Origin: a virus
DNA: 39,720 bases
IMG/VR virus record: IMGVR_UViG_3300047557_001962
Coordinates: 1-39,720 of that record
Strand: one strand, 5' to 3'
Positions 1 to 39,720 of the stretch are shown one piece after another. Under the pieces are notes generated by a model. That model saw only the letters and a program-made list of their open reading frames with translations. It was not told the origin of the DNA and made no database searches. The position numbers were made by a program, and so were the translations under genes. How positions within the stretch are numbered: the stretch's first letter is position 1; each line of letters begins with the position of its first letter.

Positions 1-4
1 AATT

Positions 5-24
5 AAAAGGGGGCTTGCGCCCCC
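5..24 (-). terminator. Rho-independent terminator after hsp20
   Basis: On the minus strand there is a perfect 6-bp stem GGGGGC/GCCCCC closed by a GCAA (GNRA) tetraloop (stem arms at 19-24 and 9-14), followed directly by TTTT. It lies 9 nt beyond the hsp20 stop codon and ends the leftmost transcript of the window. Confidence 0.9.
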
Positions 25-33
25 ATTGTTAAG

Positions 34-507
34 CTACTTTTCCTCAGTTAGCAACTGTGGTTTGTAAAAGTTTAGCTCTTCACCGATTTCAATCTCACGA
101 GGTTTCTTGTGATCTGGAATTACATTCTCTAAAGCGATACGTAAAATACCATCTTTGATCTCTGCACCACGTACTTCTACAGTATCAGCCAAACGAATTG
201 ATTTCAGAAAATCTCTTGTACCAATTCCTTTGTGAAGATACTCGGTGCCTTCATCTTCATGTGGGTTTTTTGTACCTCGAATCTCCAACACTCCATCAAC
301 AATTTTGACAGTAATCTCTTTCTTGTTAAAGCCAGCAACAGCAAGCTCAACAAGATACTTGTTGTCATCTAGTTTTACGATATTGTGTGGTGGATATGTT
401 TGTCTTGTTTGAGTTGACGTATCGTTCAAGATTTGTTCGATTTCACCAAAGAAACGGTCGAAACCAATAGTGGAAGGCCATAGTGGCCCAATTGACAATC
501 GTGTCAT
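34..507 (-). CDS. hsp20: Small heat shock protein, Hsp20/alpha-crystallin family
   Basis: 157-aa ATP-independent holdase chaperone. The N-terminus resembles IbpA-type proteins (SIGPLWPSTIGFDRFF), followed by an alpha-crystallin beta-sandwich with the VELAVAGFNKKEI and GVLEIRG segments and a GILRIALE strand near the end of the domain. The ATG at 507 is chosen because AAGGAG lies 7 nt upstream (515-520); an in-frame extension to 531 has no such site. hsp20 genes are common in marine T4-like phages, where they are thought to help virion protein folding, although that role is inferred. The gene is preceded by a ~108-nt structured leader with its own late promoter motif and is closed by a terminator, so it looks like a separately controlled unit. 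Confidence 0.93.
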   Translation of the reverse strand: MTRLSIGPLWPSTIGFDRFFGEIEQILNDTSTQTRQTYPPHNIVKLDDNKYLVELAVAGFNKKEITVKIVDGVLEIRGTKNPHEDEGTEYLHKGIGTRDFLKSIRLADTVEVRGAEIKDGILRIALENVIPDHKKPREIEIGEELNFYKPQLLTEEK

Positions 508-615
508 AGTTTTTCTCCTTAAATTAAGCAAGATTAATAATGTTCACTACCCCGAAGGCATAGTGTGGAGGTTTTTAGACTGGTTACCTCCGCCAGTCTC
601 CCCATCCCGAGGGAT
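508..615 (-). promoter_or_regulatory. Structured 5' leader of hsp20 with ROSE-like RNA thermometer
   Basis: If transcription starts about 615 (see the GATAAATA motif), the leader is ~108 nt with four foldable parts: a small AUCC/GGAU hairpin (615-604); an AGACUGG/CCAGUCU hairpin (599-593 with 583-577); a C(UUCG)G-capped hairpin with CACUA/UAGUG arms (565-545); and a 3' hairpin that buries the ribosome site. In the last, UUGCUUA (531-525) pairs with UAAGGAG (521-515) across an AUU loop. The pairs are U.G, U-A, G.G mismatch, C-G, U-A, U-A, A-U. UUGCU opposite AGGA with one G.G mismatch is the hallmark of ROSE thermometers, which control bacterial small heat shock genes. The structure is read by eye and not energy-calculated. 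Confidence 0.6.
567..599 (-). promoter_or_regulatory. Potential H-type pseudoknot or bistable switch in hsp20 leader
   Basis: The loop of the AGACUGG/CCAGUCU hairpin contains GGAGGU (591-586), which is perfectly complementary to ACCUCC (572-567) just downstream. The two helices (7 bp and 6 bp) could coexist as a compact H-type pseudoknot with a 1-nt first loop (592), AA between the helices (585-584) and an AAAA third loop (576-573). Alternatively they could compete as two states. Function is unknown. Confidence 0.45.
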
Positions 616-619
616 AGAA

Positions 620-1054
620 TTATTTATCATGAATCACTAATAAGATACCAGCTTCAGAAAACATTGCTTGTGTAACATCCCAGTTCATGTCTGGTCGATC
701 GTCTACAGGTCGCCTAGTAACAATACGTTTTATACCACGTTGTATAATTGATTTAGCACATTCATTACATGGAAAGAGTGAGGAGTATAATGTACACCCA
801 CTTACATCCATATGGGCATTGTCAAGAGCATTTCGCTCTGCGTGGGATACAAATTTGTACTTTGTAGTCCTATCATTATAGCGAGAAGCAGTGTCTTTAA
901 CACCTCTAGGAAAACCATTATAACCAACAGCCAGAATATGCTTTTTTGCATTTACAATTACCGATCCAACTTTCGTAGAGGGGTCTTTCGACCAATTACT
1001 AATATGTTCAGCTAGATTGAGAAACCGTTTGTCCCACTCTAACTGAGTACTCAT
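620..1054 (-). CDS. cd: dCMP deaminase
   Basis: 144-aa zinc enzyme converting dCMP to dUMP, the precursor for dTMP synthesis. The cytidine-deaminase signature is complete: HAE at residues 71-73 (zinc ligand and catalytic Glu) and PCNEC at 95-99 (two zinc cysteines). The length is somewhat shorter than T4 Cd. The start overlaps the stop of the upstream 61-aa gene in an ATGA arrangement, with a weak GTGAG ribosome site. Together with the dCTP deaminase/dUTPase-like gene at 4952-5443 it would feed thymidylate production for this AT-rich genome. Confidence 0.95.
   Translation of the reverse strand: MSTQLEWDKRFLNLAEHISNWSKDPSTKVGSVIVNAKKHILAVGYNGFPRGVKDTASRYNDRTTKYKFVSHAERNALDNAHMDVSGCTLYSSLFPCNECAKSIIQRGIKRIVTRRPVDDRPDMNWDVTQAMFSEAGILLVIHDK
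621..628 (-). promoter_or_regulatory. Late promoter motif GATAAATA upstream of hsp20
   Basis: GATAAATA matches the NATAAATA late-promoter form described for marine T4-like phages, which is recognised by the gp55 sigma factor. It overlaps the stop codon of the dCMP deaminase gene. The predicted start is ~615, giving the long hsp20 leader. The assignment rests on motif and position only. Confidence 0.5.
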
Positions 1055-1236
1055 TCTGCCAACTCACTTACTAACTCTTCAAAGAACTTTTCCTCACCAG
1101 GATACATATCTTCGAATCTATCTCGCATCGTAGCTACTGTCAAGTTATATTCTAATAAGCTGTAGAAATATGAACTCATGTCACTCTCTAATGCTTGACG
1201 TTGCAACAACATTTGATTTTTACTCATAAAAGCCAT
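1051..1236 (-). CDS. Small protein of unknown function
   Basis: 61-aa protein starting at the ATG at 1236, chosen because GGGAG lies 8 nt upstream; an in-frame ATG at 1251 has no good ribosome site. It is predicted mainly helical and is rich in Met, Leu and Glu, with an acidic C-terminus (EEKFFEELVSELAE). It overlaps cd by 4 nt (ATGA), so the two are probably translationally coupled. A sigma70-like promoter lies directly upstream. I do not recognise a family. Confidence 0.65.
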   Translation of the reverse strand: MAFMSKNQMLLQRQALESDMSSYFYSLLEYNLTVATMRDRFEDMYPGEEKFFEELVSELAE

Positions 1237-1262
1237 AATATAATCTCCCATTTAGTCTAATC

Positions 1263-1291
1263 ATTATAGATCAAACTGAATAAAAGTTCAA
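1263..1291 (-). promoter_or_regulatory. Sigma70-type promoter TTGAAC-17-TATAAT
   Basis: On the minus strand TTGAAC (1286-1291) and a perfect TATAAT (1263-1268) are separated by exactly 17 nt, in the gap between regA and the 61-aa gene/cd pair. The predicted start is near 1256, giving a ~20-nt leader. This is the form expected for host RNA polymerase, i.e. early expression of the small gene and cd. Confidence 0.65.
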
Positions 1292-1687
1292 CTATTTCTT
1301 AGTACCAATATTGTATTTTGCTTCCAAAATCCATTCATCTTTTTCTTTGAATGATATTACTTTGATTTGAGACAAAGGACACACAGGTTCTTTTGTCTTT
1401 CTTGGATCAATAAGCTGCACCAAACCCCACTCTGCAACTAAGTTTGCAATAGTGTTTCTGCGTGCTCTATCTTCATCACTAAAGTTTGATTCCTTGCCGT
1501 CCAGCAAGAATAGTTCTTTGAAATGAACAATATAGTATCTTCCGCGCTTGTGTAAAATGTGACACGATTGGTATATTTTCTTATCCTTACGTGATGCAAC
1601 ACCAATTCTTGTCAATGTTTCGCGCACTTTCAGAAAGTCATCTTCGTTCTGAAGTCTAACTTCTACCAAACCATCTAACAATTCCAT
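1292..1687 (-). CDS. regA: RegA translational repressor of early genes
   Basis: 131-aa homologue of T4 RegA, an RNA-binding protein that represses translation of many early mRNAs by binding near their start codons. Strongly T4-like segments are DFLKVRETLTRIGVASRKDK (14-36 region), YQSCHILHKRGRYYIVHFKE, the WGLV block and a C-terminal VISFKEKDEW. The order gp45-gp44-gp62-regA is the T4 order. Its ATG overlaps the gp62 stop by 1 nt (TAATG). Confidence 0.93.
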   Translation of the reverse strand: MELLDGLVEVRLQNEDDFLKVRETLTRIGVASRKDKKIYQSCHILHKRGRYYIVHFKELFLLDGKESNFSDEDRARRNTIANLVAEWGLVQLIDPRKTKEPVCPLSQIKVISFKEKDEWILEAKYNIGTKK

Positions 1688-2070
1688 TATCCACCTTTTT
1701 CTAATCTTTTTCTTATTATATTCATTTGATCGGAAGAAAGAATAGACAAGGCCTCAGATGCTCGTTCATCATTATAACCAAAGTATTCTTTCACTATCTC
1801 TAAATCCTCTAAACGCTCTTTCTTCACCCATTTCGAAAATCGCTTCTGGGAACGTATACTATTTAGTAAATAGTGAAACTGTAACTTGTTGTCTATATGG
1901 TGATTCTTGTTGATTTCGTTTGCATGGAAGATCGTATCTGGATAGTATGATAAGGCTTTAATAGCAAAAAAGGGTACATATGACTTTTCAGCAAGCTCGT
2001 CGTTCTCCGTACCGGACATCAGGTCTTGCTTGTTATATGTGATAGCATTAACGAAATCAAATGGATTCAT
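1687..2070 (-). CDS. 62: Clamp loader small subunit gp62
   Basis: 127-aa partner of gp44 in the complex that loads the gp45 clamp. The start ATG at 2070 (MNPFDFVNAITYNKQDL) has GGAG 7 nt upstream; a longer reading to 2112 lacks a ribosome site and would overlap the previous gene more. It is shorter than T4 gp62 (187 aa), as in marine relatives. The middle part (FHYLLNSIRSQKRFSKWVKK) matches the T4 block around HFNYLMAAVPRGKRYGKW. It overlaps the 97-aa gene before it by 14 nt. Identity rests on position plus this similarity. Confidence 0.85.
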   Translation of the reverse strand: MNPFDFVNAITYNKQDLMSGTENDELAEKSYVPFFAIKALSYYPDTIFHANEINKNHHIDNKLQFHYLLNSIRSQKRFSKWVKKERLEDLEIVKEYFGYNDERASEALSILSSDQMNIIRKRLEKGG

Positions 2071-2350
2071 TTGGCTTCTCCGGTAGATTTGGATATGTTC
2101 CCCATGGCTCACGTAGCCAGTCAGGAAGTCTCTGATTGTGTACTGGATCCTCCACCCACTGTTTATTCACTAGGTGGCGGATCCTACCTTTATACACAAA
2201 CTCCCTTATGTGGAACTTATTACCTAGATACTCATGAGTGATATCAAAACACCCACTCGTTTCTAGCATCCACTTATAGTTAATACGTTCTGCCTTACCA
2301 ACAACTTGAGATTCAATTTGTTCAATCTGCTCTTCTGTTAGTTGTTTCAT
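2057..2350 (-). CDS. Unknown protein inserted between clamp loader genes 44 and 62
   Basis: 97-aa protein. Its ATG overlaps the gp44 stop (ATGA) and its end overlaps the gp62 start by 14 nt, so it is locked into the clamp-loader operon. The sequence has an acidic N-terminal helix (MKQLTEEQIEQIESQVVGKA) followed by an aromatic and His-rich middle (CFDITHEYLGNKFHIREFVY) and a Trp/Pro-rich tail (DWLREPWGTYPNLPEKP). I recognise no family. In T4, 44 and 62 are adjacent, so this is an insertion relative to T4. Confidence 0.75.
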   Translation of the reverse strand: MKQLTEEQIEQIESQVVGKAERINYKWMLETSGCFDITHEYLGNKFHIREFVYKGRIRHLVNKQWVEDPVHNQRLPDWLREPWGTYPNLPEKPNESI

Positions 2351-3288
2351 TTGAACTCACATTCAACCATAATCTCTGTTAGACATGCGACGATATTTAC
2401 TTCTTTGTCAGCCACAAATGCTGCTTTGTATTGATACTCAGCAAGCAGTAATACTAACTGTGGAATTGACTTCTGATTAATGTATTCTGATGCTGTATCA
2501 TACAGTTTTCTAAAAAGAACTATATCCTCTATGTCAGAATGTTCACCTACCCATTTACGTACGTTAGTAAAGTTTTTAGACGCAATAAATCCCATCAAGT
2601 CCTTAAACTTACTATCTTGAAAATTGGTCAAGACACCACTATCTATTTTGCCTGTAGCACTATAACGCTGGAGTTCGTTAAGTACTCTTCGCCAATCTGG
2701 AAAGTGGGTCTCGATCAAACCAGCCACTGCTTTCGGATCAGCTTCGATACCTTCATGTGCAAGAATACCAAGCACTCGTTTGTAGAAGGCACTAGCCATC
2801 TTCGCACGTTCATCTTTTGGAATCTTGAAGTCAACAACACTACAACGACTCTGTAACGGTTCAATAATCTTATTCTTGAAGTTACATGTAAGAATGAAAC
2901 CACAGTTCTTACTATACTCCTCCATGAAGTTACGGAGTGCTGGTTGTGTTGAGTTTGGATTTAGATAGTCTGCTTCATCAAGAATAACATATTTTCTACC
3001 ACCACGCAATGACAATGTAGATGCAAATTGCATTATGTCATTGCGTAATGTATCAATGTTACCATTCATAGAACCGTTGATAACAATATAGTCACAGTCT
3101 AGTTCTTCAAGCATAGCCTTTGCAATTGTAGTTTTACCTACACCTGCACGACCAGTAAGAAGAAGGTTTGGAATGTTATCTTGATCAACGAACTGTTGGA
3201 ATGTTGCCTTCAATTCATTCGGAAGAATAGTGTCGGCAACAGTTTTGGGTCTATACTTCTCAACCCATAAGAAATCATCTTTACTCAT
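2347..3288 (-). CDS. 44: Clamp loader ATPase gp44
   Basis: 313-aa AAA+ ATPase (T4 gp44 is 319 aa) that with gp62 opens and loads the sliding clamp at primer-template junctions. Walker A is GRAGVGKTT (46-54), Walker B DEAD (104-107) and the sensor/arginine finger SRC (147-149), as in RFC and DnaX proteins. A weak TTAGGA ribosome site precedes the ATG. The 114-nt gap from gp45 contains a hairpin. Confidence 0.96.
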   Translation of the reverse strand: MSKDDFLWVEKYRPKTVADTILPNELKATFQQFVDQDNIPNLLLTGRAGVGKTTIAKAMLEELDCDYIVINGSMNGNIDTLRNDIMQFASTLSLRGGRKYVILDEADYLNPNSTQPALRNFMEEYSKNCGFILTCNFKNKIIEPLQSRCSVVDFKIPKDERAKMASAFYKRVLGILAHEGIEADPKAVAGLIETHFPDWRRVLNELQRYSATGKIDSGVLTNFQDSKFKDLMGFIASKNFTNVRKWVGEHSDIEDIVLFRKLYDTASEYINQKSIPQLVLLLAEYQYKAAFVADKEVNIVACLTEIMVECEFK

Positions 3289-3305
3289 AATATAATAATC
3301 CTAAC

Positions 3306-3325
3306 GACGCTTTTTATTCAGCGTC
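3306..3325 (-). other. Intercistronic hairpin between genes 45 and 44
   Basis: GACGCT and AGCGTC (arms at 3320-3325 and 3306-3311) form a 6-bp stem with an 8-nt A-rich loop, shortly upstream of the gp44 ribosome site. No U-run follows, so it is not a terminator. It lies in the 114-nt untranslated gap 3289-3402, in which I see nothing else. It may affect mRNA stability or gp44 translation. Confidence 0.5.
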
Positions 3326-3402
3326 CGTCTCACATCAAAAACAATTTTCCAACGAGGCAATAGTTCTATTCGGAACCAGCCCAATCTAAAATTGAGTCTC
3401 AA

Positions 3403-4077
3403 CTACTTTTCAAATGTTGATGTCGCTTCACTTGTAATCCAGTAACTAACATCAGCTCCCTTGAACGTTGCCAACCCTTGAGAGCATATACCAACTTCGT
3501 AGTCACTTTGCATCAGCTTGATATTTTCTGCTTTGAAGATCATTCTGAATTTGAGATCAGTATCTAATAACTCAACGCTATATGTATCTGCTGATGGGTT
3601 TTTAAAGTTGATCGCTTCCACAAACAATTTACCATCTTTAGCAGTGATTGCAATCTCTGGTAGTTGTAGTATCTTCAATGCATTCATTACTTTTGTCAAC
3701 ACATCATTTGTTAATGTGAAAGTAATGTCTGGTGTTGTGTTACCATTATCAAGCCATTCAATCAATTTCTCACTTGGTGTGATAAGATTCCTTGAATCAG
3801 CATAAGTGTACTGGACCTTTTGTTGACCTGATGATATGGTCATGTTTGATTCGTTAAGTGTGATCTCTGGTGTTTCAAATAACGAAAGCACACCTAGGAA
3901 TTTTGGTAAATCATGTATTGCAAATGACGAAGGAATATCTTCACTTAATAATGCCCGAGCTACAGTTGTTGTTTGGGGTGACACTGTGATCAGTGTCTTA
4001 CCCTTTGTAAACTGTAGCCCAGGATTGATAGTAGAAAAGTTCCTCAATATTTGAACAGTTCTATTATCTAATTTCAT
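3403..4077 (-). CDS. 45: Sliding clamp gp45
   Basis: 224-aa DNA polymerase processivity factor; in T4 it also activates late transcription together with gp55 and gp33. The N-terminus (MKLDNRTVQILRNFSTINPG) and the FAIHDLPKFLGVLSLF block align with T4 gp45 (KNFATINSG, VAIYDLNGFLGILSL). Length is close to T4 (228 aa). The ATG overlaps the stop of the glycosyltransferase gene (ATGA), with AAGG as ribosome site. The presence of gp55 and NATAAATA promoters makes the clamp-activated late system likely here too. Confidence 0.95.
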   Translation of the reverse strand: MKLDNRTVQILRNFSTINPGLQFTKGKTLITVSPQTTTVARALLSEDIPSSFAIHDLPKFLGVLSLFETPEITLNESNMTISSGQQKVQYTYADSRNLITPSEKLIEWLDNGNTTPDITFTLTNDVLTKVMNALKILQLPEIAITAKDGKLFVEAINFKNPSADTYSVELLDTDLKFRMIFKAENIKLMQSDYEVGICSQGLATFKGADVSYWITSEATSTFEK

Positions 4078-4937
4078 TTCTTGTTGCCTTTTGTATCTTG
4101 CTTGCTTAGTTTACCTACATCAGCAGTTGCTGCTGCACCAATAGATGCTAGGTCAATCAAACTACCACCAAAGACATAACTACCTACGTGTTGCAGTCTC
4201 ATCCAAGGACAGAACCAAACTTTCATACCTGCCTTCTGAGCATGGTAACAGAAATTGTAGTCTTCGGACAGGTAACGTTTTGATTCTGGATCGATGATAC
4301 AATCAAAGTATGCTAAGATCTCACGGCTACCATCAAAGTGTTCTGTACGAACGTGATCTGGTTTGTAGCTTTGTTCTGGATATGCTTTTGCATACTTCTC
4401 TAAAGCACCACGAGTAATTAACATGAACCCAGTACCAATTTCTGACACTTCAACTGGCTCACCCAATGGAATCTCACGTTGACCACCTTTTGGATTGAAC
4501 ACATAATCACCAACGAAGTTCTCAAGTGTATTAGGATTCTCATCCGCCACACCCTTATCTACAGCCTGTTTAATCTTTTCCCATGAAATACATTTCTTAG
4601 GATATGGACCACCAATAATCTCAATCTCACTATTTTGTTGAGTCAAGGCTACCAATGCCAAGATATCTTGTGGATTGAAACCGATGTCACTATCAATAAA
4701 CATCAAGTGTGTTGCATCAGAACGCATAAACTCATCTACGCAATAGTTACGAGCACGTGTGATCAATGACTCGTTAAACAAGTAGTAGAGTTGCATTGGA
4801 ATATTATACTTTGCACACATTGCTGAGAAGTCAGCAATCGATCTTGTATACATCCCAGCACACTGACCACCATACATTGGTGTAGCCACAAAAATCTTGG
4901 CTTGCTGTAATTCTTCTAATGAAATTTTAATTTCCAT
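4074..4937 (-). CDS. GT-A fold glycosyltransferase-like protein
   Basis: 287 aa. The N-terminal half has the glycosyltransferase family 2-like layout: IFVATPMYGGQ (15-25), SLITRARN (57-64), and THLMFIDSDIGF with the nucleotide-sugar/metal DxD at 82-84. The C-terminal half has SEDYNFCYHAQKAG, resembling the family's (E/D)D acceptor motif, then LQHVGSYVFGG. There is no signal peptide or membrane segment. It sits between a nucleotide-pool gene and the sliding clamp, with GGAG 5 nt before its ATG. The acceptor is unknown. DNA glycosylation is possible because of the replication neighbourhood, but unproven. Confidence 0.75.
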   Translation of the reverse strand: MEIKISLEELQQAKIFVATPMYGGQCAGMYTRSIADFSAMCAKYNIPMQLYYLFNESLITRARNYCVDEFMRSDATHLMFIDSDIGFNPQDILALVALTQQNSEIEIIGGPYPKKCISWEKIKQAVDKGVADENPNTLENFVGDYVFNPKGGQREIPLGEPVEVSEIGTGFMLITRGALEKYAKAYPEQSYKPDHVRTEHFDGSREILAYFDCIIDPESKRYLSEDYNFCYHAQKAGMKVWFCPWMRLQHVGSYVFGGSLIDLASIGAAATADVGKLSKQDTKGNKK

Positions 4938-4951
4938 ATTGTCTCCAGTTA

Positions 4952-5443
4952 TTAATTGTACTTCTTGTCATGCTCTTTGTTAATACCATAGTCACCATCA
5001 TATGAACCCAATGATTGTGCATCAAAGCTCAAATACTGACCAATTCTTGTTCCCTGCTTAATTCTTGCTGTACCACATGATACATGCATCACGCCTGCCA
5101 TCACACCATGGTATCCTGAGTCGTAAAGACCACTTGTTAGGAAGATACCATTACGGTTCAATGTTGAACGAGTGATCACCCAACCAGCTTCACCACCACC
5201 AACATTGATAATGTTTTCCATAATCACTTCATAATGACCTACTGGCAAGTTGTAGTAGCCTTCACTATCAGGTTCAATCTCAACACTACCACGATGTAGT
5301 TTATGTTCGTTAGATACCTCAAATACATTATCTGTGATCTTGAACACTTTGCCCAATCTCAAGTCTACTGCATTTGGTTGACTATCTCCATCCTGTACGG
5401 CAGTCAAGGTTGAACGAGACCCAGGTCCTAAAATATGCTTCAT
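4952..5443 (-). CDS. dCTP deaminase/dUTPase superfamily protein
   Basis: 163 aa. The trimeric dUTPase/dCTP deaminase motifs can be followed in order: NAVDLRLG (motif 1), TRSTLNRNG (motif 2, phosphate-binding Ser/Arg region), GLYDSGYHG (motif 3, with the Asp-Tyr of the sugar pocket) and GTRIGQY (motif 4). RSTLNR is closer to dCTP deaminases, though the substrate cannot be fixed by eye. It would make dUTP or dUMP for thymidylate synthesis or clear dUTP. Its ATG overlaps the stop of the HAD phosphatase gene by 1 nt. Confidence 0.8.
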   Translation of the reverse strand: MKHILGPGSRSTLTAVQDGDSQPNAVDLRLGKVFKITDNVFEVSNEHKLHRGSVEIEPDSEGYYNLPVGHYEVIMENIINVGGGEAGWVITRSTLNRNGIFLTSGLYDSGYHGVMAGVMHVSCGTARIKQGTRIGQYLSFDAQSLGSYDGDYGINKEHDKKYN

Positions 5444-5919
5444 TATATAACTCCCATCTTTTCTAATTGCTCAATTGTTTCTTTACCACTTTTATGTAAT
5501 ATAACTGGTCCACCTGCCATAGCATATGGCTCTACGCATCCAGGTGAGTCGTCAATTAATAATCTATCTGGTGCAGCATAGTATGCTTTTTCAGCTTTTG
5601 TTTTTGTGAATATAGCTTTGAATTTAGATAGACCATGGTCTTTCAACCATTCTGTCTTATGATAGCTAACAAGTTCATAGTTAGCTTTTGTTGCACATGA
5701 CAATATAATAACCTCGACACCTGAGTTCATAAGACGGTATACCATCTCACGTGAGTCTTCAAGGAATGGTAGGAGTCTAAACATACCATACCTAACTGCA
5801 TCAGGCCAATTGTTACGGTGATTAGGATCTTCCCTAGGAATGATACCATAGCGGTTTTCATACCAAGTTCCGAGATCCGCAATCACTCCATCCATATCAA
5901 GATAAACGGTCTTTATCAT
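5443..5919 (-). CDS. HAD-superfamily 5'(3')-deoxyribonucleotidase-like phosphatase
   Basis: 158 aa from the ATG at 5919; a TTG-initiated extension to 5940 is less likely. HAD motif I is YLDMDGVIAD (nucleophile and acid Asp pair, residues ~6-15), motif II is ILSCATK and motif IV is LLIDDSPG. The layout is that of NT5C-type 5'-nucleotidases, which dephosphorylate (deoxy)nucleoside monophosphates. The start overlaps the DUF3310 gene by 23 nt and the ribosome site is weak, suggesting coupling. Possible role: adjusting nucleotide pools, perhaps lowering unmodified dGMP next to the deazaguanine genes; that last point is speculation. Confidence 0.8.
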   Translation of the reverse strand: MIKTVYLDMDGVIADLGTWYENRYGIIPREDPNHRNNWPDAVRYGMFRLLPFLEDSREMVYRLMNSGVEVIILSCATKANYELVSYHKTEWLKDHGLSKFKAIFTKTKAEKAYYAAPDRLLIDDSPGCVEPYAMAGGPVILHKSGKETIEQLEKMGVI

Positions 5920-6181
5920 TTTGTTCTTCGATGAAAGCAAAGTGCATCAACAAAATCACATAGTGAATTGTCTTCAGCAAGTCTTTTCTATTCTTTCCAT
6001 CCTTCTTTCCAAATCTCATTAAATACTTAATAGCATTGTCCCTCAGTGAGGACTCAACGCTACCTAACGCTTCCCACACATCGATTGTCTGAACCTGATT
6101 GGTTCCTACATAATGTTGCTTATATGTACTTCCAATGTATTTGAAAATCTCTTCTATAATTTTATCTTCATTGTATTTCAT
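5897..6181 (-). CDS. DUF3310-like phage protein
   Basis: 94-aa protein. The segment HYVGTNQVQTIDVWEALG followed by RDNAIKYLMRFGKKDGKNRKDLLKTIHYV has the DUF3310 pattern (short helix with an (I/V)DV motif, then NAIKYL.R.GKK....DL.K). This family is common in phages and has no firmly known biochemical function. The ATG overlaps the upstream TGT-like gene stop (ATGA). Confidence 0.7.
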   Translation of the reverse strand: MKYNEDKIIEEIFKYIGSTYKQHYVGTNQVQTIDVWEALGSVESSLRDNAIKYLMRFGKKDGKNRKDLLKTIHYVILLMHFAFIEEQNDKDRLS

Positions 6182-7011
6182 GACAAATATTTTCTCATTA
6201 GTAAGTTAATGTACACCATATTAACAGATGTTGTCAATAAGCTAATAGGATCCTCTGTTTTGAAGTCGAAGTCAACTTCTTTTTCAAACTTACCATTCAT
6301 AAGGCCTGTTGGTGACTCGTCAAACTGTACTTGATTCAATCCGGCCCATATAGCTGCTGAGCTATCCCATGTATCAATATATTCCTTAAATGGAGACATC
6401 AAGATAATCTCATTAGGTCCGTCAACCATACCTAGTAAATGAATCTTCTGACCATTTTCTTTAATCTTATCCAAGATACCTTTTGCTTTGAGTACATGCA
6501 TAAACATAGTACGACTAACAAATCGTTGCATCTTGTTATCCTTTTCTACTCCATAAGCATTTGGAATAGCAAGAATACTGAACCCAATATAGTCTACAAT
6601 CTCTGGGTTGTTTGATGCCCATCTAAAGGCTTCAACTAAATCCTCCATGTCACCAATCTTGGATTGTGGACAGAAGAATGTTTTAAATCCTGCCTCTTTA
6701 AACTCTTCATGCAACTTGACAGCTGCTTTGATTGTTTTACCTGACTCCTCATTTGGATAATCGGACATTACGATGTACTCTGCACCAACACGTTTACCCA
6801 TCTCAATTAGTTGATCGGATGGATACATTGGTCGACCTTGCTTATACATTTCAAATGCGGAGTTGTCTAAGATCTTAACACCCTTCTGTCTCAGATAAAA
6901 GTCTGCATATGTTTTATCAGTTTCAACAAGGTGTGCTAGAATAAGATGTGCCTCGTTACCATCAACGAGGTCAAGATGTGGTACTGGTGCTATGTGACAG
7001 AATGTTGCCAT
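6178..7011 (-). CDS. dpdA: tRNA-guanine transglycosylase-like protein (DpdA-type candidate)
   Basis: 277 aa. A TGT-like (beta/alpha)8 layout can be followed: ILDNSAFE (48-54) at the place of the TGT DSGGFQ substrate loop, VMSDYP (81-86) with an Asp, FFCPQS (112-117) at the place of the GIVQGG Gln, YIGFSIL (141-147) at the GlAIGG strand, GMVDGPNEI (194-202) at the GVGTPEDL strand, and YIDTWDSSAA (211-220) at the nucleophile Asp site (D213 or D216). The TGT zinc-binding tail appears absent, as expected if the substrate is DNA. DpdA proteins exchange guanine in DNA for a 7-deazaguanine base. FolE, QueD and QueE upstream support this role. The similarity is read by eye and the symbol is tentative. 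Confidence 0.65.
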   Translation of the reverse strand: MATFCHIAPVPHLDLVDGNEAHLILAHLVETDKTYADFYLRQKGVKILDNSAFEMYKQGRPMYPSDQLIEMGKRVGAEYIVMSDYPNEESGKTIKAAVKLHEEFKEAGFKTFFCPQSKIGDMEDLVEAFRWASNNPEIVDYIGFSILAIPNAYGVEKDNKMQRFVSRTMFMHVLKAKGILDKIKENGQKIHLLGMVDGPNEIILMSPFKEYIDTWDSSAAIWAGLNQVQFDESPTGLMNGKFEKEVDFDFKTEDPISLLTTSVNMVYINLLMRKYLS

Positions 7012-7026
7012 AATATTAATCTCACT

Positions 7027-7392
7027 TTAGTTTTCATATGTTGCCCAGGAACCATTTTCACCATCTTCACTTACTTCAATAAGTACGGTCCTGTTAGGAT
7101 ATTTATCATTGATAGCCTTATTCAAGTCATCGGAAATCATTTCACATGATTTGTAATTTAATTCAAGAGTCTGGTCATTATAAAGACTTTCTAACCAACG
7201 TTTAAATTGGATAAACTCAATCTCACGGTTGTCATGTGTTACGTTAATGGCAACCTTGAAATGAAAAATATGACGATGTGGGTATGCTAGAAAGCTCACG
7301 TCATCAAGTTCAGGTACTTTTGCTGCTTCAGGATAACGGTGAATACCTTCTTTTCTAAATGTTACCCAAATAAATTTATTTGCTTTTGACAT
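7027..7392 (-). CDS. QueD/6-pyruvoyl-tetrahydropterin-synthase-like T-fold protein (tentative)
   Basis: 121 aa. YPHRHIFHFKVAINV (37-51) has a His-x-His-xx-His cluster starting a beta strand, like the zinc site of QueD/PTPS (HGH). EFIQFKRWLESL resembles the family's VVDFxxLK helix. KSCEMISDDLNKAI resembles the PTSENLAKWI helix, and VLIEVSEDGENGSWATY resembles the final strand with the pterin-binding Glu (here E109). The N-terminal zinc His of QueD is not clearly present. It lies between the TGT-like gene and folE/queD, so it could be an extra enzyme or binding protein of the deazaguanine block. The fold assignment is an inference. Confidence 0.45.
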   Translation of the reverse strand: MSKANKFIWVTFRKEGIHRYPEAAKVPELDDVSFLAYPHRHIFHFKVAINVTHDNREIEFIQFKRWLESLYNDQTLELNYKSCEMISDDLNKAINDKYPNRTVLIEVSEDGENGSWATYEN

Positions 7393-7744
7393 CTGTCACC
7401 TTCTTCTTCAAATTGTAAAATGCTTGTCTAGCATTATCATACTGTTCAGGAGTTAAGTCAACAATTTCTGTAATGCCAGAAAAATTATCCCAGTTACCTT
7501 CACCGAGATATTTTTCTAGCCAAATGTTCTTAGGAAAAATAGACTTGAATATCTCTTCAACACTCTGACACCATTCCAATGATCCTACGATACTAGCCAC
7601 ACATGTAATATTGAAATCACCATATCGGGTATCAAACTTAGTATCAAATCTTTCTAACACATCCCACTTACTTGTATGTCCAAACTTATAGAACACCTTA
7701 CCAGTGTTCTTATGAACAAACTTACAGAAATATACCTTTGCCAT
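7376..7744 (-). CDS. Possible GIY-YIG/T5orf172-like protein
   Basis: 122 aa. The N-terminus VYFCKFVHKNTGKVFYKFGHTS..DVLERF resembles the T5orf172/MUG113 branch of the GIY-YIG nuclease superfamily (strand, K(F/I)GxT, then an Arg helix). The middle part SVEEIFKSIFPKN carries a candidate Glu. A catalytic set is not convincing. It overlaps the QueD-like gene by 17 nt and touches folE in a TAATG arrangement, with no clear ribosome site, so it is probably coupled to folE. The function is uncertain. Confidence 0.45.
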   Translation of the reverse strand: MAKVYFCKFVHKNTGKVFYKFGHTSKWDVLERFDTKFDTRYGDFNITCVASIVGSLEWCQSVEEIFKSIFPKNIWLEKYLGEGNWDNFSGITEIVDLTPEQYDNARQAFYNLKKKVTDVKSK

Positions 7745-8433
7745 TATTTTGATGACTGTCTTGCAATATTTAAGAACTCACGACGTACTTCTGAATCACC
7801 TTCAGCAAACAAACCACGAGTTGATAACGTTACTGTAGATGAACCAGTGTCTTGGATACCACGTGACTTGACACAATAGTGTTGTGCGTCAATATACACA
7901 GCTACGTCTGGTGTCTCTGCAATAAAACTAATAGTCTCAGCAATCTGTTCTGTTAAACGTTCTTGTACTTGTGGACGCTTAGCAAAGAACTCCACAATAC
8001 GATTCAACTTAGATAAACCAAGTACTTTCTTATGTGGAATGTATGCTACTGTAGCAAACCCATCAATAACTACAAAGTGGTGTTCACAATTGGATTGAAC
8101 ATTAATGTTCTTTTCACAAACAAATGAATGCTTATAATCCATCTTGTTGTCAATAGCTGTACACTTTGGAAACTTAGTATAATCCAATCCCCAGAAGATC
8201 TCATTGACATACATCTTAGCTACACGCTTTGGTGTATCTTCCAATGAATCGTCTGCAAGGTCAAGACCAAGCGTTTCCATGATTGCACGGAAGTGTGGTA
8301 CAATAGCATCAATCTTTTCATCGTTGTTACCATATACCTTATCGGTGATTGGTGTTTCCAATCCTTTGCTCACAAGGTGCTTATGCACCTTCAAACCTAA
8401 CTCTGCATTACTTTTATATGCTGGATGTGACAT
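7744..8433 (-). CDS. folE: GTP cyclohydrolase I (FolE)
   Basis: 229-aa T-fold zinc enzyme converting GTP to 7,8-dihydroneopterin triphosphate, the first step of both folate and 7-deazaguanine synthesis. Visible motifs are the zinc/catalytic SNCEHH (CEHH at 116-119), GLSKLNRIVEFFAKRPQVQERLTEQ split as SKLNR (141-145) and RPQVQERLT (153-161), and the third zinc ligand C187 in HYCVKSRG. AGAGGAG lies 5 nt upstream and the queD stop is directly adjacent with no gap. With QueD and QueE it forms a complete GTP-to-CDG pathway in this window. Confidence 0.96.
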   Translation of the reverse strand: MSHPAYKSNAELGLKVHKHLVSKGLETPITDKVYGNNDEKIDAIVPHFRAIMETLGLDLADDSLEDTPKRVAKMYVNEIFWGLDYTKFPKCTAIDNKMDYKHSFVCEKNINVQSNCEHHFVVIDGFATVAYIPHKKVLGLSKLNRIVEFFAKRPQVQERLTEQIAETISFIAETPDVAVYIDAQHYCVKSRGIQDTGSSTVTLSTRGLFAEGDSEVRREFLNIARQSSK

Positions 8434-9021
8434 TTAAACTCCTCTATAACTTGAACGTGACTTTGGTGTTTCAAACCAATCTACTTGACTAACCGTAATA
8501 CCTAACCCTGCCATCTTGGCTGATGCAATATCATGAACCCACTTTGATAAGTTCTCTGATGTTGGAACAAAATCTACAATGAAGTAACCTTCTAGTACTT
8601 CGTACTCTGGTGTTTCACATAGATCTACAATTTCAGATAAATCTAATTCATACCCAGCTACATGTTTTGTTCCTGGCACATAGACAGGCTTTGGTAATTT
8701 CTGCAACTTATCTGTTAGAGCATTCCAAGTACCATCCACAAGTTGACCATACATTGGATCATTCTTATCAATAACAAATCTATGATCCATATACTTGTCT
8801 AAAAAGTTTTTCAGCCAACCTAAATGCTTGAAGTCTGTGACCATACCACGCTCTAGTTCATCACCTTCTAAGAATACATGGACAAGACCTTCGTGTCCGT
8901 GTAAGTGACGACACTTGCATGCATAGTCGCCATATTCACAATAATCATGTTCTAGTTTTTGTGACCATACTCGGTGACCATAACAGAAACTAAACTGCTT
9001 ATCGATTACCCACTTACTCAT
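8434..9021 (-). CDS. queD: 6-carboxy-5,6,7,8-tetrahydropterin synthase (QueD)
   Basis: 195 aa; longer than typical bacterial QueD (~120 aa) because of an insertion of roughly 50-60 residues before the C-terminal part. FSFCYGHRV carries the first zinc His, and CRHLHGHEG the catalytic-type Cys and HGH zinc pair. GMVTDFKHL, MDHRF, VPTSENLSKWV and WFETPKSRSSY follow in family order, with the pterin-binding Glu in FET. The ATG at 9021 is set by GGAG 5 nt upstream and by a 4-nt ATGA overlap with the phosphoribosyltransferase gene; a longer reading to 9048 is rejected. Converts dihydroneopterin triphosphate to CPH4. Confidence 0.92.
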   Translation of the reverse strand: MSKWVIDKQFSFCYGHRVWSQKLEHDYCEYGDYACKCRHLHGHEGLVHVFLEGDELERGMVTDFKHLGWLKNFLDKYMDHRFVIDKNDPMYGQLVDGTWNALTDKLQKLPKPVYVPGTKHVAGYELDLSEIVDLCETPEYEVLEGYFIVDFVPTSENLSKWVHDIASAKMAGLGITVSQVDWFETPKSRSSYRGV

Positions 9022-9446
9022 TTTTGCTCCCATGGAAAAAGCACCCAATTGTCGACAGTAATCAAATCACCATAGAAATCAGATGGACATTTTGTTGTAT
9101 ATCGTTGGATAGGTGTTACCTTAACTAACTTCCCTTTACTCTCATCAGTATACTCCCAATCATTAATTAAGTCAAGGAATGTTTGACCACTATCATTAAT
9201 ATCGTCTACTAGGAGTATATTACTACCATTTGCTAAATCTTGAGCTATCTTAAAATTATGTTCTTGACGTTTGAAGTCGCGAGTGGACCAATTGATTGTC
9301 TCTAATGGCTTCTTAAAAAGGTGACTGAGGATCAGTGCTGGGACTAACCCTCCCCTATTGATTCCAACCACATAGTCAAAATCAATATCCATTATGTCTG
9401 TATATAACTTACAGGTGAGTGCGTGAATTTGATTGTATGAGTACAT
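9018..9446 (-). CDS. Purine (guanine/xanthine-type) phosphoribosyltransferase
   Basis: 142 aa from the ATG at 9446. A GTG start at 9518 would overlap queE by 58 nt and add residues that look like queE shadow. The PRPP loop is LLVDDINDSGQT (78-89) and the substrate loop is VGINRGGLVPALILSHL (27-43). The C-terminal DNWVLFPWE is the purine-base motif seen in Gpt-type xanthine/guanine enzymes. The reaction would be purine base plus PRPP to nucleotide monophosphate. It lies between queE and queD, so its base may be a 7-deazaguanine rather than plain guanine; this is inference. Confidence 0.85.
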   Translation of the reverse strand: MYSYNQIHALTCKLYTDIMDIDFDYVVGINRGGLVPALILSHLFKKPLETINWSTRDFKRQEHNFKIAQDLANGSNILLVDDINDSGQTFLDLINDWEYTDESKGKLVKVTPIQRYTTKCPSDFYGDLITVDNWVLFPWEQK

Positions 9447-9460
9447 GATGTACTCGTTTG

Positions 9461-10300
9461 TTACGTTCCCCAAGCATTCCTCCAAATATCTACTTGTAAA
9501 CGTGGAGAGTATCTCCACCCCTTCTTCATAGCAAGTTCTGCTACCTGTTGTGTATTCAGATTATAAACATCTGGTACACCTCCTACAGGCATTAGGTAAA
9601 CATCACCCCAGAATCCTGCATCCCTATATTCCTTTACTGCTCGTTCAGCATCTTGTACATCTTCTTGTGTTGCTACTACGAATTTCAGGAATGTATGACC
9701 TACTGTTTGATATTGCATTACCACTTCAGGTTTGATAGCATCTTCCCACTTCTCACCAGAGCATGGTAGCTTAGCTGATACAGAGAATGTAATGTCTCGA
9801 CCAAGGAAGTTATATCCAAACCAGTCTTGTAAATAATCTTTAAACTCATCTGATACCATCTGTGTACCATTTGTCTCAAATGTAATATTGTTAAGGTTTG
9901 GCATAGCGTCTAACAAATCAGGATAAGCCTTTTGCCATCCTAATAACGGTTCACCACCTGTAATAACCAAATGCTCTTCTTTCCAATCTTTATTGGGAAG
10001 TAACTCTTTGATCTTAGTAGCAATCTCTTCTGATGTAAACATTGGACTCAAGTGTTTGAACTTTGGATCCCAGCTAGCATAGCTATCACAACCAGTACTA
10101 ACTAATGGTAACTCTTCATACTTGTTAAACTGCTTAGCATCAATACTATCCTTCTCAACACTTAACTGACCTCTTGGCATACCAAACCCAGCACACTGGA
10201 AGTTACAACCAAAGGTTCTCAAGAATACACTTGGTACTCCAGTAAATCTACCTTCACCCTGTAGTGAATAAAATAGCTCAGCGACTTTAATCTTTGACAT
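9461..10300 (-). CDS. queE: 7-carboxy-7-deazaguanine synthase (QueE), radical SAM
   Basis: 279-aa radical SAM enzyme converting CPH4 to 7-carboxy-7-deazaguanine (CDG). It has the QueE start FYSLQGEG (substrate loop), FLRTFGCNFQC, LVITGGEPLL (111-120, SAM-binding GGEP) and ITFETNGT. The expected CxxxCxxC is altered: C32 and C36 are followed by an insertion and the next Cys is C71 in STGCDSYASW, giving CX3CX34C. Such atypical cluster motifs occur in the QueE family. AAGG lies 7 nt before the ATG and the gene overlaps pdf by 14 nt. Confidence 0.92.
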   Translation of the reverse strand: MSKIKVAELFYSLQGEGRFTGVPSVFLRTFGCNFQCAGFGMPRGQLSVEKDSIDAKQFNKYEELPLVSTGCDSYASWDPKFKHLSPMFTSEEIATKIKELLPNKDWKEEHLVITGGEPLLGWQKAYPDLLDAMPNLNNITFETNGTQMVSDEFKDYLQDWFGYNFLGRDITFSVSAKLPCSGEKWEDAIKPEVVMQYQTVGHTFLKFVVATQEDVQDAERAVKEYRDAGFWGDVYLMPVGGVPDVYNLNTQQVAELAMKKGWRYSPRLQVDIWRNAWGT

Positions 10301-10796
10301 TCTTCAACCTTCTATTAGCAATCATTTGTTTACGAACTGCCCTTTGTAAATGAAATGGTGTTACTTTATTAGTATACACTATTCCGTTCATATGGTCAAG
10401 CTCATGTTGAAAACATCTTGCTGTCATTCCAACAAACTTATCATTAACCACTTCACCAAATTCATTCTGATAACGAACTTTAATAATTGATGGACGCTTT
10501 ACTGGAAGAATCAAATTGGGAAAAGATAAGCAGCCCTCTTCCATTGTAACAGCGTCTGATGTCTCATCCACAATACGTGGATTGAAACATACCTTTGTTG
10601 GATTAGACCACATAACAAATACTCTATATGGCAACCCACATTGGTTTGCTGATAATCCCAATCCCTTATGGTGTACTAATGTCTCAATAAGATTGTTCAC
10701 TAACTCTGCTACGTCTGTTGGTGGGTTCTTAAAGTCGAACGTTTCCAACTTAGTTTTGAGTAGTGGGTGATCTGATTTCACTAAATCTAATATCAT
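10287..10796 (-). CDS. pdf: Peptide deformylase
   Basis: 169-aa metalloenzyme removing the formyl group from nascent N-terminal Met. All three motifs are present: GLGLSANQ (45-52), EGCLS with the metal Cys (87-91) and HELDH (131-135). The length is close to bacterial enzymes. Marine T4-like phages often carry pdf, where it has been linked to processing of newly made host and phage proteins. Its ATG overlaps the gp46 stop in an ATGA arrangement. Confidence 0.96.
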   Translation of the reverse strand: MILDLVKSDHPLLKTKLETFDFKNPPTDVAELVNNLIETLVHHKGLGLSANQCGLPYRVFVMWSNPTKVCFNPRIVDETSDAVTMEEGCLSFPNLILPVKRPSIIKVRYQNEFGEVVNDKFVGMTARCFQHELDHMNGIVYTNKVTPFHLQRAVRKQMIANRRLKNVKD

Positions 10797-12508
10797 GCTA
10801 CCATCCTCGAAAAATTCTTATGCTTCTCAAACTTGATCACACTATGGAACTTATCGTATAGCTGATCACCTTTATGACTAATAATGAATACATTTGTATC
10901 TGCAGCAAGTGATTGGATAATCTTTAAGAACTCATCCGTTCCTGTATTATCTAAACTACTATCAAATACCTCATCCATAATAAGTAAATTAGTACTAATA
11001 GAATTGCGCAATTTGGCAATAGCTCTCCATGTAAACAAGAGAGCCAAGTCAATGCGCATCTTCTCACCTTCTGAAAAAGAGTCGTAGCTAAATTCATCTC
11101 TAAACCTCGATCTAATTGTTTCTTCAAAATTCTCATTCAGCTCGAAGTTGACAAAGAAGTCCATAGAAGCAAGGTACTTGTTAATCAACTTATTCATAAT
11201 AGGAATAAACTGTTTAATAATCTTAGTCTTGATCCCACTATCTTTTAACAGTACTCCTGCAACATCTAACACTTGTCGATCACTTAGTAATGTCTCTTTT
11301 AATGTTATGAGATCTTTTAGTTGATTCTTGAGCTCTGTTATCTCAGCACTGTTGTTTTCAATCTGTGTGTTGTTTGTTCGTAATGCCTCAATCTCTTCTC
11401 TGAGGCTTGTAATAAATCTATTGTTCGTGTTTATCTCAACATTATATTCCGTGATACTTCTTTGATGTTGAGCAATAGTGTTTAACGTTGCCTCTACTTG
11501 TTGTAGTAGTGATGTTACTTCACCATACTTTGTTTGCAACTTACCAGAACCAGTACTTACTTCTTCCATTGCCTTATGGGTATGGTCTATAGTCTCAGCC
11601 TTAAACTCTTCACTGATAGCTTGCTTACAGATTGGACACTCATCATGTGACTGGAAGAACTCTATCTCTTTGTTTAGTTTAACGTACTTCTCGTGCAATT
11701 TGCGCTTCAAATTACGTAGATCTTCTTCTTTCTGAGTAAGACTGTCTTTATCACTAACACTATCCTGTAAACCGGCTATAATAACGTTTTCCTGCTCTAC
11801 CAACTCAGTAAGCTCTGTGACTCTTGTCTCTAGTTGTTGTATTCTTGTTTCTTTCTGAGTAATATTGTCTTCATTATTTTGCCTCAATGATGCAAGATGC
11901 TTTTTATGTAGTTCTATCTTTTCAGCAACCGACTTCATACTAAAGTCAGTCTCAACAATATTATTCTTGTTTGTTGTGACTTTATCTTTAAGCAATGTAT
12001 TCATTACAGAGAAGATTTGGATATCAAGAAGATCCTCAATCACTTCTTTACGATGGGCACTAGGTAGCTGCATGAATGGAACAAACGATGCTGAACCAAG
12101 AATAACAATCTGCGAGAAGGACTTAAAGTTTAGTTTGAGAATTGTACGCTCAAACACTTCTTGATACTCTCTTGCTTCAGCATTCTGATTAAGTAGTGTT
12201 TCGCCACTATAGATTTCAAACACATTTGGTTTGATACCACGAATGATCTTGTACTCTTTATTACCAACACTAAACTCTAACTCAACTACTGCACCCTTAC
12301 CATTGATTGAGTTGATTAGCTGAGCTTTGTTAATTTTACGGAATGGTCGGCCATACAAAGCAAAACATAATGCATCAAGAATGGTAGACTTACCTGCTCC
12401 ATTCTCTCCAACAATAAGTGTAGATTTGTTTCTTACGAAGTCAATCTCAGTAAAAGCATTACCAGTTGAAAGAAAGTTCTTCCAACGAATATTTTTAAAA
12501 TATAACAT
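10793..12508 (-). CDS. 46: Recombination nuclease ATPase subunit gp46 (Rad50/SbcC-like)
   Basis: 571-aa SMC-type ATPase that with gp47 resects DNA ends for recombination-dependent replication and degrades host DNA. Walker A is GENGAGKST (34-42), with a long coiled coil from about 180 to 420 interrupted by the zinc hook CPIC (291-294). The ABC signature is FSEGEK (478-483) and Walker B LLIMDEVFD (508-516). Length matches T4 gp46 (560 aa). The ATG overlaps the gp47 stop by 1 nt. Confidence 0.97.
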   Translation of the reverse strand: MLYFKNIRWKNFLSTGNAFTEIDFVRNKSTLIVGENGAGKSTILDALCFALYGRPFRKINKAQLINSINGKGAVVELEFSVGNKEYKIIRGIKPNVFEIYSGETLLNQNAEAREYQEVFERTILKLNFKSFSQIVILGSASFVPFMQLPSAHRKEVIEDLLDIQIFSVMNTLLKDKVTTNKNNIVETDFSMKSVAEKIELHKKHLASLRQNNEDNITQKETRIQQLETRVTELTELVEQENVIIAGLQDSVSDKDSLTQKEEDLRNLKRKLHEKYVKLNKEIEFFQSHDECPICKQAISEEFKAETIDHTHKAMEEVSTGSGKLQTKYGEVTSLLQQVEATLNTIAQHQRSITEYNVEINTNNRFITSLREEIEALRTNNTQIENNSAEITELKNQLKDLITLKETLLSDRQVLDVAGVLLKDSGIKTKIIKQFIPIMNKLINKYLASMDFFVNFELNENFEETIRSRFRDEFSYDSFSEGEKMRIDLALLFTWRAIAKLRNSISTNLLIMDEVFDSSLDNTGTDEFLKIIQSLAADTNVFIISHKGDQLYDKFHSVIKFEKHKNFSRMVA

Positions 12509-13575
12509 TAAGATATTTCCAAGTTCAATGCTTCAGAATAAAGGTCACGTAATAGTGTTTCTAATTTTTGTTTGTCAGCTTTAAGATCAAGCTGTTCGAC
12601 ATACTTGTTAAGTATTGTGATTGTATCCTCAGCCTCGTTTATGATATCGCTATCATCCTCAAGGTTAAGATTGAGGTGGTCATCAACTACTTGCATATCA
12701 ATGACACCTGCTGCTTCTAGTCGCTCAATAAACAAATCAAACCAGTATGGGTTAGACTTGTTTCTAATAATTACTTTAACGATAGAATCTTTGTACTGAG
12801 CGAAGTCAATATTTAGTACATCTTCCATCTTTTTATCGAGGTCATCATAATGTATTTTATGGAATATGTTATAGGGATTTGGTATAAAAGTCAACTCCCT
12901 TGTGTCCGTATCAAAAACATGGAACCCTTTTTGATCGTTGAAGTCTGACCAAGTTATCTCATATGGTGTTCCAAGATAGTGAATGTTACCTTTACTACTC
13001 TTATGATGGAAGTGACCAGAACATACTACATCAAACTTACTAAAAATGTTTGCATCAAAGCCACTATCAATGAATGAACCTTTATACATCTCAAACCCAT
13101 TGATCTCAAAGTGACCAAATAGTACCTGCGCTGAGGTATTATCCATAGCTTCCATACAGTCTTTGTAGTTACCTGAACATATCCAAGGCATGAGCATGAT
13201 CTCAGTACCATCAAAGTTTCCTACCCAAGGCTTGTAAAATGTTAATATATTTTGATATTCACCAAGTAACAGGTTTACTGAATTAACTTCATTTGTGTTC
13301 TTATAGAAGGTGTCATGATTACCTGCGATGATGTAGGTATCCAAATTTCGACTACACAATGGATCAAAGAAAAACTCTTTACACTCTTTTAGTGAAAGAA
13401 AGTTAATATACTTACGTCTATCAAACACATCCCCTAGATGGATTACGGCTTTGATATTATGTTCATCAATGTATGGAAAGAATACATTATTATAAAACTT
13501 AGCAAAGAACTTAGAGAATTGTGAGCTATCACCACGTGCCCCATAATGGGTATCAGTTATCAGAGCTATCTTCAT
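12508..13575 (-). CDS. 47: Recombination nuclease subunit gp47 (Mre11/SbcD-like)
   Basis: 355-aa metallophosphoesterase. Phosphodiesterase motifs are DTH (8-10), GDVFDRR (48-54), GNHD (85-88) and later FGHFEI and CSGHFHH. Three consecutive ATGs occur; the third (13575) sits 6 nt from AAGG and gives the canonical MKIALITDTH start. The first ATG (13581) cannot be excluded. The start overlaps the gp55 end by 23 nt. Confidence 0.96.
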   Translation of the reverse strand: MKIALITDTHYGARGDSSQFSKFFAKFYNNVFFPYIDEHNIKAVIHLGDVFDRRKYINFLSLKECKEFFFDPLCSRNLDTYIIAGNHDTFYKNTNEVNSVNLLLGEYQNILTFYKPWVGNFDGTEIMLMPWICSGNYKDCMEAMDNTSAQVLFGHFEINGFEMYKGSFIDSGFDANIFSKFDVVCSGHFHHKSSKGNIHYLGTPYEITWSDFNDQKGFHVFDTDTRELTFIPNPYNIFHKIHYDDLDKKMEDVLNIDFAQYKDSIVKVIIRNKSNPYWFDLFIERLEAAGVIDMQVVDDHLNLNLEDDSDIINEAEDTITILNKYVEQLDLKADKQKLETLLRDLYSEALNLEIS

Positions 13576-14116
13576 CATCATCCTTTATAAATTTCTCAAT
13601 GCCTTTTTTAGGCTTCTTTCTTTTCTTAGAAAGATTATTCTCGAAATTGTTAACAAACTCTGTTCGAGTATCATTATCAATGTTCAGTGTAGATACAAAT
13701 GAATCCATATCATCAAAGTCATGTGCCTCACTCAGCTCATTGAACACAATACTGTTCTCCAATGCCTTGTGTTTAATATACTGTTGTTTCTTTTCTTTTT
13801 GGATACGTCTAATGAATGCGTAGTATATGATCTGTGTAAAGTATGCAAATGGATTAGATGTCTTGTCTGGATTGAAGTTGTCAAGATACATTAGACAATT
13901 CTCAATACCATCACAAATCATCTCTTCTCTATATGAATAATTTACAAAGTTTGGTTTGAGGGATAAGCGGTTAGCAATCAGTAGTATGCATTCACCAACA
14001 TAGTTTGATACTTGTGGTTTAGGCAAATTCTGTTGCTCTGCTTGTACACGTAGTTCACGATACTTTACCATCTCTTCATAGAGCTTGGCATTGTTTACAT
14101 AATTTTTTTGAGCCAT
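13553..14116 (-). CDS. 55: Late-promoter sigma factor gp55
   Basis: 187 aa, like T4 gp55 (185 aa). It directs host RNA polymerase to late promoters. The core YSYREEMICDGIENCL followed by NPFAYFTQIIYYAFIRRIQKEKKQQ corresponds to sigma region 2 helices; the C-terminus is Lys/Asp-rich. It fits the NATAAATA promoters seen upstream of the capsid and tail genes. No clear ribosome site precedes the ATG; the Sm-like gene stop is 2 nt upstream, suggesting translational coupling. Confidence 0.93.
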   Translation of the reverse strand: MAQKNYVNNAKLYEEMVKYRELRVQAEQQNLPKPQVSNYVGECILLIANRLSLKPNFVNYSYREEMICDGIENCLMYLDNFNPDKTSNPFAYFTQIIYYAFIRRIQKEKKQQYIKHKALENSIVFNELSEAHDFDDMDSFVSTLNIDNDTRTEFVNNFENNLSKKRKKPKKGIEKFIKDDDEDSSDN

Positions 14117-14118
14117 AA

Positions 14119-14523
14119 TTAATTAACTGATGTGTTTCCTGTCACGGGCATATTTTCTAATATCATCGAATAAATCTCATCCTTATTCAATGAATTCTCT
14201 CTCACTGTATCATATTCATGTTGTAATAGATCATCTTCAACAATCTTTTCACTTTCATTCAACTCTTCCAACATCTCAGCATAATATTTGTCAAGACCCT
14301 TCTTGGGCTTTGTTGAAAACATTACATGTCGTTTTGGAAAGTTCACTACCTTTGAATCACCAAATAAAGTTATTTTATGCAAATAGACAGTTGGTATTGA
14401 TGCTCCAGGTCTAAATTGATAAATCACTTTCAATGGGTTTGTTATAACATAATCTTCATCTGTTTCTGTTTGTAGCTCACCAAGAACTTCATCGCCATTA
14501 GTCAGCTTGATTATTGATAGCAT
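14119..14523 (-). CDS. Unknown protein with Sm-like N-terminus
   Basis: 134 aa. The first ~50 residues (IKLTNGDEVLGELQTETDEDYVITNPLKVIYQ) have the short-strand pattern of Sm/LSm folds (L.nG..v.G.l....D.y.i..P), then a PRHVMF-like strand region and a long acidic helical tail. A ribosome site AAAGGA precedes the ATG, which overlaps uvsW by 26 nt. It lies between uvsW and the sigma gene 55. The family seems widespread in marine T4-like phages but I know of no proven function; RNA binding is only a suggestion. Confidence 0.7.
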   Translation of the reverse strand: MLSIIKLTNGDEVLGELQTETDEDYVITNPLKVIYQFRPGASIPTVYLHKITLFGDSKVVNFPKRHVMFSTKPKKGLDKYYAEMLEELNESEKIVEDDLLQHEYDTVRENSLNKDEIYSMILENMPVTGNTSVN

Positions 14524-15973
14524 GTTGTTCCTTTAACTTGACTGTATAAATTTTATACTCAAACTTTTCTTCATTATAAATCCTGATACGCTCAGCAAAG
14601 TGTGATAATGTAAAGTTCTTCTTTGACTTCCAGCTTAGGTCATCTGCTATATCATACAGCACAGCCACGGCCTTAGTCAACGATCCTCGTCCAATAGATT
14701 GTAAGTTTCTAATCCTAGACTTGGATGGACTTGCAAATATAACATTATGTAGGTTTTTTATATTCACACCTGTTGAAAATGTACCATATGATGCTACAAT
14801 AATACAATTATCTTTTGTTTCAACAGCCTGCCGTATATCCTCACGTATCAGACCATCTACATTACCTGATATAAAGAATACATCTTTCGCAGAGCTACTC
14901 AACATATTATACAATACTTCACCTTGTTTTTCAACAAGCTGGTACAAAATTAGGGTGTTTCCCTTGAGCTGTTCAGCAAGGTTGACTATAAACTGATTAC
15001 GTAATTGATTCTCAACAAGAAAGTCAATCTCTTCACGGTACTTGTACTTGCTTACAACCTGTCTCTGCTCATCCGGATATGATAACACAATTGCCTTAAT
15101 CTTGAATTCGGATAAGTGCTTCTGCTCAATCAACTCAGCTGTTGTTGTTACTTTCTTTACAGGACCAAATAATCCTTCGAGTACGAGCTTATGTGTCTGT
15201 GTTCCGTCAAGTGTTCCTGTAAATCCGAAGCGGTATGAACAGTCTATCAGTTGATCCATAATACCTGTCAAGCTCTTTGCTTTAAACAAATGTGCTTCGT
15301 CACCAATCACGACCTTGAATTGTTGGAACCATTCAGGTGGCATCTTGTAAATGGATTGCCATGTTGTGATTGTAAATGGTTTGATGTTATCTTTCTCTTC
15401 ACCTGAATAAATCTTATGACAGAATTTATCAGGATCAAGTCCACTATAGTCACCGAAGTCAGAAGCCATTTGGTGAACAAGTGAAGTAGTTGGAACAACA
15501 ATCAGTACACGATTGTTTTGAGTGTGATAATATCTTGATAGTAGATATATGATTAGTGACTTGCCTGAAGCTGTAGGGGACAAAAGTAGTGAGCGCTTCG
15601 TTCTTACTCCATGAACAAAAGCAGCTAATTGATAGTCTCTTGGTTCATACTTTAAGTTGATTGACTTTATAAAGTTGAGTGCATCCATTTCAGAAAATTG
15701 CTCTTCAGCAAAATCATTTGGATCTTCGTACTCAACTTCATATCCACGCTCACGAGCAAAAAGCTCTACATGGAGTTTAAGACCTGCATATATTCTTTTT
15801 GTGAGTAAATTAAACAGTCTGATCTTACCATCCCAGATCTTATTCTTAACCTTAGGATTAAATTTAGCACCTGGTACTAAAAAGGTGAAGTATTCACTTA
15901 GCTCATAGGCAAGGTCTGTTTCGCACCCTATTTTGATATAGGCATCATTTATTTTCTTGAGAGTTAACTTCAC
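14498..15973 (-). CDS. uvsW: UvsW helicase
   Basis: 491-aa superfamily 2 helicase (T4 UvsW 503 aa) that unwinds R-loops and branched DNA and moves replication from origin to recombination-dependent mode. Motif I is PTASGKS (133-139), motif II DEAH (225-228), motif III FTGTL and motif VI QSIGRG. The N-terminal ~100 residues match the UvsW double-strand-binding domain. The order uvsY-uvsW is conserved with T4; the stop/start overlap is 4 nt. Confidence 0.96.
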   Translation of the reverse strand: MKLTLKKINDAYIKIGCETDLAYELSEYFTFLVPGAKFNPKVKNKIWDGKIRLFNLLTKRIYAGLKLHVELFARERGYEVEYEDPNDFAEEQFSEMDALNFIKSINLKYEPRDYQLAAFVHGVRTKRSLLLSPTASGKSLIIYLLSRYYHTQNNRVLIVVPTTSLVHQMASDFGDYSGLDPDKFCHKIYSGEEKDNIKPFTITTWQSIYKMPPEWFQQFKVVIGDEAHLFKAKSLTGIMDQLIDCSYRFGFTGTLDGTQTHKLVLEGLFGPVKKVTTTAELIEQKHLSEFKIKAIVLSYPDEQRQVVSKYKYREEIDFLVENQLRNQFIVNLAEQLKGNTLILYQLVEKQGEVLYNMLSSSAKDVFFISGNVDGLIREDIRQAVETKDNCIIVASYGTFSTGVNIKNLHNVIFASPSKSRIRNLQSIGRGSLTKAVAVLYDIADDLSWKSKKNFTLSHFAERIRIYNEEKFEYKIYTVKLKEQHAINNQAD

Positions 15974-16404
15974 GCACCGACCTTAAATTTTTCCCACTCG
16001 ATTGCAGACTTAATCTGATATCCTCTTGTGGTTAAACTCTTAATGATAGACTCAATGAATTCAACCTTCTCTCTTTGCATGTCTATCTTAGCTTGGATGT
16101 TAAGTAACTCCGTATCGGAGTCAACATACATTGCAACATCTGATCTTAAAAGTTTTAATGGATTTGGTTCCCAGCCATATTGTTGAAGATCTTCCTGGCT
16201 GATGGTACCACTATAATATTCATACTTCTTCATCTTCATAGTGGTATATTGATACTCATGCTTCCTAAGAGCCATACGCTCATCAGAATACATTTTGTAA
16301 TACTTGGAATGGAGTTGTGGTATTCGTAGACTTTCTTCACCCAACTCAACACGATTAATAGTGCTATCTTTTTCCCAGTGACCCTGGATCTCTTCAAGCT
16401 TCAT
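15970..16404 (-). CDS. uvsY: UvsY recombination mediator
   Basis: 144-aa protein (T4 137 aa) that loads UvsX recombinase on gp32-coated single-stranded DNA. Overall weak but recognisable similarity: MKLEEIQGHWEKDSTINRVEL at the start, the YYSG segment, and the ending SLTTRGYQIKSAIEWEKF (T4: ALDAIKSRGFAIKHIQDMRAF). It is followed by uvsW as in T4. A TGAGG ribosome site lies ~8 nt upstream and a sigma70-like promoter is in the gap before it. Confidence 0.9.
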   Translation of the reverse strand: MKLEEIQGHWEKDSTINRVELGEESLRIPQLHSKYYKMYSDERMALRKHEYQYTTMKMKKYEYYSGTISQEDLQQYGWEPNPLKLLRSDVAMYVDSDTELLNIQAKIDMQREKVEFIESIIKSLTTRGYQIKSAIEWEKFKVGA

Positions 16405-16429
16405 AACAACCTCACAAATAAGATGTGCT

Positions 16430-16459
16430 ATTATACTATATTAAGTAGTCAAAAGTAAA
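16430..16459 (-). promoter_or_regulatory. Sigma70-like promoter TTTACT-18-TATAAT before uvsY
   Basis: A perfect TATAAT (16430-16435) has TTTACT (16454-16459) 18 nt upstream. The -35 lies within the end of the preceding structural gene. It would launch the long recombination/deazaguanine/replication operon in the early phase. The -35 match is only 4 of 6. Confidence 0.5.
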
Positions 16460-16963
16460 CATCTCATACGCAAAAGTTGCTGTACATTCGACATAATTTA
16501 TTGAATCTTCAGTGGCGCTGAAGGTTAGTTGTGATAGATCGGTTGGAAAGATGTTTCTGTAGTTAACAACGATCTGAGGATTCTTAGCACTAGAAAGAAC
16601 TGTTAGGATAGCATCGGAGTAGATACCTTCACCTGTTCCAGGAACAGCTTGGTTGGCTAATGTTCTATATTGATCAAAACTTTGTGGCTTACCAAGTGCT
16701 GTCATCCAATTGAATAGTTCCATGTAGTTTCTCATTTCTTCATCTACACGGAAGGTAATACTGAATGTTCCAAACTGTAAGTGATCACCAGGTAATGGTA
16801 ACTTTACGAATGGAGTCGGAACGTTTGCTACACCAAGTGTTAAACTTGGAACACTAGCAGCCTGAACAAAGTAGTTCACGTTAGGAGTTTTCTTTATCGC
16901 AAATCTAAAACCGATTGGCGAAAGAAAGTTTCTGTTGTTTGGGATTTCTGTAATTGCGCTCAT
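16436..16963 (-). CDS. Second gp19-like (tail-tube fold) virion protein
   Basis: 175 aa. FLSPIGFRFAIKKTPNVNYF, PSLTLGVANVPTPFVKLPLPGD, FSITFRVDEEMRNYMELFNWM and a final FAYEMFTFDYL follow the tail-tube pattern of gp19-type proteins in marine T4-like phages. It is clearly related in layout to the gp19 at 23297-23848 but strongly diverged. It may be a tube initiator, terminator or baseplate-hub homologue; the exact T4 counterpart is not clear. It lies between the terminator after gp23 and uvsY, with its own late promoter. No Shine-Dalgarno is present and the promoter is only 5 nt from the ATG. Confidence 0.8.
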   Translation of the reverse strand: MSAITEIPNNRNFLSPIGFRFAIKKTPNVNYFVQAASVPSLTLGVANVPTPFVKLPLPGDHLQFGTFSITFRVDEEMRNYMELFNWMTALGKPQSFDQYRTLANQAVPGTGEGIYSDAILTVLSSAKNPQIVVNYRNIFPTDLSQLTFSATEDSINYVECTATFAYEMFTFDYLI

Positions 16964-16968
16964 GATAG

Positions 16969-16976
16969 TATTTATA
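16969..16976 (-). promoter_or_regulatory. Late promoter TATAAATA
   Basis: Perfect T4 late -10 element, followed by CTATC and then the ATG of the gp19-like gene at 16963. With T4 spacing (element at -13 to -6) transcription would begin at the A of the ATG. It sits directly after the U-run of the gp23 terminator. Confidence 0.75.
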
Positions 16977-16978
16977 TG

Positions 16979-17007
16979 AAAAAAAAGCCCGGCTTTTACA
17001 CCGGGCT
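16979..17007 (-). terminator. Rho-independent terminator after gp23
   Basis: On the minus strand AGCCCGG (17007-17001) pairs with CCGGGCT (16992-16986) across an 8-nt loop, followed by an unbroken run of T residues (16985-16979). It lies about 40 nt beyond the gp23 stop and ends the head-gene transcript. Confidence 0.93.
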
Positions 17008-17047
17008 AATTTTAACATCAGATTGTTATTATTGTGTAATGCTCTGA

Positions 17048-18400
17048 TTACATTAAGTTGTTTACCAATACACGACGGTAGTAAACGTTGCTGTTTTGTG
17101 TCAATGCACCTGCACCAGCTGTCAGACCTTCTGCGAATGGGTTTGCAACCATACCGTAACGAGTCTTGAAGCCAATTTTTGGTTGGAAAGTGTCTTGATC
17201 AACAGCACGAACCATTTGTAGTGGAACATATGGGCAGTAGAACAAACCAGCATCAAATGCGTTTGAACCCTTATAACCCATCATGAAGAAGTTACCACCA
17301 GCATATGGATCGATGTATACACGGATACGGCCATTCAATACACCAGCGAATGTTGCACCTGTATCATCTACTTGCAAGTTGTTGCTATTTAAAGCAGGAG
17401 CGTAATCTAGTACACCAGCCATTTGAAGAGCAGAAGCTACATCAGATGAACATAGTACTACATTACCTTTACCTCTACGAGTGTCTTTGGCAATCTTATT
17501 AGCTTCACGTTCTAATTGGAACATCAAGCCTTTGAATTTTTCAACAGACCAACGACCGTTAGAGTCTGTATCCAAGTCAAAGATACCTGCAGTTGTAGTA
17601 CCTTCTGTAGCACCTTGTTTAGCTGTTACATAGATTGTACGGATAACTTCACGGTTGATTTCAGCTAACAATTCTGTAGAAAGAATATTAGCTAATTCTG
17701 ATTCAGCATCAAGACCGTGTACAGCACGTAAGTCTTGTGCCAATTCCATTGTGTATTCAGCTTTCAAAGCACGTGATTTTGCAGTCACGGAAACTTTTTC
17801 AATACTGAATGCCATTTGTGGGAACACTAATGAGCTGTTAGAACCTAAGTATTCTGATTCAGAAGTTGACATACCTTCAGCATAGTTCACGTTAGCAGAT
17901 GTTGCTAATGAAGTGGTATTTGTGTGACCACCTAATGAACCTAAGTGTACGTTACCAACTTGGTTACCGCCACCTGGCAATGCTGAGAAGCCTGTGTTAA
18001 CTTCATTGTAGAATGTTTCATCGCCAGCTTGGTTGCTGTAACGTGAACGCATCGCAAAAATCAAACCAGTTGGACCTGTCATCGGTTGAACGCCGCAAAG
18101 ATCATAAGCGATCAAGTTAGGCATTGCACGACGAACCAAGCTAATTAAAACTGGATCGAAAATGTCGATGTTACCATCACCGGCAACAGAAGATGAACCT
18201 TGCATGCCGTTTACTGGTTGATTTGCTTCGAATAAGGATTGGCTACCACGTGACATACCTGCTGCCTCGCGAAGAGCACGTTCAGTGTTTTCCAACACCG
18301 TTGCAGTTACGGCACGTTTATGAGCGTCTTTGATCTCTGGTAGATCAGAGTGCTCAATAACTGGTTGCCATTTCTTTTGAATTTCTTCATTGAGATACAT
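17048..18400 (-). CDS. 23: Major capsid protein gp23
   Basis: 450-aa HK97-fold capsid precursor. The segment DIFDPVLISLVRRAMPNLIAYDLCGVQPM is the conserved gp23 block, followed by GLIFAMRSRY. The prohead protease site is likely LFE|A at residues 56-59 (T4 cuts after an LxE-type motif at residue 65). GAGGGAG precedes the ATG and a perfect late promoter lies ~45 nt upstream; a strong terminator follows the gene. Mature protein from Ala59 would be ~392 aa. Confidence 0.97.
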   Translation of the reverse strand: MYLNEEIQKKWQPVIEHSDLPEIKDAHKRAVTATVLENTERALREAAGMSRGSQSLFEANQPVNGMQGSSSVAGDGNIDIFDPVLISLVRRAMPNLIAYDLCGVQPMTGPTGLIFAMRSRYSNQAGDETFYNEVNTGFSALPGGGNQVGNVHLGSLGGHTNTTSLATSANVNYAEGMSTSESEYLGSNSSLVFPQMAFSIEKVSVTAKSRALKAEYTMELAQDLRAVHGLDAESELANILSTELLAEINREVIRTIYVTAKQGATEGTTTAGIFDLDTDSNGRWSVEKFKGLMFQLEREANKIAKDTRRGKGNVVLCSSDVASALQMAGVLDYAPALNSNNLQVDDTGATFAGVLNGRIRVYIDPYAGGNFFMMGYKGSNAFDAGLFYCPYVPLQMVRAVDQDTFQPKIGFKTRYGMVANPFAEGLTAGAGALTQNSNVYYRRVLVNNLM

Positions 18401-18443
18401 TTGAGTCTCCCTCTTTATTAAGTAAAAATGTTTGGGCTAATGT

Positions 18444-18451
18444 TATTTATA
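18444..18451 (-). promoter_or_regulatory. Late promoter TATAAATA for gp23
   Basis: Perfect late -10 element just after the gp22 stop. The predicted start near 18438 gives a ~38-nt leader containing the gp23 ribosome site. Together with the terminator after gp23 it allows a monocistronic capsid mRNA. Confidence 0.85.
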
Positions 18452-18455
18452 AAAA

Positions 18456-19418
18456 TTATTTTTTGACCGTTCTAGAAATAGCATGTACGTAATTTGCTAC
18501 AACGCCGTTCAACACTGGAGCTTTTTCAGATGGCTCGTCAGCATTGTTAATTTCACTTTCAACGATACTTGTTGCAGACTTTTTCTTGTCAGCGAAATAG
18601 TTTTCACGAACAATTTCAAGTTTCTGTTTATAAGTATCAGGATCATCAAATTCAACACCCTCAGCTAGAGTAGCGAACTTCTCTACTTGAGTTGTAATCA
18701 AACCTTCAGATACTTCATTGAAAATTCTAAATTTGACTTCTTCAGCCAATGCTTTGTTTAAAGCAATATTGTCTTCGATTGCCTCGTTTAGTTTGTTTTC
18801 CATTTCTTCAATCTTCTCAGCCATCTCGCCAAGAACATCAAATTTGTCTTCTGGAATATCAATATATGATTCTGCAAACAAACCACGTAGGCCTTCAATG
18901 AAGTCTTCTGTGATGCTGTTACGTAGGCTGGATTCAATAGCTACTTCATTTTCTTCCATCCACTCGTTAACTGCATATGACATGTAGTCGTCGATACGTG
19001 TTGCAAATTCATCAAGTGATTCAGTCAATTGTTCTTCGAGCTTTTGATCATACTCAGCTTGTAATTGCTCACGTAGTTCTTCTACTTTAGCATGCACAGC
19101 TGCTTCAAAAACTGTTGTTACTTTAGTCTTGAATTCTTCTGATAGATCTTGACCTTCAAACAATGCATCCACATCTTCCTTCATGGAAACTGACGCTTTG
19201 TTTGAGGCTGAGTTATCAGCAGTTGCTTTTGTATTGTTTTCTGGATCAGTCTCTTCTTGGTCATCGTAGCCAGCAGATGTAGCTCCTTTGATCACAGACT
19301 TCTCCCCTTGGTCTTTAGAATTTGGTAGTGTTGCTTTTTTAGAGACTGGCTCTGGAGTTTTTGATGCTCCGGTTTGGCCTCCTCCAACACTCAATTCTTG
19401 TAAGTCTTCTTTTGCCAT
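18456..19418 (-). CDS. 22: Prohead scaffold core protein gp22
   Basis: 320-aa acidic, mostly helical protein at the T4 position of gp22 (between gp21 and gp23), which forms the prohead core and is digested by gp21. An N-terminal polar, low-complexity region (about 1-80) is followed by long acidic helices rich in Glu, Leu and Lys from about 80 to 230 and the AEEVKFRIFNEVSEGLITTQVEKF block. TAGGAG lies before the ATG and a late promoter is ~33 nt upstream. Confidence 0.88.
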   Translation of the reverse strand: MAKEDLQELSVGGGQTGASKTPEPVSKKATLPNSKDQGEKSVIKGATSAGYDDQEETDPENNTKATADNSASNKASVSMKEDVDALFEGQDLSEEFKTKVTTVFEAAVHAKVEELREQLQAEYDQKLEEQLTESLDEFATRIDDYMSYAVNEWMEENEVAIESSLRNSITEDFIEGLRGLFAESYIDIPEDKFDVLGEMAEKIEEMENKLNEAIEDNIALNKALAEEVKFRIFNEVSEGLITTQVEKFATLAEGVEFDDPDTYKQKLEIVRENYFADKKKSATSIVESEINNADEPSEKAPVLNGVVANYVHAISRTVKK

Positions 19419-19450
19419 TTTGCGCTCCTATATTACTTTTTATGTAATTT

Positions 19451-19458
19451 TATTTATA
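19451..19458 (-). promoter_or_regulatory. Late promoter TATAAATA for gp22
   Basis: Perfect late -10 element between the gp21 stop and gp22. The predicted start about 19445 gives a leader of ~27 nt with the TAGGAG site. Confidence 0.82.
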
Positions 19459-19468
19459 TAAAAGGGGT

Positions 19469-20122
19469 TTACAGTGATTTAATAAAGTTTTCGAAAATCT
19501 TTATCTTGACTTGTTCGTAGTCTCTTGAGCGTACAGACTTGTCAATTGTCTTTTTCATTTCTTCAAGTTGTTGGGCTTTCAAAACACCATTATCCCAAAC
19601 CCACTCAACGCCTTCCATGATACCACGAACAAATGCATCAGGAGCTGATGGATCAGCAACGATGTCTGCAGCAGTAGCTAAGAAAAAGTCGTCTTGTACT
19701 TCTTGGATACCTTCTTTGTTTTGAACAAGAGTACCCATACCTCTTGACGATACACCCAACTTAGCACCTTCGTTCATTAAGTTCATTACGATGTTGCCAT
19801 ATGGTGTGTCCATGACTTTCGCTCTTCCAATGAAGTTATTACCTTCACGTTGAAGAGATTTAATCATATGAGATACGCGCTCAAGGTTGATTGTTGGACC
19901 AGATGGATGTCCTAACTCACCGAACGCACGATTCTGTTTAATGTATTCTTCATTATAACGCTTGACTTCTTTATCGAGAATGTCTGTGTTATATAAGCGT
20001 CCATTTCTGTTCTTTAGGTTGCCTTGAAGGAATACGCCCTCAATGAAGTAGCTTTTCTTTCCATCTTCTTTGGCTTCAACGAGGTACTTAACCTCTTCTG
20101 TAAGTTCGCTAATTAACTTCAT
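19469..20122 (-). CDS. 21: Prohead core protease gp21
   Basis: 217-aa serine protease (T4 gp21, 212 aa) that cleaves scaffold and capsid precursors. The catalytic His is in GELGHP (H72) and the catalytic Ser in GVSSRGMG (S125/S126), the typical pairing of herpesvirus-like prohead proteases. FIEGVFLQGNLKNRNGR is the conserved N-terminal strand block. AAGGAAC serves as ribosome site. No late promoter is seen immediately upstream, so it is likely cotranscribed with the 116-aa gene. Confidence 0.93.
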   Translation of the reverse strand: MKLISELTEEVKYLVEAKEDGKKSYFIEGVFLQGNLKNRNGRLYNTDILDKEVKRYNEEYIKQNRAFGELGHPSGPTINLERVSHMIKSLQREGNNFIGRAKVMDTPYGNIVMNLMNEGAKLGVSSRGMGTLVQNKEGIQEVQDDFFLATAADIVADPSAPDAFVRGIMEGVEWVWDNGVLKAQQLEEMKKTIDKSVRSRDYEQVKIKIFENFIKSL

Positions 20123-20131
20123 ATCGGTTCC

Positions 20132-20482
20132 TTAGTTTGTATAGTAATCGTATTGTGTTGAACCACTTACCATTTTTGTAAGCTCCAGTAACACAAAACC
20201 AGCGTCTGTGAAATTAACAATCACGTTTGCAGTTGATCCAATCGACAATGTCATTCCTTCACCTGCAAAATCAATACCACCTGAGGATTGAGCTGGTAAG
20301 TAAAGAATGTCATCTGTTCCTCTCTTAACAGCAATAGAGCCATTAGCTCCCCATGTTATTTGAGATATTTGTAAACCAGCAATTGTCTCACCACCAACTG
20401 CAAATGATGCTATGTTTGAGTTTACATTTGCTGTGGCATGAATTACCACTTTACCATTTTTTTGATTGATGATGTTTGGCAT
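20132..20482 (-). CDS. Unknown beta-rich protein, probable virion or head component
   Basis: 116 aa, predicted all-beta, rich in Gly, Ala, Ile and Val (ITWGANGSIAVKRG, ILYLPAQSSGGIDFAGEG, ANVIVNFTDAGFVLLELTK). GGAG precedes the ATG. It sits between the core-protein gene and gp21 inside the head block. A decoration, capsid-accessory or core role is guessed from position only; I recognise no named family. Confidence 0.75.
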   Translation of the reverse strand: MPNIINQKNGKVVIHATANVNSNIASFAVGGETIAGLQISQITWGANGSIAVKRGTDDILYLPAQSSGGIDFAGEGMTLSIGSTANVIVNFTDAGFVLLELTKMVSGSTQYDYYTN

Positions 20483-20485
20483 TTG

Positions 20486-21352
20486 TTACTCCATTATGCT
20501 TTGTGCAAATTCGATAAGTTCAGGTTTATTACCTTCATCAATCATCTTCAACATTTCTTGTTGGTTGTCTTCATCCAAGCTCATATACAAACTAAGTAAC
20601 AAAAGTCCATCAACATCTTCCTTTGTTAGTTTATCAGTAGCCTTGTTGATGCCTATGTAACGATTTGTTATTTTATCTGAAATAGATTTCTGGATACGTT
20701 TGTTGTCTTTCAATGCACCAGTTTGAACTCTACCAAGTGTGTTACCCAAACGTGGTAAGTCTTGAGCAGCACCTTTAACATAAGATTTCATAGTGTCTTT
20801 AGACAATTCATCTATCTGCTCAACTTCTTCTTTAGCCATCTTTGTAGCTGTTGCATACATGACTGACTTGGCATCTTTACCATAACGGTCTTTGAATGAG
20901 GATATGTTTTTCTTCATACCTTTGACATAGTCTTCACGTTTCTTCATTTCGCCTGGTGTCAATGAAGCCTCATCAAGATTGTTAATCTGTTGTAGGAAGC
21001 CTTTTGCTGTAGTATTATCACCGCGCTCTAATGCAGCAGCAACCTTATTATACATTGTAGCTTTTTTGGATTGACCTTGTTTCATAGACTTAGTAGCAAG
21101 CTCTTTTGCTGTACGAGCATCCATTTCAGCAATTTGTTCCACTTCTTCATAAACTTTTTCATCGTCCCCAGGATTGTAACCGTGGTTATCTTTCTTGCGG
21201 TCTATGGCTTTAACATTGGATGCAGTGAACAATTTGTCATCATTCTTATTTGCATCTGGCGTCTTTTTAACAACATGTTTAGCAACAAACTTTCGTTCGT
21301 CGCCAGCTTTAGGAACATAAAGTTCTAAAAAGTTTTTAAGATTGATTGACAT
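20486..21352 (-). CDS. Probable prohead core/head protein with EEVEQI motifs
   Basis: 288 aa from the ATG at 21352 (GAGGA upstream); a longer reading to 21406 is rejected because it uses the neighbour's 3' end. The charged, Lys/Asp-rich N-terminal half has no obvious fold. Two copies of (Y/K)EEVEQI(A/D)E(M/L) occur, at about residues 68-77 and 175-185, each followed by a basic helix. A C-terminal helical domain (LTKEDVDGLLLLSLYMSL) follows. The position between gp67-like and gp21 genes suggests an internal core protein cut by gp21; the acidic repeat sites could be cleavage sites. Not firmly identified. Confidence 0.65.
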   Translation of the reverse strand: MSINLKNFLELYVPKAGDERKFVAKHVVKKTPDANKNDDKLFTASNVKAIDRKKDNHGYNPGDDEKVYEEVEQIAEMDARTAKELATKSMKQGQSKKATMYNKVAAALERGDNTTAKGFLQQINNLDEASLTPGEMKKREDYVKGMKKNISSFKDRYGKDAKSVMYATATKMAKEEVEQIDELSKDTMKSYVKGAAQDLPRLGNTLGRVQTGALKDNKRIQKSISDKITNRYIGINKATDKLTKEDVDGLLLLSLYMSLDEDNQQEMLKMIDEGNKPELIEFAQSIME

Positions 21353-21617
21353 CTTCGTCCTCGGTTTCTGTATCTGTTGGATCTTGGTCGTCATCTGCTG
21401 CTTCAAGATCCAACGTTTCTCCCTCTTCTGGAGCTTCGTCAGTCTCTTGTTCTTCAGCAGAGCTGAAAATTGTTTTTGCTAATTCTTCTCTTTTTGCCAA
21501 TACTGCATCTGCTGCTTTCTGTGCCATCACAGAATTAAATGCGTCTTTAAATGTATCTGGCTTTGCTTCAATTGCTGTTGCAATCATATCATCAATAGTA
21601 AAAGTTTTGTCAGTCAT
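21336..21617 (-). CDS. 67: Prohead core protein, gp67-like
   Basis: 93 aa starting at the ATG at 21617, with GGAG 6 nt upstream; the upstream TTG at 21629 is unlikely. The N-terminal helix region (DDMIATAIEAKPDTFKDAFNSVMAQKA) is followed by a strongly acidic Glu/Asp tail, the build of T4 gp67 (80 aa, acidic tail), which also lies directly after gp20. gp67 is a prohead core component digested by gp21. Identity is from layout and position. Confidence 0.65.
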   Translation of the reverse strand: MTDKTFTIDDMIATAIEAKPDTFKDAFNSVMAQKAADAVLAKREELAKTIFSSAEEQETDEAPEEGETLDLEAADDDQDPTDTETEDEDVNQS

Positions 21618-21633
21618 CACATTCTCCAATATT

Positions 21634-21641
21634 TATTTATC
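21634..21641 (-). promoter_or_regulatory. Late promoter motif GATAAATA for gp67-like gene
   Basis: GATAAATA overlapping the portal stop codon; an overlapping AATAAATA (21630-21637) also exists. The predicted start ~21628 leaves an 11-nt leader carrying TTGGAG. Confidence 0.55.
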
Positions 21642-23247
21642 TACTTGTTTGTGGTGGTGTTTGTTCATCGCCACCACCATCTTGTTGTTCGGATGCTTGT
21701 TGCTGTGCCATCACATCTTGAGGATTAGGGAACATCAATCCTAGATATTGAGGGTCTTGTGATTCCTCTTCAATCTCTGAGTTCATTTCTTCCATCTCAG
21801 CATCTGTTTGCTTCAAGATATTTTTTCTTGTCCATGTATGTGAGTAGTACTTACCAACGTATGGATCAACCATAGCAAGAGCGTTAATACGTTCTTTTAA
21901 GATCTCAATATCCTTCAACTCAGCATAGAAGTTGTCATTCTGATAAACAACCTTAATGTCCTGAACAATATCATTCCACTCATCAAGAGTCATGATACCT
22001 TTGAGAACAACTTGCTTCTCTAATGCCTTCAAGAATATTTGTGAGAATTTAAGTCTTAGTCTATTAACAAATTTAGAGAACTTAACTTCATCACGAGTAA
22101 TTTCTGAATCACGTCCAATATTGAAGCCACCTTCTTGATTCAATCTTGATGGTGGGACACCAAGTGCCTCGTATAGTTTCTTCTGGAAGTATTCAACATC
22201 AGCCATTTCACCAAGGTTTTGACCACCTGGTAATGTATCAATCTCAGTACCACGACCACCTTCTCTTCTTGGTAGCCAATAGTCCTCAAGCATTGTCATG
22301 AATTTTCTATCGTCACGGATCTCACCAGTTGCTGCATCATAAACAACTCTATTCTTGTAACGGATCATCATGTCACGAAGATATTGCTCTGCTTTCATCT
22401 TCGGTAGATTACCAACGTCAATATAGAATATTCTACGCTCTGGTGCTCTTGATACACGATAGATAACTGTAGCATCTTCAAGAGTACGTAATTGGTTCAA
22501 TGCTTTAATTGCTTTATGCAAGTAAGATAATACAAGTGTATTGTTAACGTCCATGAGACCAGACGTTACGTGTAAGATACTATCCTTAGCAATCTTTACA
22601 CCACCTGATGCGGATGATGGATTGGGGTTTGCTGTTCCGACGTTGGATGCAAAACCTTTTTCACTGTACATGTAGAATTCTTTTGCTACTTCAGGTACAG
22701 TAACAGCCGTCTTAGGATCTTTTCTTCTTCTTACTTCTTTTACTTTTCTTATTTTTCTTGGATCAATATATCGTAATTCTTGTATACCTTCTTGAGGTTT
22801 TGTTACATCAATTACGATATGGTAGTAGAGTCTACCGTCCACATACCATCTCTTAAAGAGATCGTAAGCTTGATTATTGAAGTTTAAAAGTTCAATAATT
22901 GATTGGAATTCTGTTTGGATTATTTTTTTAATATTACTCGATACATTTTGTACTTTGTCAAGATCCAGCTTGACAATATCTGTACTATCTTCAGATACAA
23001 TTGATTCATTCACAATATCATCAACCGCATTTTCAACTTCAGGGTGCATAGCCATTTGACGATATCTATTGATAAGTTCAGCTTCTGTTTTCGCAGAGCC
23101 TTCCATATCAACAAATGTACCATACATACCACCGGCTGCAACAATTAAAGCACCATCATCCTCAAATTCCGTTACGAACGATGGAGTTTTTGCTTGCTCA
23201 GCTTCCTGAGAGCGTCTGCGGATTTCAAAACCGAAAAGATTTGCCAT
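21637..23247 (-). CDS. 20: Portal protein gp20
   Basis: 536 aa (T4 524 aa), dodecameric DNA gate and tail attachment site. Strong family segments are MAMHPEVENAVDDIVNESIV, LRYIDPRKIRKVKE, YRVSRAPERRIFYIDVGNLPKMKAEQYLRDMM and GVPPSRLNQE, the region commonly used as the g20 diversity marker in marine phages. The C-terminus is Gln/Pro-rich (ASEQQDGGGDEQTPPQ). The ribosome site GAGG (23253-23256) lies in a small hairpin. Confidence 0.97.
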   Translation of the reverse strand: MANLFGFEIRRRSQEAEQAKTPSFVTEFEDDGALIVAAGGMYGTFVDMEGSAKTEAELINRYRQMAMHPEVENAVDDIVNESIVSEDSTDIVKLDLDKVQNVSSNIKKIIQTEFQSIIELLNFNNQAYDLFKRWYVDGRLYYHIVIDVTKPQEGIQELRYIDPRKIRKVKEVRRRKDPKTAVTVPEVAKEFYMYSEKGFASNVGTANPNPSSASGGVKIAKDSILHVTSGLMDVNNTLVLSYLHKAIKALNQLRTLEDATVIYRVSRAPERRIFYIDVGNLPKMKAEQYLRDMMIRYKNRVVYDAATGEIRDDRKFMTMLEDYWLPRREGGRGTEIDTLPGGQNLGEMADVEYFQKKLYEALGVPPSRLNQEGGFNIGRDSEITRDEVKFSKFVNRLRLKFSQIFLKALEKQVVLKGIMTLDEWNDIVQDIKVVYQNDNFYAELKDIEILKERINALAMVDPYVGKYYSHTWTRKNILKQTDAEMEEMNSEIEEESQDPQYLGLMFPNPQDVMAQQQASEQQDGGGDEQTPPQTSR

Positions 23248-23252
23248 AATAA

Positions 23253-23285
23253 CCTCAAAAGATGAGGAGGGGGCCTAAGCCCCCT
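23253..23285 (-). other. Tandem hairpins between gp19 and gp20, covering the portal ribosome site
   Basis: First hairpin: AGGGGGC (23285-23279) pairs with GCCCCCT (23274-23268) across a TTAG loop, without a following U-run, so it is not a typical terminator. Second: CCTC (23267-23264) pairs with GAGG (23256-23253) across ATCTTTT. GAGG is the only ribosome site for gp20, so its initiation could be damped relative to the abundant tube protein. Confidence 0.5.
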
Positions 23286-23296
23286 GCTCCATTATA

Positions 23297-23848
23297 TTAA
23301 ATACCACCAGCGTTGCCAGTAATACCACCAGATACTTCCCAGTAATCGTATTGGAACGTTACTTGGAATTCTTCAATAGTATCGGTCGCATTCCAGTCAA
23401 GCTCGATAGGAGCGATGTTGGATGGATAGATTCCACTGAATTGATATGTTCTGATAGGTACACCAGTCTTAGAGAATTGCGTCACTTGAGCTTGTGCTTT
23501 GTACAATGATGGACTCGCACCGCCAAATGTTCTCAAATTGCCTTGCAATGATTGAATCTGATTAGACCATTGTTCCATTGCGTTACGGATCAAAAAGTCT
23601 TCATCGTTAATTACTGTTACTGTCCAGTCTGCAAATGTTCTGTCACCTGCCAGTCTAATCTTACGACCGAAGTATGGAACTTCAATCGTGCCAAGAGTAG
23701 ATGCTGGAATTTGGGCAGCTTTTACTAAGAATGGAACTTTAATGTCAGCAACCCCGTTAGCAGGGTTTTGAATTGTCACTTGGAAGAGCGAGTTTCTCGC
23801 TCCACCAAGAGTCAGCTGACTTCTAATCTCATTTACATTAAATGCCAT
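23297..23848 (-). CDS. 19: Tail tube protein gp19
   Basis: 183-aa protein (T4 163 aa) that polymerises as the inner tail tube. GTIEVPYFGRKIRLAGDRTFADWTVTVINDEDFLIRNAMEQW is the hallmark strand-helix part of the family. The order 18-19-20 is as in T4. AAAGGAG lies 8 nt before the ATG and the late motif AATAAATA is ~20 nt upstream. Confidence 0.95.
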   Translation of the reverse strand: MAFNVNEIRSQLTLGGARNSLFQVTIQNPANGVADIKVPFLVKAAQIPASTLGTIEVPYFGRKIRLAGDRTFADWTVTVINDEDFLIRNAMEQWSNQIQSLQGNLRTFGGASPSLYKAQAQVTQFSKTGVPIRTYQFSGIYPSNIAPIELDWNATDTIEEFQVTFQYDYWEVSGGITGNAGGI

Positions 23849-23867
23849 GGTTTATTCTCCTTTGTCC

Positions 23868-23875
23868 TATTTATT
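23868..23875 (-). promoter_or_regulatory. Late promoter motif AATAAATA for gp19
   Basis: NATAAATA-type late element overlapping the gp18 stop codon. The predicted start ~23862 gives a ~13-nt leader with the AAAGGAG site. Confidence 0.6.
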
Positions 23876-25979
23876 AAAACTGTCCAACAACTTCGGAGAA
23901 TTCAACACCTGTTCTCACCGCAACAAAGTTCAACTGAATGAAGTTGATACTACGTGCTGGTTTGATATAGATGTCACCCACAAACTCGTTACGATCAATG
24001 ATCTCGCCAGTGTTATTTGTTTCGTCACAAACTACACGGTAATCAAAGATACCACGACGGCCTTGAACGTCTCTCAAGAATGGTTCTACCAAGTTCTTGA
24101 ATTGAGCTCTAGTAAATGCATCGTTAAACTCAAATAGAGTGAACTTAGCAGCTGTTGCAATTGCTTTCTCAAGTACAATGAATAGACGACGTACGTTGAT
24201 GCGGTCGAATGCACTTGGTTTAGCTAGCAATGTCTTATCACCGAACAACAATGTACCCTGGCCAGGGAATGTAACAACTGGGTTAACACCAGCTTTGTAC
24301 AACACGTCACGTTCTGCTTTGCCTGGGTTGAATGGCAACTTAACAATGTTTTTAATGATACCACGGTTGAAACCGGCTGGTGAGAACCAAGCATCTCTTG
24401 TTTCATCAGTACGTACGCACAATCCAGCTACGTCACCATTCAACGGGATATAACGGTATGTGTCATTGTATTTGTCATACTGATATTTGTAACCAGAATC
24501 TAGTACACCATATGAAGATGATGTGATACTATTTCTGAATTGTACAACATCTGCCTCTTCATCGCCCTGAGAGTTGAGAACAACGTCGTTCTTATCTGGA
24601 GAAATGAATGCAACGCAGTCTTTACGTTTTTCTGCAACGTTATCAATTAAATAGTTAGCTAATTGAGCGTAGTTGTCAGCAACTGTACCACGAGCTTTAC
24701 CTTGTAGAATCAGGGATACGTCCACATCTTCAGCGGATGCAAACTTGTCATATCCATTGGTTAGAACCCCAATTGCAACATTAGACTCATCAGCACCATC
24801 TTGACCAGCAACAAATGATATTGTTTGTGGTGTATGAGTTGTTTGATTTGTAATATTCAATGCTGTATTGGCATAACCAGATGCTCTATACCCATTATAG
24901 TAAATATACTGTGACTGACCATTGATCACCGTTTTAACATGGTTATCAGCACCGTCGCTAGTTTTTGCATCTGTGGCTCTTGATAATCCTTGATATACTT
25001 CAAGAACAGTTCCTGGAACACCACTGATTAAGCCGTCTTCATCTGCAACAACAATATGCACTTCATCAATAACTGCAGAGTTACCAAAACCAGCTTGATA
25101 TGTGGATGTGCCTGGAGCTACATCTACTACATCAGCATATTCCCAGTAACGTTTCAAGTAACCAGCTGCTGTTGTTGATACGTTAGCAACAGCATTATTA
25201 CCAAAATCATTCAATGTGTACTTGGACTCAAGACCAATTGTGAATGATGCGACTGTAGCTGTATTTGATACGGAACCAATGCTTGCAACTTTTGCCAATT
25301 GTGTGCCAATTGTACTATTACCAAGTTCTACTAGATCACCAACAGTTAATAGTGCACGAACTTCACCAGCACGTGCTACAGCATCAGCAATAACATCAGC
25401 ACCAATTTGAACAACAACGTTTGCGCTACCGTTTGTAGCGATAACTGTTGTCAGCTCACCGTTTGAACTAATTGATGTATTACTTGCTAATTCAGTGTTA
25501 GAGAAAAATGTGTTTACAGTATCGCAAACAGACACTTTCAACGAGTTACCCAATGCTCCTGGATAACGAGCAAAGAAGCGAACGTTTGTTTCACCTGTTA
25601 TTTCTGCAGCATCTGGATTGAAAACATCATCATTTTCAACTGTTAATGCTGTAAGTGTTGTTACTGAACCAACGTTAGCAACAGCAGACAAGGCACCAAT
25701 TGATGTATTGGTAGTTGTTGTATTAGCTACACGAACAACAAATAACTTATTACCATAGGCTAAGAAGTTTGCTGCTGTGAAGAATGTTTCTGCATTGTGG
25801 TTTGTTGGTTTACCGAATTTTGCCACTAGTTCTGTTTCAGAGCTAATGAGTATACGTTTGTCTACTGGACCCCAACGGAATACCCCTGCCAATGCGCCTT
25901 CTGTCGTAGACACCGCAGGAACAACCGTAGTGAGATCAATTTCAGTGACATTTACGCCTGGACTAACTTGAAATGGCAT
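23874..25979 (-). CDS. 18: Contractile tail sheath protein gp18
   Basis: 701 aa (T4 659 aa). The N-terminus MPFQVSPGVNVTEIDLTTVVPAVSTTEGALAGVFRWGPVDK is typical of gp18, as are AFTRAQFKNLVEPFLRDVQGRRGI and the ending NFIQLNFVAVRTGVEFSEVVGQF. The variable protruding domains in the middle are Ala/Val/Thr-rich. GAAGGAG lies before the ATG and a perfect late promoter ~50 nt upstream. Confidence 0.97.
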   Translation of the reverse strand: MPFQVSPGVNVTEIDLTTVVPAVSTTEGALAGVFRWGPVDKRILISSETELVAKFGKPTNHNAETFFTAANFLAYGNKLFVVRVANTTTTNTSIGALSAVANVGSVTTLTALTVENDDVFNPDAAEITGETNVRFFARYPGALGNSLKVSVCDTVNTFFSNTELASNTSISSNGELTTVIATNGSANVVVQIGADVIADAVARAGEVRALLTVGDLVELGNSTIGTQLAKVASIGSVSNTATVASFTIGLESKYTLNDFGNNAVANVSTTAAGYLKRYWEYADVVDVAPGTSTYQAGFGNSAVIDEVHIVVADEDGLISGVPGTVLEVYQGLSRATDAKTSDGADNHVKTVINGQSQYIYYNGYRASGYANTALNITNQTTHTPQTISFVAGQDGADESNVAIGVLTNGYDKFASAEDVDVSLILQGKARGTVADNYAQLANYLIDNVAEKRKDCVAFISPDKNDVVLNSQGDEEADVVQFRNSITSSSYGVLDSGYKYQYDKYNDTYRYIPLNGDVAGLCVRTDETRDAWFSPAGFNRGIIKNIVKLPFNPGKAERDVLYKAGVNPVVTFPGQGTLLFGDKTLLAKPSAFDRINVRRLFIVLEKAIATAAKFTLFEFNDAFTRAQFKNLVEPFLRDVQGRRGIFDYRVVCDETNNTGEIIDRNEFVGDIYIKPARSINFIQLNFVAVRTGVEFSEVVGQF

Positions 25980-26027
25980 TTTGTGTCTCCTTCAAAAAAA
26001 TTACTACTATGTGTGATTTTACTGATC

Positions 26028-26035
26028 TATTTATA
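26028..26035 (-). promoter_or_regulatory. Late promoter TATAAATA for gp18
   Basis: Perfect late -10 element with predicted start ~26022 and a ~43-nt leader. It is embedded in a palindrome, TATTTATAAATA, so TATAAATA also reads on the plus strand at 26032-26039. Confidence 0.85.
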
Positions 26036-26046
26036 AATAACGTTAT

Positions 26047-27696
26047 TTAACTGGATAGCCACCGATCGAAACTCATCCGATCCTGAACTAGCTCCTCCAT
26101 GTCAACAATTTTAGATTGTTCTTCTACGACTATTCCATCATCAATAATACCAAAGGGTGTCAATTCTTCTTCAATTCTTTTAAGATTTTCTTCGTATAAG
26201 TTTCTTCTAAAGTTTGTGGTGATCAGCTCTTTGAAATAATTTTGATCTGTTAACCATGCAAAAAGTACGCAACACATGACGAGGTCATCATTTCCCTCCT
26301 CTGCTTCATACGAACTTCCACTTGCAACAAATCTAAACAATTCTTGAATTGTATCATTATCATTAATTATTAACTTATCACTTTCTACTAAAGATTTTAA
26401 GTTAGAACAACCTAACTTCTTAACGGTCTTAGTTGTTCTAACTCCAGCATGTGACGTTCCCCTAAACCCACCAGACACAACAGCCCCATTGAGTGCGGAA
26501 GTGTAGGAAAATATCATATTCTCGTATTCAAGGTCATGCTGCAATATATCAGCAACCTGTTGACCTATATCATTGGTTTCTACTAAAACCATAGCATTAT
26601 TATAGTACTTAGCAACATTTAAAATTACAGATGGATAGACCATTGGGTCTATCTCCTTGTTTCTATATGATGCTACGTTCGTATATGGAAATTCTGTTAC
26701 ATCAAATACTTGCATGGCAGAATAATCCCCATCGACTCCTCTACCAGTATCAACTGTAACAGCATACATTCTTGCTGGTTGTGGGAAGTCATACACCTTC
26801 AACGAACCATCTGATTTAACAGGTGGTCGCCAAACCAATGTTCTCAATTTTGTACCAGCTATGAGGGTAGATGAAGACCCTAAGAACTCACATTCAAACT
26901 CTTGTCTGAATTGTTCTTCTGATGTGTTCTTTATTGTTTCTAGTTTCCATGCTTCATCTCTACCAGGAACATCACTCCAATGAACATCTACTCTCGTATA
27001 GCTATTTCTACCCTCTTCACTATCTGCCCAAATTTTATAAAATAAATTCAAGCCGTTAGGGGTGGATGTAATAATAACTTTTGTGGTTTCACCTGATGAT
27101 ATAGTAGGATAAACAGAACTAAAGAATGACTCTTGGATATTTGCAGGCACGAAAGCAAACTCATCAAGGTATACGAGGTTCTGTGATGTACCACGGATTG
27201 CTGATGATGCTGTTGAACTTGCTTGTATCTTAGAACCATTTTCTAGTTCGATATTACCTTTATTCCACTCAACAATCCCTTGCTGCAGCCACTTTGGTAA
27301 GTGCTCATAAGCTAACTGAATTCTTGATAGAATTTCTATTGCTTGCTTTTCTTTGTGGGCAAGAATAGCAACGGAATAGTTGTCATTAAATAAAACTCTG
27401 TGTACAATAATACCTACGAGCGTGGTTGTCTTACCAACCTGACGAGGCATCTTACATATTACAAACCGATCTGTATCCGACTTACGGATAATTTCTTTTT
27501 GAAAATCATAAGGTTCGAATGCAATGAGACCTCTATCCACATGAACGATTTTGATATACTTCTCAATAAAGTAAACAGGATCCTTAGCACACTTAATGTA
27601 CTCTTGGATCTGTTCTTTTGTCCACTCTATCTCAACATAACTCTTCTTTAAGTTTCTGTTACCAAGATAGGTGTCTTTGCTATTCTGTTGTGCCAT
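26047..27696 (-). CDS. 17: Terminase large subunit gp17
   Basis: 549-aa packaging motor (T4 610 aa). The N-terminal ATPase has Walker A RQVGKTT (85-91) and Walker B LVYLDE (174-179), with the coupling motif TSTPNG after it. The C-terminal RNase H-fold nuclease starts with VTVDTGRGVDGDYSA, carrying the metal Asp. The start overlaps the gp16 end by 17 nt without a strong ribosome site, so it is probably translated by coupling. Confidence 0.97.
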   Translation of the reverse strand: MAQQNSKDTYLGNRNLKKSYVEIEWTKEQIQEYIKCAKDPVYFIEKYIKIVHVDRGLIAFEPYDFQKEIIRKSDTDRFVICKMPRQVGKTTTLVGIIVHRVLFNDNYSVAILAHKEKQAIEILSRIQLAYEHLPKWLQQGIVEWNKGNIELENGSKIQASSTASSAIRGTSQNLVYLDEFAFVPANIQESFFSSVYPTISSGETTKVIITSTPNGLNLFYKIWADSEEGRNSYTRVDVHWSDVPGRDEAWKLETIKNTSEEQFRQEFECEFLGSSSTLIAGTKLRTLVWRPPVKSDGSLKVYDFPQPARMYAVTVDTGRGVDGDYSAMQVFDVTEFPYTNVASYRNKEIDPMVYPSVILNVAKYYNNAMVLVETNDIGQQVADILQHDLEYENMIFSYTSALNGAVVSGGFRGTSHAGVRTTKTVKKLGCSNLKSLVESDKLIINDNDTIQELFRFVASGSSYEAEEGNDDLVMCCVLFAWLTDQNYFKELITTNFRRNLYEENLKRIEEELTPFGIIDDGIVVEEQSKIVDMEELVQDRMSFDRWLSS

Positions 27697-28075
27697 CTTT
27701 TTGGGATTTTAGAAATTTTTGTAACTCGGCAGTACTTCCAACGAACAAATTGTTGTTGATAGTTTTTGCACCATTCTCTTGACCATCCATACGCTTCAAT
27801 TCTTTCTTTTGTTTGGTCAGTTGTAGTAGGTCTTTATTTGTTTCTGCCATTGTCTTAATCAATGCCGTAACAACCTCATAAGCTCTCGGTTGTTGTGATC
27901 TTTCGGCAAGCTCCAAAATTCCACTTAATGCTTCATTACCCTTCTCAATAATATTGATCATGTTACCACGTGCATAATCATAATCTTCTTCATCATGAGC
28001 AGGTATAGGAAGTACCTCTGGTTCTGGAACAGGCAAAGGAGATATACCTAATGTTTCACTTATCTTATCATTCAT
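27680..28075 (-). CDS. 16: Terminase small subunit gp16
   Basis: 131 aa (T4 164 aa). The core RAYEVVTALIKTMAETNKDLLQLTKQKKEL is the central helical-hairpin oligomerisation region of T4-type gp16 proteins. The N-terminus is Pro/Glu-rich (LPVPEPEVLPIPAHDEE). Its position just before gp17 and the 8-nt overlap with gp15 agree. It recognises concatemer DNA for packaging. Confidence 0.92.
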   Translation of the reverse strand: MNDKISETLGISPLPVPEPEVLPIPAHDEEDYDYARGNMINIIEKGNEALSGILELAERSQQPRAYEVVTALIKTMAETNKDLLQLTKQKKELKRMDGQENGAKTINNNLFVGSTAELQKFLKSQKDGTTE

Positions 28076-28883
28076 TTAATATACTCGTTGTTTGAACAAT
28101 GTAGGTCCAATCATCGTCCTCTTCAATTGTTGAATATGCTACAGTAGCTTCAATGTTTGATGTCGGTTCACCATTAGCCGTTAAACCAGGCTGAATCGTA
28201 ACTCGTTCCTGTATAGGAGCAGTCGTGCTTGTATCTGCATAGAAATTGACGTTGGCCAACTTGATGATTCCAGACTTCTTGACTGGGCCAAATAGGTAAC
28301 CACTCATCGTGAAAGTAAGTGTCCAAGTTAATACACGTCGTTGAGTAAAGTCACCATCATAATCATCTGATGATGTTACACTCTTAATAACAACCGGAAT
28401 ATCTAGCTTTACTCCAGCATCGGGTATTAAATTAACCGTTGTTGTCCAGTCCGGCGTAAAGTATGGTAAGATCTGTTCAAGAATCTTTGTTCCATCCTCT
28501 GCATTCTTTACCATAATATTTAATTCAAAATCAATATTATATGGTACTGGATTGTAGATGTAGTTTAATTTGCTAGGGGAATCTACCAATTTTACAATAT
28601 TGTGCTTACCAGTTGTTGGCAACTTGCGTGAAGAATCATATGACATTGATGTCATTTCAAATGACATTCTTGGAAGTAGAACAGCATATGGTCTATTTAA
28701 TTGTGCATCTGCCTCAACACGAACCATTGTCTTTTGTTTTGGACCATAGGATATCGGTACTTGTATGATACTTGTATCACCAGTTTCTGGATTCTCTCTG
28801 TTGATATAAATGTCATTAAACAATGTACCAAAGAGAGTCACATATTTTCTTAACGTTCTATGATAATAGGTATGTCCAAACAT
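28068..28883 (-). CDS. 15: Tail sheath stabiliser/terminator gp15
   Basis: 271 aa (T4 272 aa). The start MFGHTYYHRTLRKYVTLFGTLFNDI matches T4 MFGYFYNSSFRRYATLMGDLFSNI in pattern, and ILEQILPYFTPDWTTTVNLI matches the T4 VEQILPYFQPHFNTT block. gp15 caps the tail so it can join the head neck. The start overlaps the gp14 stop by 1 nt. Confidence 0.95.
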   Translation of the reverse strand: MFGHTYYHRTLRKYVTLFGTLFNDIYINRENPETGDTSIIQVPISYGPKQKTMVRVEADAQLNRPYAVLLPRMSFEMTSMSYDSSRKLPTTGKHNIVKLVDSPSKLNYIYNPVPYNIDFELNIMVKNAEDGTKILEQILPYFTPDWTTTVNLIPDAGVKLDIPVVIKSVTSSDDYDGDFTQRRVLTWTLTFTMSGYLFGPVKKSGIIKLANVNFYADTSTTAPIQERVTIQPGLTANGEPTSNIEATVAYSTIEEDDDWTYIVQTTSILNE

Positions 28884-29611
28884 TAGTATACTCCATTTTC
28901 ACTGAACGGATCTTTTTCAGAGAAGTCAATGAAGTCGTCCGTCTCACGTTGTATTATTACATTATCTGACATTGGATCAATATTTGTTATTGCATACTCC
29001 TCTGTGACGAAATCATATCCACCTTCTTCGTCCACCAAGCGCTCTCCACTTTCTGTTAATAAGCCATAGTCCAATGCATCTAATGTGTTGTCAACATAAA
29101 CTCTATCAATCTCTTCGATACCAGTATTGAATCTTTCTCCACTATATTCAAAGAGTTCACATGTGAGTTCCCATAGCTGCAATGAACCTAGCTGATAGAA
29201 TATAGCTTCGTGCTCAACAAATTTAATTTCAAAGCATTTATTATTAAGTGGGAAGAAAACTAGATCCCCTTCAAGAGGTCTAATCATATCTTCATACCCA
29301 CCAATCTCTTCTGAGAATGTGCGACGTGCTACACAGAATGTTATTTGATCTCTTATTTCAAGATTGAATTTAGATAAGAAGTCACCATCACCCTTAAATC
29401 CATCAACGCTCTTAACATACATCTCCACCATGTAGCTACCATTGAATTCTGATACAGGTGCTTCGCCATAAAGAGTATCGTAATCTCGTTTCGTTCTGCG
29501 CAAGTAAAACACATCGAGTCCATATATCTTTATAGACTCAATGACGAGATTTTCTATGAGTAGCTGTTCTTGGCTACTCTGAAAGTTATTGAAGTAAAAG
29601 TTGGTGGCCAT
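28883..29611 (-). CDS. 14: Neck protein gp14
   Basis: 242 aa (T4 256 aa). FYFNNFQSSQEQLLIENLVIESIKIYGLDVFYLRR parallels T4 gp14, and GDLVFFPLNNKCFEIKFVEHEAIFYQLG parallels T4 [28 protein letters not shown]. It forms the neck with gp13 and completes the head. AGGA precedes the ATG; the gp13 stop is 2 nt away. Confidence 0.95.
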   Translation of the reverse strand: MATNFYFNNFQSSQEQLLIENLVIESIKIYGLDVFYLRRTKRDYDTLYGEAPVSEFNGSYMVEMYVKSVDGFKGDGDFLSKFNLEIRDQITFCVARRTFSEEIGGYEDMIRPLEGDLVFFPLNNKCFEIKFVEHEAIFYQLGSLQLWELTCELFEYSGERFNTGIEEIDRVYVDNTLDALDYGLLTESGERLVDEEGGYDFVTEEYAITNIDPMSDNVIIQRETDDFIDFSEKDPFSENGVY

Positions 29612-29613
29612 GC

Positions 29614-30357
29614 CTATCCTATCATGTCTGCAACTGGCAAGCTATAGCTATTGATCATTTCCTCTTCCAACTTTTCAATAGTTGCTTTTGCATCGTCGAG
29701 AATCTTTTCTCCATTGAATTGAACTCCACCTGGTAACTGTAACCCAGTGAATTTTGTTAGGTTTGTACCCCATTGATATTTGATCTTGGCAGTACAATAC
29801 TCTTGAAGCCATCTATCACCCCAAGCATCAGAATATGTTGCTGGATTAATTACTTCATATGCTTCAACAAGAATAAATTCGCCTGTTGTATATTTGTCCC
29901 ATGACATATCAAGATATAATTTGTTAGTGTGACGATTATAACGAATTGGTTGTTGACCAACCAAAAGTTCTTGAATAAGAGCCAAGTGTTGCATAACCAT
30001 AAAGTATGGAACCATTGAAACTGATGTCAGTGTATACAAGTCATTAAGTGCAATTTGGTAGCGAATATTGAACATATCGCTTGTACTCATTGATGGATCC
30101 CCAACCGGGAAAACTCTCACTGCCCCAATAATATTTTCTGGCAGTGTTATATATTTGTTTGTTTTATCTTCATTCGTAACTTGATGTTTGTAATAGATTT
30201 TCTCAGAACCATCAAAGTGATAATCATAGTAATACTTCAATGATTCATCAATACGGTCTTCAATTTGATCGTCGTCTACGTTGATTTCAATCACTGGTTT
30301 GCCCAGTTTACGTAAACAAAATTCTTTAAATTCGCTTCGAGTGGTAGGAACAGCCAT
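29614..30357 (-). CDS. 13: Neck protein gp13
   Basis: 247 aa (T4 309 aa). The start TTRSEFKEFCLRKLGKPVIEINVDDDQIEDRIDESL with the YYYDYHFDG segment is typical of gp13 in marine T4-like phages, and WLQEYCTAKIKYQWGTNLTKF is the conserved C-terminal region. AGGAG precedes the ATG. Head-completion/neck connector with gp14. Confidence 0.94.
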   Translation of the reverse strand: MAVPTTRSEFKEFCLRKLGKPVIEINVDDDQIEDRIDESLKYYYDYHFDGSEKIYYKHQVTNEDKTNKYITLPENIIGAVRVFPVGDPSMSTSDMFNIRYQIALNDLYTLTSVSMVPYFMVMQHLALIQELLVGQQPIRYNRHTNKLYLDMSWDKYTTGEFILVEAYEVINPATYSDAWGDRWLQEYCTAKIKYQWGTNLTKFTGLQLPGGVQFNGEKILDDAKATIEKLEEEMINSYSLPVADMIG

Positions 30358-30379
30358 GTCAATCTCCTGTTTATTACTC

Positions 30380-30386
30380 TATTTAG
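30380..30386 (-). promoter_or_regulatory. Possible late promoter variant CTAAATA before gp13
   Basis: CTAAATA lies in the 54-nt gap before the neck genes, with predicted start ~30374 and a ~17-nt leader containing AGGAG. It deviates from TATAAATA at the second base, but no better element exists for the gp13-gp17 group. Confidence 0.3.
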
Positions 30387-30411
30387 CTATTTGAAATCAA
30401 CAGTAATTTTA

Positions 30412-31866
30412 TTATTTCTTTCTCCATACTGATAGAGGTTTATCCTCTCTTTTATAATAACTATAGTGTCCTACTAGATCGAAGTATTTCGAAACTTCCT
30501 GATGTATGTTGAACCCATCATCTTCCCAAACTACAAATCCCTGTTCATCTACTCCCCTGGGAACAAATCTTACCTCTTCATTAACAAGAACCAAAGTACC
30601 CCCTGGTACCATGGTATCACTAATAAACTTTATATCAGTCGAAGGATCCTCAACATGCTGTAAGACAAGGGATGCAATTGTTAGATCAAATTTTGGTTTG
30701 TTAGAGATGTTTATACCTTTTCTATATAGTACTGGGATAAACTTTTCACTTCCAACATATTGTATTGCATTATTGATCATAGACTCGCTTATATCTATCC
30801 CAACAACTGTACATCCGACTATATCAATAATTGATTTCGAAACTCGTCCTACCCCACAACCAAAATCCATAACGTTTGTTGTTGGACTTATTAGAAAGTT
30901 GTGTTTCAGAAAGTCTAACAGAAACCGTGTCTCATTCTCAACTTTAGCTGGATCGTTAGGGTCAATTGTTACACAAACGTTTAAAGCTTCGTGGAATGAT
31001 GGTGGACTAAAGACTTCTTTAAAATATATCTTGTGTTTTTTTTGACCCATCGTATCTTTTATTCTTTGTTTTAATTGCAGGTCAATATTTGCATTCTGTT
31101 CTATAACAGAAAGTTGATGAGCTACGTGCTTGAACCACTCACTCCGTGTATTATTTTCATACTTTATGAAGTCACATCCAGCACTAATATATTTTTCTAG
31201 CTGTCGGGTTCCTTCATAGTGACCAAGTAAGTACCACAATGTCCATGTGTTAGACGGATTAGTTTGATATTCTTCTTCCAACATTCTAACATATAACTCA
31301 GGACGCTCTTTCTTCTGAAAATCTTGGTCATGTATTAAAAAGATATCATCTGAATACAATTCATTCTCATATCTATCCTGGTGGATCCAACTTAAGTGTT
31401 CATATATTGGTTGTCTCCAGACATAATCCTTCTTAAGATGAATCTTATTGGTTGGAATATGATTCGGAGGACCAACACGGACGGTTCTTGAATATATGTC
31501 AAGTCTATCACATGCTATATTGGTGATAGACGGTACTGCAGAGATTATTCTTTCCATCTCATCATGAGTATTAATTGAAAAATACTCGTCAAGATCTGGT
31601 GACAAACACCAAACAACATCATCTGGTATCATACTCATATTATAGTTGCGTGCTACATCAAATCTCCATGGAGTGAAGATTTTTTGTTCAATAATAAGAT
31701 TTGGATCTTTTTTTGCATACTCTTGTAATAGCTCCCATGATCCATCCGTGGATCCGGTATCTAGAAGTACGCGATAATCAAAAGGGGCTGCATAGTACAA
31801 CCACTTCTCAATATATTTTTTCTCATTCTTTAGTATTGTATATACAGCAGTTTTACCATGTTTCAT
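30412..31866 (-). CDS. Fused glycosyltransferase (GT2-like) and SAM methyltransferase
   Basis: 484 aa. The N-terminal domain (1 to ~130) is GT-A: TAVYTILKNEKKYIEKWLYY, LLDTGSTDGS (34-43) and CLSPDLDEYF with DLD at 91-93 as the metal/sugar site. A helical middle part with TPR-like character (WTLWYLLGHYEGTRQLEKYI) follows. The C-terminal class I methyltransferase has NVMDFGCGVGRVS (332-343, SAM glycine loop), GIDISESM (acidic ribose-binding) and ASLVLQHVEDP. It is the last gene of a sugar-modification cluster and would attach and perhaps methylate a sugar. The acceptor is unknown. Confidence 0.85.
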   Translation of the reverse strand: MKHGKTAVYTILKNEKKYIEKWLYYAAPFDYRVLLDTGSTDGSWELLQEYAKKDPNLIIEQKIFTPWRFDVARNYNMSMIPDDVVWCLSPDLDEYFSINTHDEMERIISAVPSITNIACDRLDIYSRTVRVGPPNHIPTNKIHLKKDYVWRQPIYEHLSWIHQDRYENELYSDDIFLIHDQDFQKKERPELYVRMLEEEYQTNPSNTWTLWYLLGHYEGTRQLEKYISAGCDFIKYENNTRSEWFKHVAHQLSVIEQNANIDLQLKQRIKDTMGQKKHKIYFKEVFSPPSFHEALNVCVTIDPNDPAKVENETRFLLDFLKHNFLISPTTNVMDFGCGVGRVSKSIIDIVGCTVVGIDISESMINNAIQYVGSEKFIPVLYRKGINISNKPKFDLTIASLVLQHVEDPSTDIKFISDTMVPGGTLVLVNEEVRFVPRGVDEQGFVVWEDDGFNIHQEVSKYFDLVGHYSYYKREDKPLSVWRKK

Positions 31867-32549
31867 TATATAGTCTTTGGTCCAATCAAATAGTTAATCT
31901 GATTATCAGTACATTCTATAATATAGTAATTATTATCCGATAACCACTGGGTGAATTGAGGTACATAAGGCTTATGAACTTCAATAAAGATGATAGGTTT
32001 ATTCTTATCAATTGTATTTTTTAATCCTGCGAGAACTTTCAACTCCATATTCTCCACATCTATTTTCATAAAGTCAACATCAATATTTTCAAATAAAGAA
32101 TCACCAGTAACAGTTTTCACACCACAATAGTTCAAATCTATATTTAATGTTTTTGCTTCTTCTTCAGTTATCTCTACAAATTCTGTTGCACCCATATTGT
32201 TCTCATAAAAATAATATGGTATTGTATAACACTCTCTATCACTTAATGCAATACCAATATGGTCCACGTTGATTGTATGGGAATATGTTAATGCAATATT
32301 TTGTAGCATCATGGTTATTGCTCTACTCAGAGGCTCGATTACGTAAACCGCTTTGGGTGAAACAAACTTATCAAAATATATTGCATGGTTACCTATATTA
32401 GCACCAATGTCCAATATTATAGAATTGGGTTTAATATATTTTGATATTTTATCAAGCTCAGCCTCTTCCCAAAATGTTCCATTATATAGTGATTGTTGTA
32501 TACAATCTTGTAGATTGTCGTAAACGAATCTTAAATTCTTTGCTTTCAT
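31866..32549 (-). CDS. FkbM-family methyltransferase
   Basis: 227 aa. SIILDIGANIGNHAIYF (43-59) is the SAM loop of FkbM-type enzymes, VYVIEPLSRA carries the ribose-binding Glu, and VDFMKIDVENMELKVLAGL with PIIFIEVH are the typical later FkbM motifs. These enzymes methylate sugar hydroxyls. It touches the next gene by 1 nt and overlaps the upstream gene by 4 nt, so it is part of one translationally coupled cluster. Confidence 0.85.
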   Translation of the reverse strand: MKAKNLRFVYDNLQDCIQQSLYNGTFWEEAELDKISKYIKPNSIILDIGANIGNHAIYFDKFVSPKAVYVIEPLSRAITMMLQNIALTYSHTINVDHIGIALSDRECYTIPYYFYENNMGATEFVEITEEEAKTLNIDLNYCGVKTVTGDSLFENIDVDFMKIDVENMELKVLAGLKNTIDKNKPIIFIEVHKPYVPQFTQWLSDNNYYIIECTDNQINYLIGPKTI

Positions 32550-33304
32550 ATTAAATTATCTTCCCAAAGTTGTTTCCAATTGTATAATGTATCTTCTTGT
32601 GTTTTATCTGCAAGATGGTATGCCAATGACTCTAATGGTGTAAACATCATTACCTGTTGATCTCTCCATACCCTGTTTATTGTAGTATCTTCAAGAGCGG
32701 CATTCGTTGCCCATGTATATGCCTGTTCCTTCATTATATCATCATATCTTTGAAATGCATTCTTTGATATAAAGAAAGTATGGGTACTATGATAACAGGA
32801 TCTCCAATATTGTTTTGGTCCCTTCACTATATAGGATGGATACAATTCTTGAAATGAAGCATATCTGTGTGGACAGTTAAATGGAAACACCGCATAGTCA
32901 CCAGCATTCAACTCGTTTATGGCCATAATGAAATCTATCATATCATCTATAGCAGTTGATTGATGTAGGTAGTCATCTTCTACACAATAAACATAATCGC
33001 AGTCTTGTCTCTTTATCCATTCATATTGAGTTTTGAAGTTACCCAGTTTGCCTGAATTAATTAATTCACCAGATACCCCATGTTTAGCGCACAACTCTCC
33101 TATTGTATTAAGCAAGTCATTGGAAGAACAATCGTCGTGTACGCTAAAAATTATATCATGATTTGAATTACTAATTGCTTTTAGTAGACTGTTGAGACAC
33201 GTTAATAATATCGTCTCTTTATCTGCATTTACGATACGATCATTCTTACTATTCCAGTAGCTATATGTTGATCCACAGGTTCGTAGTGCAATAGCTATTT
33301 TCAC
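32546..33304 (-). CDS. Glycosyltransferase-like protein (GT-A)
   Basis: 252 aa. KIAIALRTCGSTYSYW at the start, HDIIFSVHDDCSSND in place of the GT2 DDGSxD loop, and CDYVYCVEDDYLH (EDD as the DxD equivalent) indicate a GT-A fold. TPLESLAYHLADKTQEDTLYNWKQLW is the tail. The substrate is unknown. It overlaps both neighbours in the cluster by 4 nt. Confidence 0.72.
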   Translation of the reverse strand: MKIAIALRTCGSTYSYWNSKNDRIVNADKETILLTCLNSLLKAISNSNHDIIFSVHDDCSSNDLLNTIGELCAKHGVSGELINSGKLGNFKTQYEWIKRQDCDYVYCVEDDYLHQSTAIDDMIDFIMAINELNAGDYAVFPFNCPHRYASFQELYPSYIVKGPKQYWRSCYHSTHTFFISKNAFQRYDDIMKEQAYTWATNAALEDTTINRVWRDQQVMMFTPLESLAYHLADKTQEDTLYNWKQLWEDNLI

Positions 33305-33807
33305 TTTTCATATCTCGCAGGCTTCACTGCCTTTGTTAGATAGTAGCAAGTCATAGGTTTACCATTTAGATCATCAAAGCCGTATTTCACACCCTGCATT
33401 TCAAAGTCAACGTTACACATAAACCCCAACTTTGTCTCTCTCCCGTTACGTACTAAATCTTGTTGATTGCGTTCTTGATCAAACATAGCTATCCCAACAG
33501 GTGTAACTTTTCTCACATGTGTTGGATCGTGATGAAATGTATCGTGCTCCCAGTGTGGTACCTCTATATGAATTAATGCACCATTCTGACAAACTCTATA
33601 CAACTCTTTCCAGAATGTTAAATATCCTTCAGTTCCTTCTAGATGTTCAAGTATATGTTCTGCTAACACTTCTGTGATTGATGAATCTTCTATGTCCCAG
33701 TTCGGTTTTGTAAGATCAAAACATTTATCAGGTTTACATTTTATATCCGAGTCAACATTGATCCATCCTTCTTTATGGTTGTAACCACACCCCAAATTTA
33801 ATTTCAT
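33301..33807 (-). CDS. Class I SAM-dependent methyltransferase
   Basis: 168 aa. MKLNLGCGYNHKEGWINVD carries the SAM-binding NLGCG and the acidic strand end; VLAEHILEHLEGTEGYLTFWKELYRV is the methyltransferase-11-type motif. The later HTHxR-like HHDPTHVRKVTP segment is typical of small sugar-cluster methyltransferases. GGAG lies 5 nt upstream. Substrate unknown. Confidence 0.82.
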   Translation of the reverse strand: MKLNLGCGYNHKEGWINVDSDIKCKPDKCFDLTKPNWDIEDSSITEVLAEHILEHLEGTEGYLTFWKELYRVCQNGALIHIEVPHWEHDTFHHDPTHVRKVTPVGIAMFDQERNQQDLVRNGRETKLGFMCNVDFEMQGVKYGFDDLNGKPMTCYYLTKAVKPARYEK

Positions 33808-35243
33808 TTCATCTCCAATAATTTTTTCAAATCTTGTTTTACTTCATCAAACGGCTCAACCCAACGACCCCAAACTTTTTGTCTATACAGATTCACCGTA
33901 TCGTACCAATAGGACTCTTTCTTCATATCTGCCCATGTGTAGTATGGTAAGAGCGGCACTACTACCCATGTAGGAACCCCTAGTGCACCTGCTACATGTG
34001 GAACACTTGTACATGATGATATCACAAGGTCCATGTTCTTCAGAGCACCCATAGTATCATCCCACGTTAATAATTCTTCGGATATGTCAACAACACTATC
34101 AGGTACTTTCAAATCCCTACACCCATCTCTCTTTTGAAATGAAAACAATTGTATGTCGTCATTACTTAACTGCCCAAACATTTCAACAGGAATCGAACGA
34201 CCCAATTCTAACTCATAGAGAGGATTACCCATCCAACGGATACCAACCTTTAGTTTCTTTTTGGTCTGTGTTTTTTCTTTCCATTTGTTTATGAATTCTG
34301 GCTTGGCTGAGATATATGGTTCACTAGGTATTTCGTCATGTTGTATTCCAAGGATATATGGCAAATCCATAGCTGGAGTCCAGTAATCCCAATCTTTATT
34401 ATTAATTAGTTCGGTATCAAATACATCATCTAGCGTTTTGATAGAACTCAGCATGGATACATTCTTATGAACAGTAGACATAGTACAATTCATACCACGT
34501 TCTTTGATAATCTTAGAAAATCTAGCATTAATAATTTCATCACCTATACCCGCTTCACCTACAATATGAATAGTTTTGCCAGGATACGTTTTACCATCCC
34601 ACTCCGGTCTAGCAAATCGCTTGGAGTTGTTACCGAGCATTCCAATCTCACGGCCAATATGGAGCAGTTCCATACCAGTCTTGAAATCCCCTTTACGAAT
34701 TATATGCCACCCTTTATTGAAATCCACAATCTTAGCATGTAATTCGTCTAAGTTTGATTTATCGATTGAATTAATTATATCAAGGGACGAATCAAAGTTA
34801 CCCATAGTACAAATAGTAACAGCATAGTCCAACATAATAGAACTGTTTCCTGGGTCAATCTGTAATGCTTCTTCAAGATATTTTTTAGATTGGTCTAACC
34901 TGTTTGCTTTGTAGGCGGCTCGACCAGAATTGAATAGTGTGTTAGTGTTTTTTAATACATTTAGAATTTGTTCGGAAGTTTCATACGAACGTAGATATTT
35001 CTTACATTGATATTCAACCATAGATTTCCAGTTTAGAAATTCAATGTCGTTTCTGAGTGGTGAAATAATATCGAGCAATTGAATAGCAACATCATACTTT
35101 TCAACTCTATCGTTTGCACAATATTGCATGACCTTGAGTATTTCAGGTATCGGTAAAATGTTCAAAGGAGATGGTGTTTGTGGTAATGAGCTTGCTATAG
35201 CTGCCCACATTTCTGAATTGTTATTATCCAACTTATTATCCAT
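33804..35243 (-). CDS. TPR-containing GT-B glycosyltransferase-like protein
   Basis: 479 aa from the ATG at 35243; a GTG start at 35273 lies upstream of the predicted transcript start. The N-terminal half has TPR repeats (LFNSGRAAYKANRLDQSKKYLEEALQIDP is a clear copy, about residues 100-128). The C-terminal half is GT-B like, as in GT9/GT41 relatives: KTIHIVGEAGIGDEII, KVGIRWMGNPLYELE, LFSFQKRDG, VDISEELLTWDDT and VISSCTSVPHVAGALGVPTW with the nucleotide-sugar-binding Ser/Thr loop. No Shine-Dalgarno is visible in the very AT-rich leader. First gene of the sugar-modification cluster. Confidence 0.82.
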   Translation of the reverse strand: MDNKLDNNNSEMWAAIASSLPQTPSPLNILPIPEILKVMQYCANDRVEKYDVAIQLLDIISPLRNDIEFLNWKSMVEYQCKKYLRSYETSEQILNVLKNTNTLFNSGRAAYKANRLDQSKKYLEEALQIDPGNSSIMLDYAVTICTMGNFDSSLDIINSIDKSNLDELHAKIVDFNKGWHIIRKGDFKTGMELLHIGREIGMLGNNSKRFARPEWDGKTYPGKTIHIVGEAGIGDEIINARFSKIIKERGMNCTMSTVHKNVSMLSSIKTLDDVFDTELINNKDWDYWTPAMDLPYILGIQHDEIPSEPYISAKPEFINKWKEKTQTKKKLKVGIRWMGNPLYELELGRSIPVEMFGQLSNDDIQLFSFQKRDGCRDLKVPDSVVDISEELLTWDDTMGALKNMDLVISSCTSVPHVAGALGVPTWVVVPLLPYYTWADMKKESYWYDTVNLYRQKVWGRWVEPFDEVKQDLKKLLEMK

Positions 35244-35264
35244 AATAAAAAATAGTATATAATA

Positions 35265-35293
35265 ATTATACACTAGTTTCTAAACAAAGTCAA
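35265..35293 (-). promoter_or_regulatory. Sigma70-type promoter TTGACT-17-TATAAT before the sugar cluster
   Basis: On the minus strand TTGACT (35288-35293) and TATAAT (35265-35270) are separated by exactly 17 nt; only one base departs from the full consensus. Predicted start ~35258, leader ~15 nt. No late motif is seen here, so the five-gene cluster is expected to be transcribed early by unmodified host polymerase. Confidence 0.8.
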
Positions 35294-35296
35294 GTA

Positions 35297-36361
35297 TTAT
35301 GGTAAGTCAGGAGATGCGATTGCTATGTTGTGGTAGGCTCCAGATGATACTTGTTTCCAGTTTGTTAATAATCCTATTTGAATAGGACTTGATCTTGTAG
35401 TAGTGACACCTATCTGACCAAACTGGCTATCTCCGCATCCCCAGAGTGTACCATCTGTTTTAACAGCCGTCATTTGATAACCGTCCCCTCCAACCTCAAC
35501 AAGCTTCCAGTTACTCAATGATCCTACTTGAACAGGACTTGACCTACTCACTATATCACTAAGACCAAGCTGACCATTTGTATTTACTCCCCACGTCCAA
35601 AGCCTTCCATTTATGTCGATGGCTGCTGTTGAATCAATTCCCGCTGATACCATTTTCCAATTTATTAATGATCCTACTTGAACAGGACTTGACCTATGCA
35701 ATCTATCACTAAGACCAAGCTGACCATTTGTATTTATTCCCCATGCCCAAAGCGTTCCATCTGTCTTGATAGCTACTGTATGATAGGCTCCTACCGATAC
35801 CATTTTCCAATTTATTAATGATCCAACTTGAACAGGACTTGACCTATCAGTTCTATCGTCAAGCCCCAACCCGCCAAAAAAATTTTCTCCCCATATCCAA
35901 AGTGTTCCGTCTGTCTTGATAGCTGCTGTATGATAGGATCCAGTCGATACCATTTTCCAATTGGTGAGTGATCCTACTTGAACAGGACTCGATCTGTGAA
36001 CAATGTCACCAACTCCCAGCTGACCTTGATCGTTCAATCCCCACATCCAAAGAGTTTGATCTGTTTTGATAGCTGCTGTTGTATCTCGCCCAGCTGATAC
36101 AAGAGTCCAATTTGTTAGCGATCCTACCTGAACTGGGCTAGATCTAGAAGTTATACTACCGATTCCAAGTTGACCGGAAGCATTACTTCCCCACACCCAA
36201 AGCCTTCCATTCGTATCAATAGCTGTACTATGAAGACTTCCCGCACTCACTTGCTTCCATTTGGTTAATGTTCCTATTTGAGTTGGACTTGACCTATTAG
36301 TGGCAACACTAATATTGAGTCCAAGCTGTCCATCCGAGTTATATCCGACAGAATACAACCC
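35297..36361 (-). repeat. Tandem ~150-bp RCC1 blade repeats (protein 1)
   Basis: Successive blades repeat with a 150-bp period and stretches of exact identity: 35555-35586 equals 35705-35736 (32 bp), and 35651-35674 equals 35801-35824 (24 bp). The core that reads aacaggacttgacct on the plus strand recurs in most blades here and in the other two propeller genes. Such near-identical direct repeats could recombine. Confidence 0.85.
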
Positions 36362-36469
36362 AGCTTCGATAAATAAATCTTTGGCAACAAACATATCCTC
36401 AAAATCAACAACCGTTGAACTTGCTGATCCGTTTGAATTGAGTATCGAAAATTTGTATCCTGATGACAT
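35297..36469 (-). CDS. Seven-repeat RCC1-type beta-propeller protein 1 (probable tail adhesin)
   Basis: 390 aa. Residues 1-36 are a short N-terminal module with DFEDMFVAKDLFIEA (22-36). Seven ~50-residue RCC1 repeats of the form (T/R)LWxWGxNxxGQLGL..RSSPVQVGSLTNWK.VS.G..H..AI follow, enough for one closed seven-bladed propeller. The last blade is slightly shorter and the first lacks the LW start. RCC1-type propellers are best known from eukaryotes but also occur in bacterial and phage surface proteins; a receptor-binding role is inferred. Neighbouring paralogues at 36513 and 38423 suggest duplication. Ribosome site weak (AGAAG). Confidence 0.8.
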   Translation of the reverse strand: MSSGYKFSILNSNGSASSTVVDFEDMFVAKDLFIEAGLYSVGYNSDGQLGLNISVATNRSSPTQIGTLTKWKQVSAGSLHSTAIDTNGRLWVWGSNASGQLGIGSITSRSSPVQVGSLTNWTLVSAGRDTTAAIKTDQTLWMWGLNDQGQLGVGDIVHRSSPVQVGSLTNWKMVSTGSYHTAAIKTDGTLWIWGENFFGGLGLDDRTDRSSPVQVGSLINWKMVSVGAYHTVAIKTDGTLWAWGINTNGQLGLSDRLHRSSPVQVGSLINWKMVSAGIDSTAAIDINGRLWTWGVNTNGQLGLSDIVSRSSPVQVGSLSNWKLVEVGGDGYQMTAVKTDGTLWGCGDSQFGQIGVTTTRSSPIQIGLLTNWKQVSSGAYHNIAIASPDLP

Positions 36470-36512
36470 TTTATTCTTCTACTTTATAGTTTAAGGTGTG
36501 TTAGGGTTTGAA

Positions 36513-37742
36513 TTAGTAATATCCATCTGCAATTGCCATGGACGTTAGATTCAAGTTTGTATAAACTGATCTCCAATTTGTAAGGGTACCGACTTGAACT
36601 GGGCTTGATACATTACTTATACTATTCAATCCAGTCTGGCCCGATGTACTCTGCCCCCATGCCCATAACGTACCATCTGTTTTTAGTGCAAGTGAATGTT
36701 GATCAGCGCCCACTACCTTCTTCCAGTTTGTCAACGTACCTATTTGAACTGGACTGGATTTATCAGTTATGGTTCCATCCCCCAGTCTTCCATTACCACC
36801 ACTACCCCACGCCCATAAGGTACCATCTGTTCTTATTCCAAATGAATAATTTTGACCAACTCCGATAGAATACCAACTAGTCAAACTTCCAACTTGTACT
36901 GGACTAGATCTATGCCCAAGTACACCTAATCCCAATTGTCCTTGTGAACCGTTTCTTCCCCATGCCCATAATGTACCGTTTGTTTGTAAGGCGATTGTAT
37001 GTCCATCACCACAAGCAACATCCTTCCAGGTGGTTAATGATCCAACTTGAACTGGACTTGATCTGTGAACCGTGTCAGCTAGGCCAAGCTCACCATCACT
37101 GTTCTTTCCCCAAGCCCATAGCGTTCCATCTGTTTTTATTGCAACACAATGGCCAGGGCTATTTTGACCACCTCCTGAAACTGACTTCCAATTCGTTAAT
37201 GACCCTACTTGTGCAGGACTTGATCTTGATGTTGGGGTTGTTGTACCTATACCCAATATTCCATTGGTATTCTGTCCCCAGGACCATAGTGACCCATTTG
37301 TTTTTACAGCAAATGAGGCAGTAACTGAACATGCAACCTGTTTCCAATCTGTTAGTGATCCTACCTGAACTGGACTTGATCTATGAACTGTACTATTTAA
37401 TCCTGTTTCGCCAACAGTAGCTCTTCCCCATGCCCATAAAGAACCATCGGTTTCCACGGCTAACATATGTTGTGAACCTCCAGCAACCGATTTCCAGATT
37501 GCAAGTGACCCCACTTGAGTTGGACTAGATCTACTCACACTTACATCATTTAAGCCTAGGTGCCCAAAGGAACTATTCAACCCCCATACCCATAATCCTG
37601 GAAGCGTTATGTTTCCAGTAGTACTTGCTATATTTGGGTATACATCGATTAGGTAATCTTTAGAAACATATCTTTCTCCAAGATCTTGTGTTGACCCTGA
37701 ATATGTCGTTTTGAATCCTGTGTTTGGTCCAGTTACAGACAT
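36513..37742 (-). CDS. Seven-repeat RCC1-type beta-propeller protein 2
   Basis: 409 aa. The N-terminal module contains DLGERYVSKDYLIDVY (20-35), then seven RCC1 repeats from GLWVWG (residue 49) to the C-terminus, e.g. SLWAWGRATVGETGL and TLWAWGRNGSQGQLGL. Blades are related to but distinct from protein 1. AGGAG lies 8 nt before the ATG. The 43-nt gap downstream, before protein 1, holds only a TATAAAG sequence that resembles a degraded late element. Confidence 0.8.
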   Translation of the reverse strand: MSVTGPNTGFKTTYSGSTQDLGERYVSKDYLIDVYPNIASTTGNITLPGLWVWGLNSSFGHLGLNDVSVSRSSPTQVGSLAIWKSVAGGSQHMLAVETDGSLWAWGRATVGETGLNSTVHRSSPVQVGSLTDWKQVACSVTASFAVKTNGSLWSWGQNTNGILGIGTTTPTSRSSPAQVGSLTNWKSVSGGGQNSPGHCVAIKTDGTLWAWGKNSDGELGLADTVHRSSPVQVGSLTTWKDVACGDGHTIALQTNGTLWAWGRNGSQGQLGLGVLGHRSSPVQVGSLTSWYSIGVGQNYSFGIRTDGTLWAWGSGGNGRLGDGTITDKSSPVQIGTLTNWKKVVGADQHSLALKTDGTLWAWGQSTSGQTGLNSISNVSSPVQVGTLTNWRSVYTNLNLTSMAIADGYY

Positions 37743-37754
37743 AGATCACTCCTG

Positions 37755-38402
37755 TTAAACTACTGGGTCCACAATAACTATAGCTTTCAATTGATCAATC
37801 GTACTAGCTGCATCTATAGATTCCCATATTGACTTTTCCCAGTCAAATTGAGATTGTACATAATTTCTTATGCCATCAATCACTGTCTGAATTGCAGCTG
37901 CATCCAAATCTATGAACTTGAGACCAAATTTCCAAGAAATAGTTCCATTCCCGATCGATGTTAGAGCTGCTACATACTTTTGTAGCTCATCATCTGTTGT
38001 TGGAACGTACACTTCCTCACTTCCTAATAATATAGATGTTCCTAATGCCTGCTTTCTTCTACGTTCCGCAGCTGCTTGTTGCTTCAATGCAGGCTTCACC
38101 AATTGAATATCAGCATTGTGAACTGTATATCCCCCAATAGCTTCATTACCCTGGTATGTATAGAAAGGTCCTGCAAGATACTGATAGACTGAGTCATAAG
38201 ATACACTTTCGAATGTAACTGGGATCAATTCATATCCATCGCCACAATCTACATATCCTGTTTCAGTTAGTGATATAGTGAAGGGATTAGCTTTATCACC
38301 ATTACTCACATGATCATTTATTTCCAATTGGATAAATCTAGGCTTCCATAACATTGGACCTAATAATACTTGTTGTCTATTCTTGACTAATATGTATTCC
38401 AT
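37755..38402 (-). CDS. DUF4376-like protein, probable tail-fibre assembly or fibre-associated
   Basis: 215 aa. The C-terminal half has the DUF4376 pattern found in phage tail-fibre assembly proteins: basic RRRKQALG linker, DDELQKYVAAL, ISWKFGLKFIDLDAAAIQTVIDGIRNYVQSQFDWEKSIWESI. The N-terminal half is beta-rich (MLWKPRFIQLEI, GYVDCGDGYELIPVTFESV). Placement between propeller genes supports a fibre-related role. AGGA precedes the ATG. Confidence 0.7.
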   Translation of the reverse strand: MEYILVKNRQQVLLGPMLWKPRFIQLEINDHVSNGDKANPFTISLTETGYVDCGDGYELIPVTFESVSYDSVYQYLAGPFYTYQGNEAIGGYTVHNADIQLVKPALKQQAAAERRRKQALGTSILLGSEEVYVPTTDDELQKYVAALTSIGNGTISWKFGLKFIDLDAAAIQTVIDGIRNYVQSQFDWEKSIWESIDAASTIDQLKAIVIVDPVV

Positions 38403-38422
38403 ATTTTTTCCTATTATTTTAT

Positions 38423-39601
38423 CTATTCTGTATATTGTATGGCAAAACCACTATTAAAATTGCCGCCAACATATTTCCAATTAGTAAGTGATCCTATTTG
38501 AACAGGACTTGACCTATGAACAGTATCATTAAGACCTAATTGACCACTTCCTGATGAATTTTCTCCCCATGCCCATAATGTACCATCCGTTTTGACAGCA
38601 AGGAGTGATTTCGTATTTTGTAATGTTGCTACTTGCTTCCAGTTGGTGAGTGATCCTACTTGAACAGGACTTGACCTGTGAACACGATCACTAAGACCAA
38701 GTTGACCTTGATCGTTCAATCCCCATGTCCACAACTTACCATCAGCTGTTATAGCTGCCATGCCATCACTTTGAAAACCAATACTCTTCCAATTCGTCAA
38801 TGTTCCCACTTGAGTTGGACTTGACCTATGAGCAACGGTTCCAATACCTAATTGGCCTCTAGCGTTATCCCCCCATGTCCATAATGTACCATCTAATCTT
38901 ATAGCCGCTGTGGAGTTTCCACAACACGCCACCTGCTTCCAATCAGTTAGTGATCCTATTTGGACTGGGCTACTCCTATCCACGATCGTGCCATCAAAGA
39001 AAGTAGGTCCAACTTGGCCAAGATGGTTTCTTCCCCATCCCCATAACGTACCATCTTGTTTTATTGCCATACAATGAAAATTGCCACATGCTACTTGCTT
39101 CCAGTCTGTACCTGTTCCAACTTGAACTGGACTAGATCTATGTGCTATACTATTATTACCAATCTGACCATAATCACCTCGTCCCCATACCCACAAGGTA
39201 CCGTTATCCCGTACTGCAGCTACAAAATTACTACCACCAGCAACATCCTTCCATGATGTCAATGTTCCAACCTGTACAGGACTTGATCTTGTTGTAGTAT
39301 TATTCTGACCAAGCGCTCCATAAACATTTGCACCCCACATCCACAAAGTTCCATCAGTTCTTAAAGCTGCAGCTGCATCCTCAAGCCCTTCCACCTTTCG
39401 CCACGTAAGCAAACTTCCAAATTGTACTGGACTTGACCTATGGGTTGTATTATTGAGACCTAATTGGCCATTAGTGTTTTTCCCCCATGCCCACATGGCA
39501 CTACCAACATACCGATCGACAAGCCACGCATCTGTGATAAACTTATCATCTAAGTCTACTTGACCAAATATGGGATCATCTGTTAAATAATTTGTTGTCA
39601 T
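38423..39601 (-). CDS. Seven-repeat RCC1-type beta-propeller protein 3
   Basis: 392 aa. The N-terminal module contains DLDDKFITDAWLVDRY (16-31), then seven RCC1 repeats beginning AMWAWGKNTNGQLGL (residue 35) and ending GSLTNWKYVGGNFNSGFAI. One blade (TLWGWGRNHLGQVG) carries a small insertion (PTFFDGTIV). The ribosome site is weak; a 33-codon ORF ends 3 nt upstream, so translation may be coupled to it. A perfect late promoter lies ahead of that ORF. Confidence 0.8.
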   Translation of the reverse strand: MTTNYLTDDPIFGQVDLDDKFITDAWLVDRYVGSAMWAWGKNTNGQLGLNNTTHRSSPVQFGSLLTWRKVEGLEDAAAALRTDGTLWMWGANVYGALGQNNTTTRSSPVQVGTLTSWKDVAGGSNFVAAVRDNGTLWVWGRGDYGQIGNNSIAHRSSPVQVGTGTDWKQVACGNFHCMAIKQDGTLWGWGRNHLGQVGPTFFDGTIVDRSSPVQIGSLTDWKQVACCGNSTAAIRLDGTLWTWGDNARGQLGIGTVAHRSSPTQVGTLTNWKSIGFQSDGMAAITADGKLWTWGLNDQGQLGLSDRVHRSSPVQVGSLTNWKQVATLQNTKSLLAVKTDGTLWAWGENSSGSGQLGLNDTVHRSSPVQIGSLTNWKYVGGNFNSGFAIQYTE

Positions 39602-39604
39602 TTA

Positions 39605-39706
39605 TTACTTTTCTAATATAAGAACGTTGTTAACGAACCACCCCATGTGGTAGCCTTGTTTACAATATTCGATTAGCTTTTCTTGTTGTTTGAGATTTTG
39701 TTTCAT
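39605..39706 (-). CDS. Possible 33-aa leader peptide or small gene before propeller 3
   Basis: An ATG at 39706 opens a 33-codon frame rich in Lys, Gln and Asn (MKQNLKQQEKLIEYC start, ending NNVLILEK) that stops 3 nt before the ATG of the propeller gene (TAA TAA ATG). It lies directly after a perfect TATAAATA. It has no recognisable family. It fills the 39602-39720 stretch, in which nothing else is seen. It could be a real micro-gene, a coupling leader, or chance. Confidence 0.4.
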   Translation of the reverse strand: MKQNLKQQEKLIEYCKQGYHMGWFVNNVLILEK

Positions 39707-39711
39707 CCCTA

Positions 39712-39719
39712 TATTTATA
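39712..39719 (-). promoter_or_regulatory. Late promoter TATAAATA at the right end
   Basis: Perfect late -10 element followed by TAGGG and an ATG at 39706, giving the same 5-nt spacing as before the gp19-like gene at 16963. It would drive the 33-aa ORF and the three propeller genes. The window ends one base beyond it. Confidence 0.75.
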
Positions 39720-39720
39720 A

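Follow-up and report, generated by a model that had tools for sequence, protein, structure and literature searches.

Does the leader of a small heat-shock gene carried by a virus act as an RNA thermometer of the ROSE kind? The question is raised by a 39,720-nt stretch of DNA (positions 1 to 39,720 of IMG/VR record IMGVR_UViG_3300047557_001962), hereafter the window, which is part of a T4-like myovirus with genes for the gp23 capsid, gp20 portal and gp18-type sheath proteins, terminase, UvsW and clamp loader. A sequence-only reading had proposed that a ROSE-like hairpin masks the Shine-Dalgarno (SD) sequence of hsp20 in this window. In our analysis the leader is best explained as a short two-hairpin thermometer of the ROSE family working by the proposed mechanism, with a probability of roughly 0.8.

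Structure of the hsp20 leader

The gene that the element would control lies on the minus strand (34..507, start codon ATG at 507-505), as do all the leader features described below. It encodes a protein of 157 amino acids, and a Pfam HSP20 match (PF00011, E 4.5e-17) directly 3′ of the leader bears out that this is a small heat-shock gene. A similarity search with the DNA of the region against phage records gave no match. Elsewhere in the window, two proteins (35297-36469 and 38423-39601) matched PHROGs of RCC1-like repeat proteins; sharing identical PHROG families, they may be paralogues.

Hairpin 2, or the SD hairpin (UCUU[G]CUUA-AUU-UAAGGAGA, 514..533), is recognized by folding, by conservation and by a match to the covariance model R1 described below. 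Its arms, UCUUGCUUA (533-525) and UAAGGAGA (521-514), enclose a 3-nt loop, AUU, and the SD sequence AAGGAG (515..520), 7 nt from the ATG, is located entirely within it. The pairs are U533-A514, C532-G515, U531-A516, U530.G517, C528-G518, U527-A519, U526-A520 and A525-U521, with G529 bulged, and the U(U/C)GCU signature of ROSE appears as UUGCU (531-527) opposite AGGA (519-516). The sequence-only reading had recognized this signature against the SD, of which both the U and the C forms occur among phages, and its positions for UUGCUUA (531-525), UAAGGAG (521-515) and the ATG, as well as its 7-nt gap between SD and ATG, proved exact. Masking of the SD by a hairpin also stood, but the seven-by-seven helix with a G529-G517 mismatch has less support: the element spans 533-514, and the register with a bulged G529 is preferred because RNAfold picks it and because compensatory changes in phages S-TIM5 and S-MbCM7 fit the bulge alone.

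Upstream of the SD hairpin stands hairpin 1 (CACUAU[G]CC-UUCG-GG-GUAGUG, 545..565), also with a bulged G, in the position of hairpin I of the Rfam family ROSE_3. Its general form is [stem]-Y-[G]-C-C-loop-G-G-G-[stem], and it is supported by the R1 match, by its core and by covariation. A bulged-G core, Y-[G]-C-Y opposite R-G-G, is common to the hairpins at 565-545 and 533-514 and to the ROSE_3 consensus, hairpin 1 being stable. Further 5′, an extra hairpin predicted by folding (UAUCCCUCGGGAUGG, 603..616) lies outside the R1 match and is window-specific as far as seen. Between the two, a possible H-type pseudoknot (567..598) was read from the sequence, combining GACUGG/CCAGUC with a pairing of the loop GGAGGU with ACCUCC (572-567). 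Its nested half folds at -9.5 kcal/mol, and a search of viral contigs for exact copies of the putative pseudoknot at 598-567 found none.

The leader is preceded by ATAAATA (621..627), a box resembling T4-type late promoters. ATAAATA has 13 copies in the window, 11 of them in the orientation of the genes and 2 in the reverse; most stand immediately 5′ of structural genes, as is expected of such promoters. Of 66 phage leaders, 44 have the same box within 40 nt 5′ of hairpin 1, whereas only 4.4% of shuffles do, and the spacing is often just 3-5 nt; in the window the box is more distant because the extra structure intervenes. Transcription of hsp20 would therefore start near 615 and give a leader of about 108 nt, so that the multi-hairpin leader of the sequence-only reading is confirmed, its length of about 108 nt holding provided that transcription begins from the box at 627-621. 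In three other loci (L054, L056 and L058), a sigma32-like promoter (CTTGAAA...CCCATATAA in L056 and L058) lies together with a TATAAATA late box 5′ of the element.

Hairpin 2 is weak in models. At 37 °C its predicted energy is -2.2 kcal/mol (z -0.67), a value that 45 of 200 shuffles match, and at 25 °C it is -4.2 kcal/mol; modelled hairpin energies reach about -5 to -6 kcal/mol at 15-20 °C, values that we would guess to suit cool-water hosts. Since -2.2 kcal/mol at 37 °C falls short of the -4.1 to -7.6 kcal/mol reported for Pseudomonas ROSE hairpins (PMC3669281), hairpin 2 of the window may be leaky. For the local hairpin the model opens the SD only gradually with warming, from 0.03 at 15 °C through 0.14 at 37 °C to 0.33 at 50 °C. 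Nearest-neighbour folding is uninformative on thermal opening of the SD, because it keeps even the ROSE_3 consensus closed at 50 °C; for this reason, and with hsp20 ranking only fifth among 29 window genes in predicted SD occlusion at 15 °C, folding energy and predicted SD accessibility were dropped as proof.

Conservation in front of phage chaperone genes

The sequence-only reading had staked itself on conservation of the UUGCU/AGGA pairing in related phages, and this pairing is indeed widely kept. Among 92 non-redundant phage chaperone leaders (44 of hsp20 and 48 of dnaK), which were selected by protein alone, the UYGCU/AGGA hairpin with its bulge was parsed in 89, including L310, which is probably mis-anchored, and L309, which lacks the GCU motif. 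All 89 form the five core pairs, with loops mostly of 3-6 nt; 88 have a bulged G and one a bulged A, and the base 5′ of the bulge is U in 69 and C in 20, corresponding to the Y of the ROSE signature. The hairpin or a close variant was also present in 15 of 15 leaders from phage records, which cover pelagiphages, cyanophages, the methylophage Melnitz and jumbo phages of Sinorhizobium and Agrobacterium. Natural variants include L292 (dnaK), with a bulged A for G, and L309-L316 (hsp20), with GUCU for UGCU opposite an extended SD, AGGAGGUU. Hairpin 2 is otherwise near-invariant and, because the SD is fixed, almost without covariation; the two clear compensatory cases are S-TIM5, CCAC[G]CUU/AAGGUGG, and S-MbCM7, GUC[G]CUU/AAGGAC.

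Both hairpins were captured together in R1. When 42 mixed leaders were aligned with MAFFT, loops and hairpin arms fell out of register; this alignment was rejected, and R1 was built from a gap-free seed of ten other phages of equal geometry, the window being excluded. In the window, cmsearch with R1 gave a single match, 566-514, covering both hairpins (E 1.9e-8), and the runner-up with filters off had E 0.79. Over 41 phage records (about 6.7 Mb), R1 matched 46 places at E <= 0.01, which by coordinates are hsp20 or dnaK leaders (G006:291271 is presumed to be a dnaK copy on this ground) save four that lie 5′ of small helical ORFs and whose contigs had been included because the motif was present. 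These ORFs, of about 71-90 amino acids and without a Pfam family, are found at L081 2809-2826 (G024:8446), L343 (G022), L409 (G023) and L357 (G025). They looked phasin-like by eye, an identity that was given up as Pfam gave it no support.

Covariation in hairpin 1 appears strong. Of 251 unique leaders, 206 contain its strict core, whereas only 4.1% of dinucleotide shuffles do, and a fifth outer pair, which the search does not demand, is formed in 182 of these 206, where column composition would predict 40%. Both sides have changed in 8 of its 9 pairs in a model-fitted alignment, which leans towards the model, and over the whole structure the double-change cells number 305 against 98 in shuffles, with the same bias of a fitted alignment.

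A blind, protein-independent scan of 2.9 million viral contigs approached the element from the motif side, downstream ATG genes being identified by blastp. For CTTGCTTA-N-AAGGAGA, 103 of the 110 downstream ATG genes among the matches listed were chaperone genes (99 hsp20 and 4 dnaK), and some of the others were interrupted by contig ends. The CTCGCTT form preceded hsp20 in 87 of 106 downstream ATG genes among the matches listed, whereas the scrambled motif CTTCGTTA preceded chaperones in 0 of 36 ATG genes among the matches listed from the same contigs. In many freshwater T4-like phages, hsp20 comes after dnaK and both genes have a two-hairpin element of their own (L088, 750-769 and 2721-2739; L196; L214-L293), and where a second element follows dnaK, it precedes hsp20 in 39 of 40 phage loci.

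The sequence-only reading had suggested a check with the Rfam ROSE models, and its outcome was divided. The window itself matched nothing in Rfam at the gathering cut-off and gave no match to ROSE_3 (RF02523) at E <= 10, and the classical families (ROSE1 and the E. coli ibpA type) gave no Rfam match. ROSE_3 was the top library match for related phage leaders (35.1 bits, E 1.8e-4; 34.1 bits, E 3.2e-4) and aligned over its full length (1-69), including both hairpins, to four of them. Its nine top matches in 37 records are all chaperone leaders, the maximum being 38.9 bits, and when 65.6 kb of dnaK loci were compared with Rfam, ROSE_3 was the sole family to match at E <= 1, in one hsp20 and one dnaK leader. 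The best phage matches of ROSE_3 are thus leaders of the predicted kind, but the curated cut-off of 43 bits was attained by none of the phage or sampled bacterial leaders. Judged by the homology of its relatives, the phage element is of the ROSE kind and stands outside the present Rfam boundary; the link of the window to ROSE_3 is indirect, running through R1, by which it joins the matched phage leaders.

Origin, mechanism and competing explanations

Bacterial relatives were found by a motif scan of bacterial genomes (42 hsp20 and 5 dnaK among 73), a search by protein pattern having found none, and R1 gave 43 matches in bacterial loci. The hsp20 genes of SAR11, SAR86 and Polynucleobacter carry the same element, which therefore looks host-shared; phages probably share it with, or acquired it from, hosts whose own hsp20 genes employ it. 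Copies in SAR86, Polynucleobacter and Micavibrio lie amid ordinary chromosomal genes, the Micavibrio dnaK having a DnaJ-like neighbour, and many SAR11 leaders contain CTTGTAAT...CCCATCT, sigma32-like by eye. The hsp20 and dnaK elements of SAR11, SAR86, Polynucleobacter and Micavibrio (L565, L568, L574, L591, L601, L622 and others) fall below the Rfam ROSE cut-offs, and a wider branch of ROSE appears to be absent from the Rfam listing. At the level of sequence and predicted pairing, the comparisons show that numerous phages keep the pair of hairpins before hsp20 or dnaK, and that this pair is homologous to the short ROSE elements of bacteria.

In the thermometer reading, the hsp20 message would be made from the T4-type late promoter. 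At the normal temperature of the host, hairpin 2 would keep the SD masked and little Hsp20 would be produced; upon warming, this AU-rich, bulged hairpin would open and allow ribosome entry, while hairpin 1 would remain folded and protect or order the 5′ end.

The hairpins might instead be a protein-binding site, for example for self-repression by Hsp20, so that the RNA is not the direct sensor. Such self-repression through the ibpA 5′ UTR is known for IbpA of E. coli (PMC10474464), and the bulged-G core found in both hairpins exceeds what stability alone needs. The element, however, also stands before dnaK, often alongside an hsp20 copy in one phage, which simple self-repression does not predict, and since the E. 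coli leader combines both mechanisms, protein binding could be added to thermal control and need not be an alternative to it. As the sole explanation we consider it unlikely. An equally improbable view is that the element was merely inherited with the coding region of a host hsp20 and serves as a strong ribosome site or 5′ stabilizer, with little or no thermal control. Its presence in hosts, the weakness of hairpin 2 and the closeness of hairpin 1 to the predicted 5′ end would fit this, but the UYGCU arm, the bulged G and the outer pairs, all needless for a plain ribosome site, are kept across proteins of 35-60% identity and across hsp20 and dnaK, and SD-masking arms without a use should decay. 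Chance complementarity in front of a strong SD, to which a hairpin energy no better than that of shuffles and the fact that TTGCTTAA by itself is not rare would lend themselves, is refuted for practical purposes by the phage-wide conservation, the gene specificity against the scrambled control and the uniqueness of the R1 match in the window.

With the thermometer retained, aquatic phages that carry the element probably make the output of their chaperones depend on temperature. T4-like cyanophages are considered to have hsp20 as one of their core genes; a conserved predicted thermometer suggests which signal the phage gene answers, and it makes the reason for keeping the gene testable in isolates with known hosts, such as S-PM2, Syn19, HTVC008M and Melnitz. 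It would also bear on the response of marine infections to warming. We regard as evenly balanced a broader reading, in which T4-like phages of aquatic habitats have a small heat-shock regulon: hsp20, dnaK and several small helical proteins would each stand under a ROSE-type thermometer beside a late promoter, and chaperones for virion assembly would be translated mainly in warm infected cells. ROSE would in that case extend beyond bacteria and beyond small heat-shock genes.

Comparison with known RNA thermometers

Phage RNA thermometers are known in lambda cIII, in blyA of SP-beta (a fourU element) and, as a sigma70 thermometer, in a gut phage (PMC11182007, PMC4166951); a 2024 paper names the first two as earlier cases and adds the third. 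These resemble the present element in being phage-borne RNA structures at a ribosome site, but differ in architecture and gene: none is a ROSE element, none governs a chaperone, and cIII responds in the opposite direction. The sequence-only reading knew of no described phage-encoded ROSE element, and none was found by us in the open PMC literature either, a search that took in no bioRxiv preprints and only a minority of subscription journals. The present element would add the ROSE class to the few thermometers named in 2024 and extend ROSE to dnaK.

With classical ROSE (ROSE1 of Bradyrhizobium hspA; E. coli ibpA), which represses by masking the SD, the phage element shares U(U/C)GCU against the SD, the bulged G, the small heat-shock gene and, as predicted, a masked SD. 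Classical elements have three to four hairpins (PMC3669281), whereas the conserved phage element has two, plus the window-specific upstream structure; ROSE leaders in general have two to four, the 5′ ones stable, and the window with hairpin 1 and that upstream structure agrees with this pattern.

The closest counterpart is ROSE_3 of Pseudomonas ibpA, whose two-hairpin elements are proven thermometers (PMC3669281). In both there are two hairpins in front of a small heat-shock gene, hairpin 1 having the core AUGCC...GGGU and hairpin 2 holding the SD opposite U(U/C)GCU with a bulged G. Unlike it, the phage hairpin 2 is AU-rich and weaker, and while ROSE_3 follows a sigma32 promoter, phage copies often lie downstream of a T4-type late box. 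What appears to be new is a ROSE-like element that is borne by phages, stands before dnaK besides hsp20, and is placed beside a T4-type late promoter.
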